Assembly: GCA_022822065.1 (NCBI GenBank)
Contig: JAJECI010000007.1
Location: 1 to 64,000 of the forward strand
Length of the DNA stretch: 64,000 bases
Direction: 5' to 3'
Origin: Candidatus Dadabacteria bacterium
GTDB lineage: Bacteria; Desulfobacterota_D; UBA1144; Nemesobacterales; Nemesobacteraceae
Shown: one piece after another, positions 1 through 64,000 of the stretch
How positions within the stretch are numbered: the first letter of the stretch is position 1
Layout: every line of letters starts with the position of its first letter
Made by a program: the position numbers and the translations under genes
The notes under the pieces: model-generated
What the model saw: only the letters and a program-made list of their open reading frames with translations
Told to the model about the DNA's origin: nothing
Databases searched by the model: none

Positions 1-6
1 CGCCCG

Positions 7-28
7 TTGAACTATGAAGTGCACAGTT
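7..28 (+). repeat. Left terminal inverted repeat of the IS30-type element
   Basis: This 22-base stretch matches the reverse complement of 1287-1308 with four mismatches. It lies 100 bases ahead of the transposase start, as expected for an insertion-sequence end. Confidence 0.7.
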
Positions 29-128
29 TCTGAGAGCAGGGTTTGAGCCGTTTCAAGGTTCAAGTCTGATTTGAAAGGGCCAAGCGACAAGGATAATCTC
101 TAAAGTGCTATCAATAGGAGGTTGTCCG

Positions 129-1139
129 ATGTCATATACACACTTGGCCCAGGAAGAAAGGTTCCTGATCCACAAGCATTTGCAAGCTGGCCGTTCGTAT
201 AGCGAGATTGGCAGAGATCTCGGACGTCATCACACCACGATCAGCCGAGAGGTGAAGCGCAACACCGGCGGACGCGGTTACCGATACAAGCAGGCAAATG
301 AATTTGCGAAGCATCGTCGCAGCAAAGCATCCTCTGTTCCCCGCAAGATGAGCGAAGAGCTTTGGGCTATGATCAAGGAGCTGCTGACCAGGGAGTGCTG
401 GAGTCCGGAGCAGATAGCCGGAAGGCTTGCCCTGCGGGGCGTGGTCTCGATAAGCGCAAAGTGGATCTATGACTGCATCTGGGCGGACAGAGCAACTGGA
501 GGCACTCTGTACCAGTATCTTCGCAGACGCGGCAGGAAGCCGAACCGTCGCGGCAGGGACGGTTCGGGACGAGGCGTTATACCGGGCAGGGTGGACATAA
601 CCCAACGCCCGGCGGAAGTTGAAGAGAAGAACAGAGTAGGAGACTGGGAAGCGGACACCATAGTGGGCACAAAGCACCGCGGGGCGCTTGTTTCCCTTGT
701 GGAGCGCGCTTCTAAGTTTGTGTGTCTGCATAAGGTTGGAGCAAAGACAGCCCGGGAGGTGGGAGACGCCATACTGGGGTGCCTGGGACCTGTCAGGGAG
801 GTTGTGCACACCATAACGGCGGACAACGGCAAGGAGTTTGCCGGGCACTCAAGGGTGTCGGAGGGGCTTTGCGCCGGGTTTTACTTCGCCACGCCGTACC
901 GTTCATGGGAGAGGGGGCTCAACGAGCACACAAACGGCTTGGTGCGGGAGTACTTCCCGAAGAAGCGGGACTTGAGCGAGGTTGACCCGGAGGAGGTAAG
1001 GGGGGTGGAAGACCGGCTCAATACCCGGCCGAGGAAGTCACTTGGCTACAGTGCGCCTTGCGAGGTGTTTTACAATGCGCTGGGGAGAGTTGGGGACAGC
1101 AGTTCTGTTATACCTGATCTTAGTTCATGGAGGGAGTGA
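129..1139 (+). CDS. IS30 family transposase
   Basis: This enzyme cuts and joins the ends of its insertion sequence. The N-terminus MSYTHLAQEER and the following helix-turn-helix (SYSEIGRDLGRHHTTISREV) are typical of IS30 transposases. The DDE catalytic triad is visible: Asp in VGDWEADTIVG, Asp in TADNGKEF and Glu in GLNEHTNGLVREY. The protein is about 336 residues, full length for the family. I chose ATG 129 over the in-frame GTG at 105 because AGGAGG sits at 117-122 and because family members begin MSYTHL. The gene is alone in the element and appears intact. Confidence 0.93.
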   Translation: MSYTHLAQEERFLIHKHLQAGRSYSEIGRDLGRHHTTISREVKRNTGGRGYRYKQANEFAKHRRSKASSVPRKMSEELWAMIKELLTRECWSPEQIAGRLALRGVVSISAKWIYDCIWADRATGGTLYQYLRRRGRKPNRRGRDGSGRGVIPGRVDITQRPAEVEEKNRVGDWEADTIVGTKHRGALVSLVERASKFVCLHKVGAKTAREVGDAILGCLGPVREVVHTITADNGKEFAGHSRVSEGLCAGFYFATPYRSWERGLNEHTNGLVREYFPKKRDLSEVDPEEVRGVEDRLNTRPRKSLGYSAPCEVFYNALGRVGDSSSVIPDLSSWRE

Positions 1140-1286
1140 TTCGGGGAGCTGGATCGGTATTTATTGAGGAGAGTGCCGTTGCGGGGCAAGGGAGGAGTGC
1201 GTTCTGTTCAGGGGGAAAGGCAAGGCGAGCATTGTCTTTTGTCCATCTCTGTGCTAAACTCCCACTGAAAGAAGATTGTCTGAGTT

Positions 1287-1308
1287 AATTGTGCGCTTCA
1301 GACTTCAA
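1287..1308 (-). repeat. Right terminal inverted repeat of the IS30-type element
   Basis: This is the partner of the repeat at 7-28 in inverted orientation, about 150 bases after the transposase stop codon. Confidence 0.7.
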
Positions 1309-1681
1309 TCGGTGCCGTAATGAGAGCGGCATCTGCACTATTACGACAATCCAACGGCCGGATTCTTGACTTAGACATAATACGGTATAGAGTTAACCGC
1401 TTCTCAAGGGTTTTTATGGAAATCCCGGAAAAAATTATTCCATGCGAAAGCCCTTGCTCTACATATATATATATTCAACAGCGTAATCCATCTTGATAGA
1501 AGCCGTTGATTTAGTCCGGTTCTTGCTATATCAGTTAATAGATGATTGTTGTAACAACCGGTTGTTGCCAGACTGTCAGCAAAGCAGGGCAAGGTGTTCC
1601 GAATCCAACACTTAGTCCTCGCAAAAAAGTGATGAAAAATAGAGAAAACAATTGCCACTGTCAGGACGGGAGGCTCGCGGG
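1309..1681. other. AT-rich spacer between the IS element and the SulP gene
   Basis: I see no convincing gene here. The minus-strand reading frame of 84 codons at 1404-1658 has no ribosome site and no recognisable product. The stretch contains a short TA dinucleotide run near 1463-1474, a perfect 14-base palindrome at 1553-1566, and a GGGAGG ribosome site (1668-1673) for the next gene. Its low GC contrasts sharply with the GC-rich gene that follows. Confidence 0.6.
1553..1566. promoter_or_regulatory. Perfect 14-base palindrome upstream of sulP, operator-like
   Basis: AACAACCGGTTGTT reads identically on both strands. It lies about 115 bases before the SulP start, a position where a repressor or activator dimer could bind. 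I cannot name a matching regulator and there is no second copy in view, so function is only suggested by position and symmetry. Confidence 0.3.
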
Positions 1682-3919
1682 ATGAAATCGTTTCATAGGC
1701 ATCTTGCTCTTGCCGACGGGCTTCGTGCCAGGATTTCGTCCTCGCCAGCGCTTCCGGCGCTTTCGGCCGGGATCACTGCAGGTCTCGGTTTGCTGGCTGC
1801 CCAGGTGGCCTTCGGGATCTTCATATTCTCTGGAGCGCTGGCCCCGTATTCATCCCAGGGCGTCGGCCTGGTGTTGTTCGGAAACTTCGCCGCGTGTTTA
1901 CTCATCGCTTTGGGGGGAGGGTACCGCGGCGTAATTGCGGGGCTGTCTCCCTTGCTTGTGCTCGTGATGGCGACCATTGTGGCCACGATGAAGACAGATG
2001 GCGAGACGCTCTTTGCGACCACGGCGTGCGTGCTGATCATCAGCGCCGTGGCGACGGGGATGTGCTGTCTCCTGGTCGGACGGTTCCGACTCGCCAACCT
2101 GCTGCGTTTTATCCCGTATCCGGTTGCAGGAGGATTCGTGGCCGGGATCGGGGGGGCCGTCTTCCTGGCAGCCATATCCCTGATGGGGGTAAATCTGGAT
2201 TGGCGGGCGGCAACGCCACTGGAACCGGTCGTGCTGTGGACCTGGTTACCGGGTCTGGCCTATGGGATAGCCTTGTACGGTGCCATGAAGCGTTGGAGAA
2301 ATCCCCTGATCCTGCCGACGAGCGTTTTGCTTGCGGTCGGTGCGTACCATCTTGCCCTTTTCACCCTCGACATTTCCGGCAGCGAGGCCAGGGCGGCGGG
2401 ACTGCTACTTATCAGCACGGCACAGGGAAACCTGTGGCCGGCGTTATGGCCCGCCGACCTCGCGCACGTGGATTGGACCGCGATCGTCGGACAGATACCG
2501 AACATGGTGGCACTGATCTCGATCGCCCTGATCTGCGTCATCATGAATGTCGCCGGGCTCGAGGTTGCCGTGGATGAGGATCTGGACTGGAATCGCGAGT
2601 TCCGGACGACAGGGGTTGCCAGTATCGTTGCCGGATTCGGCGGGGGAACGGTAGCAACCATTGTCGTTCCCGCATCGCTCCGCAGCAAGCTCTTCCACGC
2701 CACCACCCGGCTGACCGGGGTGATCGCGGCCTGCGTCATCGGTACTGCGCTGTTGTTTGGTGACGGAATGCTGGGACTCGTGCCAACTGCGTTTGTCGGC
2801 GGCATGCTGGTCTTTGCGGGTCTCGGGATGCTTGACCAAGGACTGGTGAAGAGCCGCGAACGCCTGCCCGGGTCGGAATATGCAATCATCCTTTTGATCT
2901 TCGTGGCAATCATCTTCTTTGGCTTGCTTGAGGCTGTAGCCACAGGCGTGGTGGCCACCCTCGTGTTCTTCGCCGTGCGTCTCAGCCGGGTGAATCCGAT
3001 TGAATCCAGCTTCACCGCGCGCGAACGTCAGAGCAACAAGTCCCGCTCGGTCCCCGATCGCGCTATCCTACTGGCGGAAGGCGACCGGGTGCAGGTGTAC
3101 CGGCTTCAAGGATACATCTTCTTCGGCAGCGTAAGTGTCTTGGCCAGCCGTCTCAGAAATTCCCTGGACGGCCCATCGCAGCCCTTCTGTCTGATGATCG
3201 ACTTCACCGACGTCTCCGGGTTCGACTTTTCGGCGGTGAATGTGGTGGCCAGATTCGTGAAGCAAGCGAACGCGGCGGGGGTGCACGTGGTCCTGAGCGG
3301 TATGTCAGAAAAACTGCGGTTCGGCTTGGAGCGCAATGTTACTCCTTCGGTGTTTGCGGAACTGTGGCTGGAGCCGAACACCGATCTAGGCTTGGAACGC
3401 TGCGAGGAACTCATCATCGCGGCGTGGAAAGCAGATACGGCTACGATGGGACAGCGACGCACCTCGTTGCTGGAGCACACCATCGAGGACCTTGAGCGCC
3501 ATCTGGAGCGACAGGTTCGTTTCGAGGACCTCATCGAAGCGCTTCGGCCGTGGCTGATTCCCCGGCACTATGCCGCCAAAGAGCTCCTCGCGGGACCAAA
3601 CGTCCCACGCGAAGGCCTGCAACTACTGTTATCGGGCCATGCCTCCGTCCGCGATTCCGCGGGCTCGAGGCTCCGCCAGTGCCGCCCCGGTGATGCGGTC
3701 TGGCCGACCGATTCGGCGGCTGACACGAAGACGACGGTAATTGCGGACGAACCATGTCATACGATGTTGCTCACCCCCGGTGCCCAGCACTGGCTGGAGA
3801 AGCACGAACAGGAGCTGACAATCGAGTTGTATCGATACATGTTTGCCGAGCAATTCAGAGCTGAACCAGACAAGGACCTGCCCCAGGACGGGACAGCCGG
3901 CCGGGAGGATTCTGCGTGA
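1682..3919 (+). CDS. SulP family anion transporter with STAS and cyclic-nucleotide-binding-like domains
   Basis: SulP proteins move sulfate, bicarbonate or dicarboxylates across the inner membrane; the substrate cannot be told here. The first ~430 of 745 residues are hydrophobic and fit the SulP transmembrane core. A STAS domain follows at about 465-575, and residues ~615-730 resemble a cyclic-nucleotide-binding domain (LLLSGHASVRDS, then CRPGDAVWP), an arrangement known in some SulP proteins. ATG 1682 is preferred because GGGAGG lies 8 bases upstream; an in-frame TTG at 1652 has no such site. GC content and use of ATC, CGC and GGG codons are well above those of the genes downstream. Together with the adjacent IS30 element, this suggests horizontal acquisition. 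Confidence 0.88.
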   Translation: MKSFHRHLALADGLRARISSSPALPALSAGITAGLGLLAAQVAFGIFIFSGALAPYSSQGVGLVLFGNFAACLLIALGGGYRGVIAGLSPLLVLVMATIVATMKTDGETLFATTACVLIISAVATGMCCLLVGRFRLANLLRFIPYPVAGGFVAGIGGAVFLAAISLMGVNLDWRAATPLEPVVLWTWLPGLAYGIALYGAMKRWRNPLILPTSVLLAVGAYHLALFTLDISGSEARAAGLLLISTAQGNLWPALWPADLAHVDWTAIVGQIPNMVALISIALICVIMNVAGLEVAVDEDLDWNREFRTTGVASIVAGFGGGTVATIVVPASLRSKLFHATTRLTGVIAACVIGTALLFGDGMLGLVPTAFVGGMLVFAGLGMLDQGLVKSRERLPGSEYAIILLIFVAIIFFGLLEAVATGVVATLVFFAVRLSRVNPIESSFTARERQSNKSRSVPDRAILLAEGDRVQVYRLQGYIFFGSVSVLASRLRNSLDGPSQPFCLMIDFTDVSGFDFSAVNVVARFVKQANAAGVHVVLSGMSEKLRFGLERNVTPSVFAELWLEPNTDLGLERCEELIIAAWKADTATMGQRRTSLLEHTIEDLERHLERQVRFEDLIEALRPWLIPRHYAAKELLAGPNVPREGLQLLLSGHASVRDSAGSRLRQCRPGDAVWPTDSAADTKTTVIADEPCHTMLLTPGAQHWLEKHEQELTIELYRYMFAEQFRAEPDKDLPQDGTAGREDSA

Positions 3920-3949
3920 CGACTCCGGGTGGCGTGTCAACGGCTCCCG

Positions 3950-4522
3950 CTAGCCCTCAGACATCACTTCGAAATCCGTAATCTCGATCTGGTACTTAAG
4001 GCCAAGTATCTTGTTCACGGAAAGGTAGAAGGTATTGAAGAAAACGGTATTGCCGGGCTTTATATTAAAATTGGCCGAGGCCTCGATCCCGGTAAGTGCC
4101 GAGAGGTCGTCTCCGCTTTTTCTGTTCAGCTTCTGAAGAGGATGGGCCGTGTCGGCGTTTCTAAGGTCCCGCATCGAAAGGGTATTGCCCGAATAAAAAT
4201 CCTGGACATGAACGGTCCGCCCCGATACCTGAAAACTGCTCCTGAGCTTTATGTAACTGACGGGAACGTCGCTTTCGTTCATGATCTCCCCGCGAATGAG
4301 AAAAAGATATCCTTTCTTGGTGGTTATCCATTGGGACTCTGTGTTCCTCACGATCAGTTTCCGGGAAATATCGTCGCTTTCCCAGAACCATCGCTCCGGG
4401 TAGAACCCGAACTTAAAAGCCCCAAGACCGAGTACGAAAACAAGCGCTATCAGGACAAGCCCGCGCGGGTACTTTCTCTTTTTTACTTCATCTATCCCGT
4501 AAAATACTTTTTCCGTGTCCAT
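3950..4522 (-). CDS. DUF3426-like membrane-anchored protein
   Basis: A protein of about 190 residues. A lysine/arginine-rich N-terminus is followed by one membrane segment (about residues 21-37, LVLIALVFVLGLGAFKFGF) and a C-terminal domain that looks exported. The domain contains GEIMNESDVPVSYIKLRSSF and a DLRN...L pattern that resemble the beta-rich DUF3426 fold. Many family members carry an N-terminal zinc ribbon; this one does not. I chose ATG 4522, since the upstream extension to 4561 adds a poorly conserved leader. It is convergent with the SulP gene and divergent from the barrel-protein gene. No function is known. Confidence 0.6.
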   Translation of the reverse strand: MDTEKVFYGIDEVKKRKYPRGLVLIALVFVLGLGAFKFGFYPERWFWESDDISRKLIVRNTESQWITTKKGYLFLIRGEIMNESDVPVSYIKLRSSFQVSGRTVHVQDFYSGNTLSMRDLRNADTAHPLQKLNRKSGDDLSALTGIEASANFNIKPGNTVFFNTFYLSVNKILGLKYQIEITDFEVMSEG

Positions 4523-4674
4523 AAGTCCCGCCCGGGAGATAAAGAGTCTGCAAGAGGGCAAATACCCGCCTTCGCAGGCAGATTATAACCGTAATATCCG
4601 CTTTTCCCACAAGCGGAGTTTCCCATTCGCAAGCCGCGGCGCGGATCATCACCCAAGTCCCTCGACCATTTCAT

Positions 4675-4703
4675 TTTACAACGAGTATTCTTCAAGCTAT
4701 AAA
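4675..4703 (+). promoter_or_regulatory. Sigma70-type promoter for the outer-membrane barrel gene
   Basis: TTTACA (4675-4680), a 17-base spacer and TATAAA (4698-4703) match the housekeeping promoter pattern at five of six bases in each hexamer. Transcription would start near 4710, leaving about 70 bases of leader before the ATG at 4783. Confidence 0.6.
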
Positions 4704-4782
4704 TATTAGGCGGGAAGGGCTTCAGGTTCCGTCCAACATACGGATTTAACCTCAGAATAAAAACTTATCGGGAGAAAAAATC

Positions 4783-5613
4783 ATGAGCACAACGTTTAAG
4801 AACCGGAAGACGGGTTTATGGGTTTTAGTGATCGCGGCGGCAATGATTTTCGGTTTTTCCGGCAACGCGGTTGCCCAGAGCGGCAGTTTTTACGTCGGCG
4901 CTTCGGCCGGGGTTGAACACGTAAGCATGGAACACGCGAAAACCGTTGACAACACAGGACTTCCAGCCTCTTATCTGGAGAGTGGACACATTCACTACAC
5001 CAGTGATTCAGCTGGCGAAACGGGTTTCAGCGGCGGGCTTCTTGCCGGCTACCGCCTTAATCTCGATCCAAGCGACACTCTCTATTTAGGCGTCGAGATT
5101 GACGGACAGTTCCACGACGGCACGGTAAGCGGAATGCTTCCTGGAGACGGGGAGTCCGAGGGCCGAAACCAGTACGGAGAAGCCTGGCCCGATGATTGGA
5201 GCGTTGAGAGAAAAAACAGCTATGGAGTAACGTTGATGTTCGGGGCAAGCCCCCCGTTTCTTGTTTCGCTTCTGGGCCCGGGCGCCGGCTTCTACGCCCT
5301 TGGCGGCGCGCGGCTCGTGGATGCGGAGTTAAATGTTGATTACCACGGCTGCCCAACCGTCGACGCGATTTGTACCAGTCCTGAAGAATTTGTCTCAGGC
5401 ACCAATTCCTACGACGAAACTTTCTACGCGTGGACAGCGGGAGGGGGTCTTGAAAAGATGATCGGAGACAAGATAGGAATCCGGGCTGAGGTGCGCTATA
5501 CACAGTACCTAAAAGAAGATCGGGAAACTTTTCCGGAATCAGAGGTCAAGGTTCCCATATCGCTTGACGGAAGCGAAACCGGTTTTTCAGTAAAAGCGGT
5601 TTTATACTTCTGA
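4783..5613 (+). CDS. Outer-membrane beta-barrel protein
   Basis: A 276-residue protein with a clear signal peptide ending VAQ-SGS near residue 33. The mature part alternates polar and hydrophobic residues with glycine and aromatic strand ends (FYVGASAG, GFSGGLLAGYRL, YLGVEIDGQF, GIRAEVRYTQYL). It ends in AVLYF; a C-terminal phenylalanine is the usual signal for outer-membrane insertion by the BAM complex. Its size suits an 8-strand barrel of the OmpA/OmpW-like superfamily, but no exact family is recognised. Two cysteines in a loop (HGCPTVDAIC) could form a disulfide. The ribosome site GGGAG lies upstream of ATG 4783. Confidence 0.75.
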   Translation: MSTTFKNRKTGLWVLVIAAAMIFGFSGNAVAQSGSFYVGASAGVEHVSMEHAKTVDNTGLPASYLESGHIHYTSDSAGETGFSGGLLAGYRLNLDPSDTLYLGVEIDGQFHDGTVSGMLPGDGESEGRNQYGEAWPDDWSVERKNSYGVTLMFGASPPFLVSLLGPGAGFYALGGARLVDAELNVDYHGCPTVDAICTSPEEFVSGTNSYDETFYAWTAGGGLEKMIGDKIGIRAEVRYTQYLKEDRETFPESEVKVPISLDGSETGFSVKAVLYF

Positions 5614-5799
5614 AGCGGTTCCCGGCCATTTGTCCTAAAAAGCCTCTCGGCTTTGCTCTAGAAGGTGCTTGCTCCCTTAACGACTTTTGCGGCATCCAGG
5701 AAAAAACCGCCCGCCCGAGGGCCAATGTGAAAGCGTTCCTGCGGCTTTTCCCGTGCCAAGTCCGTTAAGACCTCCGGTTTCCGCACACACCAAAACAGA

Positions 5800-5827
5800 T
5801 TGAAAAAAATATCCCTTTATGTAATAA
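5800..5827 (+). promoter_or_regulatory. Promoter for the MoxR/VWA pair
   Basis: TTGAAA (5800-5805), a 16-base spacer and TAATAA (5822-5827) precede the MoxR ATG at 5860. The surrounding sequence is AT-rich compared with flanking coding DNA. Confidence 0.45.
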
Positions 5828-5859
5828 TAACGCTCATTGCCTTTTTCAGGAGTGGATGA

Positions 5860-6816
5860 ATGAACCCCGCTAACCCTTTTGCGTCCCTTCGGGAAGAAAT
5901 GGACAAGCATGTCGTCGGACACGACGAGGTAAAAACCGCTCTTCTTCTCGGAATAATCTCAAGAGAGCACATTTATATCGAAGGTCCTCCGGGTACGGCG
6001 AAGACCATGCTCTCGGAAATCGTTTCCAAAGCGGCCCAGCTCAACTTCTTTTTCTACCAGCTTCACAGAGACACCCGCCTCTCAGAGCTCGTCGGAGACC
6101 TGACAATAGTGAAAGAGGAAACCGAACTCGGGGAGAGGATAAAGCAGGATATCGTAAAGGGCGGAATACTGACATCTGAGATCTGCCTTTTAGACGACAT
6201 ATCGCGCGCGCCCGGGGAATCGCTTAACATTCTTCTTCGAATACTTAACGAAAGGAAATTCTTCAGCGAATCCATTCCCCTTCTGACCGCCATAGCGACG
6301 AGCAACCCGACGGCGGACGAGTACTACAACGAACCCCTTGATCCGGCAAACCTTGACCGGTTCATTCTCCAGGTGAAGGCTCTTGGAATTTCCTACGGAA
6401 GAAAGTGGGATGAAGCCAAGAAAGTCATCGAGCTTTACGCTGAAAGACCGTTTGAAGAAAAAATACCGAAAAGGGTAAGCAAGAAACTTTTCGACAAAAG
6501 CTACAAGAAACTTGAAAAAATCCAGATTCCGCCCGATGTGCAGGAAGGTCTCGCGAATTTTACGGCCATAATGATCGAGGATTTCGGGCTTAACGAAACC
6601 AACTCCCTTATTACCGACAGGACGTTTTTCGTAAAAGCGCTCAAGCTTATCCGCTCCCACGCGCTTCTAAACGAAAGAGAGATATGCTCAAGAGAAGACC
6701 TTGACGTCTTAAGATACATGACCGCTTTCCGGGTTCCCCCCGACGTCTTCGACCAGATGGACAATATTCTTCGGAATATCGTTCAGGATAAAAAAAAAAG
6801 CCAGATGACAAGCTGA
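5860..6816 (+). CDS. MoxR-family AAA+ ATPase
   Basis: MoxR ATPases are thought to act as chaperones that mature or insert metals into client complexes, usually with a VWA-domain partner. Walker A is GPPGTAKT at residues 42-49, Walker B ends LLDD at 110-113, and the sensor region contains ATSNPT. The length of 318 residues is normal. The next gene encodes the expected VWA partner and starts 17 bases after this stop. A run of ten A bases at 6790-6799 lies just before the stop; a -1 slip there would enter the VWA frame. ATG 5860 follows CAGGAG. Confidence 0.9.
   Translation: MNPANPFASLREEMDKHVVGHDEVKTALLLGIISREHIYIEGPPGTAKTMLSEIVSKAAQLNFFFYQLHRDTRLSELVGDLTIVKEETELGERIKQDIVKGGILTSEICLLDDISRAPGESLNILLRILNERKFFSESIPLLTAIATSNPTADEYYNEPLDPANLDRFILQVKALGISYGRKWDEAKKVIELYAERPFEEKIPKRVSKKLFDKSYKKLEKIQIPPDVQEGLANFTAIMIEDFGLNETNSLITDRTFFVKALKLIRSHALLNEREICSREDLDVLRYMTAFRVPPDVFDQMDNILRNIVQDKKKSQMTS
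6790..6799 (+). other. A10 run, possible slippage site joining MoxR and VWA frames
   Basis: Ten consecutive A bases sit six codons before the MoxR stop (TGA 6814-6816). The MoxR frame reads three AAA codons here. A -1 shift moves into the frame of the VWA gene, which is open from 6792 onward and would give a single MoxR-VWA polypeptide. Poly-A runs of this length are known to cause RNA-polymerase or ribosome slippage. Whether it happens here is inference. Confidence 0.35.
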
Positions 6817-6833
6817 CGCCGAATCCGGATCAG

Positions 6834-7988
6834 ATGCCTGATTCGGAGTTCGACCAGGATTTCTCCCAAGAACCCAAAGGGGAAATTCCCGACGAGGAAG
6901 CAGACAAGGAAACCGAGAATCCGCTTGCCGAGGCCCAGAAAACCTTCTTTGACGCGCTCAAGGACCTGAAGCAGAACCTTGACAACAACCAGAGCGAAAT
7001 GGCTCCTCCAGAGGGCCAGGACGTGCCGAGCGACCCCACCGGAAACCCTCAGGACAGCGGAAACACGGAAAGAGAGGACAAATCCGCGCGCGCTTACATG
7101 AGCAGCAAATCCAACAAGGCCGGAGAGGATGATGAAACTGTCATACCGGGAAGGGGAAATATGGAAACCGCCGAAAACATAAAACGCATCATGAGAGTGC
7201 TTGAGGGCAATTTCCAGAAAAGCATGGCCAAGAAAACATCCCACCCTGGAGGCTCCCCGAGGAAATGGAAACGCATGTCCACCTTTGACGAGGTCGAGGA
7301 TATAGACCCCGTAGAGGCGTTTATATGGTCCGAGCACACTTCCCCCAGGCTGCCGCGGGTCCATCTTCGCGAAAAAGAGACGCTCGGGGGAGAAATAGCC
7401 ATTCTGAGGGACGTAAGCACCTCGATGATGGGAGTGTACAGCGAGTGGTCCTCTTCCGTCGTTAAGGGAGTAATAGAGCTCGCGAGAAGAAAGAGGATGA
7501 GAATCGGCTATCTTGAGTTTAACCACCGCTCAAGAAAACACACGAAAAACTCCCGCTTTTTCACCAGGGACTACAGGTGGATAGAAAGGCTGGCGGAGAG
7601 CACGGACTGCTCCGGTAACACCAATTACGAGGAAGCGCTTGGAGAAGCGCTCAAGGAGTTCCGAGGCAGAGGGCTTAGAAACAAGCACATACTCTTTATA
7701 ACCGACGGGATTCCAACTTCCGGCGACCCCAATGTCGAAGCACAGAGAGCACGCGCAAAGAGCATAGGAGTCTGCATACACTCCATATTCATCGGATCGA
7801 AGAACTATCCGCCGATACTTGAAATAATTTCAAAGGAAACAGTCGGAACACAGTTCATGGCATCCAAGGGCCGGGACGACATAATACGTATAGAGAGAAA
7901 GGACAGAGCTTACCTGCAAGCCGAGCAGGAAAAAATCGCCAGATCGCAGCATGACGGCTTCGCGAGAGCGTTCAGAGGAGAACTCTAG
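6834..7988 (+). CDS. VWA-domain protein, partner of the MoxR ATPase
   Basis: A 384-residue protein. The first ~110 residues are acidic and low-complexity, and a VWA fold occupies about 180-350. The metal-ion-dependent adhesion site is DVSTS at 193-197 (DxSxS), with the supporting TDG at ITDGIPTSGD. There is no signal peptide, so it should be cytoplasmic like CoxE/YehP-type partners of MoxR. No good ribosome-binding site precedes ATG 6834, which suggests translational coupling to the MoxR gene or production by frameshift. Clients of the pair are not evident nearby. Confidence 0.85.
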   Translation: MPDSEFDQDFSQEPKGEIPDEEADKETENPLAEAQKTFFDALKDLKQNLDNNQSEMAPPEGQDVPSDPTGNPQDSGNTEREDKSARAYMSSKSNKAGEDDETVIPGRGNMETAENIKRIMRVLEGNFQKSMAKKTSHPGGSPRKWKRMSTFDEVEDIDPVEAFIWSEHTSPRLPRVHLREKETLGGEIAILRDVSTSMMGVYSEWSSSVVKGVIELARRKRMRIGYLEFNHRSRKHTKNSRFFTRDYRWIERLAESTDCSGNTNYEEALGEALKEFRGRGLRNKHILFITDGIPTSGDPNVEAQRARAKSIGVCIHSIFIGSKNYPPILEIISKETVGTQFMASKGRDDIIRIERKDRAYLQAEQEKIARSQHDGFARAFRGEL

Positions 7989-8023
7989 CGCACCCGGTCA
8001 AAGACTCTCCGGACAGCATAAAA

Positions 8024-9025
8024 TCACTGTTTTTTCTTTTTTAAAAGCCTGTTCACGGCTTTCACGTGATCCCCGTATGTGCTTGAGAAAACATGGACCC
8101 CGTCCCCGTTTGCAACGAAATAAAGATAGTCAACATCCGCCGGTTCAAGCGCCGTGCGGATTGAATCAAGACCTGGAGCCGCTATCGGACCCGGAGGAAG
8201 TCCTGAAACCACGTAGGTATTATAGGGGGAGGGAAATCTCAGGTCTTTTTTTTTGATATCGCCGTCGAACTTCTCACCAAGGGCGTAAATCACCGTCGGA
8301 TCGAATTCAAGTTTCATACCTTTTCGAAGCCGGTTGCGTATTACGGCGGAAACAAGGGGTCTCTCCAGCGCAAAAGCCGTTTCTTTCTCTATCAGCGAAG
8401 CGATCGTCACGATCTCCCTGATATCGGGTTGCGTATTTGTGATGCCAAGCGTCCCGCAAGCTTCCCAGAACCTGTTGAGCATCTTTTCAATTACCCTCTC
8501 CGCGGAGCAACCGCGTGCGAAGAAATAAGTGTCGGGAAAAAGGAATCCCTCGAGACTCGAAACGTCTGTGCCAAGTTTTTTCGTGGAATACTCACTGCTT
8601 TGCGCAAGGGTGAGAAACTCCTCCCGGGAAACTATCTGCGAAGCCTCGAGAATCCCGGCCATCTGCATAAGAGTAATCCCTTCGGGAAAAGTGACCTTCC
8701 TTAAAGACACTTCGCCGCGACGCAGTTTTCTGTGAACAGTATAAGGCGCCTCACCGACCGAAAACGCATATTCGCCATGCTTAAGCTTCCGCTGGGTTCC
8801 GCTTAGAAAAGCCGAAAAAAGAAGAATTTCCGCTTTTCTTATCACTCCCTCTCCCTCAAGCTTCTCGGCTATAGCGGACAGGCCAAGGCCCTGCGGTATC
8901 TCGACAATTTTCGTCTCAGTTGAAAAACCGTCTAGGAAGTAAAACCAGGCAGACAAGGCCAGCAGAACGAAAACAAAAACCGCAAGCCCCTTTGAGAACC
9001 AGGTAAATCCACAAGTCTCTCTCAT
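8024..9025 (-). CDS. mltG: Endolytic murein transglycosylase MltG
   Basis: MltG cleaves nascent peptidoglycan glycan strands at the inner membrane and sets their length. One N-terminal membrane anchor (about residues 12-32) is followed by a LysM-like part and the YceG catalytic domain. Family motifs are clear: ASLIEKET with the catalytic glutamate, LEFDPTVIYALG, SPYNTYVVSGLPPGPI and DYLYFVANGDGVHVFS. The length of 333 residues is normal. Its ATG overlaps the proB stop in an ATGA, so the two genes are translationally coupled. Confidence 0.95.
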   Translation of the reverse strand: MRETCGFTWFSKGLAVFVFVLLALSAWFYFLDGFSTETKIVEIPQGLGLSAIAEKLEGEGVIRKAEILLFSAFLSGTQRKLKHGEYAFSVGEAPYTVHRKLRRGEVSLRKVTFPEGITLMQMAGILEASQIVSREEFLTLAQSSEYSTKKLGTDVSSLEGFLFPDTYFFARGCSAERVIEKMLNRFWEACGTLGITNTQPDIREIVTIASLIEKETAFALERPLVSAVIRNRLRKGMKLEFDPTVIYALGEKFDGDIKKKDLRFPSPYNTYVVSGLPPGPIAAPGLDSIRTALEPADVDYLYFVANGDGVHVFSSTYGDHVKAVNRLLKKKKQ

Positions 9026-10161
9026 CTGGAAAGTATCACCATCTCGTTTCGATGGATTATCTCGTCGCTATACCTGTACCCGAGCACGTTCTCTATCTCG
9101 GATGATTTCTTTCCGAGAATCTTTCTCACCTCTGAAGAACTGTAGGAACAAAGCCCCCTTGATATCTCAACCTCGGAAGAATTAAAGCAGCTCACAAGCT
9201 CTCCTATCTCGAATTCCCCCTCGACTTCCTTTATTCCCGAAGGAAGGAGACTTCTGCCTTTTTTACTAATAGCCTCGGCCGCACCCTCGTCCAGTATAAG
9301 TTTTCCCTGAGGCTTAAGCGTATAGGCAATCCAGTGTTTTTTCCCTGTGAGCCTTTCCCTTGTCGGAAGTATCACGGTTCCGTACTCGTGGCCGTTAAAG
9401 ATGTTCAGAAGAGAGTCTTTTCTTTTCCCGTTCGCAATTATAGTGGGCACCCCGAAGGCGGCGGCGGATCTTGCCGCCTGGACCTTGGTTCTCATTCCCC
9501 CGGAAGTGGTCTTGCCGAAGGTGTCTCCCGCAAAGGACTCTATCCTGGAATCTATCTCCGTGATTGTGGAAAGCAGTTTGGCGTTTTCGTCTTTCGCCGG
9601 ATCCTTGTCGAAGAAACCCTCCACATTGCTTAGCAGTACAAGAAGATCCGCCTCCGTAAGAGAAATCACAAGCGCCGCAAGATTGTCGTTATCCCCGAAC
9701 ATGATTTCCTCGAAAGCAACCGTGTCGTTTTCGTTTATTACGGGAATTATCTCCATCTCAAGCAGCCGCCTTATGGTCTTCCTCGAGTTAAGGAACCTTT
9801 TCCTGTCTGAGAACCCGTCACGGGTAAGGAGAATCTGCGCGACGTTAAGGCCGAACTCGGAGAAAGCCTCCTCGTAACTCCTGATAAGCTCGGTCTGACC
9901 GCAGGCGGAGATCGCCTGTTTCATGTCTATCTCCTTGGGCTTGCTCGAAAGACCCAGTTTCTTCATCCCCGAGGCTATGGCTCCCGAAGAAACTATGATC
10001 GTCCTCACTCCCCTCTGCTTAAGGCTAGAGACCTGCGCCGCTATTTCCTTAAAGACGGATTCGTCAAGAGACCCGTCGTCGTGGGTAAGCACGCTGCTTC
10101 CTATCTTGACGACGGCGGTCTTCACCTTTTCGATGAGATTTCTTCTTTCCTGCTCGCTCAT
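9022..10161 (-). CDS. proB: Glutamate 5-kinase
   Basis: ProB phosphorylates glutamate in the first step of proline synthesis. The amino-acid kinase domain spans about residues 10-265 (VVKIGSSVLT, IVSSGAIASGM, VINENDTVAFEE, FGDNDNLAALV, GGMRTKVQAA). A PUA domain fills the C-terminus (about 285-365), as in the two-domain form of the enzyme. The length of 379 residues is normal. The gene overlaps mltG by four bases. proA is not in the window. Confidence 0.95.
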   Translation of the reverse strand: MSEQERRNLIEKVKTAVVKIGSSVLTHDDGSLDESVFKEIAAQVSSLKQRGVRTIIVSSGAIASGMKKLGLSSKPKEIDMKQAISACGQTELIRSYEEAFSEFGLNVAQILLTRDGFSDRKRFLNSRKTIRRLLEMEIIPVINENDTVAFEEIMFGDNDNLAALVISLTEADLLVLLSNVEGFFDKDPAKDENAKLLSTITEIDSRIESFAGDTFGKTTSGGMRTKVQAARSAAAFGVPTIIANGKRKDSLLNIFNGHEYGTVILPTRERLTGKKHWIAYTLKPQGKLILDEGAAEAISKKGRSLLPSGIKEVEGEFEIGELVSCFNSSEVEISRGLCSYSSSEVRKILGKKSSEIENVLGYRYSDEIIHRNEMVILSR

Positions 10162-10201
10162 GGCGGTCTGTATTCTACCTAAATACGAAATTCCATCCTA
10201 T

Positions 10202-10230
10202 TTGACAACAAAGAAGGCTCTTGATACGCT
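10202..10230 (+). promoter_or_regulatory. Promoter for tRNA-Gly
   Basis: A perfect TTGACA (10202-10207) with a 17-base spacer to a weak TACGCT (10225-10230) sits just ahead of the tRNA at 10248. It is divergent from proB. Confidence 0.45.
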
Positions 10231-10247
10231 TTCAGTTCGCTTTCATT

Positions 10248-10324
10248 GCGGGAATAGCTCAGTTGGCTAGAGCGTCTCCTTGCCAAGGAGAAGGTCGCGG
10301 GTTCGAATCCCGTTTCCCGCTCCA
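10248..10324 (+). tRNA. tRNA-Gly (GCC)
   Basis: A complete cloverleaf: acceptor GCGGGAA/TTCCCGC, D arm GCTCAGTTGGCTAGAGC, anticodon loop TTGCCAA giving GCC, and T arm with GTTCGAATC. The 3' CCA is encoded at 10322-10324. Confidence 0.95.
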
Positions 10325-10338
10325 CCCCCCTGTTCCGC

Positions 10339-11076
10339 TCATATCCCGGTTTCTTCAAAGAACTCTCCGATTTTCTCCCGAATTACTATGTCCGCCTCGT
10401 CATCGAAGGGAGTCTCCATCAAATTTATGATCACAAGCGCGGCCCCTTTTGAGAGAGCCAGGCGGGGAAGCCCGCTTGCCGGGGCGACAAGAAGTGAAGA
10501 GCCCATAACGATGAGAACCTCGGAGTCTGATACGAGATCAATCGATCTCTCCCACGGTTCTTCGGGAAGAGCCTCTCCGAAAAAAACCGCGTCGGGTTTC
10601 AGAATACCCCCGCACTCCGGGCAGAGCGGAGGATTCTCCCCCTCAAAAACCCTGCTCATCACATCTTCCATCGGATAATACTCCCGGCACTGGAGGCAAA
10701 CAACGCGCCTTACGGAACCGTGGAGCTCAAACACGTTCTCAGAACCCGCCTTCGTGTGCAGGCCATCCACATTCTGCGTTATAACGCCCTTGAGCCAGCC
10801 CCTTTTCTCAAGACGCGCAAGCCCGTAATGACCCGCGTTGGGCCGGGCAGCCGCCCTCACCGGATAAGATTCCATGGCGTAGGAGTAGTAATTTTCGGGA
10901 TTTCTCAAAAACCCGGAGAGCGAGACCACCGACTGGTCCATTTTTTCCCACATGCCTGTCCCGGGGGAACGGTAGTCGGGTATTCCGGATTCAGTGCTTA
11001 TTCCAGCTCCCGTGAAGGCAACCGCACTGTTGGTTTTCTCAAGCAGTTCTAAAAAGAGCCTTACTTCTCTTTCCAT
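10339..11076 (-). CDS. cobB: Sir2-family NAD-dependent protein deacylase (sirtuin)
   Basis: Sirtuins remove acyl groups from lysines using NAD. The 245-residue protein has [16 protein letters not shown] (NAD binding, from residue 23), QNVDGLH (101-107) and the catalytic His119 in FELHGS. Four zinc cysteines are at 127, 130, 152 and 155, and GSSLLVAPA lies near the C-terminus. The length suits the small bacterial CobB class. Which acyl group it prefers cannot be read from the sequence. It begins a leftward block with the GST, thioesterase and gyrA genes upstream. Confidence 0.93.
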
Positions 11077-11091
11077 AAAATAGGCCCGGCG

Positions 11092-11697
11092 CTAACCGGT
11101 AAAAGCAATGAAGTTCGAAGTTCCCTCTACGCTCGCGCACCATCTTCTGACCGATGGATAAATCTCGAGGTCAAATCCCGCTTCGCCGCAAAGCATCGTG
11201 TAGGGGTAGCACGCGATGTCGGCTATGGAGTAGTGCCCGCAGAGAAACTCGGTTCGGGAGAGATGGTCTTCAAGGATCGCAAGCGCGACATTCCCTTGTA
11301 CGTGAAGTTTCTCGAGCGTCCCCGGCGGTACCTGATCGGGGGGCAGGAACTTCACAAAATACCTCGCAAGCGCCAAGTTAGGATCTATAGTCGTCTTCCC
11401 GAAAAAAGTCCACTGCGCAATCAGACCGTAGGTTTCCGGATCATCCGACAGGTAAGGATTCGGAGAGAATTTGTTCGCCAGGTAGAAAAGTATCGCGTTT
11501 GATTCCCACATAACGAAATCCCCGTCCGCAAGAACCGGGATCTTGCAGTTGGGATTAAGCGCGGAGAATTCCTCCTTTTTATTTTCCCCTGCGAATATAT
11601 CAACCGTCACCCCCTCGTATTCGACTGAGAGCTGGTGCAGGAGAAGCTTCGCCTTGTAGGCGTTTCCGGAAAGCGGATGTTCATAAAGTTTTATCAT
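11092..11697 (-). CDS. Glutathione S-transferase family protein
   Basis: A 201-residue protein with an N-terminal thioredoxin-like domain (about 1-78) and an all-alpha C-terminal domain. It shows the family pattern NCKIPVLADGDFVMWESNAI, where the cis-proline after Ile and the Glu-Ser pair bind glutathione. The start codon is one base from the stop of the upstream thioesterase gene, so the two are co-transcribed. The substrate is unknown, and glutathione use by this organism is only implied, here and by the monothiol glutaredoxin at 55.7 kb. Confidence 0.85.
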   Translation of the reverse strand: MIKLYEHPLSGNAYKAKLLLHQLSVEYEGVTVDIFAGENKKEEFSALNPNCKIPVLADGDFVMWESNAILFYLANKFSPNPYLSDDPETYGLIAQWTFFGKTTIDPNLALARYFVKFLPPDQVPPGTLEKLHVQGNVALAILEDHLSRTEFLCGHYSIADIACYPYTMLCGEAGFDLEIYPSVRRWCASVEGTSNFIAFTG

Positions 11698-11698
11698 T

Positions 11699-12193
11699 CT
11701 AATCCCTCACGTATTGTAAAAATTCTTCGCTCAGGTGCTCGAGGCCGAATATCTCACGCAGAACTTCCTTTCGGGGAGAGACGTAGGTCACTGTGGCACT
11801 TGCCAGTTCGGTTCCGTCCTCATCCCTTATGACCGAATCGACCTCGATCCACCTTCCCCTGATTTCCTTTATCTTCGCTCTCACGTCCAGAGTCCGGCCG
11901 CTTGGAACCTTCTTCATATAAACCATGTCTATTCTCGCCGTAAGGGCAATCTTACGGGTTTCATTGAACATTGCCCAGAAAGAAACCTCGTCGACAAGGG
12001 CGCACTGCACTCCCCCGTGCACTATCCCCGGCCAGCCGCAGAAATGCTCCTCGGCAGAGACGGTAGTGAATACCTCGCCGGTTTCCTGATCATGAAAAAA
12101 CTTAAGGCGGAGGCCGTGCTCGTTGTGCGGAGCGCAGGCAAAGCAGTTATAACCCGGAAAACCGGAGAACACGTTTTCAATTTCCTTTATCAT
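11699..12193 (-). CDS. PaaI-family hotdog-fold thioesterase
   Basis: A 164-residue single hotdog domain. The segment GIVHGGVQCALVDEVSFWA carries the HGG and Asp/Glu helix typical of acyl-CoA thioesterases of the PaaI group. The N-terminus has the FSGFPGYNCFACAPHNEHGL pattern, with two cysteines, seen in a subgroup annotated as putative thioesterases. The natural substrate is not known. It sits directly between gyrA (0-base gap) and the GST gene, suggesting one transcript. Confidence 0.85.
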   Translation of the reverse strand: MIKEIENVFSGFPGYNCFACAPHNEHGLRLKFFHDQETGEVFTTVSAEEHFCGWPGIVHGGVQCALVDEVSFWAMFNETRKIALTARIDMVYMKKVPSGRTLDVRAKIKEIRGRWIEVDSVIRDEDGTELASATVTYVSPRKEVLREIFGLEHLSEEFLQYVRD

Positions 12194-14626
12194 CTAGTCC
12201 CCTTCTGCGACTTTCGCGACCGCAGCCACAAGCTCTTCAGGCTCAAGGTTTATGACTTTTACCCCCTGGGTGCTGCGCCCCGTGTTGCGTATCTCGGAGA
12301 CGTTTGTTCTTATCAGCTTCCCCGCCTGATCACTTATAATCATAATTTCCGTTTCGTCATCCACCTGAAACGCTCCGACCACCCTTCCGTTTTTCTCGGT
12401 TATGTTGACGGTCTTTACCCCGAGCCCTCCTCTCCTCGTAAGCCTGTACTCAGATACGCTGGTGCGTTTTCCGTAACCCATCTCTGTAACCGTGAGTATC
12501 TGCGCGTTCTGGTTCTTTATGACCTCAAGGCTCACCACCTCGTCCCCTTTCCTGAGATTTATGCCCTTAACGCCGATTGACACCCTGCCCATGTTCCTTA
12601 CGTCAGTGCCCTTGAACCTGATCGCCTGGCCGTTCCTTGAAGTAAGAAGCACCTCGTCCTCCTCAGACGCGAGCTCCGCCCCCACAAGCTCATCTCCCTT
12701 GAGTATGTTAAGGGCGATTATTCCCCCCACACGGGGATTAGAATACGCCCCTAGCTTCGTTTTCTTGACGATTCCATTCCGAGTCGCCATAACTATGGAG
12801 ACATCTTCTGAAAAGTCCTTGACGGGCAGCACGGCCGCCACCTTCTCCCCCTTGTCTAGGTTAAGCAGGTTAACCATCGCCCTTCCACGCGCCGCTGGAG
12901 AGGCTTCGGGAATCCCGTAGACTTTGAGCCAGTAGCATCTCCCGAAGTTTGAGAAAAACAGAATGCTGGTGTGTCTTGACGCGGTGAACAGGTCGTTAAC
13001 GAAATCGGCATCCTTGGTACCCATTCCGGTTCTTCCCCGCCCGCCCCTTCTCTGGTTTCGATAAACGCTGAGCGGTATGCTCTTTATGTAACCCCCGTAG
13101 GTCGTTGTAACCACCATCTCCTCGTCGGTTATGAGATCCTCGATGGACATCTCTCCCACATCCTCGACAATCTCGGTTCTCCTTGTGTCCCCGAATTTCT
13201 CCCTGAGCTCGGTGAGTTCCTCCACCGCGAGATCGAGTATGAGCTTTTCGCTTCCCAGTATTTCCTTGAGTTTCGCCACGGTCGCGATGAGTTCGCGTCT
13301 TTCCTCGAGGATCTTGTCCCTCTCAAGCGCCGTAAGCCTCTGAAGGCGCATCTCCAAAATGGCCTGGGCCTGGCGCTCAGAAAGCGCAAACGTCCGCACA
13401 AGACCGGCTTTCGCGGCCGCGGGACTCTCAGAGCCTTTTATGAGCTCAACGATTTCGTCGAGGTTATCAAGAGCGATCTTGAACCCCTCGAGAATGTGAA
13501 GGCGCTCCTCCGCCTTGCGAAGCTCGTACTGGGTTCTGCGGGTAATAACTTCCTTTCTGTGTTCTATGAAGTGGGCAAGCAGCTCCTTTAGGCTAAGGAC
13601 CTTCGGCTGGTTTCTCACAAGCGCGAGCATTATGATGCCAAAAGAGGTGTACATCTGCGTATGCTTGTAAAGCTGGTTGAGAACCACTTGGGCGTGTTCT
13701 CCGCTTTTCACGTCAATAACGAGCCTTATTCCTTCCCTGTCGGATTCATCCCTTATGTCGGAGATGCCCTTTATCTTCTCCTCTCTTACGAGTTCGGCGA
13801 TTTTCTGGGCCAGTCGCGCCTTGTTAACCTGGTAGGGAAGCTCGGTGACGATTATCACTTCCCTGTCCCCTTTTTTCTGCTTCTCTATAAGTACCCTAGC
13901 CCTCATCCTTACTATTCCGCGGCCGGTGGCGTAGGCGGTGCGGATGTCATCGCGACCACTTACAAAACCCCCAGTGGGAAAATCCGGTCCCGGCATGATC
14001 TCAAGCAGCCTGTCCACAGTAATTTGGGGGTCGCGTATCTGGGCCACCACGGCGTCGAGAAGCTCCCCGAGGTTATGAGGAGGAATATTGGTCGCCATGC
14101 CCACCGCGATTCCCGAAGAACCGTTTAAAAGAAGGTTGGGGACCTTGGTCGGCAGGACGCTCGGCTCAAGTTCTCCCCCGTCGTAATTCGGATAGAACTC
14201 AACTGTTTCTTTGTCGAGGTCCTCAAGCATCTCAGAAGAGATTCTTGAGAGCCTGACTTCCGTGTAACGCATGGCCGCCGGGCTGTCCCCGTCAACGGAA
14301 CCGAAGTTGCCCTGCCCGTCAACAAGCGGAATCCTCATTGAAAAATCCTGAGCCATCCGGACAAGAGAGTCGTAGATCGCCGAGTCTCCGTGAGGATGAT
14401 ATTTACCCATGACGTCCCCCACTACCCTCGCGGATTTCTTGTAGGGGCGGTTCCAAACGTTTCCAACCTCGCTCATCCCGTAGAGGATTCTTCTATGAAC
14501 AGGTTTGAGTCCGTCGCGCACGTCGGGAAGAGCCCTTCCGACTATCACGCTCATTGAGTAGCTGAGATAGGACTCCTTCATCTCATCTTCAATGTTTACA
14601 GTCTGCACTCTGGATGAAGTGTCCAT
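12194..14626 (-). CDS. gyrA: DNA gyrase subunit A
   Basis: GyrA is the DNA-cleaving subunit of gyrase. In this 810-residue protein the active-site tyrosine is Tyr121 in AAMRYTE. The quinolone-determining region reads HGDSAIYD, with Ser82 and Asp86 as in sensitive enzymes. The C-terminal wheel domain contains the GyrA box (QRRGGRG), which separates gyrase from topoisomerase IV. No gyrB or other replication gene is nearby; instead gyrA leads a leftward unit with thioesterase and GST genes. The start ATG is at 14624-14626. Confidence 0.97.
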
Positions 14627-14774
14627 TCCTGAAAAAACCCTCCGGAGGAAAGAAAAAGAATGCTTGCGGAATAAACCGGTTGGATAAATATTTTACATGA
14701 ATAAATCCCCCTCTTCCAGAGCTAGACGCAGACTTTATCGGTAAATTATTCGGGCTCTTAAGCGCACAGCGAAA

Positions 14775-14795
14775 AAGCCGGCAGACTGCCGGCTT
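14775..14795 (-). terminator. Hairpin with T-run, minus-strand orientation
   Basis: A 9-base perfect stem (AAGCCGGCA/TGCCGGCTT) with a 3-base loop is followed on the minus strand by five T bases. It sits upstream of gyrA and between divergent genes. It could therefore stop antisense transcription or act as an attenuator in the gyrA leader. Confidence 0.45.
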
Positions 14796-14814
14796 CAACA
14801 AATGGAATCCGTGC

Positions 14815-14820
14815 TATAAT
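14815..14820 (+). promoter_or_regulatory. -10 element for the lipoprotein gene
   Basis: A perfect TATAAT lies 30 bases ahead of the lipoprotein ATG at 14851. No good -35 hexamer is visible, because the hairpin at 14775-14795 occupies that region. Confidence 0.4.
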
Positions 14821-14850
14821 TTAGAAAAAAAGACTTGGGGTTAATCAAAA

Positions 14851-15675
14851 ATGCATAGATACTGCAAGCTGATGGTCATATCGGTTGTTTTGCTTGCCGC
14901 CTGCTCTGACCAGACCTCGAACCGGATCACCGAATGCGAAGGTTCGATAGCACTGTGCACGTTTCAGGAAATAATACCAAGCATACTGCGCAGTCAGCCG
15001 TCCACCCCGCTGGACACTCAGCCATTTAGCATCGACTTTATAGAGGAAAGATACGGAGTTGAGGAAATGAATTGCTCCCACCCGCTTCTAAGCGATAATT
15101 CCGAATTCGTCAGGATAGCGGAGCTTTCCCCGGAGCGGGACATAAAGATATGGTATTCCCGCGAAGAACTTGAAGAATATGACACCGAAACCGCCTGGGA
15201 ATGCGCTAACGGCGAGAGCTTTACCGAATACGAGAAGGGAACCCCGAGATCAACATCCGAGTTCCTTATTATAGATGCCACCGTACAATATGGAATAGTT
15301 GAGGGGACGGTAACGGACCCCGAGATGCTTAAGCAGCTGGAAGCCTTGTGGAGAAACTGCGAAGTCGGAACCGAACCACCTAACTTTACGGGCGTTTTTA
15401 AAAGTTCTATAGGAGATCTTCCCCCGGAAGCCTTAACGTTCTGCGTGACGCTCGACATACTGCCCGGAGCGGAGCAGTGTTTTCGCAGGACCACTTCCAT
15501 AGAAAGACGACGGGAGGACGGTACGCTTTACTATGAAGCGCTTCAGCCGGAATCCATTGAATATTCAAGCCATAACGGAGAAATTGGCCCTATAGAACAA
15601 ATGGTCTCCGAGGCCGATTATTGTCGTATCAAGGGGAACTCGGATAGCCAGGCGCGGAGGATAAAAATATTCTGA
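14851..15675 (+). CDS. Cysteine-rich lipoprotein of unknown function
   Basis: A 274-residue protein with a short signal peptide and lipobox LLAAC, so it should be lipid-anchored after processing at Cys18. Eight further cysteines follow, an even number suited to four disulfides in the periplasm. The sequence is acidic and otherwise unlike families I recognise. It stands alone between divergent gyrA and the rsmD run, with its own TATAAT. Confidence 0.7.
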   Translation: MHRYCKLMVISVVLLAACSDQTSNRITECEGSIALCTFQEIIPSILRSQPSTPLDTQPFSIDFIEERYGVEEMNCSHPLLSDNSEFVRIAELSPERDIKIWYSREELEEYDTETAWECANGESFTEYEKGTPRSTSEFLIIDATVQYGIVEGTVTDPEMLKQLEALWRNCEVGTEPPNFTGVFKSSIGDLPPEALTFCVTLDILPGAEQCFRRTTSIERRREDGTLYYEALQPESIEYSSHNGEIGPIEQMVSEADYCRIKGNSDSQARRIKIF

Positions 15676-15760
15676 TATCTTTGCTGGGGTTAAAACATTG
15701 CAAATCTGATTACAAATGCGGAGCAGATCCGGCTTCGCCGGGAAAACCGGCCTAATCAAC

Positions 15761-16309
15761 ATGCGCGTACTTACAGGACAATCCAAGGGAAGAATACTGA
15801 AGGTTCCGCGGGGAAAACCGCTTAGACCCACCGCGGCCAAAATAAAAAAATCCATCTTTGACATACTGGGTCCCGAAGTGCCGGAAACAAGGGTGCTTGA
15901 CCTGTTCTCGGGCTCGGGAAATCTGGGAATCGAAGCTTTAAGCCTGGGCGCCTCATCCTGCGTGTTTGTTGAGAAAAATCCCGCCGCGGCGGGGACAATC
16001 GCCCAGAACCTGCGTTCCTGCGGGTACACTGAACAATCAAGGATACTCAATTTTGATTTCAGAAAAGCATTGAGTATGTTAAGTGCGGAAAATTTTGGGT
16101 TTGATCTTGTTTTCATCGATCCCCCATATAAGTTTTATGAAAAAACCGAGCCGCACTCGCTTGCCCGCGAGATACGGAGCGTCGTCTTGGAGAAGGGAGT
16201 TATGGTCATTGAACATCCGTCCAGAAGCGTTATGAAGTCCGAGGGATTCGACGTGAGGACCAGAAAATACGGAGGCACCTCCGTAAGTTTTCTAAGGAGG
16301 CTTGATTGA
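15761..16309 (+). CDS. rsmD: 16S rRNA (guanine966-N2)-methyltransferase RsmD
   Basis: RsmD methylates G966 of 16S rRNA using S-adenosylmethionine. The protein shows RPTAAKIKKSIFDIL at the start of the fold, VLDLFSGSGNLGIEALS (SAM binding) and the catalytic FIDPPYKFYE. I place the start at ATG 15761 (about 182 residues, beginning MRVLTGQSKGR as family members do) rather than 15716. Its stop overlaps the coaD start by three bases, and the rsmD-coaD order is common in bacteria. Confidence 0.92.
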   Translation: MRVLTGQSKGRILKVPRGKPLRPTAAKIKKSIFDILGPEVPETRVLDLFSGSGNLGIEALSLGASSCVFVEKNPAAAGTIAQNLRSCGYTEQSRILNFDFRKALSMLSAENFGFDLVFIDPPYKFYEKTEPHSLAREIRSVVLEKGVMVIEHPSRSVMKSEGFDVRTRKYGGTSVSFLRRLD

Positions 16310-16812
16310 ACGGCAAGACGGTAATCTATCCGGGTTCCTTTGACCCTTTCACAAACGGGCACCTTAACATAATCGCCCGGGCGGCGGGAATCTTCGAGAA
16401 GATCATAATCTCGGTAGGGCACAACACCTCCAAAAAAACAACGCTTTCCACAGAAGAGAGGGTTTCCCTCATTGCCGAGGTGACCAAGGACTTCCCCAAC
16501 GTCGAGGTTGAAAGCTTCGAAGGACTGCTGGTCGACTACATAAGAAAAAAGGAAACCAATACCATACTGCGCGGAATGAGATGCCATTCGGACTTCGAAT
16601 ACGAACTCCAGATGGCCACAGCGAACAAGCTTATGAACGAAGAGGTGGAAACGCTGTTTATGGTGACCGAAAGCCAGTTCTCCCACATAAGCTCATCCCT
16701 TATAAAGGAAATAATTTCCCTGGGAGGCTCCGCGAAGGGTTTCGTGCCGGCAGCGGTTGAGGAAAAACTGATCGAGAAACTCCGCCCGGCAAAAAAGCGG
16801 AGGAAGAAATAA
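16306..16812 (+). CDS. coaD: Phosphopantetheine adenylyltransferase
   Basis: CoaD makes dephospho-CoA from phosphopantetheine and ATP. The start is TTG at 16306, supported by AGGAGG five bases upstream and by the conserved N-terminus NGKTVIYPGSFDPFTNGH, which carries the nucleotidyltransferase TxGH motif. The ISSSLIKEI segment near the C-terminus matches the second ATP-binding motif. The length of 168 residues is normal. It overlaps rsmD and is followed two bases later by the aminotransferase gene. Confidence 0.95.
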   Translation: MNGKTVIYPGSFDPFTNGHLNIIARAAGIFEKIIISVGHNTSKKTTLSTEERVSLIAEVTKDFPNVEVESFEGLLVDYIRKKETNTILRGMRCHSDFEYELQMATANKLMNEEVETLFMVTESQFSHISSSLIKEIISLGGSAKGFVPAAVEEKLIEKLRPAKKRRKK

Positions 16813-16813
16813 A

Positions 16814-18007
16814 GTGAGGCTTTCAGAAAGGGTAAACAACCTTAAGCCCTCAGCGACTCTTACCATAACGGCAAAAGCCAAGTCGCTTCGCGCCCAGGGG
16901 GTCGACATCATAGGGTTCGGAGCGGGAGAGCCCGATTTTGACACTCCCGAAAACGTGAAAAAAGAGGGCGTAGCCGCGATTAAAAGCGGTTTTACGAAGT
17001 ACACAGCCGTGGGAGGAATCGATGAACTCAAAGACGCGATAGCTGCGTCCTTGAAAAAAGATCACGGCCTTGAGTACGCAAGAGACGAGATAATGGTTTC
17101 CTGCGGGGCAAAACACTCTATATACAACATCACCCAGGCACTTTTCGAACCCGGAGACGAGGTCATAATCCCCGCCCCTTACTGGGTCTCCTATCCCGAC
17201 CAGGTGGCACTGACGGGCGCAACCCCAGTGATTATAGACACAGACGAGCAAGGGCTTTTCAAGATTACCCCGGAGCAGCTTCAGGCAGAAATAAACGAAA
17301 GGACACGGGCCTTTATTCTTAATTATCCTTCGAACCCCACGGGAACCACGTATTCGCGCGGGGAACTTGAGGAGATAGTGGAAGTCGCACTGGACGCCGG
17401 CCTGATCATAATTTCAGATGAAATATACGAAAAAATAATCTACGCGGACACGGAACACGTATCCGTCTGCTCTCTCAGCGACAAGGCTAAGAAATCCACC
17501 ATACTCGTAAACGGAGTGTCCAAATCCTACTCGATGACCGGGTGGCGCATAGGATACGCCGCCGGAGACAAAAGAGTAATAAGCGCGATGGCGAAGCTAC
17601 AGGGCCAGTCAACCTCGAACCCTTCCTCAATTTCGCAGATGGCCGCCCTTGAGGCGCTCAGCGGACCGCAGGAACTGCTCGGCAAAAGGGCAATGGAATT
17701 TGAGAGAAGGAAAAACTTCATAGTAAAAAGGCTGAACGAAATCCCGGGATTCACGTGCTTTGACCCCAGGGGAGCCTTCTATGTGTTCCCGAGCATAAGT
17801 GGTTTCGTGGGTAAAACATACGGAGACAAGAAGATTGACGGATCGATCTCGTTTACAGAATTTCTGCTTGAAGAAGCAAAAGTTGCCGTCGTGCCGGGCA
17901 TAGCCTTCGGAAAGGAAAACTATCTCAGGATATCCTACGCGACATCCATGGAGAACATAGAAGAGGGCTTAAACAGAATCGAAGAGGCGGTAGGGAACCT
18001 GCTCTGA
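16814..18007 (+). CDS. Class I/II pyridoxal-phosphate aminotransferase, aspartate aminotransferase type
   Basis: It transfers amino groups between amino acids and keto acids, most likely with aspartate as substrate. The 397-residue protein has the fold-type I pattern: FGAGEPDFDTPENV, YPSNPTGTTYS, the aspartate in IISDEIYE and the pyridoxal lysine in SKSYSMTGWRIGYAAG. The conserved C-terminal arginine lies in YLRISYATS. The start is GTG two bases after coaD. Substrate preference is inferred from similarity to AspC/AAT-Ib enzymes. Confidence 0.9.
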   Translation: MRLSERVNNLKPSATLTITAKAKSLRAQGVDIIGFGAGEPDFDTPENVKKEGVAAIKSGFTKYTAVGGIDELKDAIAASLKKDHGLEYARDEIMVSCGAKHSIYNITQALFEPGDEVIIPAPYWVSYPDQVALTGATPVIIDTDEQGLFKITPEQLQAEINERTRAFILNYPSNPTGTTYSRGELEEIVEVALDAGLIIISDEIYEKIIYADTEHVSVCSLSDKAKKSTILVNGVSKSYSMTGWRIGYAAGDKRVISAMAKLQGQSTSNPSSISQMAALEALSGPQELLGKRAMEFERRKNFIVKRLNEIPGFTCFDPRGAFYVFPSISGFVGKTYGDKKIDGSISFTEFLLEEAKVAVVPGIAFGKENYLRISYATSMENIEEGLNRIEEAVGNLL

Positions 18008-18013
18008 TTCGAA

Positions 18014-19132
18014 ATGAACTCCTTTAAAATCGGCCTCTCCGCAACGCTCTCAGGACGCCACGCAATCCAGGGCAGGGAAAGCCTCCGGGGAATAAAACTT
18101 TTTACCGAGGAACTGCGCACCAGGGGCGGAATAGAAACGCGGGAAGGAAAATCCCTGGTTCCAGAACTCATCTTCTACGACGACGAGAGCATCCCCGAGA
18201 AAACAAAGGAGAACACCCTCCGGCTTATAGAAAAAGACAAAGTAGACATACTGCTGGGGCCGTATTCAAGCAGCCTCACGCTTGCGTGCGTTGAGACCGC
18301 GGAGAAGGCCCAAAGAGTAGTGTGGAATTACGGTGGGTCGCTTGACGACATTCCTTCTCGCGCCCGGGGTAAGACGGTAAGCGCGATAACCGGGGCATCT
18401 TCTTACTTCCAGGCGGTTGTGGATATGATCCACGACTGCTATGCCGAGGCTGCGGACATCTCCGTTTTGCGTCTCGCGGGAAGCCGTTTTTCCGAGACCG
18501 TGTGCGAAGGGGCTCTGCTTCGCGCGGAGAAACTAGGTATTTCGGCGGCCGTTTATGACTTTCCCTCCGGCACAGAAGACTTCTCCGCCATACTCTCCCG
18601 CGCAAAAAGCCGCGGCGCTTCCTGCGTGCTCTGCTGCGGGGGGATGGAAGACGACATAAATCTCGCCAAGTGGATACGGCGGAACTCAGACTTTGACTTC
18701 GGGACAGTGGCGACGCTTGCGGCAGCGGTAAACGAGTTTGAAAAACGTCTCGGGCGGGAAGCAGATGGTTTTGTCTCAACAAGCCAGTGGGAACCGACGC
18801 TTTCTTTGTCCCCGGATTTCGGCCCGAGTCCCGGGGAGTTTTCAGACGGGTTCGCCCGCGCCTACGGATACACGCCCGACTACACCGCCGCACAGTCCTA
18901 CAACATGGGACTTATAATCGAGAAACTCATTGAGAGTACAGGTAAAACGGATGAACAGGCCCTTCTGGGCGAAGCCCTGCGCTCTCGGTTCACGACTTTT
19001 TACGGAGATTTCCGTATCGACCCCGAAACCCTGCGCCAGACGGGACACCAAATGCTCGTAACCCAGTGGCAGGATGGGAAGAAAAAAATAGTTTTCCCGA
19101 AAGAATATTCGAATTCTCGGCTTATGGTCTGA
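18014..19132 (+). CDS. LivJ-type substrate-binding protein without a signal peptide
   Basis: This 372-residue protein has the type 1 periplasmic-binding fold of branched-chain amino acid (LivJ-like) receptors: KIGLSATLSGRHAIQGRESL at the start, then DKVDILLGPYSSSLT. Unlike its relatives it begins directly with the first beta strand, and I see no hydrophobic export signal or lipobox. No ABC permease or ATPase genes lie near it. It may therefore act as a cytoplasmic sensor or small-molecule binder, possibly linked to the aminotransferase ended six bases upstream. ATG 18014 is the only good start. Confidence 0.8.
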   Translation: MNSFKIGLSATLSGRHAIQGRESLRGIKLFTEELRTRGGIETREGKSLVPELIFYDDESIPEKTKENTLRLIEKDKVDILLGPYSSSLTLACVETAEKAQRVVWNYGGSLDDIPSRARGKTVSAITGASSYFQAVVDMIHDCYAEAADISVLRLAGSRFSETVCEGALLRAEKLGISAAVYDFPSGTEDFSAILSRAKSRGASCVLCCGGMEDDINLAKWIRRNSDFDFGTVATLAAAVNEFEKRLGREADGFVSTSQWEPTLSLSPDFGPSPGEFSDGFARAYGYTPDYTAAQSYNMGLIIEKLIESTGKTDEQALLGEALRSRFTTFYGDFRIDPETLRQTGHQMLVTQWQDGKKKIVFPKEYSNSRLMV

Positions 19133-19137
19133 GAGGG

Positions 19138-19213
19138 TGGTGGAGCCGACGGGAGTCGAACCCGCGACCTCATGAATGCCATTCATGCGCTCTCCCAACT
19201 GAGCTACGGCCCC
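19138..19213 (-). tRNA. tRNA-Ala (GGC)
   Basis: Cloverleaf on the minus strand: acceptor GGGGCCG/CGGCTCC with one G-U, D arm GCTCAGTTGGGAGAGC, anticodon loop ATGGCAT giving GGC, T arm GTTCGACTC. The 3' CCA is encoded. It lies just after the substrate-binding protein gene on the opposite strand. Confidence 0.95.
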
Positions 19214-19231
19214 GAACAAAACAGAATTATA

Positions 19232-19260
19232 AATCTAGTTTCAAGGCAAGTGCATGTCAA
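19232..19260 (-). promoter_or_regulatory. Promoter of tRNA-Ala (GGC)
   Basis: On the minus strand, TTGACA (19255-19260), a 17-base spacer and TAGATT (19232-19237). Strong by consensus and correctly placed ahead of the tRNA. Confidence 0.65.
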
Positions 19261-19272
19261 ACCCTGAAAGAG

Positions 19273-19349
19273 TGGTGGAGCCGACGGGATTTGAACCCGC
19301 GACCTCATGAGTGCGATTCATGCGCTCTCCCAGTCTGAGCTACGGCCCC
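19273..19349 (-). tRNA. tRNA-Ala (CGC)
   Basis: This tRNA is nearly identical to the neighbouring tRNA-Ala (GGC) but has the anticodon loop ATCGCAC, giving CGC. The acceptor is GGGGCCG/CGGCTCC and CCA is encoded. Small D-loop and T-loop differences separate the two copies. Confidence 0.93.
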
Positions 19350-19368
19350 ACGAAAAACAGGAGTAATT

Positions 19369-19396
19369 AGTCTATTTCAGGAAACATGACTGTCAA
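19369..19396 (-). promoter_or_regulatory. Promoter of tRNA-Ala (CGC)
   Basis: On the minus strand, TTGACA (19391-19396), a 16-base spacer and TAGACT (19369-19374). The preceding GGGT and the TTGACA box are shared with the promoter of the other tRNA-Ala, so the duplication seems to have included the promoter. Confidence 0.6.
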
Positions 19397-19445
19397 ACCC
19401 TCCCCCTTCAGGCAACACTTTCTCTGTATTGTGAGGTGAATTATG

Positions 19446-19451
19446 TATAAT
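19446..19451 (+). promoter_or_regulatory. -10 element for hom-ntrB-ntrC
   Basis: A perfect TATAAT lies 37 bases before the hom ATG, with AAAAAGGAGA as ribosome site. The -35 region is weak. Confidence 0.4.
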
Positions 19452-19487
19452 TTCCTTTTTGTGCGTTAAGAAAAAGGAGATTGTCGG

Positions 19488-20789
19488 ATGAATTCCGTAA
19501 ACATAGGTCTTATAGGCGCCGGAACCATAGGTTGCGGAGTTTATAAAACGATAAGCGAAAACAAAGACATAATAGAAAAAAGAACCGGGATAAGGCTCAG
19601 AATTAAGAAAGTAGCCGATATCGACATAAAGAGAAAACGTCCGGTAAAAATCCCCAAAAGGCTTTTCACCACCGACGCGCGCGAGCTCATAGATGACGAG
19701 AGCATCTCGATAATAATCGAACTTATCGGCGGAACTACGGCGGCGCGCGAACTGGTTCTGGCCGCGATACGGAGCGGAAAAAACGTCGTAACCGCAAACA
19801 AGGCCCTTCTGGCCCACCACGGGGGCGAGATTTTCAGGGAGGCGGCCGCAAACGGGGTTCACGTGGCGTTCGAAGCGAGCGTGGGAGGAGGAATACCCAT
19901 AATCAAAGCGACGCATGAGAGCTATGTGGCAAACAACATTCTCTCCATACACGGAATAATGAACGGGACGTGCAACTACATACTTCATAACATGTCGGAG
20001 CAGAAAAAAGGGTTTGACGAAATGCTGCGGCGCGCCCAGAAAGAGGGATACGCAGAAGCTGACCCCTCGTTTGACATAGACGGCATCGACGCCGCCCACA
20101 AGCTGTCGATCCTGATAATGCTTGCCTACGGATTCTTTCCGAAATTCGACGACATATACGTCGAGGGAATAAGAAACATCTCCTCGACCGATATAAGCTT
20201 CGCCGAGCAGCTCGGCTACAAGATCAAACTGCTTGCCATCGCCAAGCTAACCGACTCGGGCGTACAGGCTGGGGTTTATCCTGCCCTCATAAGAAAAAAC
20301 ACTCAGCTCGCCGATGTAAAAGACGCGTTTAACGCGATCCATATCGTGGGAGACAAGGTAGGTCCGACAATGCTGTATGGAATGGGGGCCGGGATGCTCC
20401 CGACGGCAAGCGCCGTCGTGGGCGATCTGGTTTCAATTGCGAAAACCGCCCAGAACGGTTCTCAGCCCGCTCCTCCCATGCTTTACGCAGAAGACGCCGG
20501 ACACAGGTCTCTTGTCAGCACCGACGGTCTTTCGGGCCGCTACTACCTTAGATTCCAGGTTGAAGACAAGCCAGGCACGCTCGGGAAAATAACCACGATT
20601 CTCGGGAAGTGCGGAATAAGCATAGAATCCATAATTCAGCAGACAAGGGAAACAAACGGCGGGGAGGTCCCCATCATAATAATGACTCACGAGTCGGTGG
20701 AGAAAAGCCTCAGGAAAGCTCTTGAGAGGATAGGGAAATCCATGACATCCGTAGCCGATGCGATTTTCATAAGGATTGAAGAAATATGA
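19488..20789 (+). CDS. hom: Homoserine dehydrogenase
   Basis: Hom reduces aspartate semialdehyde to homoserine on the way to threonine and methionine. The 433-residue protein has an NAD(P)-binding start (IGLIGAGTIGCGVY) and the catalytic/dimer segment with TANKALLAHHG, ASVGGGIPII and IMNGTCNYIL. A C-terminal ACT domain (from about 350, YYLRFQVEDKPGTLGKI) usually gives threonine feedback control. Its stop overlaps the ntrB start in an ATGA, tying an amino-acid gene to nitrogen regulators. Confidence 0.95.
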   Translation: MNSVNIGLIGAGTIGCGVYKTISENKDIIEKRTGIRLRIKKVADIDIKRKRPVKIPKRLFTTDARELIDDESISIIIELIGGTTAARELVLAAIRSGKNVVTANKALLAHHGGEIFREAAANGVHVAFEASVGGGIPIIKATHESYVANNILSIHGIMNGTCNYILHNMSEQKKGFDEMLRRAQKEGYAEADPSFDIDGIDAAHKLSILIMLAYGFFPKFDDIYVEGIRNISSTDISFAEQLGYKIKLLAIAKLTDSGVQAGVYPALIRKNTQLADVKDAFNAIHIVGDKVGPTMLYGMGAGMLPTASAVVGDLVSIAKTAQNGSQPAPPMLYAEDAGHRSLVSTDGLSGRYYLRFQVEDKPGTLGKITTILGKCGISIESIIQQTRETNGGEVPIIIMTHESVEKSLRKALERIGKSMTSVADAIFIRIEEI

Positions 20790-21880
20790 GAGAGCCGGCA
20801 GTGGCGAGAAAAATCCTCACAGATGCAGAACCGCAGGAACACCCGACGTTCTACAAGGATCTTCTGGATTCGCTTCCCGAGGGGGTGATAGTAGCCGACA
20901 AGGATCTTAATATAATTTCCGTTAACGAACCGTCTGAGACCATACTCAATATCTCGAGGCGAAAGACCATCGGAAAGCATATATCAAGTTTTCTGCCGGA
21001 AGAGATAACCAACCTCTGCTCAAGGGCGGTGAAAGAAGAAAGAGTCGTACAGGAAAACGATCTGCTTTTCCGGATATCCCGCGACTCTTCGATCAACGTG
21101 GAATGCACAGTGTCTCCGATACACGGAAGCGACGGCAGGATGAACGGACTTGTAATCCAGATAAGAAACACTGAAAAAATGAACATGATGTCCATCATCA
21201 GCAGAAACTGCAGCCTCGAAGAAAATTACGAAACCCTTGTAAGGGGGCTCGCGCACGAAATAAGAAATCCCCTGAGCGGCATAAAGGGAGCCGCTCAACT
21301 TCTAAACGGCACGTTGTCAAAAACGGAGAAAAACCGGTGCTCGAAGATAATAATAAAGGAAGCGGAAAGACTGAAAGACCTGGTCAACAGACTCGTGAAA
21401 CCGTCGTCGGTATCAACGCAGCATCTGATGTCTGTAGATATAAATGAAATTCTGATTGACATAATATTTCTCGAATCGAACCTTCATAAGAACATAAAAT
21501 TCAAGCACAAGCTCGACGTTACCATTCCTCCCATACCAGGGGACTATAACTCCCTGAAACAGGTATTCATAAACATTATCCAAAACGCGGTGAGCTCAAT
21601 AAAGAACGAAGGGCAGATAACGGTCAGCACCAAGTGGGTAACAGATTACAAGATACGCAATAAACACACGGTCCTGATATCGGTAAAGGACGACGGAACA
21701 GGTATACAGAAAAAAGATCTGAAAAAAATATTCACCCCGTTTTTTTCGAGCAAAAAGAAAGGAACAGGACTCGGTCTTTTCATATCGAGCCAGGTAATAG
21801 CAAAATACGGAGGAATAATTACCGCGGAGAGTGCAGAAGGAACGGGCTCCGAATTCAAGATACAGCTCCCGGCAAGCTAA
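20786..21880 (+). CDS. glnL: Nitrogen regulation sensor kinase NtrB (GlnL)
   Basis: NtrB phosphorylates or dephosphorylates NtrC according to PII status. The 364 residues hold a PAS domain (about 20-130), the H-box LAHEIRNPLSGIKGAAQLL with the phosphorylated histidine, and a HATPase with an N-box, SVKDDGTGI and GTGLGLFISS. There are no membrane segments, so it is cytoplasmic as expected. It overlaps hom by four bases and is 12 bases from ntrC. glnB, its usual partner, lies 2.4 kb downstream. Confidence 0.9.
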   Translation: MREPAVARKILTDAEPQEHPTFYKDLLDSLPEGVIVADKDLNIISVNEPSETILNISRRKTIGKHISSFLPEEITNLCSRAVKEERVVQENDLLFRISRDSSINVECTVSPIHGSDGRMNGLVIQIRNTEKMNMMSIISRNCSLEENYETLVRGLAHEIRNPLSGIKGAAQLLNGTLSKTEKNRCSKIIIKEAERLKDLVNRLVKPSSVSTQHLMSVDINEILIDIIFLESNLHKNIKFKHKLDVTIPPIPGDYNSLKQVFINIIQNAVSSIKNEGQITVSTKWVTDYKIRNKHTVLISVKDDGTGIQKKDLKKIFTPFFSSKKKGTGLGLFISSQVIAKYGGIITAESAEGTGSEFKIQLPAS

Positions 21881-21892
21881 AGAAACCAGATC

Positions 21893-23308
21893 ATGAAAAA
21901 TCGTATTTTAATAGCAGACGACGAAGAAGACATCAGGTGGATACTCGAGACATCCCTTAAAAAATCGGGCTTTGAAATCGAGTGCGCCGAAAACGGGGAA
22001 GACGCCGTCCGAAAAGCATCCGAGGAAGCGTACTCCCTGATTCTTCTTGACATAAACATGCCGGATATGAACGGGTTTGAGGTTCTCACCCAGCTTAGAA
22101 ACAGAGAAATCGACTCGCCCATAATATTCATTACCGCGCAGAACACCGTCAGCAACGCCATAGATTCAATACAACTCGGCGCCTATGACTATCTGACCAA
22201 GCCGTTTGACCTCGAAGAGGTAAAACTCTTTGCCGAGCGTGCCATAAGAAACTACGAGGCCGGGAGAAAAATAAGGCTGTCTCAGGATTCCGAGGAGAAT
22301 ATTTCGTTCGAAGAGATAGTCGGCAGTTCACCCGACATGCTGAACGTATATAAGCTTATCGGTCGCACCGCCTCCAAGAACATCACCGTGCTGATAACGG
22401 GAGAAAGCGGTACCGGGAAAGAACTTATCGCAAGAGCCATCCATTACAACAGCCCGAGAAGAAAGAAAAGGCTGGTATCCGTAAACATATCCGCGATCCC
22501 CAAGGAACTTATCGAAAGTGAACTGTTCGGATACGAAAAAGGAGCATTCACCGGCGCCACCGCCCTAAAGAAGGGAAGATTTGAAGAAGCCGACGGCGGA
22601 ACCCTCCACATAGACGAAATAGGGGAACTCTCAACCGACCTGCAGTCAAAGCTCCTAAGGGCCATCGAGGAAAAACAAATCTACAGGCTCGGCAGTGAAA
22701 AACCGATCTCTGTTGACCCCAGGATAATAGCGAGCACGAATAAAAACCTAAGAGATGCCGTCACGGAAGGTTCCTTCAGAGAGGACCTGTTTTACAGACT
22801 AAACGTCATAACCATAAACCTGCCCCCTCTCAGGAAAAGAAAAGAGGATATAAAGGAGCTGGTTCAACACTTCTTGAAGAAGTACTCCACCGAATTCGGC
22901 ATCGAGAAAAAAGTGCTCTCCCCCGAAGCGGAGCAACTATTGATCAGCCACAGTTGGCCCGGAAACGTAAGAGAACTTGAAAACACTATAAAACGTCTTC
23001 TGGTTTTAACTCCCGACAGCATAGTAAGCGGTGAGGAGACAAAAGAAGCTATAGATTCGCAAACCGGCTACGGAGAAACGGAAACGACGGAGAGGAAAAC
23101 CGAAGAACTTGTTCGCATGATGGTAGAAAACTCGGACTTATCCCTGCACAACATCCACGAAGAGGTAATCGGGAAAGTTGAAAAACAGCTAATCAAAAAC
23201 ATTCTCGCGAAAACTGACGGAAACATGAAACAGGCAGCGGCAATACTGGGGATAAACAGAAACACCCTGTCAAAAAAGATAAATGATCTGGAAATAGAAA
23301 AGAGTTAG
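21893..23308 (+). CDS. glnG: Sigma54-dependent nitrogen response regulator NtrC (GlnG)
   Basis: A 471-residue response regulator that activates sigma54 promoters of nitrogen genes. The receiver domain (1-120) carries acidic residues in IADDEED, phospho-acceptor Asp53 and the lysine in LTKPFD. The AAA+ domain has Walker A GESGTGKE, the sigma54-contact loop GAFTGA and an arginine finger region. A Fis-type helix-turn-helix ends the protein ([19 protein letters not shown]). An NtrC-like DNA site lies at 24038-24056. Confidence 0.93.
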
Positions 23309-23311
23309 GAC

Positions 23312-23968
23312 CTAATATCCAAGCTTCCTGAGCGCATCGCGCGCCGCGGACTGCTCGGACTGCCTTTTGCTTCTGCCCTTGCCCGTACCCGTCAGGTCTG
23401 AAGGAATTCTGACCTCCACCGTAAAAGTCCTTTCATGCGGAGGGCCTTCTTCGCTCAGAATCCTGTACTCGGGCGTCTTTCCGAAAACGCTCCGGGAAAC
23501 TTCCTGAAGCTGCGTCTTGCTGTCGCGGGGAAAATCGTTTTCCTCAATGGCGTCTCGAAACAGTCGGGACACCACCTCGAAAGTTTTCTCGTAGCCCGCG
23601 TCGAGATACAGCGCCCCTATAAGTGCCTCAAAAGCATTTGCGTTGTTTGACTTCCTATCCCTCCCGCCGGTGCTTTCCTCGCCCTTTCCAAGCCTTATCT
23701 GCTCTCCCAGGCCCAGCATCTCGGCGTATTTCGCGAAATTCGCACCGCTTACCACCCGGCTTTTAATCTTTGAGAGATCTCCCTCGGTATATGAAGGGTA
23801 TTTTTCGTAAAGCAGCACGCTAACCATGCATCCAAGCAGCGCGTCTCCGAGAAACTCAAGTCTCTCGTTGCTGAGGCATGAAAATTCGTTTGCATATGAA
23901 CTGTGGGTAAGCGCCGTCTCAAGCAGAGAGGGATCTTTGAATTCATAGCCGAGTTTTCGGTGAGTCAT
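23312..23968 (-). CDS. rnc: Ribonuclease III
   Basis: RNase III cuts double-stranded RNA, including rRNA precursors. The 218-residue protein has the catalytic signature NERLEFLGDALLG, the second acidic site in NAFEALIGALYLDAG, and a C-terminal double-stranded-RNA-binding domain (about 150-218). It is convergent with ntrC, three bases apart. Usual neighbours (era, fabF, acpP) are absent. Confidence 0.95.
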   Translation of the reverse strand: MTHRKLGYEFKDPSLLETALTHSSYANEFSCLSNERLEFLGDALLGCMVSVLLYEKYPSYTEGDLSKIKSRVVSGANFAKYAEMLGLGEQIRLGKGEESTGGRDRKSNNANAFEALIGALYLDAGYEKTFEVVSRLFRDAIEENDFPRDSKTQLQEVSRSVFGKTPEYRILSEEGPPHERTFTVEVRIPSDLTGTGKGRSKRQSEQSAARDALRKLGY

Positions 23969-24037
23969 TGGGAGAAAATATCATTTACCATATTCAAAAT
24001 CAACATCGTCGCAGGAGTGATTAAATTTTAAAACATT

Positions 24038-24056
24038 ATGCACAATAAACGTGCAT
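24038..24056. promoter_or_regulatory. NtrC-type binding site (ATGCAC-N7-GTGCAT)
   Basis: Perfect 6-base arms separated by 7 bases. The known NtrC site is TGCACC-N5-GGTGCA, that is TGCAC-N7-GTGCA, which this matches at both arms. It lies about 260 bases before glnB. An ntrC gene 0.7 kb away makes the reading likely. Confidence 0.6.
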
Positions 24057-24253
24057 CATCGGAAAAATCCGAAATGTCCCTTGGAAAAAGGAGAGATTTT
24101 TTTACGAACCAAAATATAAATCGAGTCGGCGTCGGATTCTGAAAATATTTAATTATAGGAGTTAGTTACAAAACAAAAAACTTCCCCTTCGCAAAAGAAA
24201 CAGTTATCCTATGTCCCTATTTTAAGAACCAGTTCACTTGGAAACAAAAGAAA

Positions 24254-24269
24254 TGGTATATTTTTTGAT
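24254..24269 (+). promoter_or_regulatory. Degenerate sigma54-like promoter for glnB
   Basis: TGG then TTGAT with ten bases between GG and GA matches the sigma54 spacing. The -12 GC is replaced by GA, so this is a weak candidate. It is about 200 bases from the NtrC-type site. Confidence 0.25.
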
Positions 24270-24298
24270 ACTTTATTGTAGTTGAATAACACGCGTAG

Positions 24299-24652
<354 letters not shown>

Positions 24653-24714
24653 TTAGCGCTCGCACCAAAGAAACTTTTCTCTGGAAACAATTGCATTAAG
24701 GAGGATTATTAATC

Positions 24715-26160
24715 ATGGCTACTAAGTCGGGTCAGCCCGCTTTTCCGAAAAAGCCGGCTGAAATAATGAAGTTCATAAAAGATTACGAGATTGAGTTCGT
24801 TGATCTCAGGTTTCTTGATTTTATAGGTATGTGGCAGCATTTCACCATACCGGCGGAGGAAGTCGACAAGTCATTTTTTGAAAATGGCCTCGGCTTCGAC
24901 GGTTCAAGTATCAGGGGCTGGCAGGCGATTAACACAAGCGACATGCTCATTATGCCGGATCCCACCACCTGCAAGGTCGATCCTTTCATGCAGGCCCAGA
25001 CCCTCGTCATAATATGTAATATCGAAGATCCCATAACAAGGGAACCCTACACTAGAGACCCGAGGAACATAGCGAGAAAAGCTATTTCCTTCATGCAGGG
25101 CACAAAAGTCGCGGATACTGCCTACTTCGGTCCGGAACTGGAATTCTTCATTCTCGACGATATCAGGTACGACCAAAGTCCACGCGCCGGATATTACTTC
25201 ATAGATTCAGAGGAAGGCATCTGGAATTCCGGGGCCGATGAGCAGCCGAATCTCGGTCACAAGCTCAGGCACAAGGAAGGCTACTTTCCAACGCCTCCTT
25301 CAGACAGCATGCACGACATACGTTCCGAAATGGTAAGCACGCTTCTAAGCCTTGGTATTTCCGTTGAAGCCCATCACCATGAGGTTGCGACATCAGGGCA
25401 GGCTGAGATTGACATGCGTTTCGCACCGCTGGTCGACATGGGAGACAACATGAAATGGTATAAGTATGTGGTAAAGAACGTTGCCCGGGAACACGGGAAA
25501 ACGGCCACTTTCATGCCAAAGCCCGTTTTTGACGATAACGGTTCCGGAATGCATATTCATCAGTCTCTGTGGAAAAACGGAAAGCCTCTTTTCGCAGGAA
25601 AAGGGTATGCGGGACTGAGCGACCTTGCGATGCATTATGTAGGCGGAGTATTGAAGCATGCGAGGGCCATATGCGCGTTCAGTAATCCGATAACGAATTC
25701 ATACAGAAGGCTCGTTCCCGGATTTGAGGCTCCTGTTAACCTTGCCTATTCGGCGAGAAACAGAAGCGCCGCGGTAAGGATCCCCATGTATTCTCCAAGT
25801 CCCAAGGCAAAGAGAATAGAGACCAGGTTCCCCGATCCTTCATGCAACGGTTACCTGACGTTTTCCGCTTTGCTGATGGCCGGACTTGACGGAATCGAAA
25901 ACAAGATCAAGCCGGGAGACCCGCTGGATAAGGATATCTACGCACTGGGACCCGAGGAGCTAAGCAACATCCCCTCCGTGCCAGGTTCGCTTGAAGAGGC
26001 CGTCAAAGCCCTTGAAGACGACCATGAGTTTCTGCTCAAAGGAGGAGTGTTCACAGAGGACGTAATTGAGACATGGATTGACTACAAGACGGAAAACGAG
26101 ATCAACCCGATCAGGCTGAGACCCGTACCGTATGAGTTCATGCTTTATTACGACGTATAA
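24715..26160 (+). CDS. glnA: Glutamine synthetase, type I
   Basis: GlnA makes glutamine from glutamate and ammonia. The 481-residue length and motifs fit type [14 protein letters not shown] at the N-terminus, [10 protein letters not shown] metal site, [21 protein letters not shown] (ATP/ammonia region) and the R-x-E of [20 protein letters not shown]. Tyr409 in [10 protein letters not shown] occupies the adenylylation-site position, so control by GlnE is possible. A strong ribosome site, AAGGAGG, precedes the ATG, and a terminator follows the stop. Confidence 0.96.
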
Positions 26161-26177
26161 GAAAGGAAAAAACTGAT

Positions 26178-26215
26178 AAAAAAGGGGTGTCCTTCAAAAA
26201 GGCACCCCTTTTTTT
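26178..26215. terminator. Bidirectional rho-independent terminator
   Basis: A stem AAAAAAGGGGTG/CACCCCTTTTTT with a 13-base loop has T runs on both strands. It ends glnA transcription on the plus strand and the tRNA-Leu/gsp transcripts on the minus strand. Confidence 0.85.
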
Positions 26216-26221
26216 ATGCTC

Positions 26222-26306
26222 TGCCGAAGGGGGGAGTCGAACCCCCACGGGCGCAATGCCCACAGGATCCTGAATCCTGCGCGTCTACCTATTCCGCCAC
26301 TTCGGC
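26222..26306 (-). tRNA. tRNA-Leu (CAG)
   Basis: An 85-base tRNA with a long variable arm. The acceptor is GCCGAAG/CTTCGGC, and the anticodon loop TTCAGGA gives CAG. There is no encoded CCA. It lies directly after gspK, on the same strand, before the shared terminator. Confidence 0.94.
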
Positions 26307-26308
26307 TC

Positions 26309-27400
26309 TTATCTTTCTCTCCAGGACGCCACGGTCGGATACGAATTTTTCTTTTTCAGGTTTTTACGGATAACGGCCTGAATCTGTCTTGTAACGGGAA
26401 TTTGCTCTCCCACTATGCCTGTGGAAACAGCGGTGTAGACATCGCTTTTTCCGCTCTTAAGAACCACTCCCGAAATGCCGGAGCTTATCTTAAGACTGGA
26501 ATCCACTCCCTTCAAGATTTTATTGGTCTCGCTGGCAGATATGACTCTCTTGGTACTCCTGCGAATGATTATCTCGTCGGCCATTCTCCCGACTAAGCTG
26601 TCTTTCATCTCCCGGGGATCGTTCTGCCTCTCGTTGACCGAGACCCCCGCGGCCTTAATGGTAGCCATTATCACCGGTTTTGAAGCGGTGCTGAAATTCA
26701 CCTTCTTGTCTTTGGGATACACGGTCAGATAGTCTTTGACCTTGAAAAAGAAATCCTTGTCCATCCCCTCAATCATCCTAATTTCCTCAACGCTGTCAAG
26801 CGGTCCGTCCTTAATATAATAAGGGTTCTCAAGTTTGGTGTAATAGCTCCCACCGGCTCCATCGGGGTCCTGATCGTTTCCGCTACCCCGCGCCGCCCCG
26901 TCAAGCCAGTTCACCAGACTTGCCACGAAGAGATCGGCCTTCTCCGTCTCCACCTCGAGAAAGCGGAAAAGTTCATTTAGCTGCGTTCGGACCTGAAAAT
27001 CCACTCGGCCCGATTTCTGGCCCACAAGAGCGTTGAGATTGACTTTCGATCTCTCGTCTACAACTTGAAGAGATATGTTTCCTTCTCCGATGGGAAAAGA
27101 GGTGATGGAAAGCTTCCAGCCGTCGGAACCGTTTTCCGAGCTTATTGCCTGCGCAAGGATTCCCTGCAGTAAGGGTAGGTCCTCTGGTGTTTTTTTTCTC
27201 AGAACCCCCCGCACAACTCTCACCCCTGATTTCGCAATATGTCTTGCCTGGACATCGCTTGAGCTGTTCGCGGAAATTTCGTAACTCACGCGGGTCGAGT
27301 ATATGAAATCAATCACGATCGTGGAAAGTATCGCAATCGTAATGACAACGATAACAAGTACTATTCCCCTCTGCGTTGTTTTCGGATCTGCTCTGCGCAT
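26309..27400 (-). CDS. gspK: Type II secretion minor pseudopilin GspK
   Basis: GspK caps the pseudopilus with GspI and GspJ. The prepilin leader is cut after Gly12 (TTQRG). The following segment IVLVIVVITIAILS lacks the usual Glu at +5, a known trait of GspK. The 363-residue length and the segments ERSKVNLNALVG and SLVNWLDG match the family. It is the last gene of the leftward gsp operon, starting one base after the gspJ stop. Confidence 0.92.
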   Translation of the reverse strand: MRRADPKTTQRGIVLVIVVITIAILSTIVIDFIYSTRVSYEISANSSSDVQARHIAKSGVRVVRGVLRKKTPEDLPLLQGILAQAISSENGSDGWKLSITSFPIGEGNISLQVVDERSKVNLNALVGQKSGRVDFQVRTQLNELFRFLEVETEKADLFVASLVNWLDGAARGSGNDQDPDGAGGSYYTKLENPYYIKDGPLDSVEEIRMIEGMDKDFFFKVKDYLTVYPKDKKVNFSTASKPVIMATIKAAGVSVNERQNDPREMKDSLVGRMADEIIIRRSTKRVISASETNKILKGVDSSLKISSGISGVVLKSGKSDVYTAVSTGIVGEQIPVTRQIQAVIRKNLKKKNSYPTVASWRER

Positions 27401-28075
27401 TCAGTCAGCCACCGGTATAGCAACAATCATGGAATGGGCCTCCTCCTGACCCCCGTTCCCCAAAAGAATGATCTGGACCTGAACCGCTTTGGGGAATCCC
27501 CGCATTACTGACGAATTCCACTCCCACACCTCTTGCTCGTCAGCCGAGCCCGGAAGTCGTTCGGGAAGGAAACTCACCCTGAAACTCAGCACCCTTTCCG
27601 AAATCGGATACGCGGCTCCGGCCTCATCGTTTCCGATCCAGTAATTATCCTTCCTCATAAGGGCAAACATATCTTCGCGCTCGTCGCGGAGCGGAACCAG
27701 ATAGTAGGAGATCTCGCTCTGGCCGGATTGGGTGGAATAATGCGTGGGATCCTTCGCAAAAGAGGTGAATGCTATTCTGCTGTTATCCTCTTCGAGTCTC
27801 CCGGTAAAGTAACTATATGCGGAGGGAGAAGAGACCTCGGAATTGATATTCCCCCTGGGAAAAGCATTCACCAGGTCGTGGCGCATCTTAAGCAGAATCG
27901 TGTTCGCCTCCTGGATCAATTCATTTTCCGTCTCCACCCTGCGTTTGGCTGTTATAAGCTGGGAAAAGGAGCTATAGAGCATCGTGAGCACGATGACCGT
28001 TATGGCAACGGCGATAAGAACCTCTATAAGGGTGAAGCCGCTTTTATCATCCCGAATCGACGAAGCTGATTTCAT
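27401..28075 (-). CDS. gspJ: Type II secretion minor pseudopilin GspJ
   Basis: A 224-residue minor pseudopilin. The leader is cut after Gly13, leaving FTLIEVLIAVAITVIV with Glu at +5. The rest is the globular domain that packs with GspI and GspK at the pseudopilus tip. It overlaps gspI by 29 bases, so the two are translated together. Identity rests on length, position in the operon and the pattern TRRVETENE-like helix followed by the LRHD region. Confidence 0.85.
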   Translation of the reverse strand: MKSASSIRDDKSGFTLIEVLIAVAITVIVLTMLYSSFSQLITAKRRVETENELIQEANTILLKMRHDLVNAFPRGNINSEVSSPSAYSYFTGRLEEDNSRIAFTSFAKDPTHYSTQSGQSEISYYLVPLRDEREDMFALMRKDNYWIGNDEAGAAYPISERVLSFRVSFLPERLPGSADEQEVWEWNSSVMRGFPKAVQVQIILLGNGGQEEAHSMIVAIPVAD

Positions 28076-28421
28076 AGCTCTCCTCCCCGTCGTTCCAGAT
28101 TATAAGAACACTGACGATGGTCATTTTCGCTTCGAATTGGGGTAAGTTGTAAGGGGAAATTGTGATATGCCACTCAAAACCGGGATGATTTTCAAATTCC
28201 CCGCTTCTCTCCGACTCCGACGGGAACCCTTCAGCGTCGATTCTTGAAGCCATGTCGTCGGCCAGACTCGTGGCTATCAGGTAGTTGGTGGACCTTGTGG
28301 CAAGATTTATATTGTGACCTACAATGCTGAGGATTGACACCATCGCAAAGGCGAGCAACCCAACGGCAACCATAACTTCAAGCAACGTGAACCCGCAGAC
28401 GCTGTTTTTCGAGGCCCTCAT
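28047..28421 (-). CDS. gspI: Type II secretion minor pseudopilin GspI
   Basis: A 124-residue minor pseudopilin with the leader cut after Gly10 and FTLLEVMVAVGLLAFAM following. The helix continues to NLATRSTNYLIATSLADD, close to the family pattern (A-x-N-L in the first helix). Small size and position between gspH and gspJ support the call. It starts 12 bases after the gspH stop. Confidence 0.87.
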   Translation of the reverse strand: MRASKNSVCGFTLLEVMVAVGLLAFAMVSILSIVGHNINLATRSTNYLIATSLADDMASRIDAEGFPSESERSGEFENHPGFEWHITISPYNLPQFEAKMTIVSVLIIWNDGEESYEISFVDSG

Positions 28422-28433
28422 ACAGTTTTCTCC

Positions 28434-28967
28434 CTACCGTTCGGCAAGGTTCCGAAACCGGCTGTTAAATTCGACGTACTCGTCAAAAACTTTAGTGGCC
28501 CCGGTGTAGGGGTTTGTGGAAAGCGTGAAGAAATTGTCCTCATCAGTTCCCAGGTGAATAACCGCCGAGTCAACAATCCCCGTCGGCAGAAAAAGTATAA
28601 ACGCGTCTCTTCCGGAAGCGATCTTTCCTTGGGTTCTCTCCGTCTGTATATCGCTGAAAAAGACCCCTCCGGGGAGTTTTCTTAGTCCGGATGCGGAACC
28701 CTCCTCCGAGCGGAACTGGTTTCCCTCAAGAAATTCTGCCCAGTATTCCCCGGTATCGATATCGAAAGAAAGCTTGTATATCCGTTTTTCAAAAATGGCT
28801 TTGCTGTAAACGTGCCTTATCGTAGTGACAAGCCCTCTTGAAGCGCTGCGAAGGTTCATGTCACCCGTTTTGAGGACTCTGGGCATGGCCACGGAGAAAA
28901 AAGCTCCGAGCAAAAAAACAACCACAATGAGTTCAATTAAGGTGAAACCAGCGGATTTTCTTCTCAT
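28434..28967 (-). CDS. gspH: Type II secretion minor pseudopilin GspH
   Basis: A 177-residue minor pseudopilin. The leader is cut after Gly7 and FTLIELIVVVFLLG follows, with Glu at +5. The C-terminal domain is beta-rich, as in GspH/FimT proteins. Its ATG overlaps the gspG stop by four bases. Confidence 0.85.
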   Translation of the reverse strand: MRRKSAGFTLIELIVVVFLLGAFFSVAMPRVLKTGDMNLRSASRGLVTTIRHVYSKAIFEKRIYKLSFDIDTGEYWAEFLEGNQFRSEEGSASGLRKLPGGVFFSDIQTERTQGKIASGRDAFILFLPTGIVDSAVIHLGTDEDNFFTLSTNPYTGATKVFDEYVEFNSRFRNLAER

Positions 28968-29383
28968 CTGTCTCTGCTGGACAGATCATCATCTGAGTTC
29001 CCTATCCCATCCGAACCGTTAGATCTTATATAGTACAATCCGTCCTCGGTCTGGTCGACCCCGAGATACACAAACTCGTTCCCCCAAGGATCAAGCGGCA
29101 CGCTCGCGGATTCAAGATAACGTCTCCACCTCTTGGCCTCTCTGCCCACCGTTACCGGTTCGACCAGAGCGCGCAGCCCTTGCTGGGTTTCAGGATAAAA
29201 ACCGTTATCAAACTTAAACAGCTGGAGCGCCTGCTCAAACTGTTTGATCTGAATCACGGCCTGTTTTTCCTTTGCCCTCTCCCCCTGACCTATCACGTTC
29301 GTTCCCACTATGTAGGCAAGTCCCGCTATGATAAGCACGACCACCATAATTTCAATCAGAGTAAATCCCATCTGGGATCTCAT
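28964..29383 (-). CDS. gspG: Type II secretion major pseudopilin GspG
   Basis: GspG builds the pseudopilus shaft that pushes substrates through the secretin. The leader is cut after Gly6, leaving FTLIEIMVVVLIIAGLA. The signatures YPETQQGLRALVEP and PLDPWGNEFVYLG are diagnostic. The C-terminal SDGIGNSDDDLSS is the usual calcium-binding end. The length of 139 residues is normal. Confidence 0.96.
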   Translation of the reverse strand: MRSQMGFTLIEIMVVVLIIAGLAYIVGTNVIGQGERAKEKQAVIQIKQFEQALQLFKFDNGFYPETQQGLRALVEPVTVGREAKRWRRYLESASVPLDPWGNEFVYLGVDQTEDGLYYIRSNGSDGIGNSDDDLSSRDR

Positions 29384-29401
29384 TTTTTTCTACCTCCCTA
29401 T

Positions 29402-30610
29402 TCAGCTTATTACAGAAGTTAGATTCAACACGGGTAAGAGTATAGCAAAAACTATAAAACCCATCACGACGCCCATAATCAGTATCATTACCGGTTCAAG
29501 AAGGGAAGTCAGCGTGGCAAGCATGCCGTCGACCTCGGTATCATACATGTCGGCCACTTTCGACAGCATGACTTCCATTTTGCCTGCCTCCTCGCCCACA
29601 GACACCATTCTCACCATTAGGGGAGGAAAAATCCCGGTCTGTCCAAGACAGCCTCCAAACGCCGCCCCCTCTGCAACCTTGACCCGCACATCCCTTATAT
29701 TGTCAATATAAAGACTGTTTCCCATAACCGATTCGCTCACCCTGATGGATTCAAGAAGAGGAATGCCGCTTGAAAGCAGCGTGGAAAGCGTTCTTGTGAA
29801 GCGGGAAATCATCACTTTTGAAGACATCTTCCCGAATACCGGAACCCTCAGGGAAAACCTGTCGTAGACCTTCTTTCCTGAAGGAGTTTTTACGTACCTG
29901 TGTCCAAAAAATAATACGACGGCAAAGAAAACCAGCAGAAGGACAAAATTCTCCCTGAGAAAATCACTTGCACCTATAAGCACTACGGTAACAAACGGCA
30001 AAGCCTTGTTGCTGGCCTCGAATATATCGGCGACCTTGGGAATTACGAAAGTCATCATGAAAACCAGCACCCCGAGCCCGACGACAAACATTATCGCCGG
30101 ATATACCATGGCACCCCTGATCTTCGAAGTCAGCTCAAGCTGCTTTTCAAGGAAATCCGCAAGACGGTCGAGCACGACATCAAGGGTGCCGCTAGCCTCG
30201 CCGGCACGAACCATGCTCACGTAAAGATCAGAAAAAGCTCCTTCGTGCTCCTCAAGCGCGGCGTGAAGAGAACTGCCTTCACTCACTCGGCTTCGCACCT
30301 GAGAGAGAATCCCCTTGAGCTTCTGGTCATCGGTCTGCTCGTAGAGGGCCACAAGCGACGTCTCAAGAGGAAGACCCGATGAAATCAGGGTTGAGAACTG
30401 CCTTGTCATAACGGCAAGTTCCGAGACGCTCACCCTGTTCCACGGAAGGCTTACCGACGAGCGGCGAGACCCGCTCGCCTCCTTTATGGAGGAAAGATAG
30501 ATGCCGCCTTTTCTTAGCCTGTCGCCTGCGATCTTGACCGATTCTGCGCTGATAACCCCCTTTATCGATTCGCCCTTGTCGTTAATGGCTTTATAGTTAT
30601 AAACAGGCAT
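29402..30610 (-). CDS. gspF: Type II secretion inner-membrane platform protein GspF
   Basis: GspF is the polytopic platform protein that couples the GspE ATPase to the pseudopilus. Two T2SSF domains (about residues 70-190 and 270-395) alternate with three membrane segments. I chose ATG 30610 (402 residues, starting MPVYNYKAINDKG), as in relatives, instead of the longer frame from 30688 that would run into gspE. No strong ribosome site is seen; coupling to gspE is likely. Confidence 0.93.
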   Translation of the reverse strand: MPVYNYKAINDKGESIKGVISAESVKIAGDRLRKGGIYLSSIKEASGSRRSSVSLPWNRVSVSELAVMTRQFSTLISSGLPLETSLVALYEQTDDQKLKGILSQVRSRVSEGSSLHAALEEHEGAFSDLYVSMVRAGEASGTLDVVLDRLADFLEKQLELTSKIRGAMVYPAIMFVVGLGVLVFMMTFVIPKVADIFEASNKALPFVTVVLIGASDFLRENFVLLLVFFAVVLFFGHRYVKTPSGKKVYDRFSLRVPVFGKMSSKVMISRFTRTLSTLLSSGIPLLESIRVSESVMGNSLYIDNIRDVRVKVAEGAAFGGCLGQTGIFPPLMVRMVSVGEEAGKMEVMLSKVADMYDTEVDGMLATLTSLLEPVMILIMGVVMGFIVFAILLPVLNLTSVIS

Positions 30611-30641
30611 TTGAAATATCGATGTTAAAGATGACTGCGGT

Positions 30642-32324
30642 CTAGCTCTCCGCCGGTTCCTCTTCCGTAACCCTGAGCACTTCGTCAATTGACGTTATGC
30701 CTTTTGCGACTTTGTCGGCACCATCCATCCTAAGGGTAATGAGTCCATTTCTCAGGGCCCTTTCCTTAAGCGTTGCAGAATCCGGGTGTGTGAGAATAGT
30801 GTTTTTAAGTTCATCATCGATAATCAGTATCTCAAAAATCGCTATTCTTCCCGAAAACCCCGTCTCCATGCACTCCTGGCATCCCTTGGCTCTGTATATC
30901 TTTCCCTCCGGACAGGCCTCGCGAGCAAGTCCGATACGGCTGAGCTCCTCATCAATCGGCACGTACTGTTCTCTGCACCGCATGCAAAGAACCCTGACAA
31001 GTCTCTGAGCTATAACCGCCGAGAGGGTAGAAGCTATAAGAAAGGACTCCACCCCCATATCGGCAAGCCTGGTAACGGCACTTACCGAATCATTGGTATG
31101 CAGCGTGGAAAATACGAGATGCCCCGTGAGTGAAGCGTTCATGGAAATATCGGCGGTTTCCCTGTCCCTTATCTCCCCGACCAGTATGACGTCGGGGTCC
31201 TGCCTGAGTATTGAGCGAAGTCCGTTTGCGAACGTAAGATCGACCTTTGTGTTGACTTGAATCTGGTTAATTCCCTGTATCTGGTATTCAACCGGGTCTT
31301 CTATGGTGATTATCTTCTTGTCGGGAAGATTGATTCTCTGCAGGGAGGCATAGAGACTCGTTGTCTTTCCGCTTCCCGTGGGTCCCGTAACCAGAATGAT
31401 CCCGTGAGGACGTTTGATAAGGGATTCCACCGTTTCGAGTTTTTTCCCTTCAAGTCCCAGCTGTTCGAAGTTCATCAGCACCGAAGACCTGTAAAGCAAC
31501 CTCATTACCACACTCTCTCCCCATGAAGTGGGCACCGTCGAAACCCTTACGTCGATATCCCTTCCCCCGATCTTAAGCCTTATGCTCCCGTCCTGAGGCT
31601 TTCTTCTCTCGGCTATATCAAGTTCAGACATGATCTTCACTCGCGAGATCACCGAAGACTGCACCGTCTTCGGAACTTTCGTCACGTCGTGCAGAATGCC
31701 GTCCTTTCTGAACCGTACCAGCACTTCTTTTTCGAAACACTCTATGTGAATATCGCTCGCGTGCTCCCTTACCGCCTGAAAAAGAAGCGTGTTTATGAAT
31801 TTTATGATCGGGGCTTCATCTTCGGCCTCAATCAGATCCTGGGGCTCTGTAAACTCCATGTCGGAGAGTCCCGAACCTTCGTTTATATCCTCTGATACAA
31901 CATCTTTGCCCTGCTCGTAAACCCTGTTAATGCTGTCGGTCAGCACGCGCTCAAGAGTAATGTAAGTTTCAAGCGAGCAGTTAAAGCGGGAGCGGACCTC
32001 GTCAAGGGCGTAGAGTTCCTGAGGCGGGGCGAATACGACTTTGAGCGTTCCGTTGTCCTTGTTTATGGGGAGTATTCTGAATCTTTTCGCGAAGCTGATC
32101 GGAAACTGTTTTATCAGTTCATAATCTATATCGCTTTCGGGAATCGATTCGATTTTCTCGACTCCGTAAAACTCGGAAAGAACATCAAGAGCAGGGGAAT
32201 CTTTGAGTACGTCGGTTTTGAGCAGTATGTCCTCTGTGTTCCGGCCGTTCTTCCCTTTAAGCTCTTCAATCCTCCCCATAACCTCGGGGTAACGCCTGCC
32301 TATTATCTCGTCAAGAGCCTTCAT
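30642..32324 (-). CDS. gspE: Type II secretion ATPase GspE
   Basis: GspE powers pseudopilus assembly. The 560-residue protein has an N-terminal GspE domain, then Walker [14 protein letters not shown], the Asp box IITIEDPVEYQI, Walker B VILVGEIRDRETA and the His box LVFSTLHTNDS. The four-cysteine zinc motif CMRC...CQEC separates GspE from PilB/PilT types lacking it. It starts 14 bases after the gspD stop. Confidence 0.96.
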   Translation of the reverse strand: MKALDEIIGRRYPEVMGRIEELKGKNGRNTEDILLKTDVLKDSPALDVLSEFYGVEKIESIPESDIDYELIKQFPISFAKRFRILPINKDNGTLKVVFAPPQELYALDEVRSRFNCSLETYITLERVLTDSINRVYEQGKDVVSEDINEGSGLSDMEFTEPQDLIEAEDEAPIIKFINTLLFQAVREHASDIHIECFEKEVLVRFRKDGILHDVTKVPKTVQSSVISRVKIMSELDIAERRKPQDGSIRLKIGGRDIDVRVSTVPTSWGESVVMRLLYRSSVLMNFEQLGLEGKKLETVESLIKRPHGIILVTGPTGSGKTTSLYASLQRINLPDKKIITIEDPVEYQIQGINQIQVNTKVDLTFANGLRSILRQDPDVILVGEIRDRETADISMNASLTGHLVFSTLHTNDSVSAVTRLADMGVESFLIASTLSAVIAQRLVRVLCMRCREQYVPIDEELSRIGLAREACPEGKIYRAKGCQECMETGFSGRIAIFEILIIDDELKNTILTHPDSATLKERALRNGLITLRMDGADKVAKGITSIDEVLRVTEEEPAES

Positions 32325-32338
32325 TTTCCAAAAATTCC

Positions 32339-34819
32339 CTACTCAAGCGTATTAAGGTCCCTTCTATGAAGCAAGGTCTTTCTTTTCTGGTAATCCATAA
32401 GCAACTGCTTCATATCGCTTTCCGTCTCAACTATCCGCGGCGTAAGAAGTATCATCAGGTTAAGCTTCCTGCTCTGATTGCGCTTGAACCTGAACAGGTT
32501 TCCAATCAGCGGAATATCTCCGAGCAGAGGTGTTTTGTTGTGAAGCACCTCTTCCCTGTCCTGAACCAGCCCGCCTATAACTAGGGTCTGCCCGTTTTTG
32601 ACTATAACAGACGAATCGGCGCTTCTCGTTGTAGTCGCAATGCCGAACTGGGCGGTGTTAAGCCCCGCGGGCGCCTCCCGGGTAGAGGAAACCTCGGTCA
32701 CTATGTCAAGGTTAAGGTATTCTCCTTCGCTTATCTGAGGGGTGATGCTGAGTCTTATTCCTACCGGAAGTCTCTCGATCGTCTGAACCGTCACGCCGCT
32801 TGTTCCCACGGTGCTGCCCATCGGAAACGGTATTATGTCAGCTACCACTATCTCGGCCGGCTCGTTGTCGGTTGTAATAATGCTCGGGGTTGAGAGAACG
32901 TTGACGTCGGTCACGGAACTCAGCGCCTGAAACACAGCGGAGAAAGAGGGAAGAGACGGAAGCGGACCCGAACCGTCGGGGTCAACCTCCTCTCCCACTA
33001 CTCCGAGAAAGAGTCCCGAGAGACTACCTATGGAAGTCGCTGCAATTGCGGGGTCGGCCGCGACTCCGAGAAGGCTCGGAATGCCCGGCAGCTGCTGTCC
33101 GAGGAAACCGAGGTTGTCGCCCTCTATTGTGACACCGAGACCGAAATTGGTTCCCAGCGCGTTAAGGTCGTCAAGCCCCACCTCGAGTATGGCGGCTTCC
33201 ACGAACACCTGCCTTCTCCTTACGTCAAGCTTGTCCACTATCTGCTTGACCATTCTGTACTGCGTGAGAGAACCGACCACTATGATGGAGTTCGTCGCCG
33301 GGTCCGAAGTTATCTTAAGTCCATCGTCCGAAGACACTATGACGGAAGCGCCGGTCTGCCCGCTCCCTCCCCTCTTGATGTTCCCGCCTTGGGAACCTAG
33401 GCCACCGACATCTCCGCCACCGCCTACTTTCCCCTCTCCGAGACGGCTTGAAGGCTGGCCGGTTCTGCCGGATTGCCGCGTCCGGTCATTGTAGGAAACT
33501 GAAGACACTGCGCCCCCTTTCCCCTCCGTGAACAGGTTCCCCAGGACTTCGATTATCTGCTCGGCGTCGGCGTTTTTAACTGGTATAACGTAAACGTCCT
33601 GTTCCGCGTGCTCGCTCTCGATGTCCAAAATGGCAATTGTCTCCTTTATCAGGGAAAGATCCCTCGGATCGGCAATCACTATTATGGAATTCGTCCTCTC
33701 GTCGTTTATCACTTTAAACCCTAGGAGCTCAGAACTTCCGGACATGAGACCGTCACTCTTACCCTTTGATGGCTTGGCCTTGGCGCTCTTAGGGTTGAAA
33801 ATCTCAAGCAGCTTAGAAATGACGTTGGCCGAGTTTGTGTTATGCACTCTGACGAACTCTATCTTCTTTTCGTAATCAAGATTTGCAATCACTTCGGCTA
33901 TCTTGTTCACGTTCTGTTCACTATCGACCACAACCAAGGTATTCGACGGTTCGTGAGCCTTCATAAACCCATCCCTGCTAATGAGAGCTCGAAGGACGTT
34001 GGAGACTCCTTTGGCTTTTACGCTCTTAAGCTTTATCAGCTTCATCACGTATTTCTGGGAAGACTCCGCAGCGTCGAAATCCAGTCTTAGGGGTATACTC
34101 TCCGACTTTATCCCCTTTTTGGGGACGATCTTGTTGACTCCCTCCGCACTTATGACCGAATAGCCGTTCATATCAAGAAGTATTTCAAAAATCCTAAACG
34201 CATTCTCCCTCTCGAAACCGCCCTCGGGAGTTATGATCGTCACGTTCTTGTCCCTGATCTTGTCACTCAGGAGATAAACCTCGGAGGTGATCTCGCTTAT
34301 GGTCTTTACCATCTCATTAAGCGTCATGTTGGCGCGAAGGTTGACCATTCCCTCGTCCTCGGGAATTTGCTGACCCTCTTCTTCACCCAGAGTTTCACCG
34401 CCCGGATCCCCGGCGACCACGGGCGACGTTTTCCCAGGCTCCGGCTCAGGGGCTCCCTCAACTCCGGCTACAGTTTCTTCCTCCGCTAAATCAAGCGGAA
34501 GGCCGGGGTCTTCGACCGAACCTTCCAGAATCTCGTTGCCAGAAACTTTCACCGCATCTTTCCCGAGAGGCCTTAAGTCTTGCTTGCCCGGATCTTTTGC
34601 GGCCTCCTCGGCCAGCAACTCCGCAGCTCTCTCAGGCGAATCCTCCCCGCTCGCTTTTTTAAGCCTCGTGCCCGGGGCGACGACAACCTTAGCCCTCGTA
34701 AGATCGGGAAGCGGCTCGGACTTCTGTGCAGGAGCCAACTGGGGATAGAGAACAGAAACGGAAAAAATGAGAACCGCAGACAGAACCGGGAAAAGATTTT
34801 TATTCAGAAAGTATCTCAT
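32339..34819 (-). CDS. gspD: Type II secretion secretin GspD
   Basis: GspD forms the outer-membrane gate. In this 826-residue protein a signal peptide (about 1-32) is followed by an acidic, proline-rich linker to about 155. Then come the N0 domain, three N1-N3 repeats and the secretin barrel (about 560-805, with VLSTPSIITTDNEPAEI and VIGGLVQDREE). N3 carries a Gly/Ser-rich insertion (about 450-480). The long linker before N0 is unusual. It starts 42 bases after gspC. Confidence 0.94.
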   Translation of the reverse strand: MRYFLNKNLFPVLSAVLIFSVSVLYPQLAPAQKSEPLPDLTRAKVVVAPGTRLKKASGEDSPERAAELLAEEAAKDPGKQDLRPLGKDAVKVSGNEILEGSVEDPGLPLDLAEEETVAGVEGAPEPEPGKTSPVVAGDPGGETLGEEEGQQIPEDEGMVNLRANMTLNEMVKTISEITSEVYLLSDKIRDKNVTIITPEGGFERENAFRIFEILLDMNGYSVISAEGVNKIVPKKGIKSESIPLRLDFDAAESSQKYVMKLIKLKSVKAKGVSNVLRALISRDGFMKAHEPSNTLVVVDSEQNVNKIAEVIANLDYEKKIEFVRVHNTNSANVISKLLEIFNPKSAKAKPSKGKSDGLMSGSSELLGFKVINDERTNSIIVIADPRDLSLIKETIAILDIESEHAEQDVYVIPVKNADAEQIIEVLGNLFTEGKGGAVSSVSYNDRTRQSGRTGQPSSRLGEGKVGGGGDVGGLGSQGGNIKRGGSGQTGASVIVSSDDGLKITSDPATNSIIVVGSLTQYRMVKQIVDKLDVRRRQVFVEAAILEVGLDDLNALGTNFGLGVTIEGDNLGFLGQQLPGIPSLLGVAADPAIAATSIGSLSGLFLGVVGEEVDPDGSGPLPSLPSFSAVFQALSSVTDVNVLSTPSIITTDNEPAEIVVADIIPFPMGSTVGTSGVTVQTIERLPVGIRLSITPQISEGEYLNLDIVTEVSSTREAPAGLNTAQFGIATTTRSADSSVIVKNGQTLVIGGLVQDREEVLHNKTPLLGDIPLIGNLFRFKRNQSRKLNLMILLTPRIVETESDMKQLLMDYQKRKTLLHRRDLNTLE

Positions 34820-34861
34820 AAACTGTTTTAACCTTAAGAAACTGAATTCTTCGTATTAGGC

Positions 34862-35809
34862 CTAGTAAACCGTGTACCGGTTACTCTTTCTTTTACCCTG
34901 TCTCGTGAAATCAACGGTAAACTCACTCTGGCCCTTCAAGTCGGTAAAAAGCGAAAGAGCGCTCTGCACGTCGTTTAAAGCAACTTCATTTATCTGGTGA
35001 ACTATATCACCGTTCCTAAGACCCATCTTATAAAACACGCTCCGGCTTTTCACTCCGAAGATCTTGATACCGTCATCGCGCGGCACGATCTTAGCCTCGG
35101 TTATTAAACTGCTGGGTTCAGCGAGCAGCTCTTCAAACATCCTTCTCTCTACCGAGTACAAGCCCTCGCTGACTTTGCTGACCCCTAAAGCCGACGACTT
35201 TTTTGACTTAACAAGCGGTTTGTTCCCTCCTGAAGAACTCGGGAAGTTTCTTGCAAAAACGGATTGAATCTCGTTTCCGCAGGTAATCAATTCGGGACCT
35301 TCCGCTCTTCGTATAGTTACTTCGCAGTCGTCTATTTTCACTACCTCCACTTTTTCGGACGCTACAAGATCAACCAACTGCCCTTCAGAATAACCCTTTA
35401 TTCTGCTATTTTCCATATTCTTTATCACGGCGATGCTCTTGTTGGCTGCAGAATTAGTACGGCTTTTGAGTATGAAAGTTCCAAGAAGTTCAAGTTTGAG
35501 GGATGTCTTCGGGGTAATTCCCCCCTCGAAAACTTCTGGGAAATCATCCGTCTCTATCTGTCCGGCATAACCGCCCGTTCCAAACAGGTTCGTTTTCAGT
35601 ATAGAGTTGTAGTACGCCCTTGAACGATAGGGAATCTTAACCCGCCCGTATTTCTCCTCGTAGACGTGTTCGCCTGTCAGGCCAACCTTGTCGGACTCTA
35701 TCTTGTCGCGCAGGCCGTTGTTGATCATGGCCGAAACCGAGTACGCGATGGCGACTATCAGCAAGACGTTTACGACCCAGACATATTTTCTTAAAACAAA
35801 CAAAACCAT
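34862..35809 (-). CDS. gspC: Type II secretion protein GspC with PDZ domain
   Basis: GspC links the inner-membrane platform to the secretin and helps choose substrates. The 315 residues show one membrane anchor (about 9-28), a homology region around 90-180 and a C-terminal PDZ domain (about 225-310: GIKIFGVKSRSVFYKMGL, then GDIVHQINEVAL). AAGGAA provides the ribosome site. It is the first gene of the gsp operon. Confidence 0.87.
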   Translation of the reverse strand: MVLFVLRKYVWVVNVLLIVAIAYSVSAMINNGLRDKIESDKVGLTGEHVYEEKYGRVKIPYRSRAYYNSILKTNLFGTGGYAGQIETDDFPEVFEGGITPKTSLKLELLGTFILKSRTNSAANKSIAVIKNMENSRIKGYSEGQLVDLVASEKVEVVKIDDCEVTIRRAEGPELITCGNEIQSVFARNFPSSSGGNKPLVKSKKSSALGVSKVSEGLYSVERRMFEELLAEPSSLITEAKIVPRDDGIKIFGVKSRSVFYKMGLRNGDIVHQINEVALNDVQSALSLFTDLKGQSEFTVDFTRQGKRKSNRYTVY

Positions 35810-35836
35810 AGTCAGTTCCTTAAATTAAGACTATAT

Positions 35837-35865
35837 AATTTAATAGAATACCTTATTTTTTTCAA
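35837..35865 (-). promoter_or_regulatory. Promoter of the gsp operon
   Basis: On the minus strand, TTGAAA (35860-35865), a 17-base spacer and TAAATT (35837-35842), in an AT-rich gap 28 bases before gspC. Confidence 0.5.
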
Positions 35866-35955
35866 TACCCCCATCACCCAGGAACGTGCGCTCAAGAAAA
35901 GCTCGCAATTCTGAAGCGATACCCCGCAGCGATTTTTTAGATATCCGCGCAATGT

Positions 35956-36999
35956 TCACTCACTCCGTTTTGTTTCCCCGGCCAGGGCGACGACAGGGAA
36001 GTTTTCAAGTACGGAGGAAAAATACCGCTTTTCAAGACCATATATATCAAAAGCAAGTTCCGAGGCCCGCTCGAATCCCTCTCCGCATGAAGCGCTCTCG
36101 CTTATCTCCTTGAAAAGCATTCCCATGTCGTACCACTTCTGACCGATACTGTCCATCTCATTGGGAAGGCCCGCCCCGTAAAAAGGGGAAAGCACCGGGG
36201 AGACCTCCTCGAGGAAATCCCTGTAAAACCACCTGAAAGCAGCGCCGCAGACCCCTCTTCTGCATATGACCTGATAAGTGAATCTCGAGGTCCACTTCCA
36301 GTCGGCAAGATTCTTCCAGCCAGGAATGTCCTCGGCCCATTTCCTTATAACCTCAACGCTCGAAGTTCCCCTTAGAGTGGTCCTGCCTTCAAGCATCATC
36401 TCGGCGTTTTTCCTCACGGCACCGAGAATCATCTCTTCGGCACTGAAGCCGTCTTCAAGAGACCTCACTTCAACACGATTGTTGGAAAGAGGGTACGGCC
36501 TTGCTTTTGAGCTTCTCGCTTTGGTCATGTTCTCAAAAGAGACAGTCTGGAGATCTTCAAACGAATTGTCCGCCACGTAAAAAACGGATTCGGAGTCGTC
36601 GTATCCGCATACCGCTATTATGTGTCCGGGGAAATGGGTCTTAGAGTCAAAGTACTCAAGGTAGCGGATATCAGCCTGTATCAACACTGGAATGTTCCTG
36701 TCAACAAACTCCCTGAGGTCAGCCGAGGCCCGCTCGTTGTCGTCCTCGTACTTCCAATCGGTGACATCAACACCGAAACTTCTCAGGAAATTAATTTCCA
36801 TCAGGGGACCGCGGGGCTGTATAATCCTGCTCGGGTTCATTCCCTCCTCACGGGAGTAATAAAAACCGAGCCCGGCTCCCAGCCCGAAACACATCTGCTC
36901 TGAGAGATCGTGTCCGTAATAGAGGCATATATCTCTCAGCGCTGCGGAACCGCAGTGCACCCCTTTTAAGTGTTTCCAGTCATTTATTATTTTCTTCAT
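35956..36999 (-). CDS. BtrH-like cysteine acyltransferase/peptidase with DUF4872-like C-terminus
   Basis: A protein of about 347 residues. BtrH of butirosin synthesis moves an acyl group from a carrier protein to an amine. Residues 13-20 (GVHCGSAA) give a candidate nucleophile Cys16; His126 (GHIIAVCGYDD) and Asp144 (YVADNS) complete a plausible triad. The C-terminal half resembles DUF4872. No peptide, polyketide or carrier-protein genes are nearby, so the substrate is unknown. I prefer ATG 36999; longer in-frame starts reach 37128. It is divergent from the DUF1152 gene. Confidence 0.75.
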   Translation of the reverse strand: MKKIINDWKHLKGVHCGSAALRDICLYYGHDLSEQMCFGLGAGLGFYYSREEGMNPSRIIQPRGPLMEINFLRSFGVDVTDWKYEDDNERASADLREFVDRNIPVLIQADIRYLEYFDSKTHFPGHIIAVCGYDDSESVFYVADNSFEDLQTVSFENMTKARSSKARPYPLSNNRVEVRSLEDGFSAEEMILGAVRKNAEMMLEGRTTLRGTSSVEVIRKWAEDIPGWKNLADWKWTSRFTYQVICRRGVCGAAFRWFYRDFLEEVSPVLSPFYGAGLPNEMDSIGQKWYDMGMLFKEISESASCGEGFERASELAFDIYGLEKRYFSSVLENFPVVALAGETKRSE

Positions 37000-37140
37000 A
37001 AGAAGCCGCAGGGTTGAGAGAACTAATATAGCCGGAAATCGATATTCCATAAAGACCCCGGCACGCTCATCACTCGGGGGAACCACCTTGATCATTGCGC
37101 CAAAACGGATATTAGTAATCACCACCACGGATAAATCAGC

Positions 37141-38082
37141 ATGCTTGAGAAAATCCTTAGAAATTCGAAAAAGGCTATTTTGCTCGGAATAGGAGGAGGA
37201 GGCGATGTAGTCGGAACCCTTCCGACGGCAAACCTGCTCGAGATAAACGGAACGGAATGCGTTTTGGGAGGACTTAGCTGGGAGCGTTTCACAATAGATC
37301 CCGACCCCGGACCCAGAAGACTTGAAGAATCACGCAACGTCCGCGAGATAAACGACGTGGTCTGGAGATGCAATAAAGATTCCATCACCCGAGGCGGAGC
37401 GAGATTCGCCGAAGCAGGGATGGCCGAAGTTCTGGGGAAGGAAACCCTTCTTGTCGATATCAGTTACGGTCCGAAGAAGGTTTTTGAGGGAATAACGGAC
37501 GCTGCCGAAAAACTCGGCGCAGATCTGGTGGTGGGAATAGACGTCGGGGGAGACGTGCTTGGATTCGGAGACGAAAAGGGACTCATGAGTCCACTTGCCG
37601 ACGCCATAATGACCGCGGCGCTTTACAGACAGAGTTTCCGGATGCCTACCGTAATGGGAGTATTCGGTTTCGGAAGCGACGGAGAGCTCTCCAAGGAAGA
37701 ACTTGAGAGGTCATTCGGCATCATAGCACGGAACAACGGAATTTTCGGGAGCTGGGGCATATCCGCAACCACTCTGGAATTAATGGAAAAGGCGATAAGC
37801 GTAATACCCACCGAGGCGAGCAGAGGACCCGTTGAATACGCAAAAGGAGTTTTCAGCGCCACTTCAATAAGAGACGGCAGAAGAAAAGTCGAACTCGATA
37901 TAAGTTCCACAGTAACCTTCTATGTAGATCCCCGGGTGGTTTACGAAAAGGTGTCAAGGCCCGCGCAAGCGGTCTACGAATGCAGAACGATAGGGGAAGC
38001 AAACGCAAAGCTTAACGAGGCGGGTATCAGGACGGAACTTGATATTGAAATGGAACTTTACGAAAACCTCAAGTCAAACTAA
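37141..38082 (+). CDS. DUF1152 family protein
   Basis: A 313-residue protein with a glycine-rich start (LLGIGGGGDVVGTLPTANLL) and GGLSWERFTIDPDPGPR, close to DUF1152 proteins known mainly from archaea and some bacteria. The GIGGGGD loop and GIDVGGDVLGFGDE suggest nucleotide or metal binding, but no activity is established. There is no signal peptide, so it should be cytoplasmic. It is divergent from the BtrH-like gene across a very short gap, implying shared control. Confidence 0.8.
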   Translation: MLEKILRNSKKAILLGIGGGGDVVGTLPTANLLEINGTECVLGGLSWERFTIDPDPGPRRLEESRNVREINDVVWRCNKDSITRGGARFAEAGMAEVLGKETLLVDISYGPKKVFEGITDAAEKLGADLVVGIDVGGDVLGFGDEKGLMSPLADAIMTAALYRQSFRMPTVMGVFGFGSDGELSKEELERSFGIIARNNGIFGSWGISATTLELMEKAISVIPTEASRGPVEYAKGVFSATSIRDGRRKVELDISSTVTFYVDPRVVYEKVSRPAQAVYECRTIGEANAKLNEAGIRTELDIEMELYENLKSN

Positions 38083-38477
38083 TAGAGCTTTTCGTGAATA
38101 AGCTTGAGTATACGTCTTGATTCTTCCTCATCTCCCCAGATGCCAACGCGGATACTCAGATCGGTTACCTCGGGCTTGTCGTACTTGACAATTAGATAGA
38201 CGAGTTTGTCCTGATCGCGAAGCTTGGCTTCGATAAGCGCCCTGCCCTCATTGCTCTCTTTTCTTATTATCTCAAGATCCTGCTGCTCCACGACCTCTAC
38301 AACCGCGAACCAGACCTTGTCAAACGAGGCGGATTCCTTGGTGTTTAGAACTCCCTTGAGATAAGCCGCGGTACTACCGCCGATCAAGCCGCCCGCCACG
38401 AGTGCGCAGCCCGAAGAAAAAAGAAGCACGAATAACGACAAAAGCACGGTACGATATTCTTTTGGAAGGAATTTCAT
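38079..38477 (-). CDS. Small DUF3568-like lipoprotein
   Basis: A lipoprotein of about 132 residues. The signal peptide ends in the lipobox FSSGC, followed by ALVAGGLIGG. The small C-terminal domain (FDKVWFAVVEVVEQQDLEI, then ALIEAKLRDQDKLVYLIVKY) matches the DUF3568 pattern of alpha/beta periplasmic lipoproteins. ATG 38477 is chosen because GGGAG lies just upstream. Its stop overlaps the end of the DUF1152 gene by four bases on the other strand. Function is unknown. Confidence 0.75.
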   Translation of the reverse strand: MKFLPKEYRTVLLSLFVLLFSSGCALVAGGLIGGSTAAYLKGVLNTKESASFDKVWFAVVEVVEQQDLEIIRKESNEGRALIEAKLRDQDKLVYLIVKYDKPEVTDLSIRVGIWGDEEESRRILKLIHEKLY

Positions 38478-38580
38478 TTTCGCTCCCGGCAAGCTTTAGG
38501 AAAAAAACCTATATGTTCAGTTAACCTAACCTAGCAAGAAAAAGAGTCAACATTCATGGAATCCTTCATATCAAAAAATA

Positions 38581-38682
38581 GACTGCTTCTTGGAAAGGTT
38601 CCGCACCACCGTAAACGTATGGGGAGACAGTATAGGGGCGGCAGTCATAAAGAAACTGGAGCCCGATGAAAACACCGGCTGA
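38581..38682 (+). pseudogene. C-terminal stump of a dicarboxylate/amino-acid:cation symporter
   Basis: Thirty-three codons in one frame end at TGA 38680-38682. They contain ERFRTTVNVWGDSIGAAVI, the conserved C-terminal end of the GltP/DctA symporter family. The open frame extends only to a stop near 38522, without homology or a start signal. The last codons overlap the ruvX ATG at 38666, as in a former operon. The body of the gene has been deleted. Confidence 0.7.
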
Positions 38683-39112
38683 AAAGCAAGACAGGACTTC
38701 GGGGAGAACAATCTCGCTTGACATAGGAACCAAGACGATAGGGGTTGCCGTAAGCGACGAGCTGGGGATCACGGCAAACGGCGTCTGTACCATAAGTCGG
38801 GAAAACGAGAAAAAAGACCTCGCGCAGCTTCGCGACATAATAGAGCGATATTCTCCTTGCGAAATCCTCGTCGGGCTACCCTACAACCAGGACGGTTCTC
38901 TCGGAAACAGGGCAAAAGGCATAAGGAAATTTTCTGAACGCATTCGAGATTTCCTGGGCCTTCCGGTTGTATACTGGGACGAGAGCTTTTCCACCAAGAC
39001 CGCGGAGCAGACGCTTATAGAAGCCGGTATGGGAAGAAAAAAGCGAAAAACGGTAATAGACAAGATGGCCGCTACGGTAATACTGGAAGAGTACCTTCTG
39101 AGCAGAAGCTAG
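38666..39112 (+). CDS. ruvX: Putative pre-16S rRNA nuclease YqgF/RuvX
   Basis: YqgF trims the 5' end of 16S rRNA and has an RNase H-like fold also proposed for Holliday junctions. The 148 residues show SLDIGTKTIGVAVSDELG (first acidic site), EILVGLPYNQDGS, DESFSTKTAEQ and the final DKMAATVILEEYL. All core acidic residues are present. It overlaps the symporter stump at its start. Confidence 0.93.
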   Translation: MKTPAEKQDRTSGRTISLDIGTKTIGVAVSDELGITANGVCTISRENEKKDLAQLRDIIERYSPCEILVGLPYNQDGSLGNRAKGIRKFSERIRDFLGLPVVYWDESFSTKTAEQTLIEAGMGRKKRKTVIDKMAATVILEEYLLSRS

Positions 39113-39135
39113 ATAAAGCTCGGGACAGACCTGAT

Positions 39136-39927
39136 ATGCCACACGCAGAGACAAACGGAATAAATCTTTATTACGAAGAGTACGGAGAGGGGGATCCGCT
39201 CGTGCTCATCCACGGCCTTGGAAGCAGTCTTGAGAGCTGGGCGACACAGGTTCCCATCTACTCGGAACACTTCCGCGTGATAGTGCTTGACAACAGGGGC
39301 TCTGGCCACTCCGAGAAACCCGATTACCCGTACACGATGGAGCAGATGGCGGATGACGCCGCGGGGCTCTTGGACTTTCTCGGGATCGAAAAAGCCCACT
39401 TCGTCGGAAAATCAATGGGCGGAATGATATGCCAGTGGCTGGGTATAAAATACCCCAACAGGGTAAACAAGCTCGTCATGGGATGCTCCTCCGCACACAG
39501 GGACGAGGTCGGAAACCTGCTTATCAAAACCGCGAGGGACATAGTGGATAAGGCGGGACCCGGGGCGGGATGGGTTTTTGCGCTGTTTCTCGGATACCGA
39601 AGGAAATACATTGAAGAGAATTACGACTCCTTAATAAACAGAATCCAGGAAGTTCCCGTTGACCTCGATGCGGCCGCCGGATACAGAAACCAAAGCTACG
39701 CGTGCGAGAACCACGACGTGTTAGCCCAACTCGGTAAGATCTCCGCGAAAACCCTGGTCATGTACGGAGAGCGGGACATCGTCACGCCTCCCGAGAGATC
39801 AAAAAAGCTCGTGGAATTCATACCGAACGCGGTTGAAAAGGCCTTTGCGGACGTAGGCCACGGATTCTGGAGAGAGTGCCAGGCCGAGGTGGATAAAGCC
39901 GTGCTTGATTTTCTCGCAAAAAACTAG
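39136..39927 (+). CDS. Alpha/beta-fold hydrolase
   Basis: A 263-residue hydrolase. The oxyanion segment LIHGLGSSLESW is followed by the nucleophile elbow GKSMGG (Ser), acid Asp in YGERDIVTP and His in VGHGFW, so the triad is complete. It looks like esterases or lactonases of the 3-oxoadipate enol-lactonase/haloperoxidase group. The substrate is unknown. It lies 23 bases after ruvX. Confidence 0.9.
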   Translation: MPHAETNGINLYYEEYGEGDPLVLIHGLGSSLESWATQVPIYSEHFRVIVLDNRGSGHSEKPDYPYTMEQMADDAAGLLDFLGIEKAHFVGKSMGGMICQWLGIKYPNRVNKLVMGCSSAHRDEVGNLLIKTARDIVDKAGPGAGWVFALFLGYRRKYIEENYDSLINRIQEVPVDLDAAAGYRNQSYACENHDVLAQLGKISAKTLVMYGERDIVTPPERSKKLVEFIPNAVEKAFADVGHGFWRECQAEVDKAVLDFLAKN

Positions 39928-40006
39928 CTACGCCGGGCTCCACCCCATGAGTCTTTCTGCCTGTTTTAGAAGACGCAGCCACCGTGCATGTGTATGCCCC
40001 TGTTTT

Positions 40007-42316
40007 CTATGACCTGTATCGGTAGGTTAGCTGCACACCGAAGGTTCTGCCCCTGGAAATCGGCGCGAATGAACCTCCCACAGGAGCGCTTGGCAACAGT
40101 AGAGTGTCTATGGTTTCGGGAAGCTCAACATAGCTTCCGTGTTTGACTTGGTCAAGAAGGTTCTTTCCGTAAAATCCAACTGAAAACCTGCTGTCCATTG
40201 GGGTGATATCAATTCCGGCGTCAAGAATGTTCTGCTCGGGAGTATATCCTTTGTTGTCATCTGTAAGATATGATTTGCTGCGATATGAGTAGTTTACCCT
40301 TGAAGCCAATTTCGCCCAGTTGGCAAGTCCGGCGTCATGGGTCGCACCGAGGCTCCAAGTCCACTTTGCGGCCCGGGGAAGCTCTAAAGCCAGATCTTTT
40401 TTGTCAAGAGTGCCATCTATATTAAGGTCATATTTTACTTTGGTATACTCGGGATCTACGTATCCGACGGAACCTAGAATAAAAAGCTTATCGGTAACGG
40501 CGACCAGTCCGTCAACTTCAAAGCCGAAGGCTTCTACGTCCGCAGTGTTGCGAATCTCCTGTGCTATGCCACCAAAGTCGGAAGGAAGAGTTATCACCCT
40601 CTGCACATCATCGATCAGGTTATAGAAAACCGCGCCGTTCAGGATTCCTATGTTTGTTGATATCTTGAATCCCGCCTCGAAGGTATCGATCTTTTCTTCG
40701 TCATACGGTCCCGGGAGTTCCGCTGGTATCCCGGGTAGCACGGCTGTTGGGGGATAGGTGTTTCGCAGATTATAGCCTCCAGAGCGGAATCCTCTGGTCC
40801 AGTGCCCGTAAACATTCGCTTCAAAGCCCGCTCCGCCGCCCATATAGTAGACAGCGCCGAGCTTGGGCGACCAGCTGTGCCAGGTCTCCTCGTCGGTGAA
40901 ATCAAACTCGCATGCGGGTCCGACCGCAACGTTACATGGCATTTCTATTGTTGGGAACACGGCGCCACTTGTGTTGTTATAGCCGGAGGCCGTCTCAGCC
41001 TTCCTCTTGTCATAGCTGTAGCGGGTGCCCGCGATAAGCATTACCCGATCCGTAAGGTCGTAATCAAAAGAGAGAAACACGCCCCGCGTATCGACGTAAT
41101 AATTCCCTCCCACGTCTTGGATATAGTACGATCCGGCGGGTAGTCCTCCCTCCGCGATAATCCCGTCGATATGACTTTCAAGCAGAAAACGGCGGTCATG
41201 ATAATTTATCTCGCTTGTAAAGTAATAAAGACCGGTCGTCACGTGGAGCTTTTCGAAGAATCTGCCCACGTAGCGCAGTTCGTTGCTCCACTGGCGGTAG
41301 GGGGTCCATCCACGTATATGCAAAGCGCTTTGCGGTGAAGAATCGATATCTAGTAAAGCGGTCCCGTCCGCGTCGTAAAAACCGAATATGTTGGTTATTG
41401 TGCCGTTTCCGAAATCCACACCCCAGTCCGCCTGAGCGGAGACAAAGTTATTTCTATGCTCCCTGAAACCTTCCTCGTCGATGCTGAAATCGTGACTATC
41501 GATATCAAAGTCGCGCTGGTTCTGTGACGCGGCTCCTTCGCTTTCCGAAGTTTCGTGCCGGTAGCGCAGAACAAGGCTTAGGTCATCCGTCGGATCCCAC
41601 GCAATCACCGATCGTATCATTCGTGTGTCGTTATCTCCGAAAGCCTTGCCCGTGTGGAGATTCTTAAACCAGCCGTTATCCTGATTTGTATAGGCAGTTA
41701 TCCTTACGCCGACGGTCTCGCTAATCGGGCCTCCAATTGCGGCCATGTAATAGCTGTTAAGACTTTCACCCCCTCCTTCAAACGAGCTGCGAACAGACAT
41801 CTCAAGAACATCTCCCGGTTTTTTCGTGTTAACCAGTACGACGCCCCCAGTGACATTCCGCCCGAAAAGCGTTCCCTGCGGTCCCCTCAGCACCTCTATG
41901 CTTTCAATATCGAAGGTATCAAACAAAACGATGCTTATCTGCCCTTGATACACGCCGTCGACAAGCACCCCCACGGTCGGATCAACAGACGCTATGGAGT
42001 TGTTTATTCCGACACCGCGGATGGAAAAGTTGGCAAGCGCCATTCCCGCGATGGAATCGTCAAGTGCCACATTGGGCATTTGCACCGCGAGACTTTCAAG
42101 GTCGTTTACCTTTAAGGCTTCAATCTGTTCCGAACTGAAATGGGTGATCGACAGGGGAACATTCTGAATCAGTTCTTCTCGTTTTCGGGCGGTGACCGTG
42201 ATTTTCTTGAGAAATACGCCGCTTACCCCGAACACATCCTGCGGAGCCGCATCATCGCTCTGTGCAGCTGCGTCACCACCGCCGAGAGAGGCGAGGAACA
42301 CAACAGCGAGAAGCAC
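40007..42316 (-). CDS. TonB-dependent outer-membrane receptor
   Basis: A receptor of 769 or more residues that takes up siderophores, cobalamin or other nutrients using TonB energy. The plug domain starts with KKITVTARKREELIQNVPLS and contains VLRGPQGTLFGRNVTGGVV; the barrel follows and ends in an aromatic-rich strand. With GTG 42316 the signal peptide lacks positive charges. Extending 14 codons to an ATT at 42358 adds MKRKFKSGIRKFLG and places AGGAGG ten bases upstream, so the true start may be AUU. No transport partners are adjacent. The ligand is unknown. Confidence 0.9.
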   Translation of the reverse strand: MLLAVVFLASLGGGDAAAQSDDAAPQDVFGVSGVFLKKITVTARKREELIQNVPLSITHFSSEQIEALKVNDLESLAVQMPNVALDDSIAGMALANFSIRGVGINNSIASVDPTVGVLVDGVYQGQISIVLFDTFDIESIEVLRGPQGTLFGRNVTGGVVLVNTKKPGDVLEMSVRSSFEGGGESLNSYYMAAIGGPISETVGVRITAYTNQDNGWFKNLHTGKAFGDNDTRMIRSVIAWDPTDDLSLVLRYRHETSESEGAASQNQRDFDIDSHDFSIDEEGFREHRNNFVSAQADWGVDFGNGTITNIFGFYDADGTALLDIDSSPQSALHIRGWTPYRQWSNELRYVGRFFEKLHVTTGLYYFTSEINYHDRRFLLESHIDGIIAEGGLPAGSYYIQDVGGNYYVDTRGVFLSFDYDLTDRVMLIAGTRYSYDKRKAETASGYNNTSGAVFPTIEMPCNVAVGPACEFDFTDEETWHSWSPKLGAVYYMGGGAGFEANVYGHWTRGFRSGGYNLRNTYPPTAVLPGIPAELPGPYDEEKIDTFEAGFKISTNIGILNGAVFYNLIDDVQRVITLPSDFGGIAQEIRNTADVEAFGFEVDGLVAVTDKLFILGSVGYVDPEYTKVKYDLNIDGTLDKKDLALELPRAAKWTWSLGATHDAGLANWAKLASRVNYSYRSKSYLTDDNKGYTPEQNILDAGIDITPMDSRFSVGFYGKNLLDQVKHGSYVELPETIDTLLLPSAPVGGSFAPISRGRTFGVQLTYRYRS

Positions 42317-42368
42317 GCCTAAAAACTTCCTTATTCCAGATTTGAATTTCCTTTTAATTGTTCGATAT

Positions 42369-42374
42369 CCTCCT
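42369..42374 (-). promoter_or_regulatory. Strong ribosome site pointing to an AUU start for the TonB receptor
   Basis: AGGAGG on the minus strand has no ATG, GTG or TTG in frame at a suitable distance. The first suitable codon is ATT at 42356-42358, in frame with the receptor. Confidence 0.45.
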
Positions 42375-42387
42375 TAATTTTCAGAAA

Positions 42388-42393
42388 ATTATA
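42388..42393 (-). promoter_or_regulatory. -10 element of the TonB receptor gene
   Basis: A perfect TATAAT on the minus strand. Transcription would begin about 10 bases before the AGGAGG at 42369-42374, fitting a short leader. The best -35 (TTGGAT, 42413-42418) has a long 19-base spacer. Confidence 0.5.
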
Positions 42394-42496
42394 ACATAAT
42401 CTTGCACGAAAAATCCAAGTTATCAGAGATTATTGCATAACGGGACTTATAACGCGGCATAAAACGCCCGATTACAGCGAACACGAAGACAGCAAA

Positions 42497-42745
42497 TCAA
42501 GCTGCGGGGATGGAACTTCCGATCAGAAGAATCGGTATGTTTTCCCTTACGGGGTAGAGATATTTCCCCCCGCGGCAGATAAGACCCCCCTCGATCTTCT
42601 CGGAAACCTGCTCCCCCGACCTGTCAACGAGAGTTCCGAGTTCAACAAGTTCGTTAAGCCTCTCAATAATTTCCCGACCGGCCTCTTCAAGAGGTTCCCC
42701 GGTCTCAGGACACACGAGAATTTCAAGCAGTTCCTTGTCAATCAT
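42497..42745 (-). CDS. Trm112-like/UPF0434 small protein
   Basis: An 82-residue protein starting MIDKELLEILVCPETGEPL. The usual zinc motif CPxC has lost its second Cys here; a later segment, CRGGKYLYPVRENIPILL, is well conserved. Relatives are small partners of methyltransferases or cell-envelope enzymes, with unclear roles in bacteria. It lies between the TonB gene and clpX on the minus strand. Confidence 0.8.
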   Translation of the reverse strand: MIDKELLEILVCPETGEPLEEAGREIIERLNELVELGTLVDRSGEQVSEKIEGGLICRGGKYLYPVRENIPILLIGSSIPAA

Positions 42746-42808
42746 CGGTTTCGGGATTAACGGTTTCCGAGGGGAAATGCAGTGGAACCCCCGCTCGCAA
42801 GGAATCTT

Positions 42809-44101
42809 CTAGGTTCCCAGCAGCTTCTGGGCTTCCTCATCCGATTTCTCAAAATAAAACTTGGGATCGCTGCGCCCGGCTATAACGCTCTCGTCAATGA
42901 CGCAACGCGTCACCCCTTCCAGCGAAGGCACTTCATAGAAAACCTCAAGCATAATCGATTCTATGATGGCCCGAAGCCCCCTGGCCCCGGTATTTCTCAA
43001 GACGGCTTCCCTGGCGATGGCTTTCCTCGCATCTTCTGTTATCTCCAGCTGCACCTTCTCGATTTCCATCATCTTCTCAAACTGCTTCACGATGGCGTTT
43101 TTGGGTTCGGTCAGAATTTCGACCAGCTGCTCTTCGGTAAGTTCGCTCAGACTGGCGATAACCGGAACCCTCCCGACGAATTCGGGAATCAGTCCGAACT
43201 GGACAAGATCCTCAGGCTGGACCCTGCTGAGAAAGTTGCTTTCGTCCTCAGCAGCCCTGTTTGGCAATTTAGCCCCGAAGCCGATTGACTTTTCCCCGAT
43301 CCTCGCGCGGATAATATCCTCAAGACCGCAGAAAGCACCACCGCATATGAAGAGGATGTTAGTGGTGTCCACTTGAGTAAATTCCTGCTGCGGATGCTTC
43401 CTTCCCCCCTTGGGAGGAACATTTGCCAGAGTCCCTTCCATTATCTTGAGCAACGCCTGCTGCACACCCTCTCCCGAGACATCTCTCGTGATCGAGGGAC
43501 TGTCGCTTGATTTGCGCGTGAGCTTGTCTATCTCGTCTATATAGATAATGCCTCCCCTAGAAGCTTTCTCGACATCATAGTTTGCCGCCTGAAGCAGGCT
43601 CACTATCATGTTTTCCACGTCCTCGCCCACATAGCCAGCTTCCGTATAGCAGGTGGCGTCCACTATGGTGAAGGGAACATCGAGAATCTTTGCCAGCGTC
43701 TGCGCAAGCAGGGTTTTCCCAGAACCCGTGGGGCCTATGAGAAGTATGTTGCTTTTCTCCACTTCTACTTTGTCGCTTCTTCTCCTGCCGGATTCGTTAA
43801 ACTGCATCCGCTTGTAGTGGTTGTAGACGGCGACGGAAAGTACCTTCTTGGCGTTTTCCTGACCTATTATGTATCCGTCAAGAAAGGACTTCATCTCCTG
43901 CGGGGTCGGAAAGGATTTCTTCGGTTTCGGAAAAGCGCTGTCCTTGGTCTTTTCTTCCGCTATGATCTGGTTGCATAGGTCTATGCACTCATCGCAGATA
44001 TAGACTCCGTGGCCCGCTATGAGCTTGTTGATCTCTTCCTGATTCTTCCCGCAGAAAGAACAGTAGTGCTTCGTTTCTTCCTTGCCTTTTCTAGGACTCA
44101 T
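42809..44101 (-). CDS. clpX: ATP-dependent Clp protease ATPase subunit ClpX
   Basis: ClpX unfolds proteins and feeds them to ClpP. In the 430 residues, the N-terminal zinc-binding domain uses Cys14, Cys17, Cys36 and Cys39. Walker A is GPTGSGKT and Walker [10 protein letters not shown], and the pore-loop GYVGEDVE and [11 protein letters not shown] (IGF-like loop contacting ClpP) are present. The start overlaps clpP by four bases. Confidence 0.97.
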
Positions 44102-44703
44102 CCGGTCGCCTCCTCCCTTTCGGTAATGATGGCATCTACTATACCGTAATCAATAGAATCCTGAGCGGTCATGAAAAAGTCTCTGTCCGTATCGCTAGCT
44201 ATTTTCTCGAGAGTTTGCCCGGTGTGCTTCTCAAGTATGGAATTGAGCTGCTTTTTCACCCTGCCAATCTCCTTTGCGTGTATCTCTATGTCGCTTGCCT
44301 GCCCGGAAACGCCTCCGAGCACCTGGTGAATCATCACCCTCGAGTGAGGAAGCGCGTATCTTTTGCCCTGCGCGCCGCTTGCCAGAAGAACCGCGGCCAT
44401 GCTGACCGCCTGCCCGATGCATATTGTAGAGACTTCGGGCTTCACGTACTGTATGGTGTCGTAGATTGCAAGACCGGAGGTGACGTGTCCTCCAGGGGAA
44501 TTTATGTAGAGGTAAATAGGCGTCTCGGGGTTCTCGGATTCAAGAAAAAGGAGCTGGGCAATGACGACGTTGGCTACCGCGTCGTTTATATCGGAACCTA
44601 TGAAGACGATCCTGTCCTTAAGGAGCCTTGAGAAAATATCGTAGCCCTGATCTCCCCTGCTCGTACGCTCAATAACGTAAGGTATGAAATCGGTTATCAT
44701 CAA
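44098..44703 (-). CDS. clpP: ATP-dependent Clp protease proteolytic subunit ClpP
   Basis: ClpP is the barrel-shaped serine protease of the Clp system. The catalytic Ser101 lies in [14 protein letters not shown], His126 in RVMIHQ, and Asp follows in [10 protein letters not shown]. The length of 201 residues is normal. ATG at residue 1 or 2 could be used. It lies 21 bases after the trigger factor gene and overlaps clpX, giving the classic tig-clpP-clpX operon. Confidence 0.97.
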
Positions 44704-44724
44704 AAACCGATTATACTAAGCGGG

Positions 44725-46032
44725 CTATTCCTTGTCAATCTGTGCGGACTCGGGTTCCACTTCCTCAATCTGGGCCCGCTCCAGAAGAAGATCCAAGACT
44801 CCGCGGGTTTTGATCTGGGATTCCAGATGCTCCATAGTCCCCGGCTGTTCATAAGCCTTGTGTACCTGATCTGGGGGAAGATTGTATGAAGCGGCGAGGC
44901 GGTCTATGTGTTCATTTAACTGTTTACGGGTAACTCTCACGTTCTCCTTCTGAGCGATGCGGCCGAGAATTATGGATGTCCTGACGCTCTCGGTAGCCTT
45001 CTCGGTGAATTTCGGCGCCAGGTCCTCCCCGATCTCGGGCTCCGGGACTCCACCTCTCTGCATGTCGGAGGCAAATCTCGCTTTAAGGCTCTCCTCTTCC
45101 TTTTCAAGCAGCGACGGAGGAACGTCGAACTGGTTTTTCGAGAGGAGGTCGTCGACTATCTGCTCTCTCATGGATGAGAGTTGTTCGTCTTCATGAAGGT
45201 GCTCAAGCTGTTCCTTTATGGCCTTTCGCAGCTCAGAAATACCCTCAACATCAAAATCCTTGGCGAAATCGTCGTCCGCCTCGGGCAGAATCCTTTCGTG
45301 AATCTCATTTATCTTGACGGTGAAACTGACGGTTTTCCCCGCGGCTTCCTGTATCAGAAAATCCTCCGGGTAGGAAACCGAGAACTCAGATTCCTCGCCC
45401 GCTTTCTTCCCAAGCAGGTTCTCTTCGAACTCGGGGGCAAACTGTTCTTCTCCCAGTAAAAACCTTACGTTCTGCCTGTTAAGATCGTCTATGGTCTCCC
45501 CGTCCTCAAATGCGCCGCTGTAGTCTACAAAGACGTAATCGCCTTCCTTTGCGGGACGGTCCTCCTCGATAAGCCTTGACTGCGCGGATTTTTCCCTGAG
45601 TTTCTGTATCTCTGCGTCCACATCCTCCTCGGTCACCTGGTGGATGGTTTTCTTCACAGGGATTGAGGTGTAGTCGGAAAGCTCAAAATCGGGGATTACC
45701 TCGAATTCAGCCGAATAAGCGAATTCCTCTCCGGTCTTTACCTCACCCATCTCCGTAATGTCGGGGCGCGTCACCGGCAAAAGCGAGCGCTGCGCAAGGG
45801 CTTCGGACAAGGTCTCAGAGACGAGGTTGGATGCGGTTTCCTGATCGACTTCTTTTCCGTACATAGACTCCACTACGTGGCGGGGGACTTTTCCCTTTCT
45901 AAACCCCTTGACGCTGACTCCCCCCATCACGTCACGGAACACGGATTTTCTTTTTTCCGCAACCTGGTCTGAGGAAAGAGAAACCCTGATTTTTTTCCTA
46001 GTGCTGTCAATATCCTCAATATCTATCTTCAT
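44725..46032 (-). CDS. tig: Trigger factor
   Basis: Trigger factor is a ribosome-bound chaperone. In the 435 residues the N-terminal ribosome-binding domain contains GFRKGKVPRHVV. The FKBP-type domain (about 155-235) has EGDYVFVDYSGAFEDG. The C-terminal helical arms occupy the rest, ending in an acidic tail. First gene of tig-clpP-clpX. Confidence 0.95.
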   Translation of the reverse strand: MKIDIEDIDSTRKKIRVSLSSDQVAEKRKSVFRDVMGGVSVKGFRKGKVPRHVVESMYGKEVDQETASNLVSETLSEALAQRSLLPVTRPDITEMGEVKTGEEFAYSAEFEVIPDFELSDYTSIPVKKTIHQVTEEDVDAEIQKLREKSAQSRLIEEDRPAKEGDYVFVDYSGAFEDGETIDDLNRQNVRFLLGEEQFAPEFEENLLGKKAGEESEFSVSYPEDFLIQEAAGKTVSFTVKINEIHERILPEADDDFAKDFDVEGISELRKAIKEQLEHLHEDEQLSSMREQIVDDLLSKNQFDVPPSLLEKEEESLKARFASDMQRGGVPEPEIGEDLAPKFTEKATESVRTSIILGRIAQKENVRVTRKQLNEHIDRLAASYNLPPDQVHKAYEQPGTMEHLESQIKTRGVLDLLLERAQIEEVEPESAQIDKE

Positions 46033-46068
46033 TTAGTCTAAAACCCCTCGGAAAATAATTCAGGTAAC

Positions 46069-46095
46069 AATATATAATTATTCGCAAAATACCAA
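46069..46095 (-). promoter_or_regulatory. Possible promoter of tig-clpP-clpX
   Basis: On the minus strand, TATATT (46069-46074), with TTGGTA (46090-46095) only 15 bases upstream. Position and AT-richness fit, but the spacing is short. I see no clear heat-shock promoter. Confidence 0.3.
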
Positions 46096-46189
46096 TACAC
46101 CCAACGAAGCAGAGTAGGCTCTTGGACCTGAAGTTAAAAACCGGACGGAGATATCCATGGCAAGTTGAGTTTTAAGTGCCGTCCGCGGC

Positions 46190-48124
46190 TTAGGAATGTT
46201 TTTCCCGGTAGACGTAGTTTCGTGCGAACAAGGAAAAAGCAAGGAGAAGCAGAACAAACTGGGGAATAGCGGTCTCGTAAGTAGGGTATATCCCGAGAGT
46301 GTCCATATAAGGAATGAAATGCGCCGTAGTCGAGGAAATAATTCCCGCCTCCTGGAGTTCAAGTATTCCCTTGCCGAGCAGTATGAAGCAGAGTAGATAA
46401 AGGAAAACGCTCGTGAAGGAGAAAAAGTACTTAAGCGGAATCCTGAGAGTAAACTTGTACATAAGAAAAGCTATTATGAACACGACCACTACTCCCGCAG
46501 CAAGTCCGTAGATCACATGTGGCATGGATGAGCTGGTCTGGTAGAAAAGCGCTTGGTAGAAGAGCATCGTCTCGAAAGCCTCCCTGTAGACGGCCAGAAA
46601 CGAAACCAGGGCAAGAGCAAGGCCGCTTCTTCGGGTAAGCGCCCCTTGGGTTTTGGAGCGGACGTATTCCTTCCATTTTTTTACGTCTGCCTTTGAGACA
46701 AGCCAGTAACTCACGTAAAAAAGAATCGCTGCTGCCAGAAGAGAAGTCGCTCCTTCTACAATCTCCCTCCTGGCCCCCGAGATATCTATTATAGTTCTTG
46801 CCGCGACCCATGTAGCCAGTCCCGCAACAAGGGCAAATACCCATCCATAGTGAACGTATCTGATCATCCTGCGGTTACCTGAATGGACCAAGGCGGCAAT
46901 AATGGCCGCGATTATAAGCAGAGCCTCAAGCGCTTCTCTCAGTATTATGGCAAAGGAATTAACGAAACTCAGGTACTTGCCGAGAGACGATCCGCCTCTT
47001 AGGATGCGTTCTGACTCGAGAAGGTCCTCCTCTATGCTCGCTTTTAGATCTCGAAGTTCGGATGAATCCCGGTCAGACATCACCAATGACCTGAAAAATC
47101 CCATCTTCTTCTCAACCTCGAGAACAAGCGGTCTTTTTTTCGATACCAAAGCAGGTTCGATTTTCTGAAATCCTCCCAGATACCCGTCAAGAGCCTCTCT
47201 GAAAGCCTCATCCTTTCTGCCGGCCTCATAAAGACCTATGGCTTCTTCAAGCTTCCTCATGGTATGGGCTATAGCTTCAGAAACCCCTCCGGCAATCCCG
47301 TCCCGCAGGTAAGCGGTTCTGAGGTAAAAAAGAACTTCCTCGTCACTGCCCCCCACCCCGGCATTAAGAAGAATCTCCGCGTTGCTTGCGAGGGCAAGGT
47401 TTTCAAGCTTTCTTACATCATGGGGAATATTCTCCGTGGAAAGCCCGGAAGCACCTCCACCTGAGGGAACATCCGGGTACCCGAGCGAGAGAACGTAAAA
47501 CGCCACATCCCACTTCTGTTCTTCGTCAAGCACCTTTTCAAACGATATCATGGCGGTGCCCTCGATCCCGAAAGTGGTGGTGTTGTAAACTTTAAAGGGG
47601 GAGAGCCCGAGATTTATGTCCGGATCCGTAAAATCCGTGGCAGGAGGATTAAGATTCTCAGACAGAGCCCCGTCTCCCCTTCCGGAGAACCCATGACAAG
47701 AGGAACAGTTCTCCGCGTAAAGAACTTTTCCGCTTTCGTAATCCGGTATATTCGCCGGGTAGGGCTTGATATCATAGGCTGCAATGATTCGCCCCTTCAG
47801 TTGACCGGCAAGACTTTCCACTTCGGAAACAGGACCTTTGGATACTATGATTGAGCGCAGGCGCACGAATTTTTCGGAAAAATCAGCTGTTCCTTCTCTC
47901 TTTTCAGCCGTTTTTTCCCACAGGTCAACCGTAGCGGAAGAAAAATCCAGCATCTCCTGATACTCAAATTCGTTTATGATCCTCCCTTCTTTTACGGCGT
48001 TTGCGTAATCTCCTCCTATGTAGTCGACAAGAGAGAGGATCCTGTCTATCTCTGCGGCATAAGAAAGCCCGGGAAAAAGAAAGAATATGAGAACTGACAA
48101 ATAGAAGAAACTTTTTTTAAGCAT
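46190..48124 (-). CDS. Cytochrome c-FTR1 fusion, iron permease
   Basis: This 644-residue protein appears to oxidise or relay iron and import it. After the signal peptide comes a c-type heme site, CSSCH (residues 140-144 from this start), in a domain of the cytochrome c type. The C-terminal half carries the FTR1 permease with two iron-binding motifs, REALE and REAFE, and about seven membrane segments. I prefer ATG 48124 (MLKKSFFYL) over ATG 48145. A good promoter lies upstream. No Fur-type palindrome was evident. Confidence 0.87.
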   Translation of the reverse strand: MLKKSFFYLSVLIFFLFPGLSYAAEIDRILSLVDYIGGDYANAVKEGRIINEFEYQEMLDFSSATVDLWEKTAEKREGTADFSEKFVRLRSIIVSKGPVSEVESLAGQLKGRIIAAYDIKPYPANIPDYESGKVLYAENCSSCHGFSGRGDGALSENLNPPATDFTDPDINLGLSPFKVYNTTTFGIEGTAMISFEKVLDEEQKWDVAFYVLSLGYPDVPSGGGASGLSTENIPHDVRKLENLALASNAEILLNAGVGGSDEEVLFYLRTAYLRDGIAGGVSEAIAHTMRKLEEAIGLYEAGRKDEAFREALDGYLGGFQKIEPALVSKKRPLVLEVEKKMGFFRSLVMSDRDSSELRDLKASIEEDLLESERILRGGSSLGKYLSFVNSFAIILREALEALLIIAAIIAALVHSGNRRMIRYVHYGWVFALVAGLATWVAARTIIDISGARREIVEGATSLLAAAILFYVSYWLVSKADVKKWKEYVRSKTQGALTRRSGLALALVSFLAVYREAFETMLFYQALFYQTSSSMPHVIYGLAAGVVVVFIIAFLMYKFTLRIPLKYFFSFTSVFLYLLCFILLGKGILELQEAGIISSTTAHFIPYMDTLGIYPTYETAIPQFVLLLLAFSLFARNYVYREKHS

Positions 48125-48166
48125 AGTCCGCGGATATCTCCCCATGTTGGGGATCAGGGAAGGTAC

Positions 48167-48195
48167 TTTTTACCATTCTAGACCTTTATTGTCAA
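48167..48195 (-). promoter_or_regulatory. Promoter of the cytochrome c-FTR1 gene
   Basis: On the minus strand, a perfect TTGACA (48190-48195), a 17-base spacer and TAAAAA (48167-48172), starting transcription near 48160. Confidence 0.55.
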
Positions 48196-48231
48196 TAATT
48201 CCCATAGTCGTCATTTTCGCCTTTATACACG

Positions 48232-48477
48232 GTGGAAATTTTTTTTGTCTTTTTCCCGGTTTTTTCACTCCTAAGGGCTCAGGTTTCTCTAGCGGCCACA
48301 GCTTCGGAGGAAAAGATAAAAAAGCTTGAGGAGCAGATAAAGATTCTAGCGGATGAGATAGAAGCCATAAAGTCCGCTTCGGTAACGGAGCCTCCGGTCT
48401 ATGAGACAGAATTCGATGTGGCCCCGGCGGCTTCAGGGGTCTACAGGGTTGACCAGAGAGTATTGTTCGGGGGATAA
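48232..48477 (+). pseudogene. Truncated porin-like gene fragment
   Basis: An 81-codon frame starts at GTG 48232. It encodes a signal-like segment (VFFPVFSLLRAQVSLAATA), a short coiled coil (EEKIKKLEEQIKILADEIEAI) and then VAPAASGVYRVDQRVLFGG. The last part resembles the N-terminal region of trimeric porins (the PAASxVYRV segment), but TAA follows where the barrel should begin. No barrel sequence is recognisable in the 130 bases after it. It looks like a decayed gene rather than a small functional protein. Confidence 0.5.
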
Positions 48478-48615
48478 AACTTAAGCTCCAAAGTTGAGCC
48501 CATCAAGTAAAAGGATCTCTCGTAAAAACTCTCCGTATCGTGGGAGCAGGAACAAAAAGGCAGAACTAAAAGCGCAAGATGGCGCATGTCTTGAGAATCG
48601 CGTAAAGCGTTTTTC

Positions 48616-48697
48616 TGCGAGAGGAGGGAGTCGAACCCTCACACCCTAAGGTACTAGATCCTAAATCTAGCGCGTCTGCCTGTTCCGCCACTCTCGC
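48616..48697 (-). tRNA. tRNA-Leu (TAG)
   Basis: An 82-base tRNA with a long variable arm, acceptor GCGAGAG/CTCTCGC and anticodon loop TTTAGGA, giving TAG. No CCA is encoded. It follows tRNA-Lys on the minus strand. Confidence 0.93.
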
Positions 48698-48766
48698 CCT
48701 TTACAGTCAAAATCGGCAAAAATCCGAATCATATTCCCGGAAAGTGCCGTTAGACGCAAAATGAAG

Positions 48767-48840
48767 TGGGCTGCGAGGGATTCGAACCCACGACCGACTG
48801 ATTAAGAGTCAGCTGCTCTACCAGACTGAGCTAGCAGCCC
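48767..48840 (-). tRNA. tRNA-Lys (CTT)
   Basis: A standard cloverleaf with acceptor GGGCTGC/GCAGCCC, D arm GCTCAGTCTGGTAGAGC and anticodon loop CTCTTAA, giving CTT. No CCA is encoded. Confidence 0.93.
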
Positions 48841-48919
48841 GCATAGAGAATAACAGAAAAGAAAACAAATAGAAACCGAAACGCCCGCCGGTCGGAACGA
48901 CTGAAAAACACCCGCTTTT

Positions 48920-48946
48920 TTGAACTCCTCTCTGACACTGTATACT
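48920..48946 (+). promoter_or_regulatory. Promoter giving a probable leaderless MscS mRNA
   Basis: TTGAAC (48920-48925), a 15-base spacer and TATACT (48941-48946). The ATG at 48953 begins seven bases after the -10 box, so the transcript would start at or next to the start codon. No ribosome-binding site is present. Confidence 0.45.
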
Positions 48947-48952
48947 TTTGGA

Positions 48953-49882
48953 ATGGTGCAAAATATAATAAACGACCTCAGGGAATACCATAACTCCTAC
49001 CACTCCCAGATAGAACATCTGCTGCTGTCCATCCTGATAGTGGTAATCATGATCATCCTCAGGAAGATCATGATCTCCATCATAACCAAGAACACGAACG
49101 ATCCCAAGACCATTTATTACTCCAAGCGGATTATCGGGTACAGCACCACTTTTCTTACCATATTAATTCTCTGCGGCATCTGGATACAGGGCTTCGGCTC
49201 CATAGGGACCTACCTGGGTATAGCCAGCGCAGGTATCGCGATAGCACTTCATGAAACCATAGCCAACATCGCCGGCTGGTTCTTCATCCTCTGGAGAAAG
49301 CCTTTCGTAATAGGGGACCGCATACAGATAGGAGAGACAAAGGGAGACGTAATAGACCTAAGGCTGTTTCAGTTCAGCATGGTCGAGGTTGGAAACTGGG
49401 TTGAAGCGGAGCAGAGCACAGGCAGGATCATACATGTTCCCAACAGCCACGTGCTGAAAGAAAGAACCGCGAACTACCACGGCGGATTCAACTACATATG
49501 GAATGAAATACACATTCTGGTGACATTTGAGAGCAACTGGAAAAAAACCCGTGAGATTCTCGAGAAGATAGCTAAAGAAAAGATCGAATCCTCGGCAAGG
49601 CAGGCTGAAATACAGCTGCGCCAGGCCGCTGAGAGATACATGATACATTTCTCGAAGCTCACCCCGGCGGTTTACATGTCGGCAAGAGACAGCGGAGTGC
49701 TGTTCTCAATCAGATACATGATAAACCCAAGGCAGAAAAGGGGCTCGGAGCAGGCCCTTTGGGAAGTGATACTGGAGGAGTTCAGAAAGCATCCCGACAT
49801 CGAGCTTGCATACCCGACGACGCGCTTCTATACCTATACCCAGGAGAATCCAAGTCCCGACAAGACAGGCCCCGCTCCCTGA
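48953..49882 (+). CDS. MscS-family small mechanosensitive channel
   Basis: The protein of about 309 residues opens under membrane tension to release solutes. It has three predicted membrane helices, the pore-lining one rich in glycine and alanine (YLGIASAGIAIALHETIANIAGW), and a beta domain containing FVIGDRIQIGETKGDVIDL and IIHVPNSHVLKE, as in the MscS family. I chose ATG 48953 over TTG 48920, which would lie inside the promoter. It is convergent with the M16 gene. Confidence 0.88.
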   Translation: MVQNIINDLREYHNSYHSQIEHLLLSILIVVIMIILRKIMISIITKNTNDPKTIYYSKRIIGYSTTFLTILILCGIWIQGFGSIGTYLGIASAGIAIALHETIANIAGWFFILWRKPFVIGDRIQIGETKGDVIDLRLFQFSMVEVGNWVEAEQSTGRIIHVPNSHVLKERTANYHGGFNYIWNEIHILVTFESNWKKTREILEKIAKEKIESSARQAEIQLRQAAERYMIHFSKLTPAVYMSARDSGVLFSIRYMINPRQKRGSEQALWEVILEEFRKHPDIELAYPTTRFYTYTQENPSPDKTGPAP

Positions 49883-49899
49883 GCCTGGGTGAAGCGGAC

Positions 49900-52572
49900 C
49901 TAAGGCAGCTTGTCCGGGGAGAAGCTTTCTTCGGGCTTCAGGATGGCGACGGCGGCCGCTTCGGGATTTATGTATTTCCCGGCTACCCTCGCCACGTCAT
50001 CCGCCGTAACGGCAAGGATTTTTTCCGGGAATTTCCTGTATTCGTAAGCACCTATCCCGTAAAGCTCGTCAAACCCTACTGTGGCCGCCTGGGCGGAGTT
50101 TCTCTGAAGCCCTATCTCGAAGCTGCCGACTATGTAGTTCTTCGCCCTCTCAAGTTCCTGCTCCTCCACGCCTTTCAAAACGAGTCGCAACTGTTCCCTT
50201 ATCGCTTCGAGCGCCTCTTTTTCCTTCTGCGGCGCGGTTCCTATATAGACGCCGAAATAGCCGCCTTCCATCCCCGGAACATAGAACGAGGTAACGGCGT
50301 AGGCGAGGCTTTTCTTGTCCCGAAGCTCAATGAAAAGTCTCCCTCCCTGTCCGGAAAGCACAGTATTCAGCACCTCGAACGCGTAGCGATCCCGGCTTTT
50401 AAAACCCGGGGCGTGGTAGCCCGCGATAATGTGGGTCTGGGCCTTCTCCTTCTCAAACTCGATGTTTTCCCTCGCCGCGGAAAGCGCGGACTCGCGAGGC
50501 AGGCGGACATTCTCGAAACCGCTTTTTTTCATGCCGCCGAACAGCTTTTCAAGAACGCCAAGGGTTTTCTCCGCATCAATGTCGCCCGCAACGGAGATGA
50601 CCATGTTCTCGGGCCTTATGACTTTTTTGTAAAACTTCCTGACATCGGCCGAGGCAAAACCGTTTACGGTTTCCTCGGTTCCCAGAACGTTGAACCTGTA
50701 GGGATGCTTCAGAAAAAGGGTCTCGAGAAAATTCCTGACCGTCTCTCCCGTGAGGTTGTCCTTCTGCTTTTCCAGAGCGGCAAGGATCTCTCTTCTCTCC
50801 CTCTCCATTTCCTCATCGGAAAAAGAAGGATTAAGGATCACGTCCGAGAAGATATTCATTGCCCCTTCAAAGTTCTCGCTTAAGGCCGAGAGAGTCACCC
50901 CGACACTGTTTTTCCCCGAAAAGCCGTCAACCGTTCCCCCAAGCCCCTCTATCTGAGTGGCTATGTCCTCCGCGGAGCGGCTCGAGGTGCCGCGGGTGAA
51001 CATCCCGGACATGAAATTCGAAATTCCGTTTGTGTTTTCGTTCTCATACCTGAGGCCCCCCAGAAACGCCGCGTGAACGGAGAAAAGCGGAACGGCCGGA
51101 TTGCGTTTCAAAAGAACCCTGATTCCGTTTGAAAGCTCGTATTTCTTAAATTCCGCCTGCGTTGGGGAAGCTTTTTTCTTTTCTTTTTTCTGGGTCCCTC
51201 CGGGAAAAACAAGGGCTTTTCTGAAGTCCTGCTCAACCCCATCGGTTTCGTCTTTCGGAAGCAGCACTCCCGCGGTGAGATTTCTCTGGGTCAGGTATTT
51301 TCTGGCCACGCGCAATATGTCTTCCGGGGTAACGTTCCTCATCCTCTCAAGGTAGAGGCGTTCGTAGCCGTGATCTCCCGTTTCAATCTCGAAGTAACCG
51401 AGCTTTCTCGCCTGTCCCTGCATGGTCTCCTTGGCGCGGATGAAGTCCCTTTCTATGTTAGTCTTGGCACGGGCAAGCTCCTCGACCCCGACGGGTTCGT
51501 TCTTTATAAGCTCTATCTCCGCCACTATCTCCTTTGAGGCTTTTCGGACTTTACCAGGATCAAGAACTCCGCCCACCAGGAAAAGACCGCTTTCCTTGAG
51601 GCTGTAAGCGTAGGCGTATATATCGTTTACGGTGGCGTTCTGCTCCTTTAGCTTTCTGTAGAGTCTTGAACTTTCCCCTGTACCGAGTATGCCGCTTATA
51701 ACGTCAAGAACCGGTGTGTCGGCGTGGCTCGCCGAGGGGGTGTGAAAGGCGAAACTGAAGTAGCCCGTGTTTACGTCGCGGCCGATAACGAAGGTTCTTG
51801 TGCGTTTCTGCTCGGGCTCCGGGGAAAGTTCGCACTCAGGAGTTTTTCTTTTCTTTATTTTTCCGAAAGTCCGGGCCACCGCGTCCTTTATTCCCTCAGG
51901 ATCAAAATCTCCGACCACGACCAGAATCATGTTGTCCGGGGAATACCACTTTCTGTAGAAATTCAGTATTCCGTCTCTGGTGAAGCTCCCAACGCTCTGC
52001 TTGGTCCCTATTATGGGCCTTCCGTAGGAGTGAATGCTGTAGGCCGTGGAAAAAAGCTTCTGGCTGAGCACCCTTGAGGGGGAGTCCTCTCCCCTTCTTA
52101 TCTCTTCTTGGACAACCTCAAGCTCCTTCTCAAGCTCCGCGGGGTCAAAAGTCGAGTTCTCCATGACGTCTGAGAGCACGTCAAGCGCCATGGGCAGAAA
52201 GCGCCGTGCGCTTACGATGTAGTAAACCGTCTCGTCAAAGGAGGTAAACGCGTTTATGTCTCCGCCCCCCGCCTCAACCATCCCGGCTATCTCGCCGACC
52301 TGCCTTCTTTGCGTCCCCTTGAAGAGCATGTGTTCGTGCACGTGCGCGAGGCCATACTCGCCCTCCACCTCGCACGCGCTTCCGGTCTTCACCCACACGT
52401 TAACGGCGACAACCGGAGAAGAGTCGTTTCTCTCAAGAAGCACGGTCATGCCATTAGAAAGACTGTATTTCGTGACCCCTTCGACACCCCCAAATGTCTG
52501 CGCGTTTAAACTCATAAGACTTGCTCCCGCAATCAGAATGAACAAAAAAAGTAATTTGAAAGCCCCTTTCAT
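49900..52572 (-). CDS. M16 family zinc peptidase, two-domain
   Basis: An 890-residue secreted metalloprotease. The signal peptide ends near NAQ-TFGG. The first M16 domain has the inverted zinc motif HVHEH (His77, Glu80, His81) and a downstream Glu. The second domain has FMSGMFTRG where the motif would be, so it is non-catalytic, the usual arrangement in single-chain M16B proteins. Likely periplasmic, with peptide or signal-peptide debris as possible substrate. It is upstream of no other gene and downstream of pssA. Confidence 0.9.
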   Translation of the reverse strand: MKGAFKLLFLFILIAGASLMSLNAQTFGGVEGVTKYSLSNGMTVLLERNDSSPVVAVNVWVKTGSACEVEGEYGLAHVHEHMLFKGTQRRQVGEIAGMVEAGGGDINAFTSFDETVYYIVSARRFLPMALDVLSDVMENSTFDPAELEKELEVVQEEIRRGEDSPSRVLSQKLFSTAYSIHSYGRPIIGTKQSVGSFTRDGILNFYRKWYSPDNMILVVVGDFDPEGIKDAVARTFGKIKKRKTPECELSPEPEQKRTRTFVIGRDVNTGYFSFAFHTPSASHADTPVLDVISGILGTGESSRLYRKLKEQNATVNDIYAYAYSLKESGLFLVGGVLDPGKVRKASKEIVAEIELIKNEPVGVEELARAKTNIERDFIRAKETMQGQARKLGYFEIETGDHGYERLYLERMRNVTPEDILRVARKYLTQRNLTAGVLLPKDETDGVEQDFRKALVFPGGTQKKEKKKASPTQAEFKKYELSNGIRVLLKRNPAVPLFSVHAAFLGGLRYENENTNGISNFMSGMFTRGTSSRSAEDIATQIEGLGGTVDGFSGKNSVGVTLSALSENFEGAMNIFSDVILNPSFSDEEMERERREILAALEKQKDNLTGETVRNFLETLFLKHPYRFNVLGTEETVNGFASADVRKFYKKVIRPENMVISVAGDIDAEKTLGVLEKLFGGMKKSGFENVRLPRESALSAARENIEFEKEKAQTHIIAGYHAPGFKSRDRYAFEVLNTVLSGQGGRLFIELRDKKSLAYAVTSFYVPGMEGGYFGVYIGTAPQKEKEALEAIREQLRLVLKGVEEQELERAKNYIVGSFEIGLQRNSAQAATVGFDELYGIGAYEYRKFPEKILAVTADDVARVAGKYINPEAAAVAILKPEESFSPDKLP

Positions 52573-52599
52573 CGACTCCAGCCTCCAGAGGAAAAACCC

Positions 52600-53433
52600 C
52601 TAGGATTCGTCGCCAGCCAAGGCTTCTGACTCTTTTTCCCGCGATGTCGCCTTCGCGGCCAGCTTCCAGGCACAACGTCCGAGCTCGAGGATGAAATAGC
52701 AGTAAGTTATAACAACTGCTACCACTCCGGGATTGGTAATAAGTGCGGCAATTATGATGGAGCCCGCGACAAGAGTGCTGAAAGGTCCGAATCTGGCGAT
52801 GCGCGGGAACTTCCTGTATGGAACCTCGCTAACCATAACAAGTCCCACAATAGGAATGAAAAAAAGATAAAAAGATTTCATAAGAGGCGTAGTGATGATC
52901 TGGAACTCGGAGAGAATAAGTATCGGAGAGAGAATAAGTCCCGCGGCCATAGGACTCGGAAGACCCGTGAACACGCGCTTTTCCTTGGTCGTAAACTGCA
53001 CGTTGAAACGCGCAAGCCTAAGCGCTGCGCAGACCACGTAGAAAAGCATCGCCATCAGTCCCGGATTTCCGTATTCCGAAAGCCCCCAAGCGTAAAGAAG
53101 CACTGCCGGGGCAACCCCGAACGATACAAGATCGCAGAGTGAATCATAGGACGCGCCGAAGCGGCTTTCCGAGTTAAGAGCTCTTGCTATTCTGCCGTCA
53201 AGCATGTCGACAAGCACTGCCATGCCGATAAATGCAGCTGCCCACCAGAAGCGATTGAAAAGCCACTGCTCAGAAACTGCGGCTGAGGTATGATCCCCGT
53301 GAATGGAGATCGAAGTCACTATGGACGCAAGCCCGAGCGTAAGGCCCACAGTCGTGAGCATATTCGGCAGCAGGGGAATAAGCCTCCCCGGACGGGGGGA
53401 TCTTCTCCTTCTTTTTTTTCTCAAGTTAGCCAC
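52600..53433 (-). CDS. pssA: CDP-diacylglycerol-serine O-phosphatidyltransferase
   Basis: PssA makes phosphatidylserine at the inner membrane. The 277 residues contain the CDP-alcohol phosphotransferase signature starting DGRIARAL and ending YDSLCD, with the expected G and three Asp, and about eight hydrophobic segments. It overlaps psd by 13 bases, so synthesis and decarboxylation are coupled. It belongs to the type II family with a basic N-terminus. Confidence 0.94.
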   Translation of the reverse strand: MANLRKKRRRRSPRPGRLIPLLPNMLTTVGLTLGLASIVTSISIHGDHTSAAVSEQWLFNRFWWAAAFIGMAVLVDMLDGRIARALNSESRFGASYDSLCDLVSFGVAPAVLLYAWGLSEYGNPGLMAMLFYVVCAALRLARFNVQFTTKEKRVFTGLPSPMAAGLILSPILILSEFQIITTPLMKSFYLFFIPIVGLVMVSEVPYRKFPRIARFGPFSTLVAGSIIIAALITNPGVVAVVITYCYFILELGRCAWKLAAKATSREKESEALAGDES

Positions 53434-54071
53434 GCTATAACCGTCCTTCCGGCCACGACTTTCTGCCCTACCTCGACACCCACCTTAACATCCTCGGGCA
53501 GGTAAACATCCACCCTTGAACCAAACTTTATAATCCCGAATTTTTCCCCGATTTCCAATACGTCGCCGAATTTCGCACGCGATACGATTCTTCTCGCGAG
53601 AAAACCAGCCACCTGAACTATAACCACTTGGACTCCGCCCTCGCACTCAATCAGGGTGGCGAGCCGCTCGTTGGCCTCGGACGAATCACCCCTGAAAGCC
53701 ATTTTGAATTCCCCGGGGTAATAAGTGGTTCCGGCGACCTTGCCCGAAACGGGAAATCTGTTTATATGGCAGTCGAAGATGGAGAGGAAAATGCTTATTC
53801 TTCGGGTGTTCCGCTTAAGATAGTCGTCTTCAAAGGTCTCTGAGATATCTATTACTTTTCCGTCCGCGGGACAGATCACGGAACCGGGCTCAAGCGGAGG
53901 AAGCTCCCTTTCAGGGTCTCTGAAAAAAAAGACGGAAAAAGCGGTAAGCAGGAGAACCACTAAGAATAGAGAGAAAGAACCCAAAAGCGCGAGGAGAATA
54001 CAAAGCGCGGCTGAAACATAAATTATACTTAGCCCCTCGCTTGCGACCCTCACAAATCGGAAATCCATCAA
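53421..54071 (-). CDS. psd: Phosphatidylserine decarboxylase proenzyme
   Basis: Psd makes phosphatidylethanolamine and self-cleaves to form a pyruvoyl group. The 216-residue form is the short type, with the cleavage-site region [13 protein letters not shown] (Gly-Ser) and an upstream ICPADGKVI. The N-terminal hydrophobic region anchors it to the membrane. The ilvC-psd-pssA order is seen in other bacteria. Confidence 0.93.
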
Positions 54072-55084
54072 TTCTTGTCTTTATCGACCAGTTTCTTCTG
54101 GAAAAGCGAGCTCATCATTCCCCTAAGCTCGGCGCCGACTTTTTCGATCGGATGTTCCTCACCCTGCCTGAGAAGCGCGTTATAGGAGGGCCTTCCGGCC
54201 TGATTCTCAAGTATCCATTCCGAGGCGAACTGTCCGGACTGGATCTCCCCTATTATCTTTTTCATCTCCTGTTTTACGGAGTCGTTTATAAGCCTTGGGC
54301 CCCTGGTTATATCTCCGTATTTGGCCGTATCGCTCACCGAGTAACGCATGTTGGCTATTCCGCCCTCGTATATGAGGTCAACTATAAGCTTGACTTCGTG
54401 GCAGCATTCGAAATAGGCCATCTCGGGCGGATAACCGGCCTCAACAAGCGTTTCATACCCGGCCAGGATAAGGGCCGTGAGTCCTCCGCAGAGAACTGAC
54501 TGCTCCCCGAAAAGATCTGTTTCCGTCTCGTCCTTGAAAGTCGTCTCTATAACTCCCGCCCTTGAACATCCGATGGCTCTGGCGTAAGCAAGAGCAAGGT
54601 TCTTGGCGTTGCCTGTTGGGTCCTGGTGAACGGCCACGAGTCCCGGCACACCGGCACCTCCGACGTACTGGTCCCTTACCGTGTGCCCTGGAGCCTTAGG
54701 AGCAACCATGAACACGTCCACGCCCGCGGACGGCCTGATCTGTCCGTAGTGAATGTTAAAACCGTGACTGAACATAAGCGCATTTCCGGCAACCAGGTTC
54801 TTTTCGACATGCTCATGGTATATCGCTGGCTGATAAGTGTCCGGAGCCAGCATAACCACTATGTCCGCGGATTTTGAAGCGGCGGAAACCGACTTCACGT
54901 TAAAGCCAGCTTCCTTGGCCTTTTTCCAGTTGGCGCTGTCCTTAATATCCGCGACCGTGACCGAGATTCCGCTGTCTCTTAGGTTCTGGGCATGAGCGTG
55001 GCCCTGGCTTCCGTAGCCTATGATCGCAATCTTCTTTTTCTTAAGCTTAGACGGGTCAATATCCTCATCGTAGTAAACTTTCAC
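54068..55084 (-). CDS. ilvC: Ketol-acid reductoisomerase
   Basis: IlvC performs the second step of branched-chain amino acid synthesis. The 338-residue class I enzyme has the cofactor loop [20 protein letters not shown], then [14 protein letters not shown], the metal-binding [12 protein letters not shown] and [17 protein letters not shown]. Its stop overlaps the psd start in an ATGA. It is preceded 15 bases away by ilvN. Confidence 0.97.
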
Positions 55085-55099
55085 CGGTTATATCCTCCT

Positions 55100-55594
55100 T
55101 TACTTGCTCTTCTTGCTCGCCCGGGACATGGCGACGGTTCCCGTTCTCGCGATTTCCTTTATCCCGAAAGGTCTTTGAAGTTCAACAAACGCCTGAATCT
55201 TCTGCTCATCCCCTGTGACCTCGAACGTGTAGGATCTCGGGGACACGTCGACGACCTTGGCTCGGAATATGTCGGCGATCCGCAGAATTTCCGGCTTGGA
55301 ATCGGCCTTCGCGTCGACCTTGATGAGAACCATCTCTCTCTCCACGCGGTCAAGTTCGGTCATGTCGACAACCTTGATCACGTTGACCATGTTGTTGAAC
55401 CTTTTGATTATCTGCTGGATTATGGCCTCGTCGCCGGTTGTGACCAGAGTTATTCTGGACGTCCCCGGTTCCTGGGTTTCCGCGACGTTAAGACTCTCAA
55501 TGTTAAAATCCCTCGCGCTGAAAAGCCCGGCGATTCTTGAGAGTACTCCGGCTTCATTGTCTACCGTTATGGATATGGTGTGCCTTGGTTTCAT
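55100..55594 (-). CDS. ilvN: Acetolactate synthase small (regulatory) subunit
   Basis: The regulatory subunit gives valine feedback control of acetolactate synthase. At 164 residues it has an N-terminal ACT domain (HTISITVDNEAGVLSRIAGL) followed by the C-terminal ALS-small domain. The catalytic subunit ilvB is not adjacent; the upstream gene is a glutaredoxin. Confidence 0.95.
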   Translation of the reverse strand: MKPRHTISITVDNEAGVLSRIAGLFSARDFNIESLNVAETQEPGTSRITLVTTGDEAIIQQIIKRFNNMVNVIKVVDMTELDRVEREMVLIKVDAKADSKPEILRIADIFRAKVVDVSPRSYTFEVTGDEQKIQAFVELQRPFGIKEIARTGTVAMSRASKKSK

Positions 55595-55700
55595 GGAACC
55601 TCCAAACTATGGTGAAAAAATTATCAGGGAACCGAATTATACCGAATCCCCGAAAAATGTTAATACCCCCGACCGCAGAATCAGCCGTCGCCCAAGCCTC

Positions 55701-56021
55701 TCAGTTCTCCGCAGTTTCCTTAAGAATTTCCCCGAGTTCCCCGTTTACGTGCATGTCGGTGCATATATCGCATCCGCCTATGAAATTGCCGTTAACGTAG
55801 AGCTGCGGAAGCGTCGGCCACTGCGAGTAGTCCTTTATTCCCTGGCGGATCTCCGGGTCCGAAAGAACATCGACGGTCTCGTAATCCACCCTGTAGAAGT
55901 TAAGGATGTTAACCACCTGTGCTGAAAAACCGCACTGCGGCGCCTCCTTCGATCCCTTCATGTAGAGGATAATAGGATTCTCTTCGATCTGACGCCCTAT
56001 TTTTTTCTGTATATCCGACAT
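55701..56021 (-). CDS. grxD: Monothiol glutaredoxin, Grx4 type
   Basis: Monothiol glutaredoxins carry [2Fe-2S] clusters. The 106 residues contain the active-site motif CGFS (Cys30), WPTLPQLYVNG and GGCDI, all typical of the Grx4 class. bolA follows upstream within 12 bases, the well-known Fe-S partner pair. Confidence 0.96.
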   Translation of the reverse strand: MSDIQKKIGRQIEENPIILYMKGSKEAPQCGFSAQVVNILNFYRVDYETVDVLSDPEIRQGIKDYSQWPTLPQLYVNGNFIGGCDICTDMHVNGELGEILKETAEN

Positions 56022-56032
56022 TGCCCCGCTCC

Positions 56033-56272
56033 TTACTTTTTAAGTTTCTCCCATTGATCGTCCGTGTAGGTTTTTATAGAGATGGCGTGAATTTCGGATT
56101 CCATAGCGTCCCCGAGCGCCGCGTAAACAAGCTTGTGACGCTCAATAGGCGGCTTGCCCCTGAACTGTTCGGATACGACGACTGCCTGAAAATGCGTTCC
56201 GTCCCCTTCAACCTCGACAAATGACGCCTGAATACCCTGCTCTATCATCTCGCGAATCCGTTGCGTTTCCAT
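56033..56272 (-). CDS. BolA/IbaG-family protein
   Basis: A protein of about 79 residues that likely binds a [2Fe-2S] cluster with the Grx4 partner next to it. It has the BolA fold core: FVEVEGDGTHFQAVVVSEQF and RHKLVYAALGDAM, including the conserved His. I prefer ATG 56272; the ATG one codon earlier is equivalent. Together with grxD this indicates an Fe-S sensing or delivery unit. Confidence 0.9.
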   Translation of the reverse strand: METQRIREMIEQGIQASFVEVEGDGTHFQAVVVSEQFRGKPPIERHKLVYAALGDAMESEIHAISIKTYTDDQWEKLKK

Positions 56273-56399
56273 CACAGCGGGGAATTATATACGCATATCA
56301 GTACGTTTCCAAGAAAGGAAACCCAGCGCAAACTGCCTTGCAAAAATCCCCGGCTGTCTTATTCTTAATCTGTTCGAAAAAAGAGGTTTCCACACGCAG

Positions 56400-56843
56400 A
56401 TGAAAGTAAAAGAAATAATGAGCAGTCCCGCGGTCACCGCCAACGAGAACGACTCGCTTGAGCAGTGCGCGCGCAAGATGCTTGAGCTCAGAATCGACCA
56501 GCTTCCTGTGGTTAACGACGACGGAGCGCTCACAGGATTCATATCCGCAAGCGACTTCGTCGCCAAGAAAACCACCGTCTCCTTCTCGAGAACCGAAATC
56601 CTCGAACTCTTCGGACAGTGGTTTGACCAGGGAGAAATTGGAAAGATATACGAGGAAGCCGGACGCATCACCGTAAAGGAAGTAATGAGCAGCCCAGCTA
56701 TATCCATCGGCCCGGACGCATCGGTAAAAGATGTGTTCGAAGAATTAGCCGGAACCGGCTTCCACAGCGTTGTCGTGGTCGAGGAGGAAAAACCCGTGGG
56801 GCTCGTCTCGGTATCCGATTTTCTGAAACTGATCGTAAGATAA
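56400..56843 (+). CDS. Two-CBS-domain protein
   Basis: The 147 residues are essentially two CBS motifs: VKEIMSSPAVTANENDSL and VKEVMSSPAISIGPDASV, each followed by a hydrophobic strand ending VSDFL or ASDFV. CBS pairs bind adenosine nucleotides and sense energy state. There is no fused enzyme domain, so it should work through an unknown partner. It is divergent from bolA. Confidence 0.88.
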   Translation: MKVKEIMSSPAVTANENDSLEQCARKMLELRIDQLPVVNDDGALTGFISASDFVAKKTTVSFSRTEILELFGQWFDQGEIGKIYEEAGRITVKEVMSSPAISIGPDASVKDVFEELAGTGFHSVVVVEEEKPVGLVSVSDFLKLIVR

Positions 56844-56868
56844 TCCACCTTCGGCCCGCCGCGCCATC

Positions 56869-57237
56869 ATGAAAAGCTTCGGAGTTTCAAAGGAAAAACA
56901 GACGGCACTTGAGCGCGAAATGAAGCGTCTCGGCATAAGGGAAGAGGATATCGAGGAAACTTTCACGAGATCTTCGGGACCCGGCGGACAGAACGTAAAC
57001 AAGTTGGCCACCTGCGTTCACCTGCGACACCGCCCAAGCGGCATTAAGGTGAAGGTTATGAGGGAGCGCTCCCAGGCGCTTAACAGGTTCCTCGCGAGGA
57101 GAAGCCTCGTCGAGAAAATCGCGACGCAGATTCACGGAGAAGAATCCGCGGAAAGAAAAAAAGCGCGAAAAATAATAAAACAGAAAAAAAGAAGAAGAAG
57201 AAAGACGGCGAAAAAGCTTGCCGGGAACGCCCAATGA
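56869..57237 (+). CDS. Release-factor-like ribosome rescue protein, ArfB/C12orf65 type
   Basis: A 122-residue protein with the peptidyl-tRNA hydrolysis motif GGQ (39-41, in SGPGGQNVNK) and a lysine/arginine-rich tail (from about residue 95: RKKARKIIKQKKRRRRK). Release-factor recognition domains are absent. This suits proteins such as ArfB that free stalled ribosomes. Twenty-five bases separate it from the CBS gene. Confidence 0.87.
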   Translation: MKSFGVSKEKQTALEREMKRLGIREEDIEETFTRSSGPGGQNVNKLATCVHLRHRPSGIKVKVMRERSQALNRFLARRSLVEKIATQIHGEESAERKKARKIIKQKKRRRRKTAKKLAGNAQ

Positions 57238-57261
57238 TAAACCGCCAACTGTCGAGTGATA

Positions 57262-57786
57262 ATGAAAAAGAACCCTAGATTGCTTTGTCAATCATTGTGC
57301 TTAACGCTTCTTCTGCTGCTTTGCCTGACCTCGGCACGAGCCGAAACCCTGACCGGCAAGCCTTATGTAACAGACGGCGATACGGTCAAAATTTCGGGGG
57401 AACGGATCAGGCTTGAAGGAATTGACGCACCGGAAAGAAATCAGCGGTGCAAAGACGCCTCCGGAAAAGGCTACGACTGCGGACTTGTTTCAACCGCGGC
57501 TCTTAAAACCAAGATAGGGCGCAATTCCGTTACGTGCGAGGGCACAAAGCGCGACCGCTACGGACGCTTTCTCGGAATCTGCTACCTAAACGAGCTTGAC
57601 TTAAACGGCTGGATGGTCCGAAACGGCTACGCTCTCGCCTACACGCGCTACTCGCGCCGTTACGCCTCCGCCGAGCAGGAGGCCCGCGAAAACAGCCGCG
57701 GCCTGTGGGACGGGGAATTCGTCGCACCCTGGAACTGGCGAAGGGGAGAACGGCTCACGACCACGCCTCCACCTCCCAGTCAGTGA
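57262..57786 (+). CDS. Secreted thermonuclease-like protein (SNase domain)
   Basis: The 174-residue protein has a signal peptide (through about residue 27, SARA-ETLT) and an OB-fold nuclease domain. The signature RLEGIDAPE and the catalytic arginines around KRDRYGR are present, and YVTDGDTVKI starts the fold. It should cleave nucleic acids in the periplasm or outside. Of the ATG 57262 and GTG 57256 starts, the ATG has the better signal peptide. Confidence 0.9.
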   Translation: MKKNPRLLCQSLCLTLLLLLCLTSARAETLTGKPYVTDGDTVKISGERIRLEGIDAPERNQRCKDASGKGYDCGLVSTAALKTKIGRNSVTCEGTKRDRYGRFLGICYLNELDLNGWMVRNGYALAYTRYSRRYASAEQEARENSRGLWDGEFVAPWNWRRGERLTTTPPPPSQ

Positions 57787-57836
57787 GTCGGCTGTAAAGC
57801 GTTGAAAAACCAGAAGTTTGTGTCAATCTTACCTGC

Positions 57837-59117
57837 ATGGAAAACGAAACAGCAGATTCCCCCGAGGAAAGCCGCGGACTCTCCGAAGACTGGGTGGTTT
57901 TCGGACCGGCTTTCATCCTTATCGCCCTGGGACTTCTTTTTCCCTATCTTTCTCTTCCCAAGTTTTCGTGGACCCCGGATTCCGTAGGCAAGGTCTTAAC
58001 TGCAGAGAACATATTTCTTTCCCTCTCACTGGGAGTGGTCTTTTTGTTTTTCTCAAGCTTTGGAATCCGTATGATGGGCGGATCAGTCACCCGCTACGTC
58101 GCGGGCTTTCCCATAGTCTTCGCCCTTGCGTGGGCGTCCAAGTTTCTCGCCGGAAACGCAGTGGCCAAGGAATGGGGCGTAAGCTACGTCATCTTTGCCC
58201 TTTTAATCGGAATGTTCGTCGGCAACGTTTTCCCTAACCGCTTCCGAGAGGCGGTCCGCACCGAGTACTACATCAAGATCGGGCTCATAATCCTGGGCTC
58301 CGGCATCCTGTTCGGCAAGATACTCTCCGCGGGATCGGCGGGGATTCTGCAGGCCCTGTTCGTTGTGCTCGTCATCTGGTACGCATGCTACTGGATCTGC
58401 AGGAAGTTTGCTGTGGACTCCGAGTTTGCCGCCATGCTCTCCACGGCCGTTTCCATCTGCGGAGTCTCCGCAGCCATCGCCGCCTGCGGGGCCATAGGGG
58501 GAGACAGGAAAAAACTCTCCTACGTAACTTCTCTCGTCCTCATAGTGGCCGTCCCCATGATGCTGATCATGCCATGGGCCGTAGAGCATTTCCAGATTCC
58601 CGCGGTGATCGGAGGGGCATGGATCGGAGGAACCATTGACACCACCGGAGCCGTGGTGGCCGCAGGGGAACTGGTGGGAGAGTCGGCAATGAACGCCGCC
58701 GTGGTGGTGAAGTTTTCGCAGAACGCCATGCTTGGTCTCGCGGCGTTTGCTCTTTCTCTTTGGTGGACATTCCGCCAGGGCGCGGATGAAGGAGTAAAGC
58801 CGTCGGCAGGGGTAATCTGGGATCGCTTTCCGAAGTTCATTCTGGGTTTCATGGCTGCATCGCTTCTTTTTTCCTTCGTCGTGGGAGACGACCTCGTCTC
58901 GCAGACAAAAGGGCTCATGAAAGGACTTCGGGGCTGGTGGTTCGCCCTTGCTTTTGTCTGCATAGGTCTTGAGACCCGCCTTTCCACTTTGGTCGGCATG
59001 GAGGAAGGCCGCCCAGCCTATGCGTTTCTCATAGCGCAGGGAATGAACGTCATCTGGACACTGATAGTGGCGTGGATTCTCTTCGGCGGTTTATTATTCC
59101 CCGCCCCCGTTCTATAA
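57837..59117 (+). CDS. YeiH-family (UPF0324) putative permease
   Basis: A 426-residue, highly hydrophobic protein with about ten membrane segments, including SICGVSAAIAACGAIGGDRK, a signature of the UPF0324 family (PF03601). It has been proposed as a sulfate or sulfite exporter in some relatives. The substrate here is not shown. There is no strong ribosome site before ATG 57837. It stands alone between the nuclease and quinone oxidoreductase genes. Confidence 0.87.
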   Translation: MENETADSPEESRGLSEDWVVFGPAFILIALGLLFPYLSLPKFSWTPDSVGKVLTAENIFLSLSLGVVFLFFSSFGIRMMGGSVTRYVAGFPIVFALAWASKFLAGNAVAKEWGVSYVIFALLIGMFVGNVFPNRFREAVRTEYYIKIGLIILGSGILFGKILSAGSAGILQALFVVLVIWYACYWICRKFAVDSEFAAMLSTAVSICGVSAAIAACGAIGGDRKKLSYVTSLVLIVAVPMMLIMPWAVEHFQIPAVIGGAWIGGTIDTTGAVVAAGELVGESAMNAAVVVKFSQNAMLGLAAFALSLWWTFRQGADEGVKPSAGVIWDRFPKFILGFMAASLLFSFVVGDDLVSQTKGLMKGLRGWWFALAFVCIGLETRLSTLVGMEEGRPAYAFLIAQGMNVIWTLIVAWILFGGLLFPAPVL

Positions 59118-59237
59118 AAGCGTTTTGATCCTGCCGGGGGTTCCGACAACACTTGGCACGTGTTAAGTTCTTGTTATTGCCAAACCCTCAAAGCCAAGTA
59201 CCTTAATCCGACAAATATCCACAAGGAGCACAGATAA

Positions 59238-60233
59238 ATGAAAGCTGTTATCTATCACGAATTCGGAGAAACCGATGTTCTTAAATACGAAGAGGTAAGC
59301 AGACCGGAACTTGGACCTGGAGAAGTCCTGATAGAGGTAAAATCCTCCTCTATAAACTTCATCGATCTCAGGCTCAGAAGCGGGAAATCGCCCCGTCCAG
59401 TGCCCCTGCCGCACGTGGGGGGAGTGGACGTGGCAGGAATTGTCTGCGAGAAAAGCGATGACGTATCTAACGTGGAAACTGGCGACCGGGTCATGATCAT
59501 GCCGGCCGTGCGCTCAGAGAGGGGACTTGAAATAGTCGGGGTAAACCTCCACGGAGGATTCGCTGAATACATAAAGATACCTTCATCTAACGTGGTATCG
59601 ATTCCCGAAGGACTCTCCTTCGATGACGCCGCGACCCTTCCAACCTGTTACGTCACCGCCTGGTACGGCTTCTGCGAAAGAGCTAATATCACCAAGGGGG
59701 AGACGGTGCTCGTGCACGCAGCGGGAAGCGGAACGGGAAGCGCCGCTATCCAAGTCGCCAAGCTCTTCGATTCTTTTGTGATAGCTACTGCGGGAAGCGA
59801 CGAAAAGCTTGAGAAGGCAAAAGAGATCGGGGCCGACATCACCATAAACTACAACTCCTCGGATCTCGGAGAGGAACTCAAGCAGGTTACCAAGACACAT
59901 AAGATAAATATGATCTTCGATCCGGTGGGAGCCTCTGTCTGGAAGGAAAATACGCAGTATCTGGCTCCCGGGGGAAAACTTCTGCTGATCGGAGTCGCGG
60001 GAGGCGGAGCTACGGAAGCAGCCATCGGCCCGCTTATCATGAAAGATCTCTCCGTGCTGGGAGTAACGGTGTTTAACGCCCGGGCGGAACACTTTGAGAA
60101 AGTCGCACAGCTTACCGAGGAAGGTGCCCTGAAACCTTCGATACACAGCAGGTTTCACCTGAGCGAAGCGGCGGCGGCGCAGAAAATTCTCGAAGACCGC
60201 CAGCAGTTCGGAAAAGTCATTCTGAACCCGTAA
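59238..60233 (+). CDS. Quinone oxidoreductase/zinc-type alcohol dehydrogenase family
   Basis: The 331-residue protein has the MDR fold: GroES-like N-terminal domain and a Rossmann domain with VLVHAAGSGTGSAAIQVAKL. No zinc cysteine/histidine set is visible, so it is the quinone-oxidoreductase type using NAD(P)H. The ribosome site AAGGAGC lies upstream of ATG 59238. The substrate is unknown. Confidence 0.87.
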   Translation: MKAVIYHEFGETDVLKYEEVSRPELGPGEVLIEVKSSSINFIDLRLRSGKSPRPVPLPHVGGVDVAGIVCEKSDDVSNVETGDRVMIMPAVRSERGLEIVGVNLHGGFAEYIKIPSSNVVSIPEGLSFDDAATLPTCYVTAWYGFCERANITKGETVLVHAAGSGTGSAAIQVAKLFDSFVIATAGSDEKLEKAKEIGADITINYNSSDLGEELKQVTKTHKINMIFDPVGASVWKENTQYLAPGGKLLLIGVAGGGATEAAIGPLIMKDLSVLGVTVFNARAEHFEKVAQLTEEGALKPSIHSRFHLSEAAAAQKILEDRQQFGKVILNP

Positions 60234-60253
60234 GGAAAAGCCTGATTTTCAAG

Positions 60254-61108
60254 GTGAGTATCAAAAATCTGTTCGCGGCACTTCTGCTCGCCCTAGCCGC
60301 CGCGCCGGTTGCGGGCTTGGCAAAGCCGCCCTGCCCAAAAAGCATAATATCGCTCACCTTAGCCTCAGACGAAATCCTGGTTGACATAGTCCGTGACAGA
60401 AAAAAAATAGCTGCTCTTACCTATTTTTCGACCGACCCGCTGATTTCAAACGTGGTGGAAAAAGCGCGGGGAATTCCCCAGGTCCAGGCAAACCTCGAAC
60501 AGGTAATCGCAAAATCCCCGGATCTCGTGATAGTCGCAAGCCACACCAATCCGAACATACGCGCGCACCTTGAGGCAGCAGAAATAAAGGTACTGGCGCT
60601 CCATGAAATCGTCTCGCTTGAGAGCATAAAAAAGAATATAGAACTGGTTGGAGGGGCCGTCTGCGAGGAAGCAGCGGCAAAAAGCCTCGTAGAAAAAATG
60701 GAGAGACAGATTGGGGATGCCAAGGCAAGGATTCCGCCTCACGCGAAAGCCCCGACGGTTCTTTTTTACGGAGCCCCCGGGTTCACGGTCGGCAAACGCT
60801 CAACCATAAACGACATAATAGAGAGTTCCGGAGCCATTAACCTCCCGGCACGCCTAGGGCTAAGCGGATACAGCAACATATCTACCGAATACGTAATCCA
60901 GAACAACCCTGACCTGGTGCTTACAAGTAGTTATAATCCTTCTCACCCGGATTTTGTCGGCCAGATGTTCAAAAATTCCGCGTTCAAAGACAAAAAGATC
61001 ATAGTCATCGCGGGAAAACATCTCGACGCCGCGTCTCATTATGCGGCACGGGCCGTAACTGATCTGGTGAACCTGATATTCAGAACAGAGAACAATGCCG
61101 ACCGGTAA
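60254..61108 (+). CDS. Fe/cobalamin-type ABC transporter binding protein
   Basis: The 284-residue binding protein starts at GTG 60254 and has a signal peptide ending near LAK-PP. IISLTLASDEILVDIV and DLVIVASHTNPNIRAHLEAA resemble BtuF/FhuD-type proteins. It has a large alpha/beta fold suited to chelated iron or cobalamin, but the ligand cannot be determined; no cobalamin riboswitch is visible. It overlaps the permease gene by 14 bases. Confidence 0.88.
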   Translation: MSIKNLFAALLLALAAAPVAGLAKPPCPKSIISLTLASDEILVDIVRDRKKIAALTYFSTDPLISNVVEKARGIPQVQANLEQVIAKSPDLVIVASHTNPNIRAHLEAAEIKVLALHEIVSLESIKKNIELVGGAVCEEAAAKSLVEKMERQIGDAKARIPPHAKAPTVLFYGAPGFTVGKRSTINDIIESSGAINLPARLGLSGYSNISTEYVIQNNPDLVLTSSYNPSHPDFVGQMFKNSAFKDKKIIVIAGKHLDAASHYAARAVTDLVNLIFRTENNADR

Positions 61109-62132
61109 GAAAACGCTCTCCGTATACGCAGTACTTGCCTCCCTGCTCTTGTTGACCGTCGTCGTGTGCGTATCGCTCGGGACGGTGAGCGTTCCGTTTG
61201 ACAAGGTAATCAGCGTGATAGCCGGCAAGCTGCTCTGGCTTGATACAGGAGCGGGAATCGAAAAATCACAGGAACTCATCGTCTGGGACGTGAGGCTCCC
61301 TAGGGTTCTTCTCGCCGCCACCATAGGAGGGGGACTCTCAATTGTGGGAGCGGTAATGCAGGCGATGTTCAGGAACCCCCTGGCCGAACCCGGAATACTC
61401 GGCTGGTCAAGTGGAGGAGCTTTTTTCGCCGTTCTGGCGATCTACACCGGCATTCATCAGCAGTGGTTTCTCTTGCTCCCGCTTGCGGCGTTCGCAGGCA
61501 CCCTTCTCACGGCATACGCGGTCTACGGAATATCACGCTACAGGGGTTTTGTCGAGAATACGACGCTTCTTCTCTGCGGGGTGGCGCTTGGAACACTCTT
61601 CGTTTCTCTCACGACTTTCGTACTTTCGGTATCAAACGCGTGGTCAATGAAGGAAATGCTTTTCTGGATAATGGGCGGAGTCGACTCACGCACCTGGACG
61701 CATTTCGCAATGGCCGCGGTGCCCGTGCTTGCCGCCTCGGTCATACTGCTTTTCTACGCTAAGAACCTAAACGCAAGGCTCCTCGGCTACGAGACGGCAA
61801 AGACTGTCGGCATTGACATAGAGAAAACAACCAAGCACCTCATAGTTCTGAGTTCCCTCATAGTCGGAGCAAGCGTGGCGGTAAGCGGCATCGTGGGATT
61901 CGTCGGACTTATAATTCCGCACTCAGTAAGACTGCTGATCGGTGTGGATCATCGCCGGCTCCTGCCCGCGAGTTTTATCGCAGGGGCCATATTTCTGCCC
62001 GCAGCGGACCTTATAGCAAGAACCGTCATGAGCCCTCAGGAACTTCGCCTCGGAGTAATCACTTCCTTCATCGGAGTTCCTTTCTTCGTGTTTCTGCTGA
62101 GGAGAAATTTCAGCGGGAGAGGAATCGCGTAG
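61095..62132 (+). CDS. FecCD/BtuC-family ABC permease
   Basis: The permease subunit of the importer. The 345 residues form about ten membrane helices, with RLPRVLLAATIGGGLSIVGAVMQAMFRNPLAEPGILG near residue 75 and GFVGLIIPHSVRLLIG, the conserved coupling region. It overlaps the binding protein upstream and is separated by one base from the ATPase. Confidence 0.92.
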   Translation: MPTGKKTLSVYAVLASLLLLTVVVCVSLGTVSVPFDKVISVIAGKLLWLDTGAGIEKSQELIVWDVRLPRVLLAATIGGGLSIVGAVMQAMFRNPLAEPGILGWSSGGAFFAVLAIYTGIHQQWFLLLPLAAFAGTLLTAYAVYGISRYRGFVENTTLLLCGVALGTLFVSLTTFVLSVSNAWSMKEMLFWIMGGVDSRTWTHFAMAAVPVLAASVILLFYAKNLNARLLGYETAKTVGIDIEKTTKHLIVLSSLIVGASVAVSGIVGFVGLIIPHSVRLLIGVDHRRLLPASFIAGAIFLPAADLIARTVMSPQELRLGVITSFIGVPFFVFLLRRNFSGRGIA

Positions 62133-62133
62133 A

Positions 62134-62907
62134 ATGCAGAAAGAAAAACAATCCGTAAAAGTATCGGGTCTGAGTTACAGCGTAAACGGAAAGACCATAC
62201 TCGCCGATGCAAGCTTTGAGATTGAAAGAAACGAATTCTTGGGAATAGTCGGCCCCAACGGCGCGGGGAAATCCACGCTTCTCAGGCTCCTTACCCGCAT
62301 ACTCAATCCTACCGAAGGCTGTATCCTGCTCGACGGAGAAGACCTCTCCCGATACGAAGCAAAAGAGCTTTACAAAAAAGTATCGTTTCTCCCCCAGACC
62401 TCGTATTTCGATTTTCCCCTCAGCGTACTTGAGGTAGTGCTTACGGGAAGGTATCCGTACTTGGGGATTTTCGAGAGCGAAAGCAAAGAGGACATAAAGC
62501 GCGCCGAGAACTGTCTCTCGCTTGTAGACATGGGAGGGTTTTCTCAAAGAAAAATAACGACGCTTTCAGGGGGCGAGCAGCAGAGAGTCTCGCTCGCTAG
62601 AGTGCTTGCGCAGGAAACGGATTTCATTTTCCTTGACGAACCTTCCTCACACCTTGACATACATCACAAGTTCGCCCTCATCGAACTGCTGAGATCGCTC
62701 GCGCGGAAAGGAAAAGGGATAGCGGCCGTTCTCCATGATCTTGATCTTGCGAGCAGGTTCTGCGACAGGATTCTTGTGCTTGAAGACGGGCGGACAACAG
62801 CTCTGGGAGAACCGCCGCAGGTGTTTTCCGAAAAACTTCTTTCATCGGTATTCAAGGTAAGAGGTTCATGGGACCCCCAAAGCGGAAATCTTCTTGTTTT
62901 CCGGTGA
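62134..62907 (+). CDS. ABC transporter ATPase, BtuD/FecE type
   Basis: The ATPase subunit completes the import system. The 257 residues have Walker A GPNGAGKST, signature LSGGEQQRV, Walker B FIFLDEPSSHLD and the switch His in AVLHDLDLA. It belongs to the iron-chelate/cobalamin class. The three genes form one compact operon. Confidence 0.93.
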   Translation: MQKEKQSVKVSGLSYSVNGKTILADASFEIERNEFLGIVGPNGAGKSTLLRLLTRILNPTEGCILLDGEDLSRYEAKELYKKVSFLPQTSYFDFPLSVLEVVLTGRYPYLGIFESESKEDIKRAENCLSLVDMGGFSQRKITTLSGGEQQRVSLARVLAQETDFIFLDEPSSHLDIHHKFALIELLRSLARKGKGIAAVLHDLDLASRFCDRILVLEDGRTTALGEPPQVFSEKLLSSVFKVRGSWDPQSGNLLVFR

Positions 62908-62954
62908 ATTCAGAAGGCGTAAAAACCCCTTTTTACATTTTTCAGACCGATAAT

Positions 62955-62982
62955 TTGACAAAAAAATTCGATTAACTATATT
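62955..62982 (+). promoter_or_regulatory. Promoter of the CAT-anticodon tRNA
   Basis: A perfect TTGACA (62955-62960), a 16-base spacer and TATATT (62977-62982), 20 bases before the tRNA at 63002. It may also serve the gene at 63204. Confidence 0.65.
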
Positions 62983-63001
62983 CTGTTGCCTAGTTTTATT
63001 A

Positions 63002-63075
<74 letters not shown>

Positions 63076-63203
63076 GAATTGAGAAATAAAGGCCATGTGG
63101 GTCAATTATAAAGAAAACCGAAGCAACCCCCTCCAAAAGCCCGACAATATTACTTTTTCCTCTAAAAGGCACGTTGAGATCGCTTCGCCTGAAGTAAGGA
63201 ATT

Positions 63204-63902
63204 ATGCAAGAACATATTGAAAGCCTGCAGAAGCTTCAGACAGTTGACTTGAGAATCAGAGAGTTAACGGAAGGGCTCACAAGATATCCAAACGAAATTA
63301 ACAACCTCAAAAAAGATCTTCTGGAAAAAGAAGGATCAATAAAGCTAAAGGAAACCAACCTCGCGGAACTCAAGACGCAAAGAGACGACCTTGAGTCCTC
63401 GCTTCTCTCCAATCAGGAATCCATAAAAAAATCCGAGGAAAGGTTGTTTGCCATAAAAACCCACAAGGAATACGAGGCTCTTCAGAAGGAAATAACCGAT
63501 ACCAGAAGGGAAAACCTCGAGATAGAGGACCGGACGATCTTGGTAATGACAGAGATTGAAGAAACCGAGTCGGCGCTCGCTGAAGAAAAGGAAAACTACG
63601 CGTCCCTAGAAGGGCAATACGCACAGGAGATCGCAGAAAAAGAAAAAAAGATTGAAGAACTAGAGATTTCCCGTAAACCGGCGGAGAAGGAAAAAAGTGA
63701 AATCCTATCCACTATAGACCCGAAAGTACTTCCGCTTTACGAAAAAATCTTCAAAAGAAACGGCAGGGCGCTTGCGCTTGCCGAAAACGAGAAATGCACA
63801 AGCTGCAACATGAACATCCCGCCTCAGCTCTACAATGAAGTACTGAAGCGGACAAAGCTGATTCAGTGCCCGAACTGCAAGAAGATTCTTTACACTAAGT
63901 AA
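63204..63902 (+). CDS. Coiled-coil C4 zinc-ribbon protein (DUF164/CdsZ family)
   Basis: A 232-residue protein. Long charged coiled coils span about residues 5-175, then a C-terminal zinc ribbon has CTSCNMNIPP and CPNCKKIL (two CxxC pairs). This fits the widespread DUF164 family, thought to bind nucleic acid, with no settled role. AAGGAA lies ahead of the ATG. RNase HI begins just downstream, a common pairing. Confidence 0.88.
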   Translation: MQEHIESLQKLQTVDLRIRELTEGLTRYPNEINNLKKDLLEKEGSIKLKETNLAELKTQRDDLESSLLSNQESIKKSEERLFAIKTHKEYEALQKEITDTRRENLEIEDRTILVMTEIEETESALAEEKENYASLEGQYAQEIAEKEKKIEELEISRKPAEKEKSEILSTIDPKVLPLYEKIFKRNGRALALAENEKCTSCNMNIPPQLYNEVLKRTKLIQCPNCKKILYTK

Positions 63903-63930
63903 CCGTTCAAATGGTTACCCGCTTAAGGAC

Positions 63931-64000
63931 ATGCCCCCGGGAAAAACAACCGAAGTCTACATAGACGGAGCGTCAAGGGGAAACCCAGGAGAATCCGGCA
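63931..64000 (+). CDS. Ribonuclease HI, 5' end only
   Basis: The window ends 23 codons into this gene. The visible part, MPPGKTTEVYIDGASRGNPGES, matches the N-terminal strand of RNase HI and its first catalytic aspartate in YIDGASRGNPG. RNase HI cleaves the RNA of RNA-DNA hybrids. ATG 63931 follows TTAAGGAC. Confidence 0.8.
   Translation, partial: MPPGKTTEVYIDGASRGNPGESG

Follow-up and report, generated by a model that had tools for sequence, protein, structure and literature searches.

A BtrH-like gene and its divergent DUF1152 neighbor in a Dadabacteria genome: a conserved Cys-His-Asp triad, a local gene adjacency, and a possible N-acyltransferase in a non-antibiotic setting

The window analyzed here, a 64,000-nt stretch from a Dadabacteria genome of 1.63 Mb, carries a gene for a BtrH-like protein and, transcribed away from it, a gene for a DUF1152 protein (Table 1). 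Both open reading frames are real and lie at the coordinates given in the initial annotation. That annotation also described the control region between them as very short, assuming a GTG start at 37128 and hence a 12-bp gap, and this start is not conserved. The BtrH-like protein instead begins at the ATG at 36999, which provides M1 in 20 of 20 aligned sequences of the class and is an ATG in all eight loci of the genus that were compared. With this start, the ATG-to-ATG gap is 141 bp here and 141 to 150 bp across the 8 genus loci, so the control region is of ordinary length. Consensus scans of positions 36900-37250 found neither a sigma-70-like promoter nor a terminator, an Rfam search of 35000-39500 gave no match to a riboswitch or other RNA, and a PADLOC search with three proteins gave no match to a defense gene. 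Directly downstream of the BtrH-like gene lies a type II secretion set on the minus strand (26309-35809: GspC, GspD, GspE, GspF, a pseudopilin-like and a GspK-like protein); GspC and GspD homologs are likewise found close to BtrH in one other genome (G027, locus L068). On the far side, a DUF3568 lipoprotein-like gene (38079-38492, minus strand) adjoins DUF1152, and it stays near DUF1152 in three relatives (G012, G013, and G019) despite BtrH being further off there.

Table 1. Features of the BtrH-DUF1152 locus, numbered from the first letter of the window
Feature	Position	Strand	Remark
BtrH_N + DUF4872 protein, 347 aa	35956..36999	-	starts at the conserved ATG at 36999
Predicted nucleophile Cys16, codon	36952..36954	-	invariant in 20/20 and 9/9 aligned sequences
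Predicted catalytic His126, codon	36622..36624	-	invariant in 20/20 and 9/9 aligned sequences
Predicted catalytic Asp144, codon	36568..36570	-	invariant in 20/20 and 9/9 aligned sequences
Divergent intergenic region, 141 bp	37000..37140	no strand	without consensus promoter or terminator
DUF1152 protein, 313 aa	37141..38082	+	probably a separate gene, outside any BtrH system
DUF1152 loop GIGGGGD, residues 16-22	37186..37206	+	from alignment
DUF1152 conserved DVGGD...E.G..SPLAD segment, residues 134-154	37540..37602	+	from alignment

The BtrH-like protein matches the Pfam families BtrH_N (PF14399; 119.5 bits against a cut-off of 29.7) and, at its C terminus, DUF4872 (PF16169; 95.6 bits against 28), as well as Peptidase_C39_2 (26.2 bits against 24). 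The Cys-His-Asp triad that had been read from it is borne out by the alignments, with C16, H126, and D144 invariant in 20/20 sequences of the class. The same three residues are invariant in a second alignment (9/9), which includes five haloarchaeal homologs and one from an Acinetobacter plasmid at 31 to 36% identity. An unconserved triad residue had been named in the initial annotation as grounds for refutation, and none was encountered. The NCBIfam equivalog model DarH_acyl (NF053550) aligns over nearly the whole length of the protein yet scores 102.3 bits, far under its cut-off of 300, and identity with DarH was rejected on this ground. Searches of the PDB by sequence returned no match, or merely weak unrelated ones, for the BtrH-like and DUF1152 proteins, and a profile search against the PDB did not reach any BtrH-family chain by sequence.

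Structural comparison was more informative. With an AlphaFold2 model of the BtrH-like protein built from 10 sequences, the mean pLDDT of which is only 62.5, Foldseek ranked CtaG first (9qvs, E 1.2e-5), followed by CcbD (7yn1, E 2.8e-5; another CcbD entry, 8.6e-5) and AziU2-U3 (8gs1, E 1.2e-3); the next entries were unrelated helical proteins at E 0.27 and worse. VIA-align superimposed the model on CtaG over 232 residues with a Z score of 12.1 and a high rmsd of 5.7 Å. Since rows for helical bundles reach Z 11.8 in the same comparison, the Foldseek E-values carry more weight for the fold. The matches to CtaG and CcbD cover most of the length of these proteins, their C-terminal helical domain included.

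These likenesses relate the protein to three enzymes of antibiotic pathways, from each of which it also differs. CtaG, the closthioamide peptidyl transferase, is the best structural match, and the titles of its PDB entries (9qvs and variants) list C11A, H128A, and D144N, pointing to a triad C11/H128/D144 that is apparently equivalent to the one described here. CtaG, however, acts in an NRPS-like pathway that uses the carrier proteins CtaE and CtaH, according to PMC6772006. CcbD and LmbD (7yn1, 9dkr), which catalyze lincosamide condensation, resemble the predicted fold, again including the C-terminal helical domain. As reported in PMC12945683, CcbD loads carrier-bound proline on a cysteine and transfers it onto the thiooctose amino group, and CcbD/LmbD form the amide on an amino sugar through a cysteine acyl-enzyme. 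CcbD thus relies on Cys-His-Glu and a carrier-bound proline, whereas the protein studied here has Cys-His-Asp and no partner carrier was found for it. BtrH of butirosin biosynthesis has PF14399, PF16169, and the Cys-His-Asp triad in common with our protein; PMC10318531 describes it as an ACP:aminoglycoside acyltransferase and puts BtrH_N in the vicinity of the peptidase families C39 and C70. In contrast to butirosin BtrH, the gene described here lies in no antibiotic cluster, has no dedicated carrier or ligase alongside, and is present in most genomes of one bacterial class.

The initial annotation took the divergent arrangement as a sign of a joint pathway, in which the BtrH-like and DUF1152 proteins would form one amide-making or -breaking system. 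Among 60 related genomes (G000-G059, the genome under study, G000, included), 45 contain BtrH_N and 51 contain DUF1152. Both genes occur in 44 of the 60, which speaks for a connection, although DUF1152 in one of these (G036) is a fragment at a contig edge; 7 of the 51 DUF1152 genomes lack BtrH, 1 of the 45 BtrH genomes lacks DUF1152, and 8 genomes have neither. Direct adjacency, the other point in favor, is seen in 11 of the 44 genomes with both genes, all from the genus of G000 (g1; G000-G007 and G009-G011), where 11/13 genomes show it with the similar spacing noted above. Even within this genus, a 330-aa open reading frame sits between the two genes in G012, and in G008 they are on separate contigs, with a different, 924-aa open reading frame facing DUF1152. 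In a genome of the same family (G013) and one of another family (G019), the two genes still diverge, but 1.4 and 4.2 kb of other genes intervene, among them a gene for a Lit-like membrane protein. In the other 29 of the 44, BtrH and DUF1152 are at least 16 kb apart or on separate contigs. Around 80 DUF1152 loci of named genomes, viewed with flanks of up to 9 kb per side that were cut by contig ends, nine had BtrH nearby, each of them belonging to this class; among 15 DUF1152-bearing genomes from outside it, a single one contains BtrH at all. The adjacency is therefore not repeated outside one genus, the co-occurrence fails across phyla, and synteny is common to species of one genus anyway. We consider a joint system very improbable, and the pair in itself is of little import given that the adjacency is local. 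As other genes separate the two in related families, the data suggest that loss of intervening genes brought them together in this genus.

The partners of BtrH elsewhere in the class are more telling, and our best reading is that in most relatives BtrH is coupled to sugar-phosphate-type enzymes, either a HAD-type phosphatase or a phosphohexomutase. The phosphatase encoded next to BtrH matches HAD_2 (76.3 bits); its closest NCBIfam model, phosphoglycolate phosphatase, scores 60.3 bits, far under the cut-off of 225. Orthologs occur in 19/60 genomes, at 45 to 60% identity to the query copy, which is itself counted among the 19; this set coincides with that of the BtrH-bearing genomes lying outside both genus g1 and a further family, f8. 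The phosphatase gene directly follows BtrH on the same strand in 19/19 of these, at a distance of -13 to +279 bp (-13 to +7 in 14 of them). As the outer neighbors, tabulated for 12 of the 19, vary between families, the link goes beyond plain synteny. Genus g1 and family f8 have no orthologous phosphatase, only paralogs of 23 to 35% identity (23 to 29% in g1) elsewhere in the genome, and the enzyme is thus dispensable. In f8, a marine family with genomes of ~1 Mb, the phosphohexomutase gene lies upstream of BtrH, and in 13/13 BtrH-bearing genomes the two share exactly 13 bp; the wider gene order is common within the family, and these overlaps are hence not independent events. In the g1 genomes, neither the HAD nor the phosphohexomutase gene stands beside BtrH. 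Some f8 contigs bear the names UBA1144 and TMED58, and streamlined pelagic Dadabacteria have been described (PMC8115339).

Relatives of BtrH are also carried by plasmids, where tblastn retrieved 98 records, mostly from Acinetobacter and Rhodococcus. Seven plasmid neighborhoods were viewed, six of them haloarchaeal, one from Acinetobacter, and none from Rhodococcus. Acyl-CoA enzyme genes are located near BtrH in five of the six haloarchaeal neighborhoods, and the sixth has phenylacetyl-CoA epoxidase genes together with an enoyl-CoA hydratase-related gene. On the Acinetobacter plasmid, BtrH follows a TetR gene and precedes two PaaI thioesterase genes. Archaea are not known to have the carrier proteins of fatty acid synthase, which makes a CoA thioester plausible as the donor for BtrH. 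In three Haladaptatus plasmids (L207, L208, and L209), kynU (kynureninase) lies directly upstream of the BtrH-like gene, and an indoleamine dioxygenase gene is found close to this pair in two of the three, an arrangement that possibly reflects a tryptophan-to-anthraniloyl route.

The origin of the acyl group and the direction of the reaction leave room for readings other than the one we favor. It had been noted that no carrier protein or synthetase is encoded nearby, and indeed none was present among the 20 window proteins scanned with Pfam, nor did searches of the genome for PP-binding and AMP-binding domains give a match inside the window. The genome as a whole contains four PP-binding and eight AMP-binding matches, and a 502-aa AMP-binding ligase gene is paired with an 86-aa carrier gene at G000:C1:75835-77597, ~39 kb from BtrH, so that a dedicated acyl-ligase and carrier pair encoded elsewhere might serve BtrH as in the butirosin and lincosamide pathways. 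The ligase is, however, missing (E<=1e-40) from 13/13 BtrH-bearing f8 genomes and also from G003, G009, and G013, which likewise carry BtrH. The pair is therefore not required by BtrH, and its use as a dedicated donor system seems unlikely. The setting of a carrier-dependent antibiotic amide synthase was rejected as well, with no carrier or ligase in the window and the nearest pair not co-distributed with BtrH. A hydrolase, be it a thioesterase or an amidase/peptidase, deserves more credit, and we regard it as a possible though distinctly less favored identity for the BtrH-like protein. It would fit the placement of BtrH_N beside the C39 and C70 peptidases (PMC10318531), the Peptidase_C39_2 match, and the two PaaI thioesterase genes adjoining BtrH on the Acinetobacter plasmid. 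The presence of the DUF4872 domain argues for an amide synthase instead, as do the best structural matches, which include the transferases CtaG and CcbD with their C-terminal helical domain.

Elsewhere in Dadabacteria, the ligase-carrier two-gene unit (L227:5833-7598, contig C1) is kept in most genomes outside f8 and absent from f8. The 1.6-Mb genome studied here also encodes, on contig C10 (L228:5070-15563), a type I polyketide synthase of 3497 aa that contains a methyltransferase domain, followed by genes for a phosphopantetheinyl transferase and an alpha/beta hydrolase.

Taken together, these results lead us to class the gene with BtrH, CcbD, and CtaG, as an orphan of that type found in an unusual setting outside antibiotic synthesis. 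The explanation that we prefer, to which we give about an even chance, is that the two genes are independent: the BtrH-like protein would be an orphan papain-fold thioester:amine N-acyltransferase and the DUF1152 protein a separate, LmbE/PIG-L-like Rossmann-fold enzyme in which acidic loops, but no histidines, are conserved. The amide-forming part of the function first suggested for this locus may thus stand for BtrH, on the strength of its triad, domains, and predicted fold, while the joint system with DUF1152 does not. From these features and the gene neighborhoods, we infer a ping-pong chemistry in which Cys16 would take an acyl or aryl group from CoA or from the thioester of a generic carrier protein, and His126 and Asp144 would activate an amine for attack on the acyl-enzyme, giving the amide. 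Presumably, this would form part of a small pathway along with a phosphohexomutase or HAD-type phosphatase, and given these enzymes, a sugar-phosphate-derived amine is our best guess for the acceptor. Two acceptors known for enzymes of this type are amino sugars, which by analogy would fit a sugar-phosphate context. The acyltransferase assignment is limited by the low confidence of the model and by a phosphohexomutase link that lies within one family only.

More tentatively, and at well below even chances, a BtrH/CcbD-type amide synthase may belong to core metabolism across the whole class. Coupled to a HAD phosphatase or a phosphohexomutase and drawing on CoA or general ACP, it would make an unrecognized N-acylated sugar or amine metabolite, retained even by genomes of ~1 Mb, and the haloarchaeal relatives might act alike with aryl- or acyl-CoA. 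If our reading of BtrH is right, an enzyme type known from antibiotic pathways would perform housekeeping in a marine and sponge-associated lineage that is still uncultured, and the acceptor could be sought among sugar-phosphate-derived amines. A bacillithiol-like scheme, with PIG-L present and BtrH replacing BshC, was considered and discarded: PIG-L is missing from the BtrH-bearing genomes G014, G019, G027, and G029. BshC is absent from 60/60 genomes, and PIG-L is present in 20/30.

The DUF1152 protein matches PF06626 over positions 2-294 of the 295-position profile (301.5 bits against a Pfam cut-off of 27). The glycine-rich loops pointed out in the initial annotation are strongly conserved motifs in the alignments; among 62 members of the family, D134, D138, E145, D154, D180, and E182 are conserved, and no invariant or nearly invariant histidine is found. 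Its structural model, based on 62 sequences, has a pLDDT of 94.4. In VIA-align, the 16 top rows are all LmbE/PIG-L-like (Z 8.5 to 10.6, 182 to 199 residues), the next row has Z 6.6, and no fold of another kind stands clear of the rest, an absence that carries no weight against other folds. LmbE/PIG-L enzymes bind zinc through motifs named HPDD and HxxH. The apparent resemblance in overall fold to members such as MshB, the teicoplanin deacetylase Orf2, and chitobiose deacetylase, together with the high pLDDT, might suggest that DUF1152 is a metal-dependent N-deacetylase of this kind. The histidines that mark these deacetylases are nevertheless absent from the 62 DUF1152 proteins, whereas our PIG-L set keeps H12, D14, D15, H119, and H122. 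Nor was a relation detected by sequence: hhalign against a 9-sequence PIG-L profile gave a probability of 0.1, compared with 0.4 for an unrelated BtrH profile used as a control, and PF02585 is missing from the families that the 62 members hit at E<=1. Foldseek returned no match to the model at E<=1e-3 (best E, 4.1e-3). Membership of the PIG-L family is rejected at the sequence level, and an LmbE/PIG-L-type deacetylase activity is quite unlikely. We conclude that the modeled DUF1152 protein would have a shared or convergent fold with LmbE/PIG-L and a different chemistry. None of the papers searched uses the names DUF1152, PF06626, or COG4034, and the model may provide a first fold hypothesis for the family.

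DUF1152 is found in many archaea, and outside the class its gene neighbors vary by lineage such that no single pathway emerges. Our guess would be that it catalyzes a step of small-molecule catabolism, as a hydrolase or an isomerase. In deltaproteobacterial bins (L126, L136, L139, L140, L141, and L146), DUF1152 occurs in a repeated set with glyoxalase-like and MFS genes, to which some add isochorismatase-like and alpha/beta hydrolase genes, and these neighbors look catabolic. In haloarchaea, an aminotransferase gene partners DUF1152, and NAD-related genes lie near it on one haloarchaeal plasmid. In two Archaeoglobi loci (L152 and L164), an aroA-like gene comes immediately after DUF1152, in clusters that also hold a chorismate-synthase-like gene, and in marine Dadabacteria aroA is divergent from DUF1152, the gene names at these loci having been read from sequence.
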